Shown: positions 1-34,398 of the stretch, piece after piece
Layout of the letters: the number at the start of each line of letters is the position of its first letter
Position numbering within the stretch: position 1 is the stretch's first letter
IMG/VR virus record: IMGVR_UViG_3300008450_000199
Location: 1-34,398 of that record
DNA length: 34,398 nucleotides
From: a virus
Strand: one strand, 5' to 3'
The notes under the pieces: model-generated
Told to the model about the DNA's origin: nothing
The model's database searches: none
Seen by the model: only the letters and a program-made list of their open reading frames with translations
Made by a program: the position numbers and the translations under genes

Positions 1-114
1 CGAGGTCGAGCGATTGACCGCCGAGCGGGACGCGGCGCTGGCTGAGGTTGAGCGGCTGATCGCCGAGCGCGACACTGCACAGGCCAATGTCAAATGGCTG
101 ATCGACAGGGGCAA
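1..114. repeat. Left copy of 114-bp terminal direct repeat
   Basis: Bases 1-114 are identical to 34285-34398. A reading frame entering the right copy continues without interruption into the left copy, so the repeat joins the ends of one molecule. It is either an assembly overlap of a circular or circularly permuted genome, or a true short terminal redundancy. The large terminase alone does not settle which. Confidence 0.95.
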
Positions 115-274
115 CGGTAAAGCATCGCTTCACCGTTCGCGCGCAACCGACGAGGACATCTGGCGCGAGGCGTTCATGGCGTTGTGCGGGCAGTCCCTGA
201 AAGAGGGATACATGATACGCGCTGAGAGCGCCGACGCGGCGCTGGCCGTGTATCGCAAGCGGTGGCCGCGATGA
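1..274 (+). CDS. C-terminal part of coiled-coil protein that spans the genome join
   Basis: This is the 3' part of the gene that begins at 34199. Codons are in phase from base 2 onward and end with TGA at 272-274, giving a joined product of 119 aa. The part seen here starts with two copies of a 14-residue unit beginning EVERL.AERD, a charged coiled-coil pattern. The rest is a short alpha-helical tail ending in YRKRWPR. The stop overlaps the ATG of the next gene at 271, so the two are translationally coupled. No function is recognised; the coiled coil suggests oligomerisation. The family is unknown, but the gene is well supported by frame continuity and coupling. Confidence 0.8.
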   Translation, partial: EVERLTAERDAALAEVERLIAERDTAQANVKWLIDRGNGKASLHRSRATDEDIWREAFMALCGQSLKEGYMIRAESADAALAVYRKRWPR

Positions 275-516
275 CCCGCGACAACATCCGATTCCAGCTG
301 GAGCATTTCATCGAGTGGCCGACCGATGACCGCTCCACCATCTCGACGACGAGCGCGGTGCTGTTCGCCGAGGCGATGGCGCGAGATGTCGCGAAGACCG
401 AGCGGGCGCGGTGCATTCGGACGATCCAGCGGATGCCGGTGCCGATTGATCAGGTTGAGGGGGCGCGGCGGGCCATTGCCGCGATTGAGGCACTGAAGAC
501 AGAGACCACGTCATGA
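271..516 (+). CDS. Small hypothetical early protein, 81 aa
   Basis: The ATG at 271 overlaps the previous stop (ATGA), and the gene's own stop overlaps the ATG of the nuclease gene at 513. It is thus the middle member of a tightly coupled operon. The product is mainly alpha-helical, with an ERARCIRTIQRM segment and a helical C-terminus. No domain, signal peptide or membrane segment is visible. I do not recognise the family. Position suggests an early accessory protein, expressed with the small genes at the right end of the window. Confidence 0.75.
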   Translation: MTRDNIRFQLEHFIEWPTDDRSTISTTSAVLFAEAMARDVAKTERARCIRTIQRMPVPIDQVEGARRAIAAIEALKTETTS

Positions 517-1010
517 CCGACCCACGCTACCACTACCGCTGCCGCCTGCTCGACGTCATCGACGGCGACACGGTCGAGCTCGAGGTCGAGCTGGGCTTTC
601 ACGCCCGCCTGACCGTGCGCGTGCGGCTCGAGGGCATCGACACGCCCGAGCTGAAGGGCAAGACGCATGAGGAACGGCGCAGGGCGCAGGACGCCCAGGC
701 GCTGGTCGCGCAGTGGTGCGAGGCGCGGGCCGACCGCATCATCCTGCGGACCGTGCGCGACGGCCGCGACAAGTTCGGGCGGCTGCTGGCGACCCTGATC
801 GACCAGGACAGCGGCCAGACGGTGCAGCAGGCGCTGATCGATACCGGCCTGGCGCGGCCCTACGACGGGCAGACCAAGCGCCAGCCGTGGATGGGGGCCC
901 GTGCTACACTGGCCGCCGGAGACCCCCATGCCCAAGGAAAACTTCGGGAAAATCGAGGCGGCGCTGAAGAAGGAAGCGACCAAGAAAGGCCTGACAGGAG
1001 CGCGACGTGA
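513..1010 (+). CDS. Thermonuclease (SNase)-family nuclease, 165 aa
   Basis: The N-terminal 115 residues carry the staphylococcal-nuclease OB-fold pattern: DVIDGDT near residue 14, the arginine and glutamate of RLEGIDTPEL near residues 41-50, and the second active-site arginine in RDKFGRLLA near residues 87-95. Proteins of this family hydrolyse DNA or RNA with calcium. All three expected active-site residues seem present. The C-terminal 30-35 residues are low-complexity and overlap the start of the 47-aa gene at 928 in another frame, so the functional domain probably ends near residue 135. No signal peptide is seen, so it should act in the cytoplasm, perhaps in host DNA breakdown or recombination. 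The start overlaps the stop of the upstream gene. Confidence 0.88.
   Translation: MTDPRYHYRCRLLDVIDGDTVELEVELGFHARLTVRVRLEGIDTPELKGKTHEERRRAQDAQALVAQWCEARADRIILRTVRDGRDKFGRLLATLIDQDSGQTVQQALIDTGLARPYDGQTKRQPWMGARATLAAGDPHAQGKLRENRGGAEEGSDQERPDRSAT
902..910 (+). promoter_or_regulatory. Possible extended -10 promoter element (TG-C-TACACT)
   Basis: TGCTACACT lies 17 nt before the ATG of the 47-aa gene at 928. The same TACACT core recurs at 22931-22936 and 25812-25817, each also before a small gene. No good -35 box is visible, as can occur with extended -10 promoters. It lies inside the nuclease gene. Confidence 0.35.
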
Positions 1011-1071
1011 TGCCTACATCTACGGCACCCTCCGCAAGCAGGGCTGGACGCCGACGCCCGACAAGAAGTGA
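928..1071 (+). CDS. Small basic phage protein, 47 aa, nested between two nuclease genes
   Basis: ATG at 928 to TGA at 1069-1071. The protein begins MPKENFGKIEAALKKEA, contains a basic helix, and ends RKQGWTPTPDKK. Short lysine-rich proteins starting MPK with a C-terminal GW/GP segment are common in tailed phages, but I cannot give a function. A GGAGA sequence upstream could serve as ribosome binding site. The frame overlaps the end of the thermonuclease gene and the start of the next nuclease gene in different phases. Helical amphipathicity and a clean start and stop argue that it is real. Confidence 0.6.
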   Translation: MPKENFGKIEAALKKEATKKGLTGARRDAYIYGTLRKQGWTPTPDKK

Positions 1072-1417
1072 CGGCCTGACCGGCCCGCAGGCGGCCCTGC
1101 TGGCGCAGCTGCGCGAGGCTCGGCCTGACTTGCTGGTGCTACCAGAGCAGCGGTTCCACGCGACGCGGCGGTGGCGCATCGACCTGCTGGTCGGCGATGC
1201 CAGCGGCTGGCCCGGTGTGGCCGTCGAGATTCAGGGCGGCATCTGGACAGGCGGCAAGCATGGGCGCGGCAGCGGCTTGGTGAAAGACTTCGAAAAGCAG
1301 TCGGCCATCGCCGCCGCAGGCTATCGCTTCGTGCCCGTGACGCCGCAGGACGTCAAGACCGGCGTGGCGCGAGCTCGCATCCTCGCGTGTTTCTCACGGG
1401 CCCATCTCCATGCCTGA
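1010..1417 (+). CDS. PD-(D/E)XK-like nuclease, 135 aa
   Basis: I chose the ATG at 1010 because AGGAG lies at 996-1000. It overlaps the previous nuclease stop. The core reads RRWRIDLLV, then VAVEIQGG near residues 69-76, then a conserved-looking tail with GGKHGRGSG, KDFEKQ and GYRFVPVTPQDV. A D followed by ExQ on adjacent strands and a later lysine is typical of small PD-(D/E)XK nucleases found in many phages, related in shape to Vsr and DUF559 proteins. Likely roles are recombination-intermediate or structure-specific cleavage, possibly linked with packaging since terminase follows. The first 25 residues are rich in S, T, R and P and may be disordered. The exact substrate cannot be told from sequence. 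Confidence 0.72.
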   Translation: MPTSTAPSASRAGRRRPTRSDGLTGPQAALLAQLREARPDLLVLPEQRFHATRRWRIDLLVGDASGWPGVAVEIQGGIWTGGKHGRGSGLVKDFEKQSAIAAAGYRFVPVTPQDVKTGVARARILACFSRAHLHA

Positions 1418-1619
1418 CCGCCGCACCGAGGGCCGAGCCATCACGGCATGGGTCAGCCACGCCCAACACGACAAGGCCGTGCGCATCGCAGCGTCCTACG
1501 GCCTGAGCCTGTCGGCGCTCTGCGCCATGGCCCTGCTCGACCTCATCGAGGACGAAGACGTGACCAGCGAGACCGAAACCCGCGAGCTGTTGCTGGCCGA
1601 GTGCAAGACGAAACACTGA
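1410..1619 (+). CDS. Small helical, ribbon-helix-helix-like protein, 69 aa
   Basis: The ATG at 1410 overlaps the end of the preceding nuclease by 8 nt. After a basic N-terminus (RRTEGRAITAWVS) come a helix (AQHDKAVRIAASYG) and a second helix (SLSALCAMALLDLIEDED). This strand-helix-helix order recalls ribbon-helix-helix DNA-binding proteins, but the match is by eye only. It is the last gene before the AT-rich gap that precedes the terminase genes, so a role in controlling late transcription is conceivable. No membrane segment or metal site is visible. Confidence 0.65.
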   Translation: MPDRRTEGRAITAWVSHAQHDKAVRIAASYGLSLSALCAMALLDLIEDEDVTSETETRELLLAECKTKH

Positions 1620-1672
1620 GTGTGTCAAACAAACCACACTATCAATAAAACCCCTTTTCTACTGTAGAGTAG
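1619..1672. promoter_or_regulatory. AT-rich intergenic region with two inverted repeats before terminase
   Basis: This 58-nt gap is strikingly AT-rich for the genome. AGTGTG (1619-1624) and CACACT (1635-1640) form a perfect 6-bp stem with a 10-nt loop. CTACT (1659-1663) and AGTAG (1668-1672) form a second dyad directly before the terminase start. A -10-like TAGAGT lies at 1665-1670 with no convincing -35. Candidate late promoter or operator, or a weak terminator for the early operon. Confidence 0.45.
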
Positions 1673-1677
1673 TTTCC

Positions 1678-1974
1678 ATGGCACGAGGACGACCGAAAGG
1701 CGCACCGAAGACCGGTGGCCGGAAGAAGGGCACCCCGAACAAGGCCACGCGCGAAATCCGCGCAGCCTCGCAGGCGCTGCTCGAAGACCCGGCCTACATC
1801 GCCGCGCTGCAGACCCGCCTGCGCGAGGGCACCGCCGGCGCCGTCGAGCCCCTGCTGTATCACTACGCCTACGGCAAGCCCAAGGAAACCATCGAGCACA
1901 ACGTCCCGATGGCCCCGGTCATCATCGACCTGCTCCAGCCTGGCGAGGGCCTGAAGCCGCGCGATGACGACTGA
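1678..1974 (+). CDS. Terminase small subunit-like DNA-binding protein, 98 aa
   Basis: The protein opens with a very basic tail (MARGRPKGAPKTGGRKKGTPNKAT) resembling DUF5681-type GRPKG...NKAT proteins. A helical core follows (REIRAASQALLEDPAYIAAL, then EPLLYHYAYGKPKE). It sits immediately before the large terminase and overlaps it by 11 nt, the usual place of the small subunit, which recognises the phage DNA at the packaging start. The basic N-terminus fits DNA binding. Function is inferred mainly from position and basic character. A minority alternative is another DNA-binding head-operon protein. Confidence 0.68.
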   Translation: MARGRPKGAPKTGGRKKGTPNKATREIRAASQALLEDPAYIAALQTRLREGTAGAVEPLLYHYAYGKPKETIEHNVPMAPVIIDLLQPGEGLKPRDDD

Positions 1975-3238
1975 GCCGTGGCGCTTCGCGCTACACGCCA
2001 AGCAAGCCGAAGTTTTCCGCAGTCGGAAGCGCTTCCGCGTGGTCTGCGCGGGTCGCCGTATCGGCAAGACCTATCTGGCGCGCGTCGAGCTCAACACCCG
2101 CGCCCTGCGCGGCGGGAAAGGCCGTTACTGGTATGTCGCGCCGACTCTGAAAGCGGCCAAGGACATCATGTGGGACGACCTCAAGGAGTCGCTGCACCCG
2201 TCATGGGTGGAGAAATGCAACGAGTCCGAGCTGTCCATTCGCCTGCGCAACGGAGCCGAGCTGCGCCTGCACGGGGCCGACAACCCCGACGACCTGGTGG
2301 GACGCGGCCTGCGGTTTGCCGTGCTCGATGAGTTCGCCGACATGAAACCCGACGCATGGGAACGCGCCATTCGTCCCGCGCTGGCCGACTATCGCGCCCC
2401 GGCGCTGTTTATCGGCACCCCGAAATCGTTCAACCACTTCCACGCCCTGTTCGAGCGCGGCCAGTCCACCGACGACCGCTGGCGCTCGTGGGCCTCGTGG
2501 CAGTTCAAGAGCATCGACAACCCGACGCTGGACCCGCAGGAAATCGAGGAAGCGCGGCAGACGACCGACCCGCGCACCTTTCGTCAGGAGTGGGAGGCGA
2601 GCTTCGAGGCCGTCGCGGGACGGGCCTACTACGCCTTCGACCGTCAGCAGCACCGCCGCGCCGTTCACCTGCAGCCAGGCCCGTGGGTCGGGTTGGCGTT
2701 TGACTTCAACGTGCAGCCATCGACGGGCGTCATCTTCCAGCGCATCGGCGATGAGTGCCACGTCTGGCGCGAAATCTGGATTGCCCATGCCGGGGGCGAG
2801 GCGACCCGTGCGGCAGCCCTGCGCGCCAAGGAGCTGCTGCAGTCGGCGGGATGGACGGGCCAGCTGCGCATCTACGGCGACGCCAGCGGCCAAGCCGCCA
2901 AGACCACCGGCCCTGCGGACCATGCCGTGTTACGGGAGGTCTTCCCGCACGCGCAGTGGTATATTCCGAAAGCCAACCCGCACGTCCGCGACCGGGTGGC
3001 GGCGGTGAATGCCCGGTGCCAGACGATGGACGGCAAGTCGCACCTGGTGGTGGACCCGGCGTGTGAGCATCTGATTGCCGACCTCGAGCAGGTCGTGTTT
3101 GCCGACAACGGCGACCTTGACAAGAAGCGCAACCCGCTGCTGACGCACATCTCGGACGCCTTCGGCTATGCCGTCGCGCAGGAATGGCCGCTCGTGCAGC
3201 GGGGCGGGGTGGGCATGGCGACCGTGGGCTGGCTGTAG
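1964..3238 (+). CDS. terL: Terminase large subunit (packaging ATPase-nuclease), 424 aa
   Basis: The ATPase domain shows Walker A CAGRRIGKT near residues 29-37, Walker B with catalytic glutamate FAVLDEFADM near 118-127, and the coupling motif IGTP near 150. The RNase H-like nuclease domain shows acidic motifs in GLAFDFN near residue 244, RIYGDASGQ near 305 and LTHISDAFGYAV near 400. The enzyme drives ATP-dependent translocation of DNA through the portal and cuts concatemers. Length is normal for the family. It overlaps the small subunit by 11 nt. The sequence does not show directly whether packaging is headful or site-specific. Confidence 0.95.
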   Translation: MTTEPWRFALHAKQAEVFRSRKRFRVVCAGRRIGKTYLARVELNTRALRGGKGRYWYVAPTLKAAKDIMWDDLKESLHPSWVEKCNESELSIRLRNGAELRLHGADNPDDLVGRGLRFAVLDEFADMKPDAWERAIRPALADYRAPALFIGTPKSFNHFHALFERGQSTDDRWRSWASWQFKSIDNPTLDPQEIEEARQTTDPRTFRQEWEASFEAVAGRAYYAFDRQQHRRAVHLQPGPWVGLAFDFNVQPSTGVIFQRIGDECHVWREIWIAHAGGEATRAAALRAKELLQSAGWTGQLRIYGDASGQAAKTTGPADHAVLREVFPHAQWYIPKANPHVRDRVAAVNARCQTMDGKSHLVVDPACEHLIADLEQVVFADNGDLDKKRNPLLTHISDAFGYAVAQEWPLVQRGGVGMATVGWL

Positions 3239-3247
3239 GAGGGCGAC

Positions 3248-3457
3248 ATGGAACGGCTGTGTGTGGCGCTGGCGTGGTTCGTGTTGCTGTGGGCGCTGGT
3301 GGTGACGGTGCCGGTGCCGGGGTGGGCGGCCTACCTACTCGGGCTGCTGGCCGGGGCGATTGCGGTCTGGCAGTTCGGCCTGTGGGCCTACGAGCAGACC
3401 AAGGCCGACAAGGTGCGAGGGTTTCCACGGAGGACAGACGATGGCAAAGAAGCGTGA
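3248..3457 (+). CDS. Small membrane protein, 69 aa
   Basis: ATG at 3248 follows a good GGAGGG ribosome binding site 9 nt after terL. Residues 4-24 and 28-48 form two hydrophobic segments (for example LAWFVLLWALVV and YLLGLLAGAIAVWQFG), followed by a charged tail. This predicts a two-helix hairpin in the inner membrane. No family is recognised. Small membrane proteins inside packaging operons sometimes serve as accessory holins or superinfection-exclusion factors, but nothing here proves either. It overlaps the start of the next gene by 17 nt. Confidence 0.75.
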   Translation: MERLCVALAWFVLLWALVVTVPVPGWAAYLLGLLAGAIAVWQFGLWAYEQTKADKVRGFPRRTDDGKEA

Positions 3458-3728
3458 CCCGAGACTGGAGGCGGCGGGCGTCGAGGGCTACAACCAGCCG
3501 AAGCGCACCCCGAATCACCCGACGAAATCGCACGTCGTGGTGGCGAAGCAGGGCGACGAAGTGAAGACGATCCGGTTCGGCCAGCAGGGCGTCAAGGGCT
3601 CGCCGCATCGGGAGGGCGAGTCGGAGGCCAATCGTGAGCGTCGGATAGCCTTCCGGGCCCGCCACGCCGACAACATCGCCAAGGGGCCGATGTCGGCGGC
3701 CTACTGGTCCAACAAGGTGAAGTGGTGA
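3441..3728 (+). CDS. Conserved phage protein of unknown function, 95 aa, basic
   Basis: ATG at 3441 is preceded by GGAGGACAG. The protein is basic, with segments RTPNHPTKSHVVVAK, IRFGQQGVKGSP and ARHADNIAKGPMSAAYWSNK. From memory, these closely resemble a widespread small protein of tailed phages that ends in SAAYW..KVKW and has no assigned function. The family occurs in many podo- and siphoviruses, often among head genes, as here between terminase and portal. No membrane segment or catalytic motif is visible. Confidence 0.82.
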   Translation: MAKKRDPRLEAAGVEGYNQPKRTPNHPTKSHVVVAKQGDEVKTIRFGQQGVKGSPHREGESEANRERRIAFRARHADNIAKGPMSAAYWSNKVKW

Positions 3729-3740
3729 CAGGGGGATGAC

Positions 3741-3962
3741 ATGACCGCAGTGGAGCGCATGCGGGGGGAACTGCGTCGGCATCTGCGGCTGGTGCTGGCC
3801 GCGAACCGGTGGAGCCTGCAGGAGGCCGCGAAGCGGTCGGGCGTCGGGGAGAGCACGCTGCAACGCATCGCCAACGGCGAGAACACGAGCGTGGATACCT
3901 TCGTCCGGTTCGCCGACGGCCTCGGCTACGAGGTGCACATCACCCTGCTTCGGAAGCCGTAG
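3741..3962 (+). CDS. XRE-type helix-turn-helix regulator, 73 aa
   Basis: ATG at 3741 follows an AGGGGG site. Residues 22-60 form a Cro/C1-type helix-turn-helix: WSLQEAAKRSGVGESTLQRI is the HTH and NGENTSVDTFVRFADGLGY completes the five-helix bundle. The last residues (EVHITLLRKP) make a strand as in antitoxin-like XRE proteins. It stands alone inside the head operon. Twenty-four bases after its stop lies TTGACACCATGTAAGC (3985-4000), a near copy of a sequence in the early promoter at 26132. It may therefore be the regulator that binds this motif; this link is inference. No toxin gene is adjacent. Confidence 0.85.
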   Translation: MTAVERMRGELRRHLRLVLAANRWSLQEAAKRSGVGESTLQRIANGENTSVDTFVRFADGLGYEVHITLLRKP

Positions 3963-3978
3963 CCCCAGATGTGGGGCT
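3961..3978 (+). terminator. Short hairpin at the end of the HTH gene
   Basis: AGCCCCA (3961-3967) and TGGGGCT (3972-3978) make a perfect 7-bp GC-rich stem with a 4-nt GATG loop, overlapping the stop codon. No T-run follows, only ATTCGATTG, so it could be a weak terminator, an RNA-end stabiliser or a pause site between the regulator and portal genes. Confidence 0.45.
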
Positions 3979-3984
3979 ATTCGA

Positions 3985-4000
3985 TTGACACCATGTAAGC
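3985..4000 (+). promoter_or_regulatory. Operator-like site, copy A of GACACC(A/G)TG motif
   Basis: TTGACACCATGTAAGC matches the site at 26132-26147 in 13 of 14 positions from GACACC to AAGC, and the site at 31703 over TTGACACC-TG. TTGACA could be a -35 box, but the sequence 17 nt downstream (CAAACT) is a poor -10, so a protein-binding role fits better than a strong promoter. The core ACA-N3-TGT is a short dyad. Confidence 0.5.
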
Positions 4001-4019
4001 GAACACGCAAACTTCGAGC

Positions 4020-5645
4020 GTGGCTATTCCTGCGTCTACGCCTACCGGCACGCCGTCGAGTGTGCTGGGAGTTACGCACCCGCTCTATCTGCGCTACCGG
4101 GACATCTGGACCAAGCTGCTGGATGTGTTCGAGGGCGGCGGGGGCTTCATCGACGACAGCAGGCCTTATCTCATCGCGCACCCCCGCGAGTGGCTGGATC
4201 ACAGCATCCCCATCTACGACGGCAATGGGAACGTGCTGCGCTACGAGGTCAATCCGAGCCCCAAACAGGCGTCGCCCAAGCTGACCGAGCGCCGGAAGCT
4301 GGCGCGTTACGAGAACATCGCCGCCACGCTGATTGAGCAGCTGCAGGGCCTGCTGTTCCGCATGAAGCCCGAGCGGACCTCCGGCGCCGGCCAGCTCGAC
4401 ATGAGCAGCCCGCTGATGCAGTTCTGGCGCGACGCCGACGGGCTCGGCAACACGTGGGACGACCTGCTGCAGGAAGCGTGGGGGCCGTGCGCGGCGTTCG
4501 GGCACCTGTGGGGCTACGTGGATGTGCTGCCGGACGACCCGCGCCGCGCGGTCGTGCGCTGGTATACGCCCATCGACGTGCCCGACTGGCTGGTCGATGA
4601 GCAGGGCGCACTGCGGTCGGTCAAGTTCCTCGAGGCGGTGCCGCGCGAGAGCTACCAGAAGACCCTGACGGCCAGCAGCATCGAGATTCGCGTCCGCGAG
4701 GTCAATGCCGAGGGCTGGATTCTGCGCACCCGCAACGGCAAGGTCATCAGCCAGGGCACGCACGACTTCGGCGTGGTCCCGGCGTTTGTCCTGTATGCCA
4801 AGCGCCGCGCCCTGACGCCGTTTATCGGGCGCTCGGTGCTCGGCGACCCGCAGCTCTACATCGACCTCTACAATTGCATCAGCGAGGTGCGCGAGCTGCT
4901 GCGCAAGCAGACGTTTACGATTCTCAACGTGCCCATCGGCGATGCCCCGGGCGGGGTGCAGCGGGAACAGCAGCTCATCGGCCAGCAGAGCGGCACGGGC
5001 AACGTGCTGTTCACGACGAACAGCGCGCAGATGCTGTCACCGGACAACGCAAACGTGACCTCGTATCACGAGCACATGGACCGGCTGACCCGCATCATCT
5101 ATCGGCTGGCGGTGCTGCCGTGGGAGGGCGATGGACGCGCCGCCGAGTCTGCCGAGTCGCGCAAGGTGAAGCGGCAGGACCTCGACGCGGTGCTGGCGTC
5201 CTACGCCGACGAACTGCAGCGCGTGGACCACTTCGTGACTGACCTGGTGTATCGGGCCTACTACGGACAGGACGCCGCCGAGCGGTGGCGCGACCGCGAC
5301 CAGCTCACCATCCGCTGGCCTGACACGTTCGACGCGCCAGACCTGACCGAAGTGACCAAGCAGTTCGCTGAGGCGCTGGCGCTGGAGCTTGGGCCGACGG
5401 CCAGCGGGGAAATCCGCAAGCGGGCCGCGCGGCTCGTGCTGCCAGACACCGACGAGGCGGTCATGGACGCCATCGACGCCGACATCTCCGCCAGCCCGAC
5501 GCAGACGCTGCAGGACCGGCGAGTAGCGTCCATCGAGGCGCTGACGCAGCGGCTCGCGCAGAACGTCGCCGCCGAAGAGGCCGACGACGAGGACGACACC
5601 GACGACGACATGACCGACGAGGACAATGGCAACGACGCCCAGTGA
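4020..5645 (+). CDS. Portal protein, 541 aa
   Basis: The start is GTG at 4020. Length, position after terminase and before a MuF-like protein, and an acidic C-terminal tail (EEADDEDDTDDD) all fit a portal, the dodecameric ring through which DNA enters the head. Recognisable segments include THPLYLRYRDIWTKLLDVFEG, FAEALALELGPTASGEIRKR-type helices and the middle domain around RLTRIIYRLAVLPWEGDG. Style resembles DUF4055-like or SPP1-like portals of metagenomic siphoviruses, though I cannot name the exact family. It overlaps the next gene by 20 nt. The ribosome binding site is weak, so ATG-less initiation and coupling are somewhat uncertain. Confidence 0.85.
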   Translation: MAIPASTPTGTPSSVLGVTHPLYLRYRDIWTKLLDVFEGGGGFIDDSRPYLIAHPREWLDHSIPIYDGNGNVLRYEVNPSPKQASPKLTERRKLARYENIAATLIEQLQGLLFRMKPERTSGAGQLDMSSPLMQFWRDADGLGNTWDDLLQEAWGPCAAFGHLWGYVDVLPDDPRRAVVRWYTPIDVPDWLVDEQGALRSVKFLEAVPRESYQKTLTASSIEIRVREVNAEGWILRTRNGKVISQGTHDFGVVPAFVLYAKRRALTPFIGRSVLGDPQLYIDLYNCISEVRELLRKQTFTILNVPIGDAPGGVQREQQLIGQQSGTGNVLFTTNSAQMLSPDNANVTSYHEHMDRLTRIIYRLAVLPWEGDGRAAESAESRKVKRQDLDAVLASYADELQRVDHFVTDLVYRAYYGQDAAERWRDRDQLTIRWPDTFDAPDLTEVTKQFAEALALELGPTASGEIRKRAARLVLPDTDEAVMDAIDADISASPTQTLQDRRVASIEALTQRLAQNVAAEEADDEDDTDDDMTDEDNGNDAQ

Positions 5646-6507
5646 GGCCGGAGCCGCCATCGCACAGACTGCCGAGCGGCGAGGCGCACGGTTCGCCGCC
5701 GAGCTGGCGCGCGTGCTGCGCGTGGCCGAGCGGCGGCTGCGTCCGGTGCTGGAAGAGGCGCTGGCCGGGGACCGCACGGCGACCGTCCGGGCGGCCCGCG
5801 GCGTGGCGCTCCGCGCGCAGATTCGAGAGGCCCTGACGACGGCAGGCTTCGACGACCTCGTGCGCGAGGCCAGCATCGAGGCGGTCGAGGCTATGAGCGC
5901 GCAGGTCATGGAATCGCGGCTCGCGCAGGGGGTTGCGAAGCTGGTGCGCCCCAATGCGCAGCGGCTGGCCGCACTGGCCGCGCTCGGCGAGGCCAATCTG
6001 CTCGGCGTGGCCGAGGATGCGGCGACGGCGCTGACCCGCGCGGTCAGCTTCTGGTCGTTTAGCGTGACGCCTGCCGAGACGATGATTGAGACGCTGGCGC
6101 AGGGGCTCGACAAGAGCCTTGCGGAGGCGCAGACGCTGTTCGACACGCAGGTGAGCATCTACGGGCGGCAGGTCGAGGCCATCGGCTCAGAGCGCCTCCC
6201 AGACGATCAGGCGTTCCTCTATACGGGGCCTGTGGACGGCAAGACCCGCGACTGGTGCCTTGAGCGCGTCGGCAAGGTCTACACCCGCGCGGAGATTGAA
6301 GCGATGGACAACGGCCAGCTGCCAAATCCGTTCCTCACCGGCGGTGGCTACAACTGTCGGCACAGCTTCCTCGCGGTATCGTCGCGGGAGCTGCGCGACC
6401 TGGTGGGCACGGGCCAGCGGGCGCCGGGCTTCACAGAGGAACTGGACATGGCCCGAGCGCAGCGGGCGCAGGCACGGCGCGCCGACCGGGCACGGAGGGC
6501 GGCATAA
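5626..6507 (+). CDS. MuF-like minor head protein, 293 aa
   Basis: The N-terminal 190 residues are alanine- and arginine-rich helices. The C-terminal third carries the Mu gpF-type signature: GPVDGKTRDWCLERVGKVYT near residue 205, then NPFLTGGGYNCRHSF near residues 236-250, with the paired Cys and His residues typical of the family. Such proteins join the portal vertex or are injected with DNA. The context of portal before and scaffold and capsid after agrees. The ATG at 5626 overlaps the portal gene by 20 nt. The basic C-terminal tail (RAQARRADRARRAA) may bind DNA. Confidence 0.88.
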   Translation: MATTPSEAGAAIAQTAERRGARFAAELARVLRVAERRLRPVLEEALAGDRTATVRAARGVALRAQIREALTTAGFDDLVREASIEAVEAMSAQVMESRLAQGVAKLVRPNAQRLAALAALGEANLLGVAEDAATALTRAVSFWSFSVTPAETMIETLAQGLDKSLAEAQTLFDTQVSIYGRQVEAIGSERLPDDQAFLYTGPVDGKTRDWCLERVGKVYTRAEIEAMDNGQLPNPFLTGGGYNCRHSFLAVSSRELRDLVGTGQRAPGFTEELDMARAQRAQARRADRARRAA

Positions 6508-6794
6508 TGGGCGTGCTCGTACGCAATCGCGTGGGCGACTTGGCCAGCAATGTGCGCACGACGACAGCAGACATGAAAGACCTTGGCCTGCTGGCGCGAG
6601 AACGGATTCTTGCGCGCACCGCTCTTGGAAAAGACTTCAAAGGAAACGCATTTCAGCCGCTGAGCCAAAGTTATCTGCAGCAGCGCTCGAAGCAGGGCCT
6701 TCGCCGTGCGCGCACATCACTTGAGCTGTCAGGTGAAATGCTTCGCGGTATTCAGGTAATCGCAGAGGGCCGCACCGTGCGGTTGACTTTTTAA
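6507..6794 (+). CDS. gpG/gp10-like virion morphogenesis protein, N-terminal portion, 95 aa
   Basis: The ATG at 6507 overlaps the previous stop. The sequence (DLGLLARERILARTALGKDF, then RARTSLELSGEMLRGIQVI) matches the usual first half of phage virion-morphogenesis (Mu gpG-like) or HK97 gp10-like neck proteins: helix, S.YL..+ motif, then a strand after L..SG.ml. The reading stops at TAA right after a beta strand (RTVRLTF), and the rest of the fold seems to continue in the next gene, which starts at 6794. The region is less GC-rich than its neighbours. It may be a naturally split gene or carry a loss-of-stop variant in relatives. Confidence 0.65.
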   Translation: MGVLVRNRVGDLASNVRTTTADMKDLGLLARERILARTALGKDFKGNAFQPLSQSYLQQRSKQGLRRARTSLELSGEMLRGIQVIAEGRTVRLTF

Positions 6795-7009
6795 TGGGAC
6801 GGCGCAAGGGCTCAGGTCGTCCATTGACAATGCTGCAGCGGTCACGAGCTATTCCTCCAGCCGAAAAGGCTGCGTTCCACAACGTCACAGGCGCTGGTCG
6901 GTCGCAAGTGAAGCGAGAGTTTTTCTCGTTGTCTGAAGCAGACGCAGATGCCCTGGTGGAGCGTCTTGACGAGCGCCTTGACGAGCGCCTGCGTAAACGG
7001 TCGCAGTAA
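6794..7009 (+). CDS. Possible C-terminal half of the split gpG-like protein, 71 aa
   Basis: ATG at 6794 overlaps the previous TAA (TAATG), so translation is coupled. The segment AFHNVTGAGRSQVKREFFSLS resembles the H..G....RpflGls loop that normally sits in the second half of gpG-like neck proteins, followed by a C-terminal helix with three DERL units. As a separate 71-aa polypeptide it would have to associate with the product of 6507-6794. A basic N-terminus (MGRRKGSGRP) is also present. It could instead be an independent small head protein. Confidence 0.55.
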   Translation: MGRRKGSGRPLTMLQRSRAIPPAEKAAFHNVTGAGRSQVKREFFSLSEADADALVERLDERLDERLRKRSQ

Positions 7010-7033
7010 CCCTACCGTGGAGATGAGAGGACT

Positions 7034-7780
7034 ATGGCTGACCCAATCGTGATTGAAGTGGATGAGCAGGGCAACATCGGCACGCTGCCCGAGCCCGTGC
7101 AGGCTTTCGTGAACAAGGCCATCAACGAGGCTTTCAAACGTGGCGCGCAGAAGGTCGAGCGCGAGATGTCGAGCCGCGCCATCGACCCGGCAGAGCGTGA
7201 GCGCCTGCTGCAGGCGCAGGCCGACGCGAACCTCCTGCGCGAGGAAATCGCCACGCGCGACAAGAACTTTGAGGAAGCGGCTCGCCTGCGCGAGGAACGC
7301 TTCCAGCGAGAACTGGACCAGCGAGAACAGACGCTGAAGTCCAAAGAGACCGAGATCGGGCGTCGTGATGCCCGGTTGCGGGGAATGCTCGGGGCCGAGA
7401 TTCGCGCCGCCGCCGTCGCTGCCGGTGCGCGTGAGGAAAGCCTGCCTGAGCTGCAAAAGCTCCTCGGAGCGGACCTTGACCTCGATGAGCACCTCGAGCC
7501 GTTCGTGAAGGGCGAGGGCAACGCGCCCAAGCTCGACAAGGACGGCAAGCCGGTCAGCATCGAGGGGCTAGTGCGTGAGTATCTGGCGTCCCATCCTCAC
7601 CACCTGCGCGGCGGGCAGAGTCAGTCTGGCCGTGCGCAGGGCGGTGCGTCGATTGGGCGTTCGGTGGCCGCACCGAGCCCTGCCGATGAGGCAGTGGAGC
7701 GGCTGGCGGCAGACCCGTCCCTGCGGAACCTGACGGCGGCAGTGCGCAATGTGCGCCTGCGCGCGACAGGCACGCGGTGA
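7034..7780 (+). CDS. Capsid scaffolding protein, 248 aa
   Basis: ATG at 7034 has a GAGAGGA site. Residues 30-125 are a long, highly charged coiled coil (AERERLLQAQADANLLREEI, REERFQRELDQREQTLKSKE). A helical region and a linker rich in S, G and Q follow. The position right before the major capsid gene and the coiled-coil composition are characteristic of scaffold proteins, which template procapsid assembly. No protease motif is seen here or nearby, so the scaffold may leave intact or be removed by another route. Assignment rests on context and composition. Confidence 0.78.
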   Translation: MADPIVIEVDEQGNIGTLPEPVQAFVNKAINEAFKRGAQKVEREMSSRAIDPAERERLLQAQADANLLREEIATRDKNFEEAARLREERFQRELDQREQTLKSKETEIGRRDARLRGMLGAEIRAAAVAAGAREESLPELQKLLGADLDLDEHLEPFVKGEGNAPKLDKDGKPVSIEGLVREYLASHPHHLRGGQSQSGRAQGGASIGRSVAAPSPADEAVERLAADPSLRNLTAAVRNVRLRATGTR

Positions 7781-7803
7781 CATTTCCACACGGAGTGTAG
7801 ACC

Positions 7804-8946
7804 ATGGCCTTTACCGGGCTGAGTTCCAACGACCTGTTCACGGCGTCTCTGGTCCAGGAGGACGTGTCGCGGCTGATTGCGACCCTGTCTCCCAAGGAGA
7901 CCGCGCTGCTGAACTTCCTCGGCGACAGCGACGTCTTCGCCACCTCGACCAAGCATGAGTTCGTCGAGGACTTCATGCTGCCGAACTACATCGTGGCTTC
8001 GACCGCGATCAACTCGGCCACCGCCGCCACGGCGTTCCAGGTGAACGGCCTCGGCGAAGCGCTGACGGTCGGCACCATCCTCGAGAACGAGACGCAGACC
8101 GAAATCATGCAGGTCACGTCGATTGTCGGGCCGAACAGCATCGTGGCCAGCCGTGCCTACGGCGGCGGCGCGGTGGGCTCGCTGGCGGCGGGCGGGCAGC
8201 TCTACGTGCGCGCCATGGCGGGCATCGAGGGTGACGACCACGACGGACGCCACACCCGGCGGCTCGGCGTGCGCAAGGCCAACACGCTTGGCTTGTTCCA
8301 CATGCCGGTGGCAGCCTCGGGCACCGAGATGTCGCTCAACCTCTACGGCAACGACAGCTACGACGCTGCCGTGGCGAAGGGCGTGGTGGACATGCTCCAC
8401 CAGCTCGAGAAGGAAGTCGTGCGCGGCGTGCTGAACAGCACCAACTCGCTCGGCTCGGCCAGCCAGACCCGCACCATGCAGGGCCTGCGCAACTGGATCA
8501 CGACCATCAACAGCACGGTCGTGGCCTCCAGCTTCTCGGCCAACCCGCACCTCTACATCGGGAACGTCTGGGAGCAGATTTACTCCCAGGGCGGCAGCCC
8601 CGACACGGAGACGTGGGCCATCGTCGCGGGCAGCTCGTTCTTCCGCGACATCTCGAACCTGAACGACACGAAGGTCGAGGACAGCAACCAGAGCGAGCAG
8701 TTCAAGCGCGTCATCCGCACCTACGAGGGACCGCTGGGCCGCGCCCAGGTCATCCTCTCGCGCGTGCTGGCCGCCAACGAACTGCTGCTCATCCCGCGCG
8801 AGCGCGTCAAGGTCGTGCCGCTGCAGGGCCGCTCGTTCTCCTATGAGGAGATGGGCAAGACCGGCGACAACAAGAAGGGCCTGCTGACGGGTGAATACAC
8901 CATCGAGGTGCATCACGCCAACGCCATGGCCCGTCTGCGCGTCTGA
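7804..8946 (+). CDS. Major capsid protein, SU10/DUF5309-like, 380 aa
   Basis: ATG at 7804 with a GGAG site. The sequence pattern of LSPKETALLNFLGD, then HEFVEDFMLPNYIVAST, LGVRKANTLGLFHMPVAAS, a central MLHQLEKEVVRGVLN helix, and the end KGLLTGEYTIEVHHANAMA is that of SU10-type (DUF5309-like) HK97-fold capsid proteins. About 415 copies plus portal form the head shell in typical T=7 heads, a general family property. No N-terminal delta domain is evident, agreeing with a separate scaffold gene. A strong terminator follows immediately, which would raise the relative level of this transcript. Confidence 0.9.
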   Translation: MAFTGLSSNDLFTASLVQEDVSRLIATLSPKETALLNFLGDSDVFATSTKHEFVEDFMLPNYIVASTAINSATAATAFQVNGLGEALTVGTILENETQTEIMQVTSIVGPNSIVASRAYGGGAVGSLAAGGQLYVRAMAGIEGDDHDGRHTRRLGVRKANTLGLFHMPVAASGTEMSLNLYGNDSYDAAVAKGVVDMLHQLEKEVVRGVLNSTNSLGSASQTRTMQGLRNWITTINSTVVASSFSANPHLYIGNVWEQIYSQGGSPDTETWAIVAGSSFFRDISNLNDTKVEDSNQSEQFKRVIRTYEGPLGRAQVILSRVLAANELLLIPRERVKVVPLQGRSFSYEEMGKTGDNKKGLLTGEYTIEVHHANAMARLRV

Positions 8947-8956
8947 CACTGAGCGT

Positions 8957-8993
8957 TCCGGGGTCGGCCTTGCGTCGGCCCCGGACGCATTTT
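8957..8993 (+). terminator. Rho-independent terminator after the major capsid gene
   Basis: Bases 8957-8985 fold into a 12-bp stem (TCCGGGG pairing with CCCCGGA, extended by TCGGC with two G-U pairs) and a 5-nt loop. CGCATTTT with four T residues at 8990-8993 follows. It is the best terminator in the window and lies 11 nt after the capsid stop codon. Confidence 0.78.
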
Positions 8994-9036
8994 CCATCCG
9001 CGCTTGAGCCGCGCGGCGTCAAGGAGAGGACACAGC

Positions 9037-9207
9037 ATGGACCCCATCATCGAAGAAATCTGCCGTGTGCGACACCCGCAAGACATCCGGCCCGCCTCCC
9101 TGCGGCGCTGGCAGGACTATCTGCGCCTGACGGTGCAGCCGCAACTCGACCAGCTGCAGGCCGCATCGACCAAGAAGGCCGCCAAGCGGGAGGCCGCCGA
9201 TGCGTAG
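9037..9207 (+). CDS. Small helical protein, 56 aa, between capsid and glycosyltransferase genes
   Basis: I chose the ATG at 9037 because of the excellent AAGGAGAGGA just upstream. The protein is two amphipathic helices, with RHPQDIRPASLRRWQDYLRL in the centre, ending in a lysine/alanine-rich tail. It overlaps the next gene by 8 nt and starts a new transcription segment after the terminator. Small proteins at this position are sometimes head-tail or decoration proteins, but it is too short and helical for a typical decoration fold. Function unknown. Confidence 0.75.
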   Translation: MDPIIEEICRVRHPQDIRPASLRRWQDYLRLTVQPQLDQLQAASTKKAAKREAADA

Positions 9208-12133
9208 TCCAATGACCTGGGCGTTTCACATCGACAGCGTCGAGTTCACGCCTGCCGTCATCGCTGGCACGGCGTCGCTGGGCGGCTCCGAGTCGGCCTG
9301 TCTCGGGCTGGCGCGGGCGCTGCAGGCGCGAGGGCACCGCGTTCACATCTTCACCACGCAGCTGCACCCGGACGCCCCGAGCAAGGACGCATGGGGCGTG
9401 GCGTGGCACCGCACCGCCGACCTTGACGCGCTCTCGCGGTTCTGTCACTGGGACGTGTTCGTCGCGCTCCGCATGCCGCACATCTTCAACCAGCGCATCC
9501 CGGCGACCGTCCGCGTGTTGTGGAATCAGGACTTGCTCACCGGCGAGGCCGCCAAGACGCAGACGATGGCGTTCGGGTGGGCCTATGACGTGGTGGCCTA
9601 CGTGAGCCACTACCACCGCAAGCAGTGGGAAGGCGTCGCGCCTGAGCTGGCTTCCATCGGATGGGTCTGCCGGAACGGCTTCGACCCGTCGTATGTGCCG
9701 ACCGACGTCACGCGCCATCCCAAGCGGGTCATCCACATCACGCGGCCCGAGCGCGGCCTGCGGCCCCTGCTGGCGATGTGGCCCGAGGTGCGGCGACAGG
9801 TGCCGGACGCCGAGCTGCACCTCTGCCGCTACAACAGCATGTATGACGCGCAGGGGTGGGGCCGGGTGTGCGCGGCCTACGACGAGCAGGTAGCCGCCGT
9901 CAACGCGCAGGTGGGTGGGATTACCTGGCTGGGCGAGCTCGGCAAGCCCGAACTCTACCGGGCCATCGCAGGCGCGGCGGTCATGTGGTATCCCGGCGTG
10001 GCTGACTTCGCCGAGACCTCCTGTGTCGCCGCCATCGAGGCGCAGGCGTGCGGCACGCCGTTTGTGGGCAGCTACAAGGGCGCACTGCCGGAGACGGTGC
10101 CGCACGGCACGCTCATTCAGGGCGATGCCGACACGCCCGAGTATCAGGCCGAGAGCATCAAGGCCGTGGTGGGCATCCTGACCGGCGCCAATCTGTCGCA
10201 ACAGGTGCGCGACGGACTTGTGCATGTGCAGGGCTACACGTTCGACCAGGTGGCGCAGAGCTGGGAGCACATGGCGGTCGGTCAGATGGCGGACCGGCGA
10301 ATCCGCGAGCCGCAGGCCCTGCTGCAGCAGCTGCTGCACGAGGACGACCACTGCGCCGCGCAGGTGCTGGCGCGTGAACTGGGCGACACCGCGACCGCCG
10401 AGTGGTGCCAGTATGTCATCGACGGCAAGGACCAAAGCGCCGACGACTACGGGGCGCACGCGCTGCCGCCGCTGGTCGAGATGCAGCACAGCCCACGCAT
10501 TCGCAGCGTGGTGGAGCAGCTGCAGGGCTGCACCAGCGTGCTGGACGTTGCCTGTGGCAACGGGGCGTTCGCACTGGCACTGGCGCAGGCCGACCCGTCG
10601 CGGCGCGTGGTGGGCGTCGATTACAGCGCCGCCAACATCGCCGTGGCCCGCGAGACGGCGACGGCGCTCGGCGTGGCCGACCGCTGCACGTTCGTGCAGG
10701 GCGCGGTCTATAGCTACGTGACCCACACGGCCCACGAGACGCTGCTGGATGAGCTGGCGGCGCTCGGGCCGTTCGATGGGGTCTTTGTTGGCGAGTTCTG
10801 CGAACACATCGCGGGGGTGGATGGCTTCCTCTCCGCTGTCGCCGCCCGCGCCCAGACGGGCGCTCGCATGGTGTGCACCATGCCGTCGGGGCCGTTCGTG
10901 GAACTCGCCAGCAAAGACATCCCGATGCGCAAGGGCCATGTGCATCACTTCCGCGCGCCTGACCTCGAACAGGTGTGGGGCACGCAAGACCGGCTCAACG
11001 TCGCGTTCCTCGACATCGGCGTCACGCCGCGCGGCCAGCGGGTCGGGCACTGGATCGTCTCGTGCCAGCTCAACGGACGTCCCTTCCGACCGCGTGACTT
11101 CGCGGCGGCGATTCGTCGGGCGCGGCCCAAGCGGGCGCTGTCGGTCGGCATCCTCGCCGGCGAGACCATCGACCTGTGGCGCTGCCTCGAGTCAGTCTGG
11201 CCGGTAGCGGACGAGATTATCCTGGCCGACACCGGCGTCGGGACGGCAGCGCTGCAGCCGTTCCTCGACGCCTTCCCGCGCACCCGGGTAGTGGAGGTCG
11301 GGGCGGTGGGCGACCTGCGCGGCGGTTTCGCGGAGGCCCGGAACGCCACACTGGCAGCGGCGACCGGCGCGTGGTTCCTGTGGATTGACAGCGACGAGCG
11401 GCTCGTGGATGCGCACGCGCTGCACCACTACCTCGAGGGCGGCATCTTCACGGGCTACGGCGTCAAGCAGAACCATCTGCAGCTCGACATGGGCGTCACG
11501 TTCGACACCCCGATTCGCGTCTTCCGGCGCCAGCCAGACATCGAGTTCTACGGCTGCGTCCACGAACAGCCGCAGCAGCGCGACTGCAACGGCGACATCC
11601 TGCCCGCGCTCCAGCTGAACGACGTGCAGATTGCGCACACCGGCTACCTGACCGAGCGGGTCCGACGCGACAAGGCGCTGCGGCGCAACCTGCCGCTGCT
11701 CATCCGCGACGGCGAGGTGTTCCCGGACCGCCGCTTGCACCAGCTGCTGGTGCTGCGTGACCATCTCAACCTCGCGCAGTGGGACAGCGAGGAGCGCGGC
11801 GGCCTGAGTGACATCGGGCGCAACCACCTGCGCAAGGTCGTCGAGCTGTTCGAGACGCACTTTGCCGACCCGTCCGACAAGTATCACCCGCTGGCCTATC
11901 CCTTCTACGAGGCGGCGGTAAAGCAGGTGAGCGGGGCGCTGGAAGTGGAGGTGGCGTTTGCGGCACAGGTGCAGGGCCTGAAGGGGCGCGCCAAGCCCGA
12001 GCGCATCTGGGTGCGGCACGCTGGGCAGATTCCCGTCCTGCTGCGCAATCTGCAGGCGCAGTGGCTGAAGCTGTTCCTGCCGCCGCCGCCGATTGACGTC
12101 GAACCAATGTCTGGCACGGAGGCTGAGCGATGA
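9200..12133 (+). CDS. Three-domain glycosyltransferase (GT4) - methyltransferase - glycosyltransferase (GT2), 977 aa
   Basis: Residues 1-360 look like a GT-B fold, GT4-type enzyme: SLGGSESACLGLARAL near residue 26, and the EX7E pattern ETSCVAAIE at 272-280 followed by ACGTPFVG. Residues 420-635 look like a class I SAM-dependent methyltransferase: motif I VLDVACGNGAFAL at about 447, GVDYS at about 472. Residues 645-870 look like a GT-A fold, GT2-type enzyme: LSVGILAGETIDLWRCLESV at 647, ARNATLAAATGAWFLWIDSD ending at 732 with the DSD metal motif. The last 100 residues are helical, ending in a PPPP segment. The combination predicts building and methylating a short glycan. Position between capsid and neck genes suggests virion proteins as acceptors; DNA or cell-surface sugars are alternatives. 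ATG 9200 follows GGGAGG; ATG 9212 is a second option. Confidence 0.9.
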   Translation: MRSPMTWAFHIDSVEFTPAVIAGTASLGGSESACLGLARALQARGHRVHIFTTQLHPDAPSKDAWGVAWHRTADLDALSRFCHWDVFVALRMPHIFNQRIPATVRVLWNQDLLTGEAAKTQTMAFGWAYDVVAYVSHYHRKQWEGVAPELASIGWVCRNGFDPSYVPTDVTRHPKRVIHITRPERGLRPLLAMWPEVRRQVPDAELHLCRYNSMYDAQGWGRVCAAYDEQVAAVNAQVGGITWLGELGKPELYRAIAGAAVMWYPGVADFAETSCVAAIEAQACGTPFVGSYKGALPETVPHGTLIQGDADTPEYQAESIKAVVGILTGANLSQQVRDGLVHVQGYTFDQVAQSWEHMAVGQMADRRIREPQALLQQLLHEDDHCAAQVLARELGDTATAEWCQYVIDGKDQSADDYGAHALPPLVEMQHSPRIRSVVEQLQGCTSVLDVACGNGAFALALAQADPSRRVVGVDYSAANIAVARETATALGVADRCTFVQGAVYSYVTHTAHETLLDELAALGPFDGVFVGEFCEHIAGVDGFLSAVAARAQTGARMVCTMPSGPFVELASKDIPMRKGHVHHFRAPDLEQVWGTQDRLNVAFLDIGVTPRGQRVGHWIVSCQLNGRPFRPRDFAAAIRRARPKRALSVGILAGETIDLWRCLESVWPVADEIILADTGVGTAALQPFLDAFPRTRVVEVGAVGDLRGGFAEARNATLAAATGAWFLWIDSDERLVDAHALHHYLEGGIFTGYGVKQNHLQLDMGVTFDTPIRVFRRQPDIEFYGCVHEQPQQRDCNGDILPALQLNDVQIAHTGYLTERVRRDKALRRNLPLLIRDGEVFPDRRLHQLLVLRDHLNLAQWDSEERGGLSDIGRNHLRKVVELFETHFADPSDKYHPLAYPFYEAAVKQVSGALEVEVAFAAQVQGLKGRAKPERIWVRHAGQIPVLLRNLQAQWLKLFLPPPPIDVEPMSGTEAER

Positions 12134-13002
12134 GCGTGTGGTTCCCGAACGATGTGGTCTATGACAGCGACCTCGAGGCCTACGAGCAGACCATCCTGAC
12201 GCAGTTCGGCCAGACCGACTGGCAGACCAAGCGCGTCAAGGCGCTCGAGGACTGGGCCTTCCCGGCGCTGGCGAAAGCGGGGTATGTGCCCGAGCGCCTG
12301 CGCACCCGTCACGCCCCGGCCAAGGTGTGGGGCCTGACCGGCGGCGTCTACACCGACTATACGGCAGCGGCCACGACGCCCAACGCCGCGACCATCCCGC
12401 TGGCCACGGTGTTTGCGAACCACGCGACGGACCATCTGCTGATTGGCTCGCCGCTGCAGTTCCGGGGCCTGTCCATCCGCATGCTCGACCAGGTCAGCAA
12501 CACCAACGGCACGCTGACCGTGCAGGTCTGGGCCGATTCGTGGGAGCAGGTCAACCCGCTGAACGAGACGCAGTTCCTGAACAACAAGCCGTTCAGCCGA
12601 GGCGGCGACGTGCGATGGGAGATGCCTGGCAACTGGGTGACGCGCACCATCAACGGCTCCGCGCCGCTCTATTGGGCGCGCATCACGCTGACCTCGACGC
12701 CTGCCGGAGCCTTTGCGGGGCAGATCGGGTGCATCCGTGGCACGGCGCTGACCGGCCCGGTGACGCTGCGCACGCTCGGCCTGATCTTCCGTGAGGCGCA
12801 GACGCTGCAGGGAGGGCCGTGGGAAGACAAGGCCAACACGTATTTGGCCGACGCCGAGCGCGCGCTCGAGGGCGCGATGCTGCTGGTGAGCCGGGAGTTC
12901 GACACTCTGACCGTGGATGACCAGATTGACCCGTCCGAGGCCGCACAGACCACGGGCGAGGTCACGGGCCAGCCCACGGGCTACAGCTGGGAGCGTGGCT
13001 GA
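12130..13002 (+). CDS. Head-tail connector/adaptor-like protein with inserted beta domain, 290 aa
   Basis: ATG overlaps the previous stop (ATGAGCG). The first 65 residues are helical (DLEAYEQTILTQFG, KRVKALEDWAFPALA). Residues 75-215 are rich in beta strands with a sandwich-like pattern (PLQFRGLSIRML, LTVQVWADSWEQV). The final part returns to helices (YLADAERALEGAMLLVSREF). Helical adaptors at the neck with an inserted beta domain fit the position between capsid and tail genes. I do not recognise a named family, so the role is positional. Confidence 0.6.
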   Translation: MSVWFPNDVVYDSDLEAYEQTILTQFGQTDWQTKRVKALEDWAFPALAKAGYVPERLRTRHAPAKVWGLTGGVYTDYTAAATTPNAATIPLATVFANHATDHLLIGSPLQFRGLSIRMLDQVSNTNGTLTVQVWADSWEQVNPLNETQFLNNKPFSRGGDVRWEMPGNWVTRTINGSAPLYWARITLTSTPAGAFAGQIGCIRGTALTGPVTLRTLGLIFREAQTLQGGPWEDKANTYLADAERALEGAMLLVSREFDTLTVDDQIDPSEAAQTTGEVTGQPTGYSWERG

Positions 13003-13430
13003 TGGCGACGACGCCGGATGTCCTTCGCAACCGCGTGCGCAGTCTGGTCGTGGCGGCCCCGTTCTCGTATCGGGAAGCCGTCAGCAGCGACGACTTCAGC
13101 CTGCAGGGAAGCGGCAGCAGCGATGCCGTGTTCCGGTGCGTGGTGAGCGGGGGCACGAGCATCGGCGGCTTTGGCTACACCGAAGACCGCACCGACGTGC
13201 TGGAACTTGAAGTGGCGCGGCACATTGCCGCCGACTACATGGCGACGTTCCAGACGCTGGTCGGGGACTGCAACAGTCTGCTCGCAGCGATTGTCAGGGA
13301 CGGGCATCAGACCTCGGGTCTGTATACCGTCCCGGACGACGGGCGTGACTGGGCGATTTCGGCACCCGTGGGCGCGTCGTATCTGACGCTGCGCCTGACG
13401 GTGCCACTCAATTACGAAGCACAAGTCTAG
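13002..13430 (+). CDS. Head closure or tail terminator-like neck protein, 142 aa
   Basis: ATG at 13002 overlaps the previous TGA. The protein mixes strands and helices: RSLVVAAPFSYREA, then VLELEVARHIAADYMATFQT, and the C-terminal strand pair DWAISAPVGASYLTLRLTVP. Length of about 140 aa and place immediately before the tail tube gene match tail terminator (gpU-like) or tail completion proteins, which cap the tube and attach it to the head. Direct motif support is weak. Confidence 0.65.
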   Translation: MATTPDVLRNRVRSLVVAAPFSYREAVSSDDFSLQGSGSSDAVFRCVVSGGTSIGGFGYTEDRTDVLELEVARHIAADYMATFQTLVGDCNSLLAAIVRDGHQTSGLYTVPDDGRDWAISAPVGASYLTLRLTVPLNYEAQV

Positions 13431-13441
13431 GAGATATCCAC

Positions 13442-14503
13442 ATGGGAGTGACCGGCAGGGAAGTCAAGGCTGCGTTCGCGAAGTTCGGCACGAACTCGTG
13501 GGGCGTGGCCGCCAGCGTCACCAGGGGCATCTATCTGTCCGCGGACGGCGGGGCGCGGTTCGCCCCGCAGCGCGTCAACGATGAGGCCTTTGGGCAGACG
13601 TTCTACGGGCGCGGGGACTTCGGCGATACGGCGCCGCAGGACATCACGCTCACCACGCGCGACCGCTACGCCGACCACCAGTATGTGCTGGAGGCGCTGG
13701 CGATGGGCAGTCCCGCGGCTCCGACCATCAGCAGCTCGGCGACCGGGCAGACGACGTCGTGGAAGCACGTCATTGACCTGTCAGCCTCGGCTGACGGGCT
13801 CGGCGCGACCTTCGCGTTTGACAAGGTGCAGTTCGTCGATGAAATCACCGCAACCAAAATCTACGGCTTCAACAAGACCGTGGGCGACAGCGGCGTGATG
13901 GAAACGACGTTCCGCGTCATGGGCAACCGCATGACCGACATCTCGTCGGTGAACGTGGCGGCGACCGTTGCGGGGGCGAATTACCCCGGCCTCGACAACC
14001 GCGTGTTCCGCAAGCAGGGCACCTACCGGATGAACATCCAGTCGGCGGGCTCGCTCGCGGCCACGAACGCCATCGCGCTCGAGGGCATCACCTTCGAGTT
14101 CGAGCGCCCGCAGGATGCGCCCAACGTGACCGGGCAGGACTACATCGCGGAGCCCGGAGACAACGGCTTCCCGACCATGCGCCTGACCATCACGTATCCG
14201 AGGATGAACACGGTGTCGGCGAACAGCCTGTATGCCGCGCTGCGGAACGACACGGCGTTCAAGGCTGACCTCACCTTCGAGGGCAGCTACATCAACTCGA
14301 CCGACCGCTACACCGAGAAGATTGAGTTCCCGGCGCTGGAGCTGGACACGGACGGCTTCACGGCCAACGTGTCTGGCGCGGACCAGGTGAAGCCGCAGGC
14401 CATCTTCCTGGCCAAGGCGGCAGCGACCTCCCCGACGGGCATGGCGTTTGTCAACCCCTTCCGCATGACCCGTATCACCACGCAGTCGCTGGCGGCCTTC
14501 TAG
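13442..14503 (+). CDS. Major tail tube protein, 353 aa
   Basis: ATG at 13442 with AGGAGAT upstream. The sequence has the tail-tube style seen in Phage_tail_tube family members of siphoviruses: GVTGREVKAAFAKFGTNSWG at the start, repeated strand pairs in the middle (FVDEITATKIYGFNK, VMETTFRVMGNRM), and a C-terminal MRLTITYPRMNT plus TEKIEFPALELD. Hexamers stack to form the flexible tube. No sheath gene follows, in line with a non-contractile tail. It is longer than the 200-aa minimum of the family, suggesting an extra outer domain. Confidence 0.83.
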   Translation: MGVTGREVKAAFAKFGTNSWGVAASVTRGIYLSADGGARFAPQRVNDEAFGQTFYGRGDFGDTAPQDITLTTRDRYADHQYVLEALAMGSPAAPTISSSATGQTTSWKHVIDLSASADGLGATFAFDKVQFVDEITATKIYGFNKTVGDSGVMETTFRVMGNRMTDISSVNVAATVAGANYPGLDNRVFRKQGTYRMNIQSAGSLAATNAIALEGITFEFERPQDAPNVTGQDYIAEPGDNGFPTMRLTITYPRMNTVSANSLYAALRNDTAFKADLTFEGSYINSTDRYTEKIEFPALELDTDGFTANVSGADQVKPQAIFLAKAAATSPTGMAFVNPFRMTRITTQSLAAF

Positions 14504-14545
14504 CCGTCAGCGCTGCCTTCCTGACCCACGAAAGGTAGACGAGCG

Positions 14546-14959
14546 ATGCCGAGACAACTGCAAACCGATGGGGCCACATTCGAGGTGCGAGAGGACGCGC
14601 TGGACGACCTCCAGCACGCGGACCCGGATGTGGTCTACATCTGCCGGGAACTGACGACGACCAAGTGGCGCGAGCTGCAGCGCCAGCACACGCGCAAGGT
14701 GCTGAACAAGGCGACCAAGCAGATGGAGAACGTGACCGACAACGAGGCGTTCTCTGACGCGATTGTGGACTATGTGCTGATGGACTGGCGCGGAATTGTC
14801 GAGCGCGGCGGGGCTCCGGCCCCCTGCACGACCGAGAACAAGCTGCGGCTCGACGGCGTGGTCAAAGCGGCGCTTGTCGGCAAGGCGGGGCTCTCGCAGA
14901 TTGTCGAGGGCGCGGCCATCAAGGAGACCTCGTTTCGGCCAACTCCGGACGTGGGCTGA
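14546..14959 (+). CDS. Tail assembly chaperone, upstream (gpG-like) frame, 137 aa
   Basis: ATG at 14546 follows AAAGG. The small, charged protein with RELTTTKWRELQRQHTRKVL and a helical body sits between the tail tube and tape-measure genes, the standard place of tail assembly chaperones. It ends at TGA 14957-14959. A second frame, open across the stop, continues to 15281 with no good start codon of its own, so the longer gpGT-like product is probably made by ribosomal frameshifting near 14933. Chaperones of this kind coat the tape measure before tube assembly. Confidence 0.75.
   Translation: MPRQLQTDGATFEVREDALDDLQHADPDVVYICRELTTTKWRELQRQHTRKVLNKATKQMENVTDNEAFSDAIVDYVLMDWRGIVERGGAPAPCTTENKLRLDGVVKAALVGKAGLSQIVEGAAIKETSFRPTPDVG
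14933..14938 (+). promoter_or_regulatory. Candidate +1 programmed frameshift site (TTT CGG)
   Basis: The upstream frame reads TCG TTT CGG. A +1 slip of tRNA-Phe from TTT to TTC moves the ribosome into the frame that continues to 15281. The frame geometry demands +1 or -2; none of the in-phase heptamers near the stop supports a -2 slip as well. The rare-type CGG codon in the A site would favour a pause. Confidence 0.5.
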
Positions 14960-15281
14960 GTTCTGGGCCGACTCGGTCGCCACGGGCCACGTCGTCTGCT
15001 GTCAGCTGGCCGACGATGAGCTGGTGGCGTCCGAGCCGGAGCAATACGACTGCCGGTCGTGTGTGCTCATGGAGCACATGACCAGCTTGGACGCCGACAA
15101 CCAGCAGGCCTGGGACATCTACCGGGCCTGCTGTAATCGGTTCACGCAAGACCTCGGGGCCGGGTCGGTCGTGCTCGACCGGCTGACGCAAGATATGGAG
15201 CCCGAGGCCTTCGTCGATGTCACGGACCGGCTGCGGCTGGTCTACGATATCCTCGCCCCCCGAAAGGAGCCGACCCGCTGA
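14934..15281 (+). CDS. Tail assembly chaperone, downstream (gpT-like) extension
   Basis: This frame is open from inside the upstream chaperone gene to TGA at 15279-15281 and encodes about 115 residues from TTC 14934, including WAEFWADSVATGHVVCCQLA, a CRSC pair, DIYRACCNRF and a charged C-terminus. Its only upstream start is a poor TTG at 14796, so it is most likely expressed as a fusion after the +1 slip. It overlaps the tape-measure ATG by one base. Four cysteines in two pairs (CC, CRSC, CC) are unusual for this role and might bind metal. Confidence 0.68.
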   Translation, partial: FGQLRTWAEFWADSVATGHVVCCQLADDELVASEPEQYDCRSCVLMEHMTSLDADNQQAWDIYRACCNRFTQDLGAGSVVLDRLTQDMEPEAFVDVTDRLRLVYDILAPRKEPTR

Positions 15282-18160
15282 TGGCCCGCGAACTGGAAAT
15301 CGTCGTCACTGCTGAGGTCGCCGCCGCCGTTGCGCAGCTCAACAAGGTGTTGCAGGCGGTCACGTCGGTCGAGAAGGGGGCGTCGGACGCGGACAAGTCG
15401 GTCAGCGGGCTGGAAACCGCCATGAAGACGGGCGGCAGCTCGGCGGGCAAGCTCGACGGGGCACTCGGCGGGATAACGGGGCAGTTCGCCAAGCTGGCCG
15501 GACTCATCGGCGTCGGCGCGGTCGTCAGCAAGGGCTTCGACCTGCTGGTCGGAGGCATCAAGGCCGTCGGCGGCACGGCGCTCGAGATGAACGCGAACCT
15601 CGAGAAATCGACGCTCCAGTTCACGACGCTGATGGGCGACTCGGCCAAGGCCGAAGCGCATGTGCGCAGCCTGTTCGACTTCGCCAAGCGGACGCCGTTC
15701 GAGACGGGCCCGATCATCACGGCCAGCAAGCACCTCCAGCTGTTCGGCGGGGACGCGCTGAACACGGAGAAGAACCTGCAACTGCTGGGCGATGCGTCGG
15801 CGGCGTCGGGCGCGCAGTTCGAGGAGGTCGCCTTCTGGACGGGCCGCATGTATAGCAGCCTGCAGGCGGGCAAGCCCGTGGGCGAAGCCATGATGCGCCT
15901 CATGGAACTGGGCGTGGTCACGCCGCAGGCGCGCAACGGCATCGAGGCGCTCGCCGCCTCCGCAGGTGGCGGGACGAAAGCCTTCGAGCTGTTCCAGAAA
16001 TCGCTCGGCCAGTTCACCGGGGCCATGAACCTTCAGGCGAATACCTGGGGCGGCCTGACCAGCACCATCAGTGACGCGGTGCAGATTACCATTGCCGACG
16101 CGCTGGAGCCGTTCTTCGACCTGATGAAGACCGGGGCCGGGATTGTCGCGCAGGTGCTCGGCTCGGCGGGGCTGCAGAAGACCTTCGACCAGGTGGCCGC
16201 GAGCATCAAGGCCGCGCTCGGGCCGAACACCGCCGCGCAGGTCAAGACGCTGCTCCTCGGCTTCGTCTCGTTCGGCGATGGCGTCGTGCTGGTGGCCGAC
16301 ATCGCGAGCCGCGCGTTCTACGGGCTCAAGCTGGCGGTGCAGCTCGTGCTGCAAGGCATCGTCGAGTTCTTCAATGCGCAGGTGCAGATGACCGCCAACT
16401 TTATCGAGATGGCGGCGTCGGTGCCCGGTGTCGGCAGGGCATTCGAGGGCCTCAACCGCTCCCTGCAGGACCAAAAAGCGTTCATGCAGGGCGCGACCGA
16501 CGAGGCGCGTAAGCAGACCCTTGCGGCCTACGAGGGCGTCAAGGGGAACAGCGCTTTCGGCACGGCGCTCGACGGGAGCCGCAAGATTCTCGACACGCTG
16601 CGCGTGGAAATCTCGCGCGCCACGGTGACGCAGAACGACGCGACGGTTGCGGTCACGAAGACGGCCCGGGCGATGGACGACCTCTCGGCCAGCAGCGCGA
16701 CGAACGCGAAGGAAGTCGCCAAGCAGCAGAAGGAGTGGGCGAAGTTCGAGAAGGACCTATCGGCGTTCACCTCGCGCGAGGTCAAGCAGACGCCGCTGTC
16801 GAAGATTTTCGAGTTCTCGACCGACCCGATGATCAAGGCGCAGGACGAGCTGAACAAGTTCCAGAAATCCATTACGTCGTTTAGTGCCGCAGGCAGCAAG
16901 GCATGGACGACCTTCGCCGCGACCGTGGAGAAGGAAGCCGTCAGCACGCGGGCGTCGTTCACCGGGCTGGGCACCGCCTTCAAGGGCCTGCCGCAGACCA
17001 TCATCGGGGCGCTGCAGGGCGGCGGCAACGCGCTCAAGTCTGTCGGCGCGTCACTCGGGGCGGGGCTCGCCTCAGACCTCGCCAGCAACCTCGGGAGCAA
17101 GCTGCCGGGGCTGTTTGGCTCGGCGCTGTCGGCGGCAGCGGGGCCACTGGGCAGCATCGTGGGCTCGCTGGCCGGGTCGCTGGTGGGCAAGCTGTTCGGG
17201 CCATCGCAGCAGCAGCAGGTGACGGACCTGCGGAACAAGTTCCTCGAGGCGGGCGGCGGGCTCGAAGCGATGCGCACCCGCGCGGACGCGGCGGGCGTGT
17301 CGATGGACGGCCTGTTCAACGTGCGCCGTCCGCAGGATTTTGACGCGGCGGTGCGCGCCTTCAACCAGCAGCTGCAGGACAGCGAGACGCGCACCAACGA
17401 CACCCGCGCGGCGATGGAGAAGTGGGGCCTGACCATCGAGCAGATGGGGCCGAAGTTCGCCACGCAGGAAATCAACAGCAAGCTGTTGACGATTATCAAG
17501 GACATGGAACTGCTGACTTCCGCAGGGGCCGACTTCAACCTGGTGGCCGAGAAGATGGCCCCGGAAATCAACAAGCTCGTCACGTCCACGCGCATCGCGG
17601 GCGGAGAGGTGCCGCGCGAGATGGAGCCTATCTTGCGCAAGATGTTCGAGCTTGGGCTGCTGACCGACACGAATGGGGAGAAGCTCGAGGACTTCGGCGA
17701 CATCCCGTTTGCCACCAACCTCAACCAGCAGTTCGCCACGCTCGTCAAAAAGATGGACGACCTGCTGGATCGGCTGTTTGGCATGGAGGACTCGCTGAGC
17801 ACCTCCAGGAACGTCGCTGGTCAGATTGTGGATATCGTGCAGGACATCCAGCCGCCTTCGTGGATGGTCGATGGTGGGCCGCTCGGATTCGACCGTGGCG
17901 GCGTGGTCGGACGGGACTTCCGGCAGCCGTCACAGCGCGACGTCATCCCGGCGCTGCTGCGGCCTGGGGAGCTGGTGCTGACGCCGGAGCAGGCGCAGAA
18001 CGCCGCGCGCGGCGGGGGCTTGGGCGGGAGCCAGACCAGCGTGACGGTGTCGATTAACGTGGCGGGCTACCTCGACAGCCCGTCGGCGCGCACGGGGCTG
18101 GCCGAGGTGGTGCGCGATGAGCTGGCGAAGACGCTGCGTCGGACGGGGCGGGCGGCATGA
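15281..18160 (+). CDS. Tape measure protein, 959 aa
   Basis: ATG at 15281 overlaps the preceding stop. Residues 80-270 match the tape-measure N-terminal domain: ANLEKSTLQFTTLMGDSAKA, FDFAKRTPFETGPIITASKH, LLGDASAASG. The rest is long helices with hydrophobic stretches around residues 600-640 (glycine/serine/alanine-rich), typical of tape measures that later enter the host membrane. At about 0.15 nm per residue, a family rule of thumb, the tail would be near 140 nm. The C-terminus (QRDVIPALLRPGELVLTPEQ) is the common tail motif of phage tape measures. Confidence 0.93.
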   Translation: MARELEIVVTAEVAAAVAQLNKVLQAVTSVEKGASDADKSVSGLETAMKTGGSSAGKLDGALGGITGQFAKLAGLIGVGAVVSKGFDLLVGGIKAVGGTALEMNANLEKSTLQFTTLMGDSAKAEAHVRSLFDFAKRTPFETGPIITASKHLQLFGGDALNTEKNLQLLGDASAASGAQFEEVAFWTGRMYSSLQAGKPVGEAMMRLMELGVVTPQARNGIEALAASAGGGTKAFELFQKSLGQFTGAMNLQANTWGGLTSTISDAVQITIADALEPFFDLMKTGAGIVAQVLGSAGLQKTFDQVAASIKAALGPNTAAQVKTLLLGFVSFGDGVVLVADIASRAFYGLKLAVQLVLQGIVEFFNAQVQMTANFIEMAASVPGVGRAFEGLNRSLQDQKAFMQGATDEARKQTLAAYEGVKGNSAFGTALDGSRKILDTLRVEISRATVTQNDATVAVTKTARAMDDLSASSATNAKEVAKQQKEWAKFEKDLSAFTSREVKQTPLSKIFEFSTDPMIKAQDELNKFQKSITSFSAAGSKAWTTFAATVEKEAVSTRASFTGLGTAFKGLPQTIIGALQGGGNALKSVGASLGAGLASDLASNLGSKLPGLFGSALSAAAGPLGSIVGSLAGSLVGKLFGPSQQQQVTDLRNKFLEAGGGLEAMRTRADAAGVSMDGLFNVRRPQDFDAAVRAFNQQLQDSETRTNDTRAAMEKWGLTIEQMGPKFATQEINSKLLTIIKDMELLTSAGADFNLVAEKMAPEINKLVTSTRIAGGEVPREMEPILRKMFELGLLTDTNGEKLEDFGDIPFATNLNQQFATLVKKMDDLLDRLFGMEDSLSTSRNVAGQIVDIVQDIQPPSWMVDGGPLGFDRGGVVGRDFRQPSQRDVIPALLRPGELVLTPEQAQNAARGGGLGGSQTSVTVSINVAGYLDSPSARTGLAEVVRDELAKTLRRTGRAA

Positions 18161-19584
18161 GTTACGCCATCATCGGGTCGGCCACCGTCGGCAGCATGAC
18201 GCTCGGCGTCTACCCGCGCAAGTTCCGCATCACCGTCACCAGCTACGGCGCGCTGTTTGGCGGCTCGACACCGCCGCTCTATGCCTTCATCACCGACGTC
18301 ACGCCGTATGTGCAGAACGACTGGAACATCACGCAGCAGCTCGGCCAGCCGTCGCTGCTGACCTTCTCGATGCTCGGCGAGATTCCGCTGCAGGAGGGCC
18401 TCGGCGTCCGTGTCAGCTTGTCGGACATCAAGCCAGGGTTCCTGAACGAGGTGGCCAATGCCGACTTCGGGGAGCTGTTCTTTGCGGGCAACATGACCGA
18501 AGTGACCACGGAGGTCAACCACATCGGGCAGCGGCCCATGTATCGCGTGCAGGCGCAGGACTTGACATGGACGCTCAACCGATGGGGCGGCGTGCGGGGC
18601 ACCTACGGCAGCATCGGCTTCAACACGCTGGTGCGGCAGCTGCTGGAGACAAACGCCAGCGTCGATGGGTTTCGCGTCGGGTTCATCCCGCAATCGCTCG
18701 GCAACGCGCCGCGGTTTGTGTTCCAGAACGTTACGATGCTGGAAGCATTGCAGCAGATTGCAGACGCCGCTGGGGCCTATCTGAGCGTCACGCCAGACCG
18801 GCGCGTGAACCTGTTCCAAGACGCCGCGCATGTGACCACGGCAGACAGCATCACCAACACGTCGCGGAACGCCTACAACCTGCGCGCCTATCGTGACCTG
18901 ACAAACGTCGTGACGCAGGTCAACCTGTTCGGACGGTCCACGCAGTCGGTGGAGCCGTCGCTGACGACCTTCTCGGCCATTCCCGTCGCCGACGGGTCGG
19001 TGTTCTCGCCGATTGCCAACCCGCGCATTCTCATCGACAACGAGCAACTGGCGACCGTCGGGTCGATTGCGTGGCAACCGCCGAGCATCCCGACGGCAGA
19101 CGCGGTGCTGTATCTGAGCGCGGGCGTGGTGCCGAGTTCGGCGTTCAGCGCCGTGGTGCCGGTGCAGCATGTCGCGGCCCGCACGATTGCGGCCAACAGC
19201 ATCGTGCAGCAGATGACCGAGGTCAGCAACGAGCGCGTTTACAGCGAGGACAACACCGAGCTGACCAACATCGAACTGGAAGCACGGGCCGACCTGCTGA
19301 TTGCACGGCTCAGTGAGGGCTACCGGCAAATCACATTCAGCGCCGACGATGAGCGCCACAACCTGGGGCGACAGCTGGAGGTTGGGCAGCGCGTGGCGAT
19401 TGCGATCACCTCGCCGGTCGCCATCAGCCAGAACCAGACGCTCATGGTGCAGGAGGTGCGCGTCGAGCAGGCTGGCACGACGGCCAATAGCACCGTAGAC
19501 ATTCGCCGCACGGCACGGCTGGGGCTCCAGCTCCGCACACAAACGCTTGACCAGACACTGGCAGGCACACGCACGACGAGGTAA
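18157..19584 (+). CDS. Tail hub / distal tail-associated protein, 475 aa
   Basis: ATG at 18157 overlaps the tape-measure stop. Sequence segments ITDVTPYVQNDWNITQQLGQ, then MYRVQAQDLTWTLNRWGG, FNTLVRQLLETN and NVTMLEALQQIADAAGAYLS resemble baseplate hub (gp27/Tal-like) proteins that cap the tube below the tape measure. The long C-terminal part alternates strands (ADDERHNLGRQLEVGQRVAI). The position right after the tape measure supports this. No lytic transglycosylase or peptidase motif was found. Whether distal tail and hub functions are combined here is unknown; no separate distal tail gene is present. Confidence 0.72.
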   Translation: MSYAIIGSATVGSMTLGVYPRKFRITVTSYGALFGGSTPPLYAFITDVTPYVQNDWNITQQLGQPSLLTFSMLGEIPLQEGLGVRVSLSDIKPGFLNEVANADFGELFFAGNMTEVTTEVNHIGQRPMYRVQAQDLTWTLNRWGGVRGTYGSIGFNTLVRQLLETNASVDGFRVGFIPQSLGNAPRFVFQNVTMLEALQQIADAAGAYLSVTPDRRVNLFQDAAHVTTADSITNTSRNAYNLRAYRDLTNVVTQVNLFGRSTQSVEPSLTTFSAIPVADGSVFSPIANPRILIDNEQLATVGSIAWQPPSIPTADAVLYLSAGVVPSSAFSAVVPVQHVAARTIAANSIVQQMTEVSNERVYSEDNTELTNIELEARADLLIARLSEGYRQITFSADDERHNLGRQLEVGQRVAIAITSPVAISQNQTLMVQEVRVEQAGTTANSTVDIRRTARLGLQLRTQTLDQTLAGTRTTR

Positions 19585-19586
19585 GT

Positions 19587-20648
19587 ATGGCCGCATCGAC
19601 CATCACACGCAGCGCGCTGACCAACGGCACGACGCCGTGGAGCGCCACCACGATTAACAGCGCCGTCTACGACAAGATTGACGAGCTGTTCGGCGGTGCG
19701 GGCACCTACGCCACGCTCGAGCTCGGCGGGGCGTTGAAAATCAACGGCGCGCTGACGCAGCTGTCGAACGACGGCGGGGCGCTGGGCACGTCGTCGCTCG
19801 GGTGGAGTGACCTGTTCCTCGCGTCAGGCGCGGTCATCAACTTCAACAACGGCGACGTCACGCTGACGCACAGCACGAACACGTTGACCTTCGCCGGGGC
19901 CAGCAGCGGCTATGTGTTCGACGATCATCTGAAGTTCACCGTAGGCAAGTATCTGGATTGGGGAACCACGGTCGGCTCGTTTGGGGGCCGCTTCGGGCGC
20001 TATATCACCGGGTCGTTCCTGATCGGCGTTCCCGGCACCTCGGCCTCAGAATCCTTTCTTGTCGTGGATTCTGCTGGTGCCACCATTGCGGAGTTTCGCG
20101 GGAACAAGCTTGCATCCTTTGGCGGCAACATCGCCATCGGCAAAGGCGCTCGTTTTTACCTCGACGGCACGGCGGGGACGGGCAATACCTACCTTGAAGA
20201 GTACAGCGATGACGAAATCAGACTGACGATTGGCGGATCGGCGCACTCCGCATGGAACGCGACCGGTCAGTATATCTATTACAACCCGCCGACGACCGCA
20301 TCAGCAGCAAACGCCTACATCGCGCAGGCCGACTACATCAGGCGGTCTACATCCTCCATCCGCTACAAGCACGACATCGCCACGCTCGACGGCTCCGACG
20401 CGCTGGCGGCAGTCATGGCCATGCGTCCGGTGACGTATCGCGGCAAGACGGACGCGGATCAGCGGCGGTTTGTCGGCTTCATCGCGGAAGAAGTGCAGCA
20501 GTGGGCGCCGCTGCTCTGCACCTACGACGACGGCGGGGAGAGCGGCACGCCCAACTACGTCACCTATGACCGCGTGACAGCCTATCTGGTGGCCGTAGTG
20601 CAGCAGCAGCAGAGCGAGATCAGCGCGCTGAAGGCGCGCATTGACTGA
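19587..20648 (+). CDS. Tail fibre or spike with C-terminal S74 chaperone domain, 353 aa
   Basis: ATG at 19587. The body is beta-rich with short repeats of the type ALGTSSLGWSDLFLASGAVI and INFNNGDVTLTHSTNTLTF, as in trimeric fibres. Residues 250-353 form an intramolecular chaperone (peptidase S74): STSSIRYKHDIATLDGSDAL with the Ser-Lys site, then MRPVTYRGKTDADQRRFVGF, IAEEV and a terminal coiled coil. This domain trimerises the fibre and then cuts itself off. Residues 105-250 have a lower GC content than the ends, suggesting recombination of receptor-binding modules. It is the only obvious receptor-binding candidate. Confidence 0.88.
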   Translation: MAASTITRSALTNGTTPWSATTINSAVYDKIDELFGGAGTYATLELGGALKINGALTQLSNDGGALGTSSLGWSDLFLASGAVINFNNGDVTLTHSTNTLTFAGASSGYVFDDHLKFTVGKYLDWGTTVGSFGGRFGRYITGSFLIGVPGTSASESFLVVDSAGATIAEFRGNKLASFGGNIAIGKGARFYLDGTAGTGNTYLEEYSDDEIRLTIGGSAHSAWNATGQYIYYNPPTTASAANAYIAQADYIRRSTSSIRYKHDIATLDGSDALAAVMAMRPVTYRGKTDADQRRFVGFIAEEVQQWAPLLCTYDDGGESGTPNYVTYDRVTAYLVAVVQQQQSEISALKARID

Positions 20649-20658
20649 GGAGACAGAC

Positions 20659-20943
20659 ATGGCGATTACGGGCAACTGGATCACGGCATACATCGCGGTC
20701 ACACCAGACGGGGCCATTCACTTTCAGGCAGGCGTCGATCTGGTCGATGACGCGCTCGGGCAGGTGGGCCATCGCGCCCTGACCGCGCCACCCGAGGCGG
20801 CGGCGCAGTTCGCGGCCACGCTGCGGCCGTTCATGGAGGCGCTCTTGCCGCAGATGTCGGCGTTCGCCGGGATGCCGGTGACGCTGCCCACGCCCCCCAC
20901 ATCTGACACCGCCACGGTCGCGCCCGTGACTGACTCCAACTGA
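20659..20943 (+). CDS. Small protein after the tail fibre, 94 aa
   Basis: ATG at 20659 is preceded by GAGGAGACAG. The N-terminal half has strands (AITGNWITAYIAVTPDGAIHF), and the middle has a helix (PPEAAAQFAATLRPFMEALLP). The end is a low-complexity threonine/proline/valine tail. Possible chaperone or accessory of the fibre, or first gene of the lysis cassette. Family not recognised. Confidence 0.72.
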   Translation: MAITGNWITAYIAVTPDGAIHFQAGVDLVDDALGQVGHRALTAPPEAAAQFAATLRPFMEALLPQMSAFAGMPVTLPTPPTSDTATVAPVTDSN

Positions 20944-20964
20944 CACAAAACGACAGGAGAGGAC

Positions 20965-21186
20965 ATGACGAAAGAAACCTACTGGAAACTCAAGGCCGCC
21001 GTGCTGCAACATGAAGCCGCCATGCTCAAGCTGCAGCAGCTGGCGGGACAGGCCACCGCCGCCAAGGACGCCGCCCTGCGTGAGGCAGGACTCGACCCGG
21101 CGGTCGTGTATGTCATGGACGACACCACCTGCACCGTCACGGTGCGGCGCGAGACGGCGCAGGATGCGCCTGCCGCGACTTCGTAG
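20965..21186 (+). CDS. Small coiled-coil protein, 73 aa
   Basis: ATG at 20965 has an AGGAGAGGAC site. Residues 3-40 form a helix (YWKLKAAVLQHEAAMLKLQQ), then two strands (VVYVMDDTTCTVTVRRE). No membrane segment is seen, so it is not a holin by itself. It sits between the fibre and lysis genes and may assist either. Unknown family. Confidence 0.7.
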   Translation: MTKETYWKLKAAVLQHEAAMLKLQQLAGQATAAKDAALREAGLDPAVVYVMDDTTCTVTVRRETAQDAPAATS

Positions 21187-21196
21187 GAGATGCGCG

Positions 21197-21400
21197 ATGC
21201 TCACGGAAGCCACTGTTGTGCTGGGACTGTCTGCCGTCGCGGGCATCGCGTGGCTCGTGCGCATCGAGGGCAAAGTGCTGACCAACGAGCGCGAGCTGTC
21301 GCGCATTGCCACCGAAGGCGAGCGCAAGTTGATGCAGATTGGCGACGACATCAAGTATCTCCGTGACCGCATCGACCGGGTGCTGGAGACGCGGGTGTGA
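21197..21400 (+). CDS. Holin-like protein with one membrane helix and coiled coil, 67 aa
   Basis: ATG at 21197 follows TAGGAGATG. Residues 3-21 (TEATVVLGLSAVAGIAWLV) form one membrane helix near the N-terminus, followed by a charged coiled coil (TEGERKLMQIGDDIKYLRDR). It overlaps the muramidase gene by 4 nt. This layout recalls lysis accessory or holin-type proteins that deliver the endolysin to the wall, but one-helix topology plus coiled coil is also seen in XhlA-like proteins. Context makes a lysis role likely. Confidence 0.65.
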   Translation: MLTEATVVLGLSAVAGIAWLVRIEGKVLTNERELSRIATEGERKLMQIGDDIKYLRDRIDRVLETRV

Positions 21401-21894
21401 GCATCGACGCCCTGATTGACGACATCCTGGTCCGCGAGGGCGGGTTCGTCGATCATCCGGCAGACCGGGGCGGGCCGACCCACTACGGCATCACGCAGGC
21501 GACTCTGAGCCGCTGGCGCCAGCAGCCCGTGAGCGTGCAGGACGTGCAGGCGCTGACGCTGGAGGAAGCCCGCGCCATCTACCGGCACGACTACATCGAG
21601 CGCCCCGGCTTCCTGCGCATTCCCGATGAGCGGCTGCGTGCGCTTTTGGTGGACTGGGGCGTGCACAGTGGGCCGCAGACGGCCATCAGGGCCTTGCAGC
21701 GGGTGCTCGGCGTGCGGCAGGCGGGCGTGCTCGGGCCGCAGACGCTGGCGGCGCTGGAGACACGACCTGCGGCTGACGTCTATGCGTCGGTGCTGCGCTG
21801 GCGCGGCTTGTGGATGGCCGACATCCTCCAGCGCGACTCGAAGCAGCGCGCCTTTGCCGCCGGATGGCTGCGGCGGCTGATGGAGTTCGTGTGA
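21397..21894 (+). CDS. Endolysin, GH108 N-acetylmuramidase with PG-binding domain, 165 aa
   Basis: GTG start at 21397, overlapping the holin-like gene. The N-terminal domain has DDILVREGGFVDHPADRGGP with the catalytic glutamate of the EGG motif, then THYGITQATL, as in glycoside hydrolase family 108. The C-terminal third (LLVDWGVHSGPQTAIRALQR, then GVLGPQTLAAL) is the peptidoglycan-binding type 3 region usual for this enzyme. It cleaves the MurNAc-GlcNAc bond. No signal peptide is seen, so release depends on a holin. Length of 165 aa is normal, and this enzyme type points to a Gram-negative host. Confidence 0.92.
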   Translation: MSIDALIDDILVREGGFVDHPADRGGPTHYGITQATLSRWRQQPVSVQDVQALTLEEARAIYRHDYIERPGFLRIPDERLRALLVDWGVHSGPQTAIRALQRVLGVRQAGVLGPQTLAALETRPAADVYASVLRWRGLWMADILQRDSKQRAFAAGWLRRLMEFV

Positions 21895-22082
21895 CGCCGC
21901 CAGTCACGCGCACCTACGGCGGGGATGGCATTGAGCCGCAGCGCGTCGAAGTGACCGTGCCCGTGTCGCTGCACGATCACCCGCAGACGGGCCGTCCGCA
22001 CCACACCGCCGCACTGGTCGTCACCGCCGACAAGACGACGGGCGACATCACCGCCCGTATCACGACATGGAGACCTCGATGA
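21891..22082 (+). CDS. Small beta-rich protein, 63 aa
   Basis: GTG at 21891 overlaps the endolysin stop, and the stop overlaps the next ATG. The sequence is beta-strand-like (QRVEVTVPVSLHDHPQTGRP, then HTAALVVTADKTTGDITARI) with several histidines. Unknown function; tight coupling in the lysis cassette suggests a lysis or virion accessory role. The start is chosen because it keeps a normal overlap. Confidence 0.6.
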   Translation: MTPPVTRTYGGDGIEPQRVEVTVPVSLHDHPQTGRPHHTAALVVTADKTTGDITARITTWRPR

Positions 22083-22651
22083 GCGTGGATAGCCTGATTC
22101 AGACCGTGCGCATTGTGCGGACCAAGTTCGGCCCGCTGATGACGGATGACGAGTGCGGCCTGCTGTGCAACGAGGTGGCGTGGCGACACCGCGAGGCCGG
22201 GTGGGGCCTGTCCCGCAAGCCGAACGGCAAGAACACCAGGCTCCCCAACGGCGAGCCGATTGCGCACGACATCCTGCACCACCGGCCTACGAACAGCCTG
22301 TTCGACATTCTCGGAGCTGCTGGCGCGGACTCGCTGCCGCAGTGGTCAGACGTCGGGCCGCCGCAGTCTCCAGACCGGACGTGGCTGCCTCCGCTTGACC
22401 CGGCCTCGTTCGGGTCGCCGACGCAGCCAGTCGGGCCGCCGCCGTCAGGGCCGACACTGGCCCAACTGGCCGAGAAGCTGGACGCGCTGACCGCGCTGGT
22501 CGAGGGCCTGCCGCTGCTGGCGCACAACTCGCGCATCACCGCCGAGGGCGTGCAGCGCATGGAAGCGGCGCTTGTGACCGGCGTCCCGCTGCGGCTCCGT
22601 GCGAAGCTCATCGGCGAGGTCACGGGGACGGTCGGAGGGCCGACGCGGTGA
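22079..22651 (+). CDS. Phage protein with conserved N-terminal domain and coiled C-terminus, 190 aa
   Basis: I chose the ATG at 22079 because GGAGACC lies just before it; ATG 22067 is in the same frame. The first 85 residues (DDECGLLCNEVAWRHREAGW, then NGKNTRLPNGEPIAHDILHH) resemble a domain found in many phages near lysis or tail genes, with no known function. A proline-rich linker follows, then a helix (AQLAEKLDALTALVEGLPLL) that may form a coiled coil. It contains two cysteines in the CGLLC spacing. Role unknown; possibly virion-attached. Confidence 0.72.
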   Translation: MSVDSLIQTVRIVRTKFGPLMTDDECGLLCNEVAWRHREAGWGLSRKPNGKNTRLPNGEPIAHDILHHRPTNSLFDILGAAGADSLPQWSDVGPPQSPDRTWLPPLDPASFGSPTQPVGPPPSGPTLAQLAEKLDALTALVEGLPLLAHNSRITAEGVQRMEAALVTGVPLRLRAKLIGEVTGTVGGPTR

Positions 22652-22959
22652 CGGTGCCGCCGTCAGATGTCAGCTACTGGCAGCGGGTCAAGGACTACGC
22701 GCGCCAGCTCGGCGGCGATGGCTGCTCCGGGCCCACGCTTCAGATTCATCGGTCGTGCTGCGATGAGCACGACATCCACTACCGGACAGGCCGACGGCTC
22801 GACGGTAGCCCCATCACGCGCGGCGAGGCCGATGCCGAGTTCCGGCGCTGTATGCAGGAGCGGTCGCCGGGGGGCCGCTGGCATCCGCTGCCGTGGTGGC
22901 GATGGGCAGCAGTGCGCGTCGCCGGGTGGCTACACTGGAAGGGAGAGACGTATGAGTGA
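22648..22959 (+). CDS. Phospholipase A2-like protein, 103 aa
   Basis: GTG at 22648 with a GGAGGG site. Residues 22-60 show the phospholipase A2 pattern: GGDGCSGPT for the calcium loop, then SCCDEHDIHY at 36-45, matching CCxxHDxxY with the catalytic His-Asp pair H41-D42, and a later EADAEFRRCM helix. The enzyme would hydrolyse the sn-2 acyl bond of phospholipids. A tryptophan-rich amphipathic C-terminus (WHPLPWWRWAAVRVAGWLHW) could insert into membranes. Next to the endolysin, it may weaken the inner or outer membrane for lysis, or act in entry if packed. Activity cannot be proven by sequence. Confidence 0.72.
   Translation: MTVPPSDVSYWQRVKDYARQLGGDGCSGPTLQIHRSCCDEHDIHYRTGRRLDGSPITRGEADAEFRRCMQERSPGGRWHPLPWWRWAAVRVAGWLHWKGETYE
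22931..22936 (+). promoter_or_regulatory. Possible -10 promoter element (TACACT)
   Basis: GGTGGCTACACTGG precedes the ATG of the 49-aa gene at 22952 by 15 nt, with the same layout as the element at 902-910. No convincing -35 is seen. Confidence 0.3.
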
Positions 22960-23101
22960 GCAGACGAAATGGAAACCGCTCGGCGATGCCGCGGGGCGGC
23001 TTGACGCGGAGAAGGTGCAGCAGGTTGTGACGTGGGCCAAGCGCCTCGTGGGCTGGTGGAGGAAGCTGCGTGGTGTGCCCGTGCGGCCAGACGGTCAGTA
23101 A
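22952..23101 (+). CDS. Small helical amphipathic protein, 49 aa
   Basis: ATG at 22952 with GGGAGAG just upstream. The product (MSEQTKWKPLGDAAG, then VTWAKRLVGWWRKLRG) is a short N-terminal coil followed by a tryptophan- and arginine-rich amphipathic helix that would lie on membranes. The first 17 nt match the start of the mini-SSB-like gene at 27627. It overlaps the tiny gene at 23073. A role in lysis is possible but unproven. Confidence 0.58.
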   Translation: MSEQTKWKPLGDAAGRLDAEKVQQVVTWAKRLVGWWRKLRGVPVRPDGQ

Positions 23102-23174
23102 GCACCCGGGCTACGCGCGCTGCGCGTGCGGGCGCTGGTATGTCATTCTCGGAGGGGACACATGGACTGGATGA
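23073..23174 (+). CDS. Tiny zinc-ribbon protein, 33 aa, out of frame within neighbours
   Basis: GTG at 23073 has GGAGGA at 23058-23063, 9 nt upstream. The sequence VCPCG...CACGRWYV has two CxC(G) pairs spaced 15 residues apart and ends at TGA 23172-23174. The pairs could bind one zinc ion in a minimal ribbon. It overlaps the end of the 49-aa gene and the start of the next membrane protein in other frames. The good ribosome binding site and paired cysteines support it; short length keeps certainty moderate. Confidence 0.5.
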   Translation: MCPCGQTVSKHPGYARCACGRWYVILGGDTWTG

Positions 23175-23281
23175 TGCTGGCGGGCGTCGTCGGCGGGCTG
23201 GTGGTGCTGGCCCTGTATCTCGTGCTGCTGGCGGCGTCCATCCTGTGGATGGGCGATGACGACGGCACGGGGGACTGGTAG
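23162..23281 (+). CDS. Single-span membrane protein, 39 aa (holin-like)
   Basis: ATG at 23162 follows GGAGGGGACAC. Residues 3-30 (WMMLAGVVGGLVVLALYLVL, then LAASILWM) form one strong membrane helix, and the tail is acidic (GDDDGTGDW). Small size and lysis context suggest a holin, antiholin or pinholin-like protein. Its stop overlaps the start of the metallophosphoesterase gene (TAGTG). Confidence 0.62.
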   Translation: MDWMMLAGVVGGLVVLALYLVLLAASILWMGDDDGTGDW

Positions 23282-24366
23282 TGGCGCAGCATCCTCGCAC
23301 GGATGAGCAGCTCTGGACAGCGGTCCACCTTGTGCGCCGGTTCCGGGGCAACGTCTCGAACGCCAGCCGGAACAGCACGCTGCCGCTCTCGACGCTCACG
23401 CACCAGGTGCGCGACGCCAAGAAGCGGTTCGGCTACGACGTGCTGACGCGCCCGCTCGAGAACGACCCGAGCGACTTTACCTTGCCGGTGCTGCCCGACG
23501 ACACGCCGAGCGCCGAGGAACTGCTCGCGTCCCGGCGCACGGCCTACGCGCGGAAGCGGACGGCGGTCGAGGCGCGGCAGCTGGTGCCCATCACGGTCCA
23601 CCTCGACGGCCCGGTCGGCATCATGCACGGCGGCGACCCGCATCTGGACGACGACGGCACCGACGTGGCGCTCATCGAGCGGCATGTCGCGCTCGTGCAG
23701 GCGACCCCCGGCCTGCTCGGGGCGAACGTGGGCGACTACTCGAACAACTGGGTCGGGCGCTTGGCCCACCTCTATGGCCAGCAGAGCACCTCGGCGAAAG
23801 AGGCGCTCGTGCTGGTGGAGTGGTTCATCCGGTCCATGCGCTGGCTCTACCTCATCGGCGGGAACCACGACTGCTGGAGCGGCGACGGCGACCCCGTGGC
23901 GTGGTTTGCGCGGCAGTCGAACAGCCTCTACACGCAGCACGGCGTGCGGTTGGCCCTGAGCTTTCCCAACGGGAAGGTCGTGCGCGTCAACGCGCGGCAC
24001 GACTTCAAGGGGCACTCGCAGTGGAACACCGCGCACGGGCCCGCGAAGGCGGCGACGATGGGCTGGCGGGACCACATCCTCGCGTGCGGGCACACCCATG
24101 TGAGCGGCTACCAGGTGCTGAAAGACCCGGCCACGGGGCTCATCTCACACGCGCTGCGGGTGTCGTCCTACAAGAAGGCCGACCGCTACGCCGACAAGCT
24201 CGGCCTGCCGAATCAGGACATCTTCTGTGCGCCGGTCACGATTCTCGACCCGCGCTGGCCGGACGACGACCCGCGCCTGGTCACGGTTATCTTCGACCCG
24301 GAGAGCGCCGCCGAGTATCTGACCTGGCTGCGGGAGAAGGCCGCGCGCGGGAGCCGCAAGCGATGA
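23281..24366 (+). CDS. Metallophosphoesterase with N-terminal HTH, 361 aa
   Basis: GTG at 23281. Residues 8-55 look like a helix-turn-helix (ASRNSTLPLSTLTHQVRDAK). The core has the metallophosphoesterase motifs: GGDPHLDDDG near residue 119, GANVGDYSNNW near 146, GGNHDCW near 194, and CGHTHVSGY near 270. Such enzymes bind two metals and split phosphomono- or diesters. Phage members are common but mostly uncharacterised; nucleic-acid end processing or nucleotide signal breakdown are plausible. The HTH suggests DNA as target. It overlaps the next gene by 4 nt. Confidence 0.82.
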   Translation: MAQHPRTDEQLWTAVHLVRRFRGNVSNASRNSTLPLSTLTHQVRDAKKRFGYDVLTRPLENDPSDFTLPVLPDDTPSAEELLASRRTAYARKRTAVEARQLVPITVHLDGPVGIMHGGDPHLDDDGTDVALIERHVALVQATPGLLGANVGDYSNNWVGRLAHLYGQQSTSAKEALVLVEWFIRSMRWLYLIGGNHDCWSGDGDPVAWFARQSNSLYTQHGVRLALSFPNGKVVRVNARHDFKGHSQWNTAHGPAKAATMGWRDHILACGHTHVSGYQVLKDPATGLISHALRVSSYKKADRYADKLGLPNQDIFCAPVTILDPRWPDDDPRLVTVIFDPESAAEYLTWLREKAARGSRKR

Positions 24367-24758
24367 GCCACGCCAGTGTGCCGCATGTCGTCCGGGCCGT
24401 CTGGCAGCAGGACCACCACGACTGCGCGGTGGCGGCCACGGCGATGCTGTGCGGCGTGGACTACCCGACGGCGCTCGCGGCGTTCAGCCGACCGGCGCAG
24501 GTGCTGCGCGAGGGCGTGAGCCCGTGGGCCGAGTTCCGTCGGGCCTGTCGGCGGCTCGGCGTGCAGACGCGCGTCAAGCGCCGTCCCGACCTCGAGCGCG
24601 ACACAGGCATTCTCTATCTGACCGACGACGAACACGGGCATGTGTGCCTGCTCTGGGAAGGCCGCATCGTGGACGGTGACGGCACGCTCTGGCTGTTCGT
24701 CGTGGACTACCTGCAGCACCGGGGCATGACCGCGCACACGCTCCTGGAGCGCGCCTGA
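24363..24758 (+). CDS. C39-like papain-fold protein, 131 aa
   Basis: ATG at 24363. The segment QQDHHDCAVAATAMLCGVDY holds the oxyanion glutamine and nucleophile cysteine (Cys21) in the C39-like arrangement; the later DDEHGHVCLLWEGRIVDGDG supplies the histidine and aspartate. This fold cleaves peptides, for example bacteriocin leaders in C39 transporters, but phage copies lack a transporter. Possible targets are host or virion proteins. It is compact, with no signal peptide. The catalytic residues are complete, so it is likely active, though the substrate is unknown. Confidence 0.72.
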   Translation: MSHASVPHVVRAVWQQDHHDCAVAATAMLCGVDYPTALAAFSRPAQVLREGVSPWAEFRRACRRLGVQTRVKRRPDLERDTGILYLTDDEHGHVCLLWEGRIVDGDGTLWLFVVDYLQHRGMTAHTLLERA

Positions 24759-24964
24759 TGGGCCTGCTGTGGCACCTGCTGTATTACCCGATGGCTGTGG
24801 TATGGTTGGCCCTGTGCGCTGTCCACACGGCGCTGGCGTGGCCGTTGCGAGGCTTGGAGTGGGTGATGAGCCATCTACTGCCGGGGCTGCTGTTCGTGGC
24901 GTGGCGCGCCGACGGCAAGGAGGGGATGCCCGATGACATCGACGACACCGACGACGACGCGTGA
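24758..24964 (+). CDS. Small membrane protein with acidic tail, 68 aa
   Basis: ATG at 24758 overlaps the preceding stop. Residues 4-27 (LWHLLYYPMAVVWLALCAVH) and 36-50 (WVMSHLLPGLLFVAW) are hydrophobic, giving one or two membrane passes. The C-terminus is acidic (DDIDDTDDDA). The gene overlaps the start of the nucleotide kinase gene by 32 nt. Family unknown; could serve in lysis or membrane remodelling. Confidence 0.66.
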   Translation: MGLLWHLLYYPMAVVWLALCAVHTALAWPLRGLEWVMSHLLPGLLFVAWRADGKEGMPDDIDDTDDDA

Positions 24965-25532
24965 CCTGCCGTGGCCGACGCTGGACCGCGTGTTTCTCGT
25001 GGGGCTCGGCCATCAGGCACGGCAGGGCAAAGACCTCGCGGCTGACGCCATCGTCGCGGCTTTCGGGGCCGACGCGCGGCGGTTCGCGTTTGCCGATGCC
25101 GTGCGGGCGCTGGCCCGCGTCGAGTATCGGATGACCGCGAAGGACGCGCCGCTGCTCCAGCAGATTGGCGTGGGCCGACGGAACATCGACCCGGACATCT
25201 GGGTGCGCACGGTGGCGTGGGCCATGGCCGACTGGATGGCCGACCGAAACGGGCGTCCTGGCGTGGCGGTCATTCCCGACGTCCGGTTCCCCAATGAGGC
25301 GCGGTTCATCCGGCGGCATCAGGGCCTGCTGCTGCGCGTCGTGCGCTACGGGGCTGACGGCCAGCGGTTCGTGGCGTCCGACCGTCCCGCGACCCACATC
25401 AGCGAGACGGCGCTGACCGCCGGGGACTTCACGGCGACCCTCGACAATCTGCAGGGCCGTCCCGAGCTGCTCCAGCAGCGGGCCGTGCAACTGGTGCAGA
25501 CACACTTCTGGGCATGGACCGAAAGCCTGTAG
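24933..25532 (+). CDS. dNMP kinase-like protein, 199 aa
   Basis: ATG at 24933 has AAGGAGGGG upstream. Near residue 24 the P-loop GLGHQARQGKDLAADAI ends in GKD as in the T4 gp1 type of deoxynucleoside monophosphate kinases. A later VIPDVRFPNEARFI fits the D.R...E substrate site, and TEIS-like THISETAL follows near the lid. These enzymes convert dNMPs to dNDPs, including modified ones. The neighbouring DUF4406-like protein also suggests nucleotide metabolism. Whether this is tied to base modification is unknown. Confidence 0.76.
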   Translation: MTSTTPTTTRDLPWPTLDRVFLVGLGHQARQGKDLAADAIVAAFGADARRFAFADAVRALARVEYRMTAKDAPLLQQIGVGRRNIDPDIWVRTVAWAMADWMADRNGRPGVAVIPDVRFPNEARFIRRHQGLLLRVVRYGADGQRFVASDRPATHISETALTAGDFTATLDNLQGRPELLQQRAVQLVQTHFWAWTESL

Positions 25533-25819
25533 CCTATCTCGCTGGGCCGGTGACGGGCCGCCCACGGCGCAACCTGTGGGCGTTTCTGACGTATCAGGAA
25601 TACCTTGAGCGGCAGGGGCGGCAGGTCGTCAACCCGTTGCGCCTCGTGCGCCCGTCGGCCACCTGGCTCGGCGCGATGGTGCGGTGCCTGTGGCACGTGG
25701 CGCTCTGTGACGAGCTGTGGCTTCTCCCAGGATGGGAGCGGTCACGCGGGGCGCGGCTCGAACTGCGCTACGCGCGGGCGTTAGGTGTGCGCGTGCGCGA
25801 AGTGCCTGTGCTACACTGA
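25514..25819 (+). CDS. DUF4406-like (nucleoside 2-deoxyribosyltransferase-type) protein, 101 aa
   Basis: ATG at 25514 overlaps the kinase gene by 19 nt. The opening VAYLAGPVTGRPRRNLWAFL and the later LCDELWLLPGWERSRGARLE are the two hallmark segments of DUF4406 proteins, which share the fold of nucleoside 2-deoxyribosyltransferases. The active-site glutamate appears as the E of GARLELRYA. The role could be cutting or swapping nucleobases. It is the last gene of the late cassette before the regulatory gap. Confidence 0.76.
   Translation: MDRKPVAYLAGPVTGRPRRNLWAFLTYQEYLERQGRQVVNPLRLVRPSATWLGAMVRCLWHVALCDELWLLPGWERSRGARLELRYARALGVRVREVPVLH
25809..25817 (+). promoter_or_regulatory. Possible extended -10 element (TG-C-TACACT)
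   Basis: TGTGCTACACTGAC overlaps the end of the DUF4406-like gene. It is the third copy of the TACACT element and lies upstream of the early regulatory region. No clear -35 is visible. Confidence 0.32.
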
Positions 25820-25824
25820 CCCCA

Positions 25825-25856
25825 CACCACCGCGCGGCCTCGGGTGGTGGCGCGGT
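25825..25856 (+). terminator. Alternative hairpins after the late cassette
   Basis: CACCACC (25825-25831) can pair with GGTGGTG (25843-25849), or ACCGCGC (25829-25835) with GCGCGGT (25850-25856). The two stems share bases 25829-25831 and exclude each other, as in attenuators. A pyrimidine run (TCCCTCCTCCCCCTTCTCC) rather than a T-run follows. It may terminate late transcription weakly. Confidence 0.42.
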
Positions 25857-25900
25857 CCCTCCTCCCCCTTCTCCCGCGTCACTGCCCGGGGCCATTTTCG

Positions 25901-25929
25901 CAGACACAAATCCCTTGCACCTGTAGAAT
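25901..25929 (+). promoter_or_regulatory. Early promoter P1 (CAGACA-N17-TAGAAT)
   Basis: CAGACA (25901-25906) and TAGAAT (25924-25929, 5 of 6 to consensus) are separated by exactly 17 nt. Transcription would begin near 25936, which favours the HTH start at ATG 25954 over ATG 25936. It is the first of three promoters with GACAC at the -35. Confidence 0.62.
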
Positions 25930-25953
25930 GGGTTTATGATTGGCGAGGGTGTG

Positions 25954-26145
25954 ATGACGGTGCGCCAGTGGGCGCAGGAGCTCGGCTGCACGCGGGCGCG
26001 GGTCTACCAGATGATTGCACAGGCGCGGCTGGAGCCGAGCAAGGTGGGCGCGCAGTGGTTGCTGACGCCGCATGACCGCGCGTCAATTCTGGCGCGGCCT
26101 CGACGCAAACCGGGGCGACCCAAGAAAACGCTAGACACCGTGTAA
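25954..26145 (+). CDS. Excisionase-like helix-turn-helix protein, 63 aa
   Basis: I chose ATG 25954 because GAGGG lies just upstream and P1 would start transcription near 25936. The sequence MTVRQWAQELGCTRARVYQM is the winged helix-turn-helix of excisionase/MerR-type (HTH_17) proteins, followed by LEPSKVGAQWLLTPHD, the wing, and a basic tail RRKPGRPKK. No integrase is present, so it probably regulates transcription rather than excision. The stop codon lies inside the operator-like GACACCGTGTAA sequence of the next promoter, which suggests autoregulation. Confidence 0.8.
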   Translation: MTVRQWAQELGCTRARVYQMIAQARLEPSKVGAQWLLTPHDRASILARPRRKPGRPKKTLDTV

Positions 26146-26160
26146 GCTGTTTGGTATAGT
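26132..26160 (+). promoter_or_regulatory. Strong early promoter P2 with operator-like motif copy B
   Basis: TAGACA (26132-26137) and TATAGT (26155-26160) have a 17-nt spacer; TGG before TATAGT gives an extended -10. The -35 is embedded in GACACCGTGTAAGC, nearly identical to 3987-4000. It should drive the recombination operon starting at 26205. Confidence 0.75.
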
Positions 26161-26166
26161 GTGTCT

Positions 26167-26184
26167 GTCGGCGGTGGTGCCGAC
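26167..26184 (+). promoter_or_regulatory. Hairpin at the 5' end of the recombination transcript
   Basis: GTCGGC (26167-26172) and GCCGAC (26179-26184) make a perfect 6-bp stem with a GGTGGT loop, starting 7 nt after the -10 of P2. It would be the first structure of the mRNA, possibly a stabiliser or a protein-binding site. Confidence 0.45.
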
Positions 26185-26204
26185 CTGATTCGGGAGAACA
26201 CTTC

Positions 26205-26333
26205 GTGAGCCTCAAATATTCCCAGACAACTGAACGAGTGGTGGATGTGCTCTGCACGGTGCTGTTTCTGGCGCTGGGCGGCGGCATGGTCGGCTTCTGT
26301 CTGGCCGTCTTTCTCGGCATGGACCGCTGGTAA
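26205..26333 (+). CDS. Small single-span membrane protein, 42 aa
   Basis: GTG at 26205 follows CGGGAG. The protein begins with a short polar part (SLKYSQTTERV), then a membrane helix (VLCTVLFLALGGGMVGFCLA) and ends GMDRW. It is the first gene after promoter P2 and lies 12 nt before the Erf gene. Unknown role; early single-span proteins often act on host membranes or exclude other phages. Confidence 0.6.
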   Translation: MSLKYSQTTERVVDVLCTVLFLALGGGMVGFCLAVFLGMDRW

Positions 26334-26345
26334 GGGGAGGAGAAC

Positions 26346-26963
26346 ATGGACGTTTACAAGGCAATTGCATCGGTGGCCGGAGAACTGGCCGCCATTGGCA
26401 TCGGCAAGACCAGCAAGAACGTGTCGCAGGGCTTTGCGTTTCGCGGCATTGACGCCGTGATGAACACGCTGTCGCCGCTGCTGGCGAAGCACAGCCTTGT
26501 GGTGCTGCCCCGTGTGCTGTCGCGGCAGGTCACCGAGCGGACGAACGGCAAGGGGACCGTGCTGTTCTACGTGACCGTCGAGGTGGAGTATGACCTCGTG
26601 TCGGCGGTGGATGGCAGCCGCCATGTCATCCGCGTGGTCGGCGAGGCGATGGACTCCGGCGACAAGGCCACCAACAAGGCTATGAGCGCCGCCTATAAAT
26701 ATGCGATGTTTCAGGCGCTGTGCATCCCGGTCGAAGGGACGCCAGACGCCGACGCGACGACGCACGAAGTGCAGGCGCTGCCGGACGGCTTCCTTGACTG
26801 GCTGGACGACATGCAGATTGTCGCCGAGCAGGGCGGCACCAAGGCGCTGCAGGGCGCATGGGCGCAGTCGCGGACGGAATGGAAGGCGCTCGTGCAGACC
26901 GGCCATGCCGACCGCTGGAAGGCCATCAAGGCCAGCGCGGCGCGGCAGGACAGCCATGTCTGA
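26346..26963 (+). CDS. erf: Erf-family single-strand annealing protein, 205 aa
   Basis: ATG at 26346 has GGGGAGGAG upstream. Residues 1-140 match the ERF domain: IASVAGELAAIGIGKTSKN, YKFRGID-type FRGIDAVMNTLSPLL, then the signature SGDKATNKAMSAAYKYAMFQ near residue 104. ERF proteins bind single-stranded DNA and anneal complementary strands for recombination and genome circularisation. The C-terminal 60 residues are a helical extension. It overlaps the exonuclease gene by 8 nt, forming the usual annealing-plus-exonuclease pair. Confidence 0.92.
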   Translation: MDVYKAIASVAGELAAIGIGKTSKNVSQGFAFRGIDAVMNTLSPLLAKHSLVVLPRVLSRQVTERTNGKGTVLFYVTVEVEYDLVSAVDGSRHVIRVVGEAMDSGDKATNKAMSAAYKYAMFQALCIPVEGTPDADATTHEVQALPDGFLDWLDDMQIVAEQGGTKALQGAWAQSRTEWKALVQTGHADRWKAIKASAARQDSHV

Positions 26964-27630
26964 CCTGCTCATTGACACCAACCCGCAGGGCTCGCCAGCA
27001 TGGCTGGCGGCCCGAGCCGGGTGCGTGACCGGGAGCCGTGCGGCTGACGTGGTGGCGGTGCGCAAGGACGGCCAGCCGACCGCCGCGCGCGCCGACTACC
27101 TGGCGCAGCTGGTCGCCGAGCACCTGACCGGCCAGCCGCAGGAGACGGGCATCGTCACGCCGTGGATGCAGCGCGGGACCGAGCTTGAGCCCGAGGCGCG
27201 GCTGCGGCTGGAGGCCCACATCGACGAGCCCATCTTCGAGGCGGGGTTCATCCGTCGTGCGCTGGTGTGGCAGGACCATGCGTATCACATCGGCTGCAGC
27301 GTGGATGGCTACTTCGGCGGGAGCCCGCAGCACGGCATCGTCGAGCTGAAGTGCCCGAAGCCGACGACGCATCTGCGGTATCTGCGCGAGGGCGTCATCC
27401 CCTCGGACTATTGGCCGCAGCTGCTGCACAACCTGCTGGTCACGGGCGCGGAGGTGTGCTGGTTCGCCAGCTACTGCCCGATCCTGCCGCCGCCTCTGCA
27501 GCTCTTCGCGCTGAAGGTGGAGCGCGGCGACCCGGACGTCGAACGGCGCCGAACGGGCTATCAACTGGCGCTGTCGGCCTTTCTGTCAGACTTGGACACG
27601 GAACTGGACTACTGGAGGACACGAGCATGA
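26956..27630 (+). CDS. YqaJ/lambda-exonuclease-type recombinase exonuclease, 224 aa
   Basis: ATG at 26956. Motifs of the YqaJ fold are clear: SPAWLAARAGCVTGSRAADV at the start, RGTELEPEARLRLEA near residue 75, SVDGYFGG with the catalytic aspartate near 115, IVELKCPK with the ExK pair near 130, and YWPQLLHNLLVTG near 154. The enzyme degrades the 5' strand of double-stranded ends and hands the 3' strand to Erf. Length is normal. It overlaps the preceding and following genes, so the three are co-translated. Confidence 0.93.
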   Translation: MSDLLIDTNPQGSPAWLAARAGCVTGSRAADVVAVRKDGQPTAARADYLAQLVAEHLTGQPQETGIVTPWMQRGTELEPEARLRLEAHIDEPIFEAGFIRRALVWQDHAYHIGCSVDGYFGGSPQHGIVELKCPKPTTHLRYLREGVIPSDYWPQLLHNLLVTGAEVCWFASYCPILPPPLQLFALKVERGDPDVERRRTGYQLALSAFLSDLDTELDYWRTRA

Positions 27631-27896
27631 GTGAGCAGACGAAGCCGGAACGCAAGGACATCGGCGCCCTGTGGGAGAAGACCAGCCAGAACGGCATGAC
27701 CTACATGAGCGGGACCATCAACGGGCAGCGGGTGGCAGTCTTCCGGAACAAATACAAGGAGGAGGGCGACAACAAGCCGCACTGGCGCATCTTCCCCGAG
27801 GCCGAGCGGCAGGCGAACGGGCAGCCTGCACCAGCTCAGGCACGACCGCAACGGGCACAGGCCGACGACACGACGTCGGACGACATCCCGTTCTAA
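27627..27896 (+). CDS. Mini SSB-like protein (DUF736-like) with SSB C-terminal tip, 89 aa
   Basis: ATG at 27627 overlaps the exonuclease stop. Residues 10-55 (IGALWEKTSQNGMTYMSGTI, then RVAVFRNKYKEEGDNKPHWR) look like the small beta domain of DUF736-type proteins. A linker rich in P, Q and A follows. The last residues are SDDIPF, almost the same as the conserved acidic tip DDDIPF of bacterial SSB, which binds PriA, RecQ, RecO, exonuclease I and the clamp-loader chi subunit. Next to Erf and YqaJ, it probably binds or mimics single-stranded DNA complexes. Whether the beta domain itself binds DNA is not known. Confidence 0.78.
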   Translation: MSEQTKPERKDIGALWEKTSQNGMTYMSGTINGQRVAVFRNKYKEEGDNKPHWRIFPEAERQANGQPAPAQARPQRAQADDTTSDDIPF

Positions 27897-27902
27897 GTGG
27901 CG

Positions 27903-28098
27903 CTGGCGGTGGGCGGTCACCCCTCCGGCTTGTCACGGAGGACACCGGCAGGCGCTGTGCCTGTGCTGGGAGCCTCACCGCCAGTCCTTCCGACAGACTG
28001 CCGTCCTGGTGCCAACATCGATGGAGATGACGGGAGAGACCACCGTGGCGGCGGTCTGTGATAGGATGCGGGGAGCGTGGACGTATCGAGCGTCCACG
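27903..28098 (+). ncRNA. Candidate structured RNA / replication leader
   Basis: Three structures follow one another in the 288-nt gap. First, a three-way junction: outer stem CTGGCGGTG (27903-27911) with CACCGCCAG (27976-27984), enclosing a hairpin built from CGGT and CCTCCG (27914-27927) with CGGAGG and ACCG (27936-27947), and a hairpin CAGGC/GCCTG (27949-27963). Second, a long hairpin: 27993-28003 with 28049-28059, 11 bp with one G-U. Third, CGTGGACG/CGTCCACG at 28076-28098 with a 7-nt loop. It could be a cis-acting control of the initiator gene, a trans RNA or an origin element. Pairing is by eye; no known family is recognised. Confidence 0.5.
28059..28067 (+). promoter_or_regulatory. Possible extended -10 promoter for the replication gene (TGA-TAGGAT)
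   Basis: TGATAGGAT just after the second hairpin fits an extended -10. Transcription would start near 28074, so the perfect hairpin at 28076-28098 would be the 5' end of the mRNA. No -35 is apparent. Confidence 0.35.
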
Positions 28099-28184
28099 GC
28101 CCCCTGACCTCGACGCTGGAGTCGCAGCGGCTGGCTATCCCAATTGTATGCGGGTTGCCGTCGCGCTTGAAGGAGAAATGCGCT

Positions 28185-29090
28185 ATGGACGACTCGACCT
28201 CTGAACCCACACACCTGCGCGGCATCGGCGCGTTTGGCATGATTCCCGAATGGCTGCTCGTGGCGAAGGTCAGCAGCACGGCCAAGGTGCTGTTCGGCTG
28301 GATGGCGTGCAAGTATGCCAGCCGATCGACCTGGTCCTGCTGGCCGGGACAGGCGCGTCTTGCGGAAGATTTGGGCTGTAGTCCGAGAACCATTGCCAGC
28401 GCCATCACGGAGCTGGTCGAGGTGGGCGCGGTGACCCGTCGCGCGCGGGTGGACAAGCACGGCGCACCGGCCAGCAACTTCTATCAGCTGATGTTCCTCC
28501 CCCCCCGCAGAAAACTGCAGGACCTGCAGAAAACTGCGGGACCCCTCCCGCAGAAAACTGCATCTACCCCCCCGCAGAAAACTGCATATGAACTAGAAGT
28601 ACTAGAACCAGAGGTACTGGAACGAGAGGAAGCGTCTCCGCGTCAGGAGACGGCGACGATATCAGCCCCCCTCATCGACAGCCCCCTGCAGTGGCATCGT
28701 CGGCACGGTAGCCATGTGGCCGAGATGTGCGACTGGGTCTGCCTGCCGCAGGAGCTGGCGAGTCAATACGCCACACGGGCCGGGATGACCGACGTTGAGG
28801 TGCTGGCGTGGGCCAAGCAGGTGCGGCAGGACTGGCAGACCGCCAAGCGGGTGCCGACCGGGTCGATGTTCGAGTTCTGGCAGGCCCGATGGGCCGAGCG
28901 GCACGCCGCCACGCAGCCGACCGCCGTGCCCAAGGGCCACACCTTCAGCGACCTGACGCAGTATCGCCAGGACAAGGCCGAGCGCGACCGGCAGGAAGCC
29001 GAGCGCATCGCCCGCTACCATGAGGAGACCCGGCGCCAGATGGCCTATCTGCGCGCCTTGGAGGAGGAGATGCGCAATGAGCAGCAGTAG
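28185..29090 (+). CDS. Lambda O-like replication initiator with intragenic iterons, 301 aa
   Basis: I chose ATG 28185 because of GAAGGAG at 28168-28174. Residues 20-105 form a winged helix-turn-helix (STWSCWPGQARLAEDLGCSP, then RTIASAITELVEVGAVTRRA), as in phage replication proteins of the O/DnaD type. Residues 110-140 are encoded by the iteron stretch and are repeat-like (LQKTAG, PQKTAS, PQKTAY). The C-terminal half (WHRRHGSHVAEMCDWVCLPQ and WAKQVRQDWQTAKRVPTGSM) is helical and probably meets the helicase loader. By analogy with lambda O, it binds the iterons to open the origin. Confidence 0.82.
   Translation: MDDSTSEPTHLRGIGAFGMIPEWLLVAKVSSTAKVLFGWMACKYASRSTWSCWPGQARLAEDLGCSPRTIASAITELVEVGAVTRRARVDKHGAPASNFYQLMFLPPRRKLQDLQKTAGPLPQKTASTPPQKTAYELEVLEPEVLEREEASPRQETATISAPLIDSPLQWHRRHGSHVAEMCDWVCLPQELASQYATRAGMTDVEVLAWAKQVRQDWQTAKRVPTGSMFEFWQARWAERHAATQPTAVPKGHTFSDLTQYRQDKAERDRQEAERIARYHEETRRQMAYLRALEEEMRNEQQ
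28507..28585 (+). repeat. ori: Replication origin iterons: four copies of GCAGAAAACTGC
   Basis: Perfect 12-nt copies lie at 28507-28518, 28526-28537, 28550-28561 and 28574-28585 (starts 19, 24 and 24 nt apart). The unit is a near palindrome with an A-rich centre. The first copy is in a different reading frame from the others (RRKLQ versus QKTA), so the DNA sequence rather than the protein is conserved. This is the arrangement of lambda ori inside gene O. Confidence 0.85.
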
Positions 29091-29604
29091 TGAAATTGGC
29101 AACCAGCTCGAGCGGCTGGCGCTGGCCGGGTTCGTCGCTCCGAAGGACGACAAGCTGGCGGCGATGGTGGAGGAGTGGGGCAAGGCCCTGACGCGGTTCG
29201 AGGTGGGACAGATTGAGCAGGGCATCAACTGGCTAATCCATCACCGTCGGGAACGCTGGTGGCCGACGGTGGGCGAGCTGCTCGACGCCATCCGGATGAC
29301 GACCGTCCAGAAGGAGGAGCCGAGCCGCAAGTGCCGGACGTGTGACGGGTCGAAGTGGATGGAGGCGGTGCCGTTCCAGTCGTTCGGGCAGGTCTACACG
29401 GCGGTGCGACGGTGCCCGGACTGCGGGACGCCGCCGCCGCCCTACGCCATCCCGCCAGGTAGTCGGCAGCCCCTGACGGCGGCGCAGCACCGGACCTACC
29501 TCAACACGGCCAAGACGCCGGTGGAGCTGACGTTCGACCAGTTCATCGGGCAGCTCCGCGCGATGGGGGCCGAGCAGCTGGCCAGCCGGGTGGTGCGGCC
29601 ATGA
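29077..29604 (+). CDS. Helicase loader-like protein with zinc ribbon, 175 aa
   Basis: ATG at 29077 follows GGAGGAG and overlaps the initiator gene by 14 nt. The N-terminal part (RFEVGQIEQGINWLIHHRRE, then RWWPTVGELLDAIR near residue 65) recalls the G39P-type helicase loader/inhibitor pattern ending in PT..E. A zinc ribbon follows: CRTCDGSKW near residue 86 and CPDCG near 114. The C-terminus is helical (LTFDQFIGQLRAMGAEQLAS). It likely brings host DnaB to the initiator-bound origin, since the phage has no helicase of its own. Confidence 0.68.
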   Translation: MSSSSEIGNQLERLALAGFVAPKDDKLAAMVEEWGKALTRFEVGQIEQGINWLIHHRRERWWPTVGELLDAIRMTTVQKEEPSRKCRTCDGSKWMEAVPFQSFGQVYTAVRRCPDCGTPPPPYAIPPGSRQPLTAAQHRTYLNTAKTPVELTFDQFIGQLRAMGAEQLASRVVRP

Positions 29605-30875
29605 CGCGCACGGTTCGCGTGGCTGACCTGTTCTGTGGGGCCGGTGGCAGCAGCACCGGACTCCTGCAAGCCGCTCAGGCGCTCGGCCTGACGGTAGACT
29701 TGACGGCAGTCAACCATTGGACGACGGCGGTCGAAACCCACGCGACGAATCATCCGCAGGCGCGGCATGTGTGCGCGTCACTGGACAGTCTCGACCCGCG
29801 CCAAGTGACCGGCGGCAAACTGGACCTGCTGTGGGCCTCGCCGGAGTGCACGCATCACAGCACGGCGCGCGGCGGCAAGCCCATCCATGACCAGTCCCGC
29901 GCGACGGCGTGGTGCGTCACGCGATGGGCTGAAGCCCTGCGCCCCAAGTGGGTCATCGTCGAAAACGTGCCAGAGTTTCAGACATGGGGCCCGCTGGGCG
30001 CAGACCAGCGCCCATTGGCCTCGCGGAAAGGCCAGACGTTTGCCGCGTGGCTCCAGACGCTGCGCGCCTTGGGTTACACGGTCGAGACCCGGGTCTTGAA
30101 TGCCGCCGATTACGGCGCGGCGACCTCTCGGCGGAGATTGTTTGTCATGGCGCGGCTCGACGGTGGCGCGCGTGGGCGGGGGCCGCTGACCTGGCCGGAG
30201 CGCACCCATGCGCCACACGGTGACGCGACACTGTTCGGCACGTTGGCCCCGTGGCGCGCCGCACGGGACATCATCGACTGGCAGGACAGCGGCACCTCCA
30301 TCTTTCGGCGTTCGCGCCCGCTCGCAGCCAAGACGCTGCAGCGCATCGCGGCAGGCGCGCGGAAGTTCTGGTCGGTGGACCTGCAGCCGTTTTTGGTGGC
30401 GATGGAACACGGCGGGCGTGAGCTGCCCATCGACAAGCCGATGCCGACCATCACGACGGCGAAGGGGGGCGCGTTTGGACTGGTGCAGCCGTTCCTCCTC
30501 GGGCAGCAATCAGGCGCGACCGCACGGCCTGTGACGGAGCCAGTGCCGACCGTCTCCACCAGTGGCGCGATTGCACTGGTCGAGCCGTTCTTGGTCAGCT
30601 TCTACGGCAACGGCGGGCCGCAGTCGGTGGGCGAACCGCTGCGCACCATCACCACCAAAGATCGGTTTGGCCTGGTCGAGCCGTCTGCGCTGGACATTCG
30701 CTTCAGGATGCTCAGGCCGCATGAGCTGGCGTCGGCAATGGGATTCCCGACGGCGTATCAGTTCGCCGGGACGCGGACGGACGCGGTGAAGCAGATCGGC
30801 AACGCGGTGGAAGTGCATCAGGCCGCGGCCTTGTGGACAGCAGCATTGCGGCAGACAGTGGGAGGTGTGGCATGA
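29601..30875 (+). CDS. DNA (cytosine-5) methyltransferase, 424 aa
   Basis: ATG at 29601 overlaps the preceding stop. Motif I DLFCGAGGSSTG near residue 9, motif IV ASPECTHHS near 78 with the catalytic cysteine in a PEC rather than PPC setting, motif VI VENVPEF near 117, motif VIII GAATSRRRLFV near 170, and motifs IX-X MLRPHELASAMGFP and QIGNAV near the end are all visible. The target-recognition region holds three repeats of PTITT...LV.PFL type (around residues 280, 310 and 340). No restriction enzyme is adjacent, so it probably protects phage DNA from host restriction. Confidence 0.92.
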   Translation: MTRTVRVADLFCGAGGSSTGLLQAAQALGLTVDLTAVNHWTTAVETHATNHPQARHVCASLDSLDPRQVTGGKLDLLWASPECTHHSTARGGKPIHDQSRATAWCVTRWAEALRPKWVIVENVPEFQTWGPLGADQRPLASRKGQTFAAWLQTLRALGYTVETRVLNAADYGAATSRRRLFVMARLDGGARGRGPLTWPERTHAPHGDATLFGTLAPWRAARDIIDWQDSGTSIFRRSRPLAAKTLQRIAAGARKFWSVDLQPFLVAMEHGGRELPIDKPMPTITTAKGGAFGLVQPFLLGQQSGATARPVTEPVPTVSTSGAIALVEPFLVSFYGNGGPQSVGEPLRTITTKDRFGLVEPSALDIRFRMLRPHELASAMGFPTAYQFAGTRTDAVKQIGNAVEVHQAAALWTAALRQTVGGVA

Positions 30876-31258
30876 GCAAGGGCCGACGGCTGCTGAAGAC
30901 CGTGCACCACTGCGTCACCTGCGGCAAGACCTATCACCCCTGGCACAAGGAGCAGCGCGCCTGCTCGAAGCCATGCCGCCAGTATCGCTGGACCGCCGAC
31001 GAACTCGAGCGGCGGCGGCAGCACATCCAGACGCAGACGGCCAAGGGGGCCAACGCCGCCAGGCGCAAGGCGTCCGTCCGGTGGGGCGCGCTGGCGAAGG
31101 ACATGACCCCGGCGCAGATTGCCCGGGCGATGTATGAGCGCGGCTACAAAGCGGCCTATCAGACCGGCTACAACCGGGGCCACTTGAAGGGCTACGAAGC
31201 GGGCTATGAGGCCTGTATGCGGGAACACGGCATTCGACACATGGAGGTGAGCGCATGA
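30872..31258 (+). CDS. Zinc-ribbon protein with GYxxGY repeats, 128 aa
   Basis: ATG at 30872 overlaps the methyltransferase stop. Residues 14-35 hold CVTCG and CSKPC, a four-cysteine zinc ribbon. A basic helix (RRRQHIQTQTAKGANAARRK) follows. Residues 90-120 have the repeat GYKAAYQTGYNRGHLKGYEA, four Y units spaced four to eight residues apart, like the deca-GX3 helices of Yae1-type proteins. Unknown function; the mixture of ribbon and GY repeat suggests protein or nucleic-acid binding. It starts a run of cysteine-rich small genes. Confidence 0.74.
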   Translation: MSKGRRLLKTVHHCVTCGKTYHPWHKEQRACSKPCRQYRWTADELERRRQHIQTQTAKGANAARRKASVRWGALAKDMTPAQIARAMYERGYKAAYQTGYNRGHLKGYEAGYEACMREHGIRHMEVSA

Positions 31259-31497
31259 AGGAAACGAAACTGCTGGTCTGTGAGGGCGCGTGCAATCCGG
31301 GCCTCGGCCAGCTCGACGAACAGCGGCGGGCGGTGGCGCGTCATCTGAACGAGTTCACGGGCACGATGCCAGCCATGTCGCATCAGTGGGTGCATGCCGC
31401 GCGCCAGCTGGTCCACCGACCGCACCACAGGGAAGCCCCCGGCTTCATGGGGAACATCTGGACCTGCAACGTTTGTGGAGCCACACGGCGATGGTAG
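31255..31497 (+). CDS. Small protein with C-terminal zinc ribbon, 80 aa
   Basis: ATG at 31255 overlaps the previous stop (ATGA). Cysteines appear in LLVCEGACNPGLG at residues 9 and 13 and in WTCNVCGATRRW at the C-terminus, making a possible Cys4 site that closes the protein end to end. The central part is helical with many histidines (QWVHAARQLVHRPHHREAP). No family is recognised. Overlap with both neighbours supports translation. Confidence 0.7.
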   Translation: MKETKLLVCEGACNPGLGQLDEQRRAVARHLNEFTGTMPAMSHQWVHAARQLVHRPHHREAPGFMGNIWTCNVCGATRRW

Positions 31498-31706
31498 GCT
31501 CCACAAAGTGCTTGTGCGGGGCGGCGCGTCGGCTGTCTGGCCGCTCGCCGCTCTGCGCCCGGTGTGCCGTGCAGGCGCGGCGCGTCAAGCCCCTGCCGCC
31601 TGACCCGAAGCAGAAGGTGCCGACCTGGTATCGCGGGGGCATCTGCCGTCCGCTGGCCGACATCCGCGCGGGACGGAAATCGACCGAGACCACAAAAAAC
31701 TGTTGA
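31491..31706 (+). CDS. Small zinc-ribbon protein, 71 aa
   Basis: ATG at 31491 overlaps the preceding gene by 7 nt. The N-terminal half has CLCG at residues 7-10 and CARC near residues 22-25, a compact four-cysteine ribbon; the rest is basic (RRVKPLPPDPKQKVPTWYRG). Probably nucleic-acid binding. Its last codon region overlaps promoter P3, so it ends the operon begun at P2. Confidence 0.66.
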   Translation: MVGSTKCLCGAARRLSGRSPLCARCAVQARRVKPLPPDPKQKVPTWYRGGICRPLADIRAGRKSTETTKNC

Positions 31707-31731
31707 CACCGTGAAAATGTTTTTATACATT
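31703..31731 (+). promoter_or_regulatory. Early promoter P3 with operator-like motif copy C
   Basis: A perfect -35 TTGACA (31703-31708), a 17-nt spacer and TACATT (31726-31731) make a strong promoter. The -35 is again in TTGACACCGTG, the same core as in copies A and B. It drives the run of small genes from 31775. Confidence 0.78.
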
Positions 31732-31774
31732 GGGAAGGTCAGCGAGGGGCTGACATCGAATCGGAGGACACACC

Positions 31775-32203
31775 ATGCTGGACACCTTGCACGCCGCCGA
31801 CCGCCGCCGCGCCGCCTACCTCGCCAAGCAGGCGCGCGCCGTTGAATGTCTGAAAATTGGCGCGTCCCTGCGCAACGCCGCAGACGCCGCCACCGTGCCT
31901 GACGCCCTGTGGCAGCTGCTGGCCCACGAGGCTGTTGAGCTTGACCACCAGAGCGCGGCTGAGTGGCCGGTGCGCTGGGAGACCGGCGATGACGGCCAGC
32001 TCGAGCCCGCACGGGAGCTGTTCCTGACGCTGGACTCGGGCTGGTGCTTCGACGTGAACGGCGAGCATCACCTGTCCATCGAGACGTTCGACGACCTGCT
32101 GTGCGCGGTGGCATGCGGCATCCACGAGTGCGAGTGCCGCGACTGTGCTGACAATCACCACGGGTCCGACCACGACTACGACGACTGGAAGGCAGACCTG
32201 TGA
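31775..32203 (+). CDS. Acidic early protein of unknown function, 142 aa
   Basis: ATG at 31775 lies 44 nt after the -10 of P3, with CGGAGGAC upstream. It has an N-terminal helix (DRRRAAYLAKQARAVECLKI), an acidic middle and a cysteine/histidine-rich end (ACGIHECECRDCADNHHGSD). Cysteines spaced CxC..C together with HH could hold a metal. The acidic, strongly charged surface is typical of early host-interaction proteins. It is probably made in large amount, being first after P3. Confidence 0.74.
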   Translation: MLDTLHAADRRRAAYLAKQARAVECLKIGASLRNAADAATVPDALWQLLAHEAVELDHQSAAEWPVRWETGDDGQLEPARELFLTLDSGWCFDVNGEHHLSIETFDDLLCAVACGIHECECRDCADNHHGSDHDYDDWKADL

Positions 32204-32487
32204 GGTTCGACGGGCCGGACCTCACGGCGCAGGACACGGAGCGGCTGTCGAGCCAGCTGCTTCGCGTCGAGCGTCTCATGCGCGATGGCAAGTGGCGGTC
32301 GCTGGCACACATTGCGGTCGATGTCGGCGGGTCAGAAGCCGGGGTGAGTGCCAGGTTGCGCGACCTGCGGAAACCGCGCTTCGGCGGCTGGCGGGTGGAG
32401 CGGCAGCGGAGTCAATCCCAGTCGTTTTTCGAGTATCGGCTGCTTCCGCCAGCGCCGACAGGACAGGGGGCCTTGTGGAACGACTGA
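32200..32487 (+). CDS. Winged-helix phage protein, 95 aa
   Basis: GTG at 32200 overlaps the preceding TGA. The sequence LMRDGKWRSLAHIAVDVGGS, then EAGVSARLRDLRKPRFGGWR and SFFEYRL is a winged helix typical of a widespread small phage protein family. It should bind DNA and could regulate early transcription. The N-terminal 20 residues are a helix. The family fit is good by sequence style, but the site it binds is not known; the GACACC motif is one possibility. Confidence 0.82.
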   Translation: MRFDGPDLTAQDTERLSSQLLRVERLMRDGKWRSLAHIAVDVGGSEAGVSARLRDLRKPRFGGWRVERQRSQSQSFFEYRLLPPAPTGQGALWND

Positions 32488-32567
32488 CGAACTGGCTGGT
32501 GTCGTGGTTGCCGCGCCCGGTGCGCTGGCGGGTGGTGGCGTGGAGAATCGGGAGGATGATGCGATGA
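32475..32567 (+). CDS. Possible 30-aa tryptophan/arginine-rich peptide
   Basis: GTG at 32475 with CAGGGGG just upstream, ending at TGA 32565-32567. The sequence WLVSWLPRPVRWRVVAWRIG forms an amphipathic, positively charged helix, like peptides that attach to membranes. It links the winged-helix gene and the following membrane protein by overlaps of 13 and 4 nt. Size is small, so this may be only a leader for coupling. Confidence 0.38.
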   Translation: MERLTNWLVSWLPRPVRWRVVAWRIGRMMR

Positions 32568-32755
32568 CACAGGATGCGCTGTGGGTGACGATGCTGACGG
32601 GTGGGCTGATCGGGGCCGTGCTGGGCTACGCGGCAGCCTGGCGGCTGGCGCGGAAGCTGGAGGCGCACGGGCTGACGCTGCGCTCGTGGGATGAGGACGA
32701 CTGGCAGGCGAAGCAGGGACAGGCCGTGGCGCGGCTGAGGAATGGGGAAGCATGA
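32564..32755 (+). CDS. Small membrane protein, 63 aa
   Basis: ATG at 32564 has GGGAGG upstream. Residues 6-28 (LWVTMLTGGLIGAVLGYAAA) are one membrane helix; the C-terminal half is charged and helical (RKLEAHGLTLRSWDEDDWQA). It overlaps the next ATG (ATGA). Unknown early role at the membrane. Confidence 0.7.
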   Translation: MTQDALWVTMLTGGLIGAVLGYAAAWRLARKLEAHGLTLRSWDEDDWQAKQGQAVARLRNGEA

Positions 32756-33060
32756 ACGAGCGAGAACTGCGCGTGTTGGAGATTGCCTGCGAGGCGCTCG
32801 AGGTGACCGAGCGGCGACACCACCTCGCCGCGCTGATTCGGAAGGCCATCGCCGCCGTCCGTGGCGTCACGGCAGGGCCGACGGAGCCGACCTGGCTGGA
32901 CATCGAGACGTTCGACGGACGCATGGGCTACGTGCTTGTGCAGGACGGCGAGGAAGTCTACCGGGCGGCGTATATGCCCCTGACGGCGCAGTGGCGATGC
33001 GATGAGGGCTACGTCGTGTATCCGCAGAAGTGGATGCCGTTCGCGGAGACGCCGCGATGA
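32752..33060 (+). CDS. Small early protein, 102 aa
   Basis: ATG at 32752 overlaps the previous stop. The first 45 residues are two helices (RELRVLEIACEALEVTERRH, then LAALIRKAIAAVRG). The second half is beta-rich (GYVLVQDGEEVYRAAYMPLT). Not recognised; it resembles other anonymous early proteins with a helical first half and strand-rich second half. The stop overlaps the next start. Confidence 0.72.
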   Translation: MNERELRVLEIACEALEVTERRHHLAALIRKAIAAVRGVTAGPTEPTWLDIETFDGRMGYVLVQDGEEVYRAAYMPLTAQWRCDEGYVVYPQKWMPFAETPR

Positions 33061-33287
33061 CGCTCTGCGAGTGTGGGTGCGGGCAGCCGGTCATCCCGAA
33101 TCGGTTGGGACGGCCTCGGCGCTATGTAGACCGCGAGCACTACCTCAGCATGTGGCACTCGGTGCGTCGGCACGGGTGCCGGGAGATGCGCCTGTCGGAC
33201 GACCTGCCCGACGCGCACATCGAGGCGTTGATTGAGGCCGCGCGGGCGCAGCAGCGGTATGCGCGGGTGACGGGAGGGGCGGCATGA
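33057..33287 (+). CDS. Cysteine-cluster zinc-finger-like protein, 76 aa
   Basis: ATG at 33057 overlaps the previous TGA. The N-terminus (CECGCGQPVIPNRLGRPRRY) has three cysteines in a CxCxC cluster, and histidines follow in YVDREHYLSMWHSVRRHG. This CxCG.G...R.+Y...H layout is common in small phage proteins annotated as zinc-binding. The C-terminal half is helical. It probably binds nucleic acid or protein through the metal site. Confidence 0.72.
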   Translation: MTLCECGCGQPVIPNRLGRPRRYVDREHYLSMWHSVRRHGCREMRLSDDLPDAHIEALIEAARAQQRYARVTGGAA

Positions 33288-33586
33288 GCGATAAACTGAC
33301 GGACGAGCAGCGGGCGCTGGCCCGCCAGTTTCTGAACCCCACGTCTCAGCCGATCAGTCCGGCCAGCATTGGGTTTCCGGAGGGGCTTCCCGTCACCCAT
33401 GAATACGACCGCTCATGGCTTCGCTTTTATGTCGTTGCCAGAAGGATCGCGAGTGGCGCTTACACACCAAAACTGTTGGTTCCAGAGGCTCCCCTGACGG
33501 ACGACGAGCGCGATCACAAGGCATGGCGGCTGCGCCAGCAGTTCCTTGAAAGGTGCAAGAACGCAGTGGAAGGAGGGGCGGCATGA
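33284..33586 (+). CDS. Small early protein, 100 aa
   Basis: ATG at 33284 is preceded by GGGAGGGG, overlapping the prior gene by 4 nt. The protein has an N-terminal helix (KLTDEQRALARQFLNP), a beta part (DRSWLRFYVVARRI) and a C-terminal helix. Codon and base use is less GC-rich than most of the genome, suggesting later acquisition. Function unknown. Confidence 0.7.
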   Translation: MSDKLTDEQRALARQFLNPTSQPISPASIGFPEGLPVTHEYDRSWLRFYVVARRIASGAYTPKLLVPEAPLTDDERDHKAWRLRQQFLERCKNAVEGGAA

Positions 33587-33840
33587 GTGACGATAAAGGC
33601 AGCATGAGAGAGGTCAAAACTTGCATGAAGCGGCTACGCACGCTCAGAACTGAATTCCGCGAGCTAAGCCTAACCCTCCGTGGAGAAATAGAAGGGTTGC
33701 CGTGGTTGCACGATGCCGTGTTGGAGCAGGCCGCCCTGATTGCCGATCAGGTCGAGGCCACGGCCAGACCGGGCGACGGCAAAGATACGGCAGGGGAGAT
33801 CGGGAGACGCATTCGGACGTTGATGGAGGAGGAACGATGA
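33583..33840 (+). CDS. Small helical early protein, 85 aa
   Basis: ATG at 33583 with the same GGAGGGGCGGCATGAG junction as the preceding gene. The body is helical (VKTCMKRLRTLRTEFRELSL, then WLHDAVLEQAALIADQVEAT). A basic helix is followed by a hydrophobic one, suggesting a helical hairpin. Lower GC than average. Function not recognised. Confidence 0.68.
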   Translation: MSDDKGSMREVKTCMKRLRTLRTEFRELSLTLRGEIEGLPWLHDAVLEQAALIADQVEATARPGDGKDTAGEIGRRIRTLMEEER

Positions 33841-34202
33841 GTGACATGGGGCAGACAACGACACTTTCGACGTTTGAGGCAGCAGTGAAGGAGGCCGCAG
33901 AGCAAGCGGTCTTGCGTTTTGTGGCTGGTGGGCAGTGGGTGATGCCAGACTACCGGAGCCGTGTGATGATTCCGGAGGGGTGGATGCAGGAGATGTGGCG
34001 ACTGGTGGATGCCGACCGCATCCGTGCGCAGGTCGCCCAGCGCGTAGAAGCCGAATTGGCCGAGCGAATCGTCAACCACATCGCGGCAGAGCTATCGACC
34101 GACATCAAGCAGATCCTGAGTGTGAAGGAGCGGCGTGAGGCGATTCGGGCGCTGGCGCGGCAGCACATGGAATCACTGATGGCAACAGGGGGGACGCGAT
34201 GA
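33837..34202 (+). CDS. Helical early protein, 121 aa
   Basis: ATG at 33837 follows GGAGGAACG. The product is alpha-helical throughout (FEAAVKEAAEQAVLRFVAGG, RIRAQVAQRVEAELAERIVN, RREAIRALARQHMESL), with a W-rich turn near residue 50. Coiled-coil character suggests oligomers. The stop overlaps the start at 34199. Confidence 0.7.
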   Translation: MSDMGQTTTLSTFEAAVKEAAEQAVLRFVAGGQWVMPDYRSRVMIPEGWMQEMWRLVDADRIRAQVAQRVEAELAERIVNHIAAELSTDIKQILSVKERREAIRALARQHMESLMATGGTR

Positions 34203-34398
34203 GTGACATTGCACGCTGGAGTTGGAATATTGTCTCGATTTCTGATGCAAACGGGGCGTATGTGTCGGTCGATGACCATCGGGTCGAGGTCGAGCGATTG
34301 ACCGCCGAGCGGGACGCGGCGCTGGCTGAGGTTGAGCGGCTGATCGCCGAGCGCGACACTGCACAGGCCAATGTCAAATGGCTGATCGACAGGGGCAA
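34199..34398 (+). CDS. N-terminal part of coiled-coil protein crossing the genome join
   Basis: ATG at 34199 overlaps the previous TGA. The frame enters the terminal repeat at 34285 and continues at base 2 of the window to the stop at 274, giving 119 aa in total. The first 29 residues (ARWSWNIVSISDANGAYVSV) are beta-like, then the 14-residue coiled-coil repeat EVERL.AERD begins. It is the last of a run of small genes with MSD/MSE-type N-termini. Confidence 0.8.
   Translation, partial: MSDIARWSWNIVSISDANGAYVSVDDHRVEVERLTAERDAALAEVERLIAERDTAQANVKWLIDRG
34285..34398. repeat. Right copy of 114-bp terminal direct repeat
   Basis: Identical to bases 1-114. The unique sequence therefore ends at 34284, and the genome can be closed into a circle of about 34,284 bp. 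Confidence 0.95.

Follow-up and report, generated by a model that had tools for sequence, protein, structure and literature searches.

A virus record of 34,398 bases, analysed here as a whole and referred to as the window, carries directly after the gene for its major head protein, with one small ORF between them, a long ORF that combines two glycosyltransferase domains with a methyltransferase domain. This raises the question of what such an enzyme modifies: the virion, the phage DNA or the surface of the host. The original prediction, made from the nucleotide sequence, had placed GT4, methyltransferase and GT2 signatures in one 977-aa chain beside the capsid gene and had proposed a virion target.

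A constrained gene encoding three predicted catalytic domains

The ORF starts with ATG on the plus strand and encodes 977 amino acids in one frame without internal stops (Table 1). Its product matches the Pfam models Glyco_trans_1_4 at residues 182-307 (38.4 bits, cut-off 27), Methyltransf_25 at residues 447-505 (45 bits, cut-off 27) and Glycos_transf_2 (PF00535) at residues 659-733, the last being marginal for a single sequence at 23.6 bits versus a cut-off of 23.3. The predicted motifs were located as E272-X7-E280, V447-LDVACGNGAF and D730-S-D732. Modeling of the full-length fusion with AlphaFold2, using an alignment of 38 sequences, gave a defined domain arrangement with a mean pLDDT of 90.8 and a pTM of 0.88. 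Whole-chain Foldseek matches included 7qsg, MshA, AviGT4, SdgB, AtmM, ThuS and SunS; these come without query positions and were assigned to domains by fold and length. GmaR, SunS, ThuS, AtmM and several GT4 enzymes were also placed on the fusion by sequence profile, which does give positions.

The N-terminal domain has the features of the GT4 family (GT-B), namely a group-1 glycosyltransferase Pfam match above cut-off, the EX7E motif and the folds of MshA and AviGT4; SdgB, also among its matches, has a structure solved with peptides. The central domain shows motif I (DxACGxG) and the Rossmann-like fold of class I SAM methyltransferases, and matches AtmM (6uvq), a D-glucose O-methyltransferase, at 3e-9 in the fold search. 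The third domain is assigned to the GT2 family (GT-A) by a PF00535 match marginally above cut-off, the invariant D730 and D732, and the folds of ThuS and SunS. Structure prediction, which had been proposed as a check, thus returned the three anticipated folds, and Pfam, motifs, AlphaFold2 and Foldseek agree on their presence in one chain. Based on the structural model, the helical region that follows the GT2 domain is a possible acceptor-binding part.

The alignment comprises relatives 23-96% identical to the window fusion. E280, C452, G455, D474, D671, D730, D732, E733, H788 and E789 do not vary across the 38 sequences, and E272 is kept in at least 90% of the rows, so the catalytic residues on which the original prediction depended are present and conserved. 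Of five regions compared, the helical linker is the least identical to most relatives. In the three catalytic domains dN/dS is 0.12-0.29 against relatives L004, L036 and L007, and rises to as much as 0.74 when L008 and L041 are used instead. The substitution patterns and the invariant catalytic residues mark the ORF as a real gene under constraint and no high-GC artefact. An antisense ORF of 667 aa (9047-11050) that runs across this region looks like such an artefact.

Table 1. Coordinates of the fusion gene, its predicted domains and motifs, and the adjoining genes in the window.
Feature	Coordinates	Strand	Evidence
Candidate acceptor: PHROG 1328-type major capsid (head) protein	7804..8946	+	Match to phrog_1328 (major head protein) at 2.7e-35
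Small conserved ORF, 56 aa, in gap between capsid gene and fusion	9037..9207	+	Sequence; homologues in 38 loci
GT4-methyltransferase-GT2 fusion protein, 977 aa	9200..12133	+	ORF, Pfam, motifs, alignment, AlphaFold2
GT4 domain (GT-B fold), residues 1-360	9200..10279	+	Pfam; Foldseek 7qsg, MshA, AviGT4, SdgB
EX7E motif, residues 272-280	10013..10039	+	E280 in all 38 rows, E272 in at least 90%
Rapidly evolving helical linker, residues 361-430	10280..10489	+	AlphaFold2 helices; identity comparison
Class I SAM methyltransferase domain, about residues 431-639	10490..11116	+	Pfam; Foldseek AtmM
SAM-binding motif VLDVACGNGAF, residues 447-457	10538..10570	+	C452, G455 invariant (38 rows)
GT2 domain (GT-A fold), GmaR/SunS/ThuS-like, about residues 640-840	11117..11719	+	Profile, Foldseek
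DSD metal-binding motif (WIDSDE), residues 730-732	11387..11395	+	D730, D732, E733 invariant (38 rows)
HEQP motif, residues 788-791	11561..11572	+	HE invariant (38 rows); His-Glu common to GmaR and SunS
C-terminal helical region, residues 841-977	11720..12130	+	AlphaFold2 secondary structure
Next gene, structural-region protein	12130..13002	+	ATGA overlap with fusion stop; kept in the window's own clade

Similarity of the GT2 domain to polypeptide glycosyltransferases

Lipopolysaccharide enzymes exist within the same broad GT2 group as the C-terminal domain. When a profile of this part was compared with solved structures, a comparison that leaves lipopolysaccharide enzymes without structures outside it, the best matches were GmaR (1.3e-35, to a PDB chain consisting of the 204-aa GT domain only), SunS (3e-21) and ThuS (5.8e-21), the next class following at 1e-12. 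In Foldseek the GT2 part alone matched ThuS at 8.6e-17 and SunS/ThuS structures down to 3.5e-14, with the next class at 9.3e-8. The domain therefore belongs with GmaR and SunS/ThuS, enzymes that attach sugars directly to polypeptides. It falls outside the SunS peptide S-glycosyltransferase equivalog (TIGR04195), scoring 29.6 bits versus a cut-off of 350.

GmaR transfers GlcNAc onto the flagellin of Listeria, and glycocin enzymes of the SunS/ThuS kind use peptides as substrates (PMC9638930; PMC12457901). GmaR can be aligned over nearly the whole GT2 length, sharing the catalytic signatures DxDE, HEQ and H-GY..RN, and in both proteins helices follow the GT2 domain, those of GmaR being a TPR domain (PMC9638930). 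Unlike the fusion, GmaR consists of GT, TPR, linker and antirepressor domains with neither GT4 nor methyltransferase, and its acceptor is flagellin (PMC9638930). SunS and ThuS, which are peptide S/O-glycosyltransferases, gave the best fold matches to the GT2 part (TM 0.56-0.59 over about 275 columns), but they are stand-alone enzymes acting on small peptides.

Occurrence of the fusion and linkage to capsid genes

The same domain order, which the original prediction had suggested seeking in other phages, recurs in about a hundred distinct phages that are uncultured. Scanning viral and genome contigs yielded 99 clusters of fused ORFs at 95% identity; the candidate ranking favours full-length relatives, so that split versions may be under-counted. 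Even the most divergent members, at about 23% identity to the window protein, retain the catalytic residues. In 50,697 annotated phage records the whole fusion was found in none, using three queries spread over the family and requiring 80% query cover; Listeria matches among these records covered the GT2 part only and are probably GmaR-like host sequence. A cellular origin of the whole fusion was rejected, as only 2 of 299 genomes from one bacterial phylum carry it, both in phage-like surroundings with an upstream capsid gene.

The sole reversed arrangement seen, GT2-TPR-GT4, occurs in MW202524, a podovirus from Manatee Spring. Here, too, a multi-domain glycosyltransferase ORF lies a little 3' of the capsid gene, and methyltransferase genes come after it. 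It differs from the window in its opposite domain order, in having the methyltransferases as separate genes and in an identity of about 27% to the GT4 and GT2 parts.

Among the 65 clusters whose upstream DNA spans at least 5 kb, 58 have a major capsid gene, called as PHROG 1328 or PHROG 1005 type with all upstream ORFs considered, on the same strand and no more than 4 kb upstream; the loci are related by descent, so these are not 65 independent events. It lies within 1 kb in 50 of the 86 clusters with at least 2 kb upstream, indicating that other genes often intervene, mainly in the 1005-type clade. Some of the remaining clusters have no recognised capsid gene, and three have one downstream on the opposite strand. 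The capsid type switches once on the fusion tree (FastTree, a quick method). This is consistent with long-standing retention and a single switch; shared descent predicts the same. In distant relatives (L064-L067, L079 and L080) capsid and scaffold were matched and most other structural genes of the window were not. The fusion is present in every near capsid relative whose sequence reaches far enough downstream. Lietuvens and phiRTG5, isolated phages of the same capsid family, have no glycosyltransferase annotated beside the capsid gene, which indicates that the capsid does not need the fusion.

Within the window, the fusion gene is overlapped at both ends, by the upstream small ORF (8 bases at the fusion start) and by the downstream gene, whose ATG lies at 12130. 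The small ORF has AAGGAGAGG a little 5' of its ATG and could encode a decoration or adaptor protein. Further downstream, two overlapping ORFs 5' of the tape measure gene (14546-14959, tail assembly chaperone, and 14796-15281) may represent a programmed frameshift. A tail fibre with an S74 chaperone domain (19587-20645) and a GH108 endolysin (21397-21891) were also recognised.

Candidate acceptors

A phage-encoded glycosyltransferase set linked to structural genes, as is characteristic of virion glycosylation, is thus present in this family. The linkage leaves the question which virion protein would be modified. An acceptor other than the capsid protein, such as the tail tube, a decoration protein, the fibre or the small ORF product, is considered unlikely. 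It would agree with the mycobacteriophages Che8, Corndog and Myrna, where glycans are reported on both capsid and tail-tube subunits (PMC12363180), and the small ORF, together with several head-tail genes, is also kept beside the fusion in the window's clade. However, it is the capsid gene that recurs as a neighbor over both fusion clades, whereas most other structural genes of the window are unmatched in distant relatives.

Surface polysaccharides are commonly made by GT4 and GT2 enzymes, and the fusion could accordingly change a glycan on the host surface, either O-antigen or capsule, during late infection or lysogeny and so exclude other phages. Genes of this kind are known in temperate phages (Markine-Goriaynoff, as given in a citing paper). 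Yet the gene sits among the head genes, right behind the capsid gene, overlaps a neighbor on each side and keeps its linkage over two capsid families, which makes a host target highly unlikely.

Glycosyltransferases that hypermodify phage DNA have been described (Pyle et al. 2024, as cited in PMC12619734), and the window does encode a C5-cytosine methyltransferase (29601-30875) and a nucleotide-kinase-like gene (24933-25532). A sugar on a hypermodified base would nevertheless have a very slight probability. Among 18 records, many of them fragments, no thymidylate-synthase/hydroxymethylase (PF00303) homologue was detected with a control that was positive, and only 4 carried the C5-methyltransferase. 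A search of 18 records, again including many fragments, for Tet_JBP (PF12851) also gave no match, as did its positive control. Moreover, the fusion lies by the capsid gene, away from the DNA genes, and the solved relatives of its GT2 domain are polypeptide enzymes. The preference of the original prediction for a virion over a DNA target is therefore upheld by capsid adjacency over two capsid families, the polypeptide-type GT2 domain and the lack of a thymidylate-synthase-like homologue in these records. Finally, that the fusion is a non-specific accessory gene, present in a late operon by chance with no virion substrate, would accord with its absence beside the capsid gene in isolated phages of the same capsid family, but is barely credible given the long-term conservation of both catalytic residues and capsid linkage.

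Proposed function

The presence of three domains in one chain, in about a hundred phages and usually just after the capsid gene, suggests that the enzyme probably builds a methylated sugar chain on the virion, a well-supported hypothesis. We consider it fairly likely that this phage enzyme, probably expressed late together with the head genes, glycosylates a virion protein, and most likely the major capsid protein encoded upstream. From linkage and analogy only, the capsid protein emerges as the most probable acceptor, namely because of its gene linkage, the polypeptide-acting relatives of the GT2 domain, the disfavored DNA target and the precedent of Corndog and Che8.

In Corndog, an O-methyltransferase and three glycosyltransferases are encoded between the portal and protease genes (PMC4351075). 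The loci of Corndog (gp35-gp38) and Che8 (gp108-gp110) resemble the fusion in encoding glycosyltransferases together with a methyltransferase, those of Corndog within the structural operon, and Che8 gp108 is itself a GT2-methyltransferase fusion. They differ in being several genes of other enzyme families (TylF-type methyltransferase, GT25), and the Che8 cluster lies near the right genome end. Homology with Che8 gp108-gp110 was rejected, since the best of four domain models gave a weak 7.5 bits, and the precedent is therefore one of analogy. The best reading by this analogy is that the fusion would be the same kind of system as these separate-gene loci, fused into one chain.

In such a system, the C-terminal GmaR/SunS-like GT2 domain would initiate by attaching a first sugar, taken from a host nucleotide sugar, to the side chains of Ser, Thr or Cys in the putative peptide acceptor. 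The N-terminal GT4 domain would add a further sugar, and the central SAM methyltransferase would O-methylate a sugar. The fusion would keep the three activities in equal amounts and near one another. By itself it sets no reaction order, and neither does the linear order of the domains, so the order given here is a presumed one; the short glycan and fixed reaction order of the original prediction are likewise conjecture. More tentatively, with doubt slightly outweighing confidence, the protein may be a self-contained capsid-glycan synthase, in which one chain attaches, extends and methylates a glycan of the major capsid protein, and which has been kept with the capsid gene through the divergence of two major-capsid lineages and has so far been seen complete on uncultured contigs only.

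Some relatives encode additional enzymes nearby. In L076, a second GT4-methyltransferase ORF (5819-7672) and a GDP-mannose 4,6-dehydratase (7663-8691) lie between the capsid gene and the fusion, and in L079 a cytidylyltransferase-like gene (8084-8524), possibly for making a nucleotide-activated donor, lies a little way 3' of the fusion. These neighbors suggest a supply of special sugars. No such genes were seen among the window ORFs scanned, and the donors there are therefore probably host nucleotide sugars. In L070, the stretch 573-2815, 5' of the capsid region, contains two radical SAM genes with a methyltransferase-like gene between them.

Glycosylation of phage virions has been proven in few systems, all of them mycobacteriophages in the literature found. 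Given about a hundred distinct capsid-linked fusions, capsids coated with sugars, probably methylated ones, may be widespread among uncultured phages. The fusion provides a sequence marker for such phages, and as a single-chain enzyme it can be tested directly on the neighboring capsid protein.

Follow-up and report, generated by a model that had tools for sequence, protein, structure and literature searches.

A small DUF736-like phage protein with an SSB-type C-terminal tip, encoded behind Erf and YqaJ, as a probable equivalent of single-stranded DNA-binding protein

The stretch of viral DNA analyzed here (the window; 34,398 bases) carries three overlapping genes on its plus strand. The first, at 26346..26963, encodes an Erf single-strand annealing protein of 205 aa (Pfam ERF, 63.8 bits; PHROG 155), and the second, at 26956..27630, encodes a YqaJ/RecE-like exonuclease of 224 aa (Pfam YqaJ, 78.5 bits) that overlaps both of its neighbors. 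The third, at 27627..27896, encodes a small DUF736-like protein, which we propose to be a phage equivalent of SSB; its translation gives 89 aa with the C terminus TTSDDIPF followed by the stop codon. The yqaJ gene begins with the ATG at 26956, overlapping the erf stop (26961-26963), and its own stop (27630) forms an ATGA overlap with the ATG at 27627 of the 89-aa gene, immediately 5' of which lies GGAGG. Because of this overlapping layout, co-translation of the 89-aa gene with erf and yqaJ, as the earlier note had it, is plausible.

The protein is divided into a core, a linker, and a tip. The core (residues 11-57; 27657..27797, plus strand) consists of the hairpin IGALWEKTSQNGMTYMSGTI followed by VFRNKYKEEGDNKPHWRIF, both conserved motifs, and AlphaFold2 predicts four beta strands in it, at residues 13-19, 25-31, 34-40, and 53-57, with pLDDT values of about 84-91 in blocks over residues 11-60. 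The linker (residues 58-83; 27798..27875, plus strand) is rich in alanine, glutamine, and proline (seven Ala, five Gln, three Pro, and three Arg) and predicted to be disordered, with pLDDT below 50 at residues 61-85. The last six residues, SDDIPF (residues 84-89; 27876..27893, plus strand), form an SSB-like tip, so that the protein possesses an SSB-type tail, a disordered linker followed by the acidic D-D-I-P-F. Translation, composition, and pLDDT thus bear out the earlier description of an 89-aa protein that ends in SDDIPF after a disordered P/Q/A linker. The label "DUF736-like" given to its core is apt for the family, whose close relatives L126, L127, and L130 score 22.1, 22.9, and 23.6 bits, but the window protein itself stays below the gathering cut-off of DUF736 (PF05284), with 21.3 versus 22.1 bits. 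Its match spans 24 residues (9-32) and covers only positions 48-71 of the 99-position model rather than its full length. A weak match (E 0.0028) links residues 48-89 to the tail region of an SSB model in NCBIfam. The Pfam scan of the window protein yielded no match to the OB-fold domain PF00436 (E<=1) or to PF05037 (DUF669), and no PHROG matched either the window protein or the type A relatives L126 and L127.

With the window protein as sole query, we recovered only one viral locus, no genome locus, one phage record, and one plasmid record, and a degenerate core pattern was therefore needed. The first phage relative found through the core was a 70-aa protein of MW202697.1, which shares 34.7% identity over residues 11-58 and ends in NDDIPF; where annotation was seen for proteins with this arrangement of the core (form A), as in this record, it reads only "hypothetical protein." Viral contigs were scanned with a DNA pattern for F.N..K.EG.N.P.[FY], which is confined to the core and leaves the tip unselected. 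The scan gave 77 stretches, 76 of them with a protein of this kind and 58 of these distinct; L007, an unrelated 338-aa ORF, was left out. With the strict tip defined as [DE][ILVM]P[FYW], the 58 relatives comprised 33 with a strict tip, 11 with an acidic stretch and an aromatic end, nine ending in P-F/Y, and five with none (L005, L012, L036, L065, and L076). L012, L159, and L163 extend beyond the tip, the latter two beyond SDIPF. In contrast, 1267 other ORFs of at least 60 aa from the same loci contained no strict tip, 14 acidic/aromatic ends, and two P-F/Y ends. The survey of DUF736-like relatives that the earlier note had suggested therefore found the tip conserved, with the strict form in 33/58 relatives versus 0/1267 controls.

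Within the type A alignment, PF stands at the C terminus in 20 of 22 rows; L097 ends in EDVAF, and L111 is tipless. The L111 protein (L111:2971-3186) has a type A core that lacks linker and tip, and its gene lies in divergent orientation next to a RecT-like and an exonuclease-like gene. When the window protein is compared with its four nearest relatives (L126, L127, L130, and L206), 25-30 of 47 core residues are kept, and linker identity ranges from 4/27 to 13/36, whereas the tip is identical at 5/6 or 6/6 positions. In the same four relatives, silent codon changes (ATC/ATT and TTC/TTT) lie beneath the constant DDIPF. An acidic C terminus that merely happens to read DDIPF has nothing in its favor except the shortness of the motif. 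The absence of the strict tip from the control ORFs makes such a chance tail extremely improbable, as does the retention of the tip where core and linker diverge and codons change silently, and we consider a chance tail ruled out by tip conservation.

The relatives fall into two forms that differ in the order of their motifs. In form A, to which the window protein belongs, the W hairpin precedes the N-K-EG-N-P-DY motif, whereas in form B the hairpin comes after it. Three loci (L013, L028, and L058) that the regular expression had placed in form B were assigned to form A by eye. The form A hairpin aligned with the second motif of form B with a probability of 97.1 and a score of 37.0, whereas none of 30 column shuffles scored above 9.9, and both segments lie outside the search pattern. 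A small DUF736 profile is matched by form B over the part with both motifs and by form A over the W hairpin. Both forms have a core motif in common with DUF736 (PF05284) proteins of alphaproteobacterial plasmids, with form A aligning to the later part and form B to the earlier part; in a tblastn comparison, residues 12-59 of the window protein were 40% identical to the later portion of a DUF736 protein from a Roseobacter plasmid. We infer that forms A and B are related by circular permutation via a longer DUF736-like ancestor. Unlike the window protein, none of five plasmid DUF736 proteins examined has the linker or the tip. One such plasmid protein (L121:1147-1875) consists of two tandem DUF736-like units.

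Form B was present in 63 phage records, many of them annotated as ssDNA-binding protein. Two families named "single strand DNA binding protein," PHROG 18154 and PHROG 7364, have matches to the cores of several form B proteins, so this form is already named as ssDNA-binding both in PHROGs and in phage records. These proteins, including those of Vibrio phage VP2, Acinetobacter phage SH-Ab 15497, and Erwinia phage Y2, resemble the window protein in motifs, size, linker, and tip, but their motif order is swapped and they have PHROG matches, whereas the window protein has none. All 12 form B proteins that we examined from named phages end in an acidic ...PF tip, among which EEAPF of C75C1 and DTDTIPF of Mae-JY35 fall outside the strict pattern. 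In Salmonella phage PMBT28 and Vibrio phage VP2, the 13 C-terminal residues of the form B protein, NEPPMDFDDDIPF, are the same as in the solved SSB chains 1eqq, which we take to be Escherichia coli SSB, and 7f2n, in a comparison of tips with hosts that covers the SSB chains in the PDB. For the VP2 protein, the record note refers to a resemblance to Vibrio SSB; for that of PMBT28, a comparison with solved structures yielded SSB tails and nothing else at E <0.01. The "ssDNA binding" names of form B may therefore stem in part from the tail.

Fold comparisons provided a lead for form B. Its AlphaFold2 model has four strands, and its best matches, all weak, were AcrIIA22 (7jta; Z 4.5), Borrelia Pur-alpha (3nm7, presumably PC4-like; Z 4.3), and a T5 PC4 homologue (4bg7; Z 3.8). 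Both 7jta and 4bg7 are described as PC4-like in PMC8545432. PC4-like proteins have a four-stranded antiparallel sheet, which the form B model may resemble, together with a helix, and bind nucleic acid as dimers, but these Z values of 3.8-4.5 are far below confident, no such protein is among the matches listed for form A, and a sequence match is absent. We thus treat the possible PC4-like affinity of form B as a lead and not a fold assignment. Among the form B matches in a viral model library are the ssDNA-binding protein of JSF9 and a protein that bears the name DUF736. For form A, the Foldseek comparison with the PDB gave nothing usable (best E 1.8); structural rows at Z <=3.0, mostly kinases, were disregarded. 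Against the PDB, the A3 profile gave one row (E 0.7), and the single weak row of the A4 profile (3dl3, E 0.046) was judged to be a chance match. No OB chain was present among the matches listed for either form, in lists that are themselves weak, and the form A model has four strands. With no PF00436 match either, an OB-fold core gains no support, and the comparison with OB folds suggested by the earlier note ended with neither an OB family match nor a confident fold match. An SSB-like function would accordingly rest on a non-canonical core.

The place behind Erf was examined in loci collected with the Erf and YqaJ proteins of the window. The window Erf as query gave 80 related loci and the window YqaJ gave 17; these 97 loci represent 93 contigs, since L126/L210, L127/L207, L128/L208, and L129/L209 are duplicates among L126-L222. 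DUF736-like genes were called by core-only models that ignore the tail. Such a gene was found in 28 of the 97 loci, with the strict tip in all but two (L159 and L163); another strict-tip ORF occurred in 26 loci, both kinds in none, and neither in 43. The 80 Erf loci comprised 12 with a DUF736-like gene, 26 with another tip ORF, none with both, and 42 with neither in the stretch covered, these counts including related, non-independent loci. The tip-bearing genes of the 38 positive Erf loci were thus of three kinds, 12 DUF736-like genes, 18 OB candidates, and eight members of a third small family, and no locus ever carried two kinds. All eight OB candidates tested were PF00436 OB-fold SSBs. The third family encodes proteins of 79-84 aa with an SSB-like tip after Erf (L162:4444-4698, L192:4613-4855, L195:2269-2511, L196:4227-4466, L197:4613-4855, L199:4431-4673, L202:5016-5255, and L204:4233-4475). 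It weakly matches phrog_18187 (unknown function), three members tested had no Pfam match, and it showed no detectable relation to cores A and B (hhalign probability 0.2-0.3); it is possibly a further SSB equivalent.

A whole-record search for PF00436 was consistent with this exchange. No PF00436 SSB was found in the 34398-base window record, while the same search was positive in 12 of 14 control genomes. Record searches for DUF669 and gp32 were empty too but carry no weight, as no control was positive in them. PF00436 was detected in 7/7 records with an OB candidate, in 0/11 DUF736-like records, and in 0/3 third-family records. Altogether, it was found in none of 32 distinct records with a DUF736-like core, an absence that is soft because most records are fragments. 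These observations bear on whether the tip could act as a decoy, in which the protein would not coat DNA and the tip would occupy or block host RecO, RecQ, ExoI, PriA, or tip-sensing defenses. Such a role would fit a tail that, in some phages, is almost the same as that of a bacterial SSB of solved structure, and a core that is not a recognized ssDNA-binding family in Pfam. However, the window-type gene replaces true OB-fold SSBs near Erf with one kind per locus, and a decoy would have no need to exclude SSB or to sit with an annealase and an exonuclease. Since a decoy would account for the tip but leave the exchange with true SSBs unexplained, we regard this reading as unlikely. Of the two readings offered by the earlier note, a minimal phage SSB gains good support from context, from the one-kind-per-locus exchange, and from the ssDNA-binding names of form B; a mimic that diverts host partners gains no specific support and is the less likely one.

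The neighborhoods of the core-selected relatives agree in part with this placement. Dereplication at 70% identity left 36 loci, after removal of L118 and L119, which are form B loci drawn by the type A query. Erf was encoded in 13 of these 36, at a distance of one to three genes upstream in every case and with no other occurrence among 555 ORFs. Among 123 neighbors scanned with Pfam were 13 ERF, one Sak, one RecT, six PDDEXK_1, and four YqaJ proteins. An ssb gene neighbors erf in almost 80% of cases in Firmicutes phages, as reported in PMC8093625. Form B follows Erf or Sak in C75C1, C72C1, Mae-JY35, and ctXG6705 and lies beside a DNA polymerase gene in PMBT28, PSA28, SH-Ab 15497, VP2, and Bm1, a placement comparable to that of the window gene. 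It also adjoins genes for DNA polymerase I and a helicase in phages in which no Erf was seen adjacent. In L082, L085, L089, and L092, form B lies near genes for DNA polymerase I and adenylosuccinate synthetase, the latter presumably of the PurZ type, and because of this proximity form B may serve phages with 2-aminoadenine genomes. In four phage records of 104-144 kb (L015, L044, L102, and L110), the neighbors found for type A are not recombination genes; weak matches place a glycosyltransferase-like gene beside it.

The overlap of yqaJ with the type A gene recurs in L126, L127, L130, and L097. Together with the erf-yqaJ-type A overlaps of the window and the presence of other annealing proteins (Sak or RecT) beside some members, it could point to an adaptor or mediator, whose core would bind Erf, YqaJ, or host SSB and whose tip would recruit host partners while the ssDNA stays uncovered. 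We hold this to be improbable, since form B beside DNA polymerase I and helicase genes, with no adjacent Erf, is not tied to one partner, and the exchange with OB-fold SSB likewise argues against it.

We therefore favor, as the probable explanation, that the phage encodes in the window protein a functional counterpart of SSB whose small core lies outside PF00436. Conservation of core and tip, the disordered linker, the place in the Erf module, and the OB-fold SSB in sister loci all support it. Against it stand the lack of a confident match to any ssDNA-binding fold, the tipless members (L005, L036, L065, L076, and L111), the four 104-144 kb type A records lacking recombination neighbors, and the 42 of 80 Erf loci lacking a tip gene in the stretch covered. 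OB-fold SSBs (PF00436) of bacteria and phages share with the window protein the tail layout, the tip, and the slot near Erf; however, the core of the window protein has roughly half the length of the PF00436 model (104 positions), to which neither protein nor record has a match. In such an SSB equivalent, YqaJ would resect the ends of the phage DNA, and the DUF736-like core, probably oligomeric, would coat the exposed single strand. Through its flexible tail, the protein would offer DDIPF to proteins that have a pocket for the SSB tip, in the first place to the phage's own Erf and possibly also to host PriA, RecO, RecQ, ExoI, or chi. This division of labor, in which the core would coat ssDNA and the tip recruit partners, is drawn by analogy from SSB biology and from HK620, whose SSB tip brings in Sak4. 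According to PMC5928155, the tip NDYPPF of HK620 SSB is needed for Sak4 to bind SSB-covered ssDNA. The HK620 protein is thus, like the window protein, a tip-bearing phage SSB in an annealase module (PMC5928155), but it differs in its DUF669 core, its size of 21 kDa, and its annealase, Sak4.

By title and the start of the abstract, no paper describing this DUF736-like phage family was found in a search of published papers that took in a minority of the subscription literature. If the SSB reading is right, it would give a function to widespread phage hypothetical and DUF736-like proteins, and DUF736, a family almost without literature that two papers in the collection searched mention by name, would become testable as a minimal ssDNA-binding fold. 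It would also provide compact SSB partners for Erf-type recombineering and make the Erf module a natural experiment on which part of SSB annealases need. A broader proposal, to which we give an even chance, is that the SSB tip stays constant after Erf while the cores are swapped among an OB fold, two circularly permuted variants of a four-stranded DUF736/PC4-like core, and one or more other small cores. In that case, it would be the tip rather than the DNA-binding domain that an annealase-associated SSB could not do without.

Downstream in the window, the palindromic 12-mer GCAGAAAACTGC occurs in four exact copies at 28507-28585, where 0.12 would be expected, within a gene for an O-like replication initiator. 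The four copies look like the iterons of a lambda-type origin.

Follow-up and report, generated by a model that had tools for sequence, protein, structure and literature searches.

A likely lambda-ori-like replication origin inside the HTH_36 initiator gene of an uncultivated phage

The window analyzed here, 34,398 bases long, is the whole of the viral IMG/VR record IMGVR_UViG_3300008450_000199, in which terminase, portal, major head and tail genes are present. Positions 28507-28634 of this record very probably constitute a phage replication origin that resembles the lambda origin and lies within the gene of its own initiator. The locus follows a known architecture, that of the lambda-type intragenic origin, but uses an initiator of a different family, HTH_36. 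We infer that initiator binding, strand opening, helicase loading and the start of replication all take place here. The initiator gene and its DNA-binding parts are as follows:

28185..29090, plus strand: initiator gene, HTH_36 winged helix, O-like, 301 aa (PF13730, phrog_270, phrog_391)
28281..28424, plus strand: HTH_36 domain, residues 33-80 (profile match)
28377..28415, plus strand: predicted recognition helix CSPRTIASAITEL, residues 65-77, with R68 and T69 in the set of family columns that follow the iterons most closely

The initial annotation had placed a set of repeats in the middle of a gene with a winged helix, and this was supported by profile searches with the 28185-29090 protein. 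It matched HTH_36 (PF13730) with E=2.9e-10 and 40.3 bits, passing the curated cut-off of 25, and it also matched two PHROG families, phrog_270, annotated as 'replication initiation protein' (E=3.5e-16), and the O-like phrog_391 (E=3.2e-10). Neither the Phage_rep_O profile (PF04492) nor the RepA_N profile (PF06970) matched the window initiator at E<=1, with lambda O itself serving as a positive reference for the former (E=5.7e-36). RepA_N is the nearest solved fold, and the fold matches of the initiator to RepA_N structures were weak (E about 0.05-0.12).

The iterons sit in the middle of this open reading frame:

28507..28518, unstranded: iteron 1, GCAGAAAACTGC, read as RRKLQ
28526..28537, unstranded: iteron 2, GCAGAAAACTGC, read as QKTA
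28550..28561, unstranded: iteron 3, GCAGAAAACTGC, read as QKTA
28574..28585, unstranded: iteron 4, GCAGAAAACTGC, read as QKTA

A search of the whole 34,398-base record returned exact copies of GCAGAAAACTGC at 28507, 28526, 28550 and 28574 and no other copy, in agreement with the four perfect 12-mers first described, and their spacing of 19/24/24 bp indeed puts copy 1 in a different frame, giving RRKLQ instead of QKTA. Each iteron is a dyad, GCAG-AAAA-CTGC, with a central A-tract, and the copies draw on locally rare codons, namely AAA (7 of 55 Lys codons) and ACT (2 of 138 Thr codons). We then recoded the 35-residue stretch 100,000 times, leaving the encoded protein unchanged and choosing among synonymous codons according to the codon usage of the phage. 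No copy of GCAGAAAACTGC arose in 99,583 of the recodings, one copy arose in 416, two in a single recoding and three or more in none. Since recoding yields at most two copies, the DNA sequence of the iteron stretch must itself be constrained, and the initial proposal that selection acts here on DNA was thus borne out. The 12-mer alone is not diagnostic, because exact copies also occur in pairs outside initiators (loci L010, L013, L014, L022 and L025); in bacterial genomes, most GCAGAAAACTGC pairs fall in unrelated coding or tandem repeats. At one such locus (L010:2418-2489), three copies lie 26-34 bp apart within larger inverted repeats, where neither strand holds an ORF of at least 80 aa. Literature searches for the 12-mer brought up unrelated papers only.

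Directly to the right of iteron 4 lies an AT-rich stretch:

28587..28634, unstranded: candidate DNA-unwinding element, AT-rich, with 15-bp repeats and rare codons

It contains three imperfect 15-bp tandem repeats, GAACNAGARGTACNN (GAACNAGAGGTACNN), which start at 28590, 28605 and 28620 and together span 28590-28634. In the 45 bp after iteron 4, 19 of 45 bases are G or C, compared with a mean of 27.8 in recoded sequences, and none of 100,000 synonymous recodings was as low; over the 15 bp next to the iteron, GC content is lower than the mean of the gene by 0.32, and it recovers after 45 bp. The stretch encodes the peptide YELEVLEPEVLEREE, for which it uses two rare codons, CTA for Leu (1%) and GTA for Val (2%). 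In the related loci L011 (3398-3442), L143 and L149 (2967-2996), too, the 15-bp repeats stand directly behind the iterons, and they are kept between clades whose iterons differ, including a clade with a different iteron core. Repetition at the protein level contributes to these repeats, as their period is in frame, and the choice of codons argues for an additional role of the stretch at the DNA level. Its composition and repeats make it a candidate unwinding element.

Downstream of the iterons, the initiator gene overlaps by 14 bp with the next ORF, and genes for an annealing protein and an exonuclease lie upstream of it:

29077..29604, plus strand: candidate helicase loader, 175 aa, N-terminal helical domain and zinc-ribbon-like CxxC..CxxC region (by fold)
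26346-26963, upstream of the initiator: Erf-like annealing protein
26962-27627, upstream of the initiator: YqaJ exonuclease

The claim that a loader-like gene follows the initiator held at the level of fold and gene position, and found little backing in sequence profiles. The N-terminal half of the protein had a predicted fold with a pLDDT of about 75-80, and when this was ranked against 350,542 PDB chains the first match was G39P of SPP1 (1no1; TM 0.76 on the target, 2.4 Å), while lambda P in complex with DnaB (9oa1) came second and fourth. The E-values of these matches (0.2-0.4) are not significant singly, but their rank, the function of the matched proteins and the position of the gene agree in a way that would be hard to ascribe to chance. 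As for sequence, phrog_109 gave a weak hint of a P-like loader (E=0.035), an hhalign comparison to lambda P was negative, and the Phage_lambda_P profile (PF06992), which recognizes lambda P itself with E=6.4e-62, did not match the protein. The Inhibitor_G39P profile did not match the window protein either, its best value being E=0.19 in one relative, and tblastn among isolated phages found no relative. The protein is accordingly named here a candidate helicase loader, an assignment that rests on its predicted fold, the sequence profiles being weak.

Several features of the neighborhood were observed along the way. Between the exonuclease and the initiator (27627-27893) lies an 89-aa DUF736-like protein ending in DDIPF, which resembles the acidic tip of single-strand-binding proteins. 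The initiator-loader pair is followed immediately by a C5-cytosine methyltransferase-like gene (29601-30872), and at L143 the ORF after the corresponding pair (3917-5428) also looks methyltransferase-like by eye. At L005 (2422-2925, minus strand), the C-terminus of the initiator carries a zinc module like the DnaJ-type CXXCXGXG, similar to the zinc-ribbon region of the window's candidate loader (29340-29436); an exchange of domains between initiators and loaders is one possible origin of these modules.

The initial annotation had suggested comparing the repeats and the winged helix in close relatives, with coevolution in mind, and had held that repeats absent or scrambled in relatives with the same initiator would speak against an origin. 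We found the opposite. The two nearest relatives, L011 and L077 (found again as L143-L147), have about 57-60% amino-acid identity to the window and retain the array at the same position and with the same 19/24/24 spacing, but the arms differ, with GGTC-AGAAAACT-GACC in L077/L143 and CCCA-AGAAAACT-GGGG in L011. The change of arms runs consistently through almost all copies of an array; some copies in L011 deviate slightly. The helix-turn-helix is otherwise conserved among the three, the differing residues being clustered in the recognition helix, which reads SPRTIASAITEL, SRGTIKHAIHEL and SANTIGAALKEL (SPRTIAS / SRGTIKH / SANTIGA) in the window and its relatives. Arms and recognition helix both change while the layout is kept, which is the coevolution that the initial annotation had in mind. 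In a more distant clade that shares the domain (L149-L154, about 46% identity), the 24-bp and the 15-bp repeats are both present and the core is another one, so that AGAAAACT is not obligatory; at about 2895-2965 of these loci the core is CAAGGATTTGTGC, and one repeat is inverted relative to the other two. The 12-mer GCAGAAAACTGC itself recurs in varied frames in other initiators, in two frames in L005 and in all three in L007, and also in L008 and L009.

We extended the comparison to 76 nonredundant related initiators, collected by protein homology and seeded with AGAAAACT-positive proteins. Arrays of at least three repeats at 18-26 bp spacing were present in 51 of the 76, with a sharp peak at 22-24 bp, and 49 of these 51 arrays were in mixed reading frames. 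By comparison, codon-shuffled controls gave arrays in 6 of 380 cases, and other genes of the same loci in 2 of 75, neither of them mixed-frame. The mean GC profile of the family drops by 13-17 points in the 45 bp past the last repeat. Since loci for the arm test were found by the AGAAAACT core, with the four flanking bases on each side outside the query, the symmetry of the arms could be scored separately: outer arms were complementary at 59 of 80 positions across 20 distinct arm types (shuffled arms, 26 +/- 4.3, maximum 44), and arm complementarity was 0.51, compared with 0.27, the chance level, for the control pattern. With triple AGAAAACT as the pattern, a scan hit at least 119 stretches, and its composition-matched control AGAAAATC hit 117; such raw counts were dropped as evidence; spacing, frame and arm symmetry are what separate the two patterns. 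The composition-matched non-dyad control had mainly in-frame spacings, and regular mixed-frame arrays in ORFs numbered 5 for the control versus 51.

Iterons and recognition helices also vary together. In a Mantel test, in which tree structure was controlled through domain distance only, iteron distance correlated with recognition-helix distance once the rest of the domain was removed (partial r=0.34, 0 of 2000 permutations), whereas the converse test, against the rest of the domain with the helix removed, gave 0.003. R68 was the strongest single column, and T69 and S66 were also among the top five. All 7 arrays whose initiator has Arg at the position of R68 (helix position 4) carry G as the second arm base, compared with 12 of 62 arrays without Arg (Fisher p=5e-5, a rule noticed after inspection and uncorrected for descent). 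Held-out HTH_36 genes from bacterial genomes had regular arrays in 17 of 60 cases, several of them in-frame, and most of these genes are not phage initiators; informative cases among them were too few, and we therefore treat the Arg-G rule as hypothetical. In the literature searched, which lay mostly outside the subscription journals, we found no study of covariation between iterons and recognition helix in phage initiators.

How the locus relates to characterized systems is best seen against lambda, whose origin lies in gene O and, like that of the window, consists of four intragenic A-joined dyad iterons in several frames, with an adjacent AT-rich stretch and an overlapping downstream loader gene (PMC6022878; PMC7466680). 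As read from the lambda record, its iterons have dyad arms around an A-tract, a spacing of 20/24/23 (19/24/24 in the window) and frames 0,2,2,1, and they are followed by an AT-rich stretch (GC -15, -35 and -21 points) and then by the overlapping P gene. The iteron sequences of the two phages differ, the window initiator belongs to HTH_36 and not to Phage_rep_O (PF04492), and the window loader resembles P in fold only and has an additional zinc-ribbon-like region. The initial description of a lambda-like origin therefore stands with respect to the dyad iterons, mixed frames, spacing, AT-rich stretch, winged helix and loader fold, and does not extend to a Phage_rep_O match. In SPP1, G38P and G39P likewise pair an initiator with a small non-ATPase loader, and G39P is the best fold match (1no1) of the window loader, which nevertheless has no Inhibitor_G39P match. 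The RepA_N initiators of plasmids and satellites (Rep-DNA complexes 4pql/4pt7/5kbj) share with the window a winged-helix initiator and an iteron origin, but the window protein has no RepA_N profile match and its fold match to them is weak. PLE satellites have a RepA with an iteron origin, and their RepA_N DNA-binding domain is reported to covary with the origin (PMC8263062). Isolated phages with HTH_36 initiators have, like the window, intragenic mixed-frame repeats and then a fall in GC; the repeats are spaced 18-24 bp in gp86 of Arthrobacter phage LiSara and 21-22 bp in Parageobacillus phage JGon-2020a, and these initiators are annotated merely as an HTH protein or are unannotated. Unlike in the window, the repeat cores of both phages are without the AAAA tract. 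As they share the layout all the same, it is the layout that stays constant, and the A-tract core, though frequent, is not found in all. PMC6022878 cites work on the origin specificity of lambda/phi80/82 hybrids, which clearly counts as prior art.

Four other explanations of the repeats were weighed against an origin. They might be operators for autoregulation of the operon by the winged-helix protein, with replication starting elsewhere, as dyad sites for a DNA-binding protein inside its own gene would fit such a role; yet the sites lie about 320 bp into the ORF and away from the promoter, they are regularly spaced (22-24 bp family-wide), an AT-rich stretch and a gene with a loader fold come after them, and the PHROG matches are replication initiators, and we consider autoregulation highly unlikely. 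Most unlikely as well is a true initiator-binding array that controls copy number, causes incompatibility or acts as a decoy while the firing origin lies elsewhere in the genome. Plasmid iterons do serve such ends, but the record, possibly incomplete, has no second cluster of the 12-mer, and the AT-rich stretch directly adjoins the iterons.

The two remaining explanations strike us as extremely improbable. One holds that the repeats are conserved as protein, a QKT(A)-rich linker duplicated by slippage, and copies 2-4 do share a frame and the QKTA peptide, 24 being a multiple of 3. This is already contradicted by the frame, spacing, codon and control results: copy 1 is out of frame, spacings of 22 and 23 bp occur in the family as well as 24 bp, 49 of the 51 arrays are mixed-frame, codon usage fails to explain the synonymous choices, and the non-dyad control is mainly in-frame (5 versus 51 regular mixed-frame arrays). 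The other, no more credible, takes the dyads for RNA hairpins or terminators in an early transcript; a dyad with an AAAA loop could fold into a short hairpin, but no U-run follows the dyads, no Rfam match was found, and hairpins would be expected neither to vary with the protein's recognition helix nor to conserve a DNA spacing close to two turns.

On the preferred reading, that of an origin, two initiator molecules would use their winged helices to occupy each GCAG-AAAA-CTGC dyad, so that four initiator dimers would sit roughly two helical turns apart. The resulting nucleoprotein complex of initiator and iterons may then open the AT-rich 15-bp repeats to its right, where the candidate loader, the product of the next, overlapping gene, would bring the host helicase to the opened DNA. 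A check of GC skew, also suggested initially, was run at the locus; it gave no turning point and does not mark an origin here. The absence of such a turning point is common in phages with their genes on one strand.

To summarize, the likely origin of an uncultivated phage could be located from sequence alone, and its signature, namely mixed-frame dyad repeats at 22-24 bp behind a winged helix followed by a fall in GC, marks origins in many unannotated phages. More interesting than the single origin is the covariation of initiators and iterons across many phages. It is conceivable, if somewhat short of probable, that HTH_36 initiators and their own intragenic iterons form a fast-diversifying recognition pair in many phages, in which spacing, dyad and often AAAA are fixed while the arms change in step with a few helix residues (in the window, R68 and T69), giving rise to origin-specificity types. 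Such changes could be driven by escape from resident decoy origins or origin-directed nucleases: ectopic copies of its origin block the replication of lambda (PMC4488673), and a nuclease of phage ICP1 mimics the initiator and cuts the origin of the phage's satellite (PMC8263062). With protein and target in one gene, nature supplies hundreds of initiator-target pairs, and these offer a way to read the DNA-recognition code of this HTH_36 winged-helix family and to ask why phages switch origin specificity so fast.
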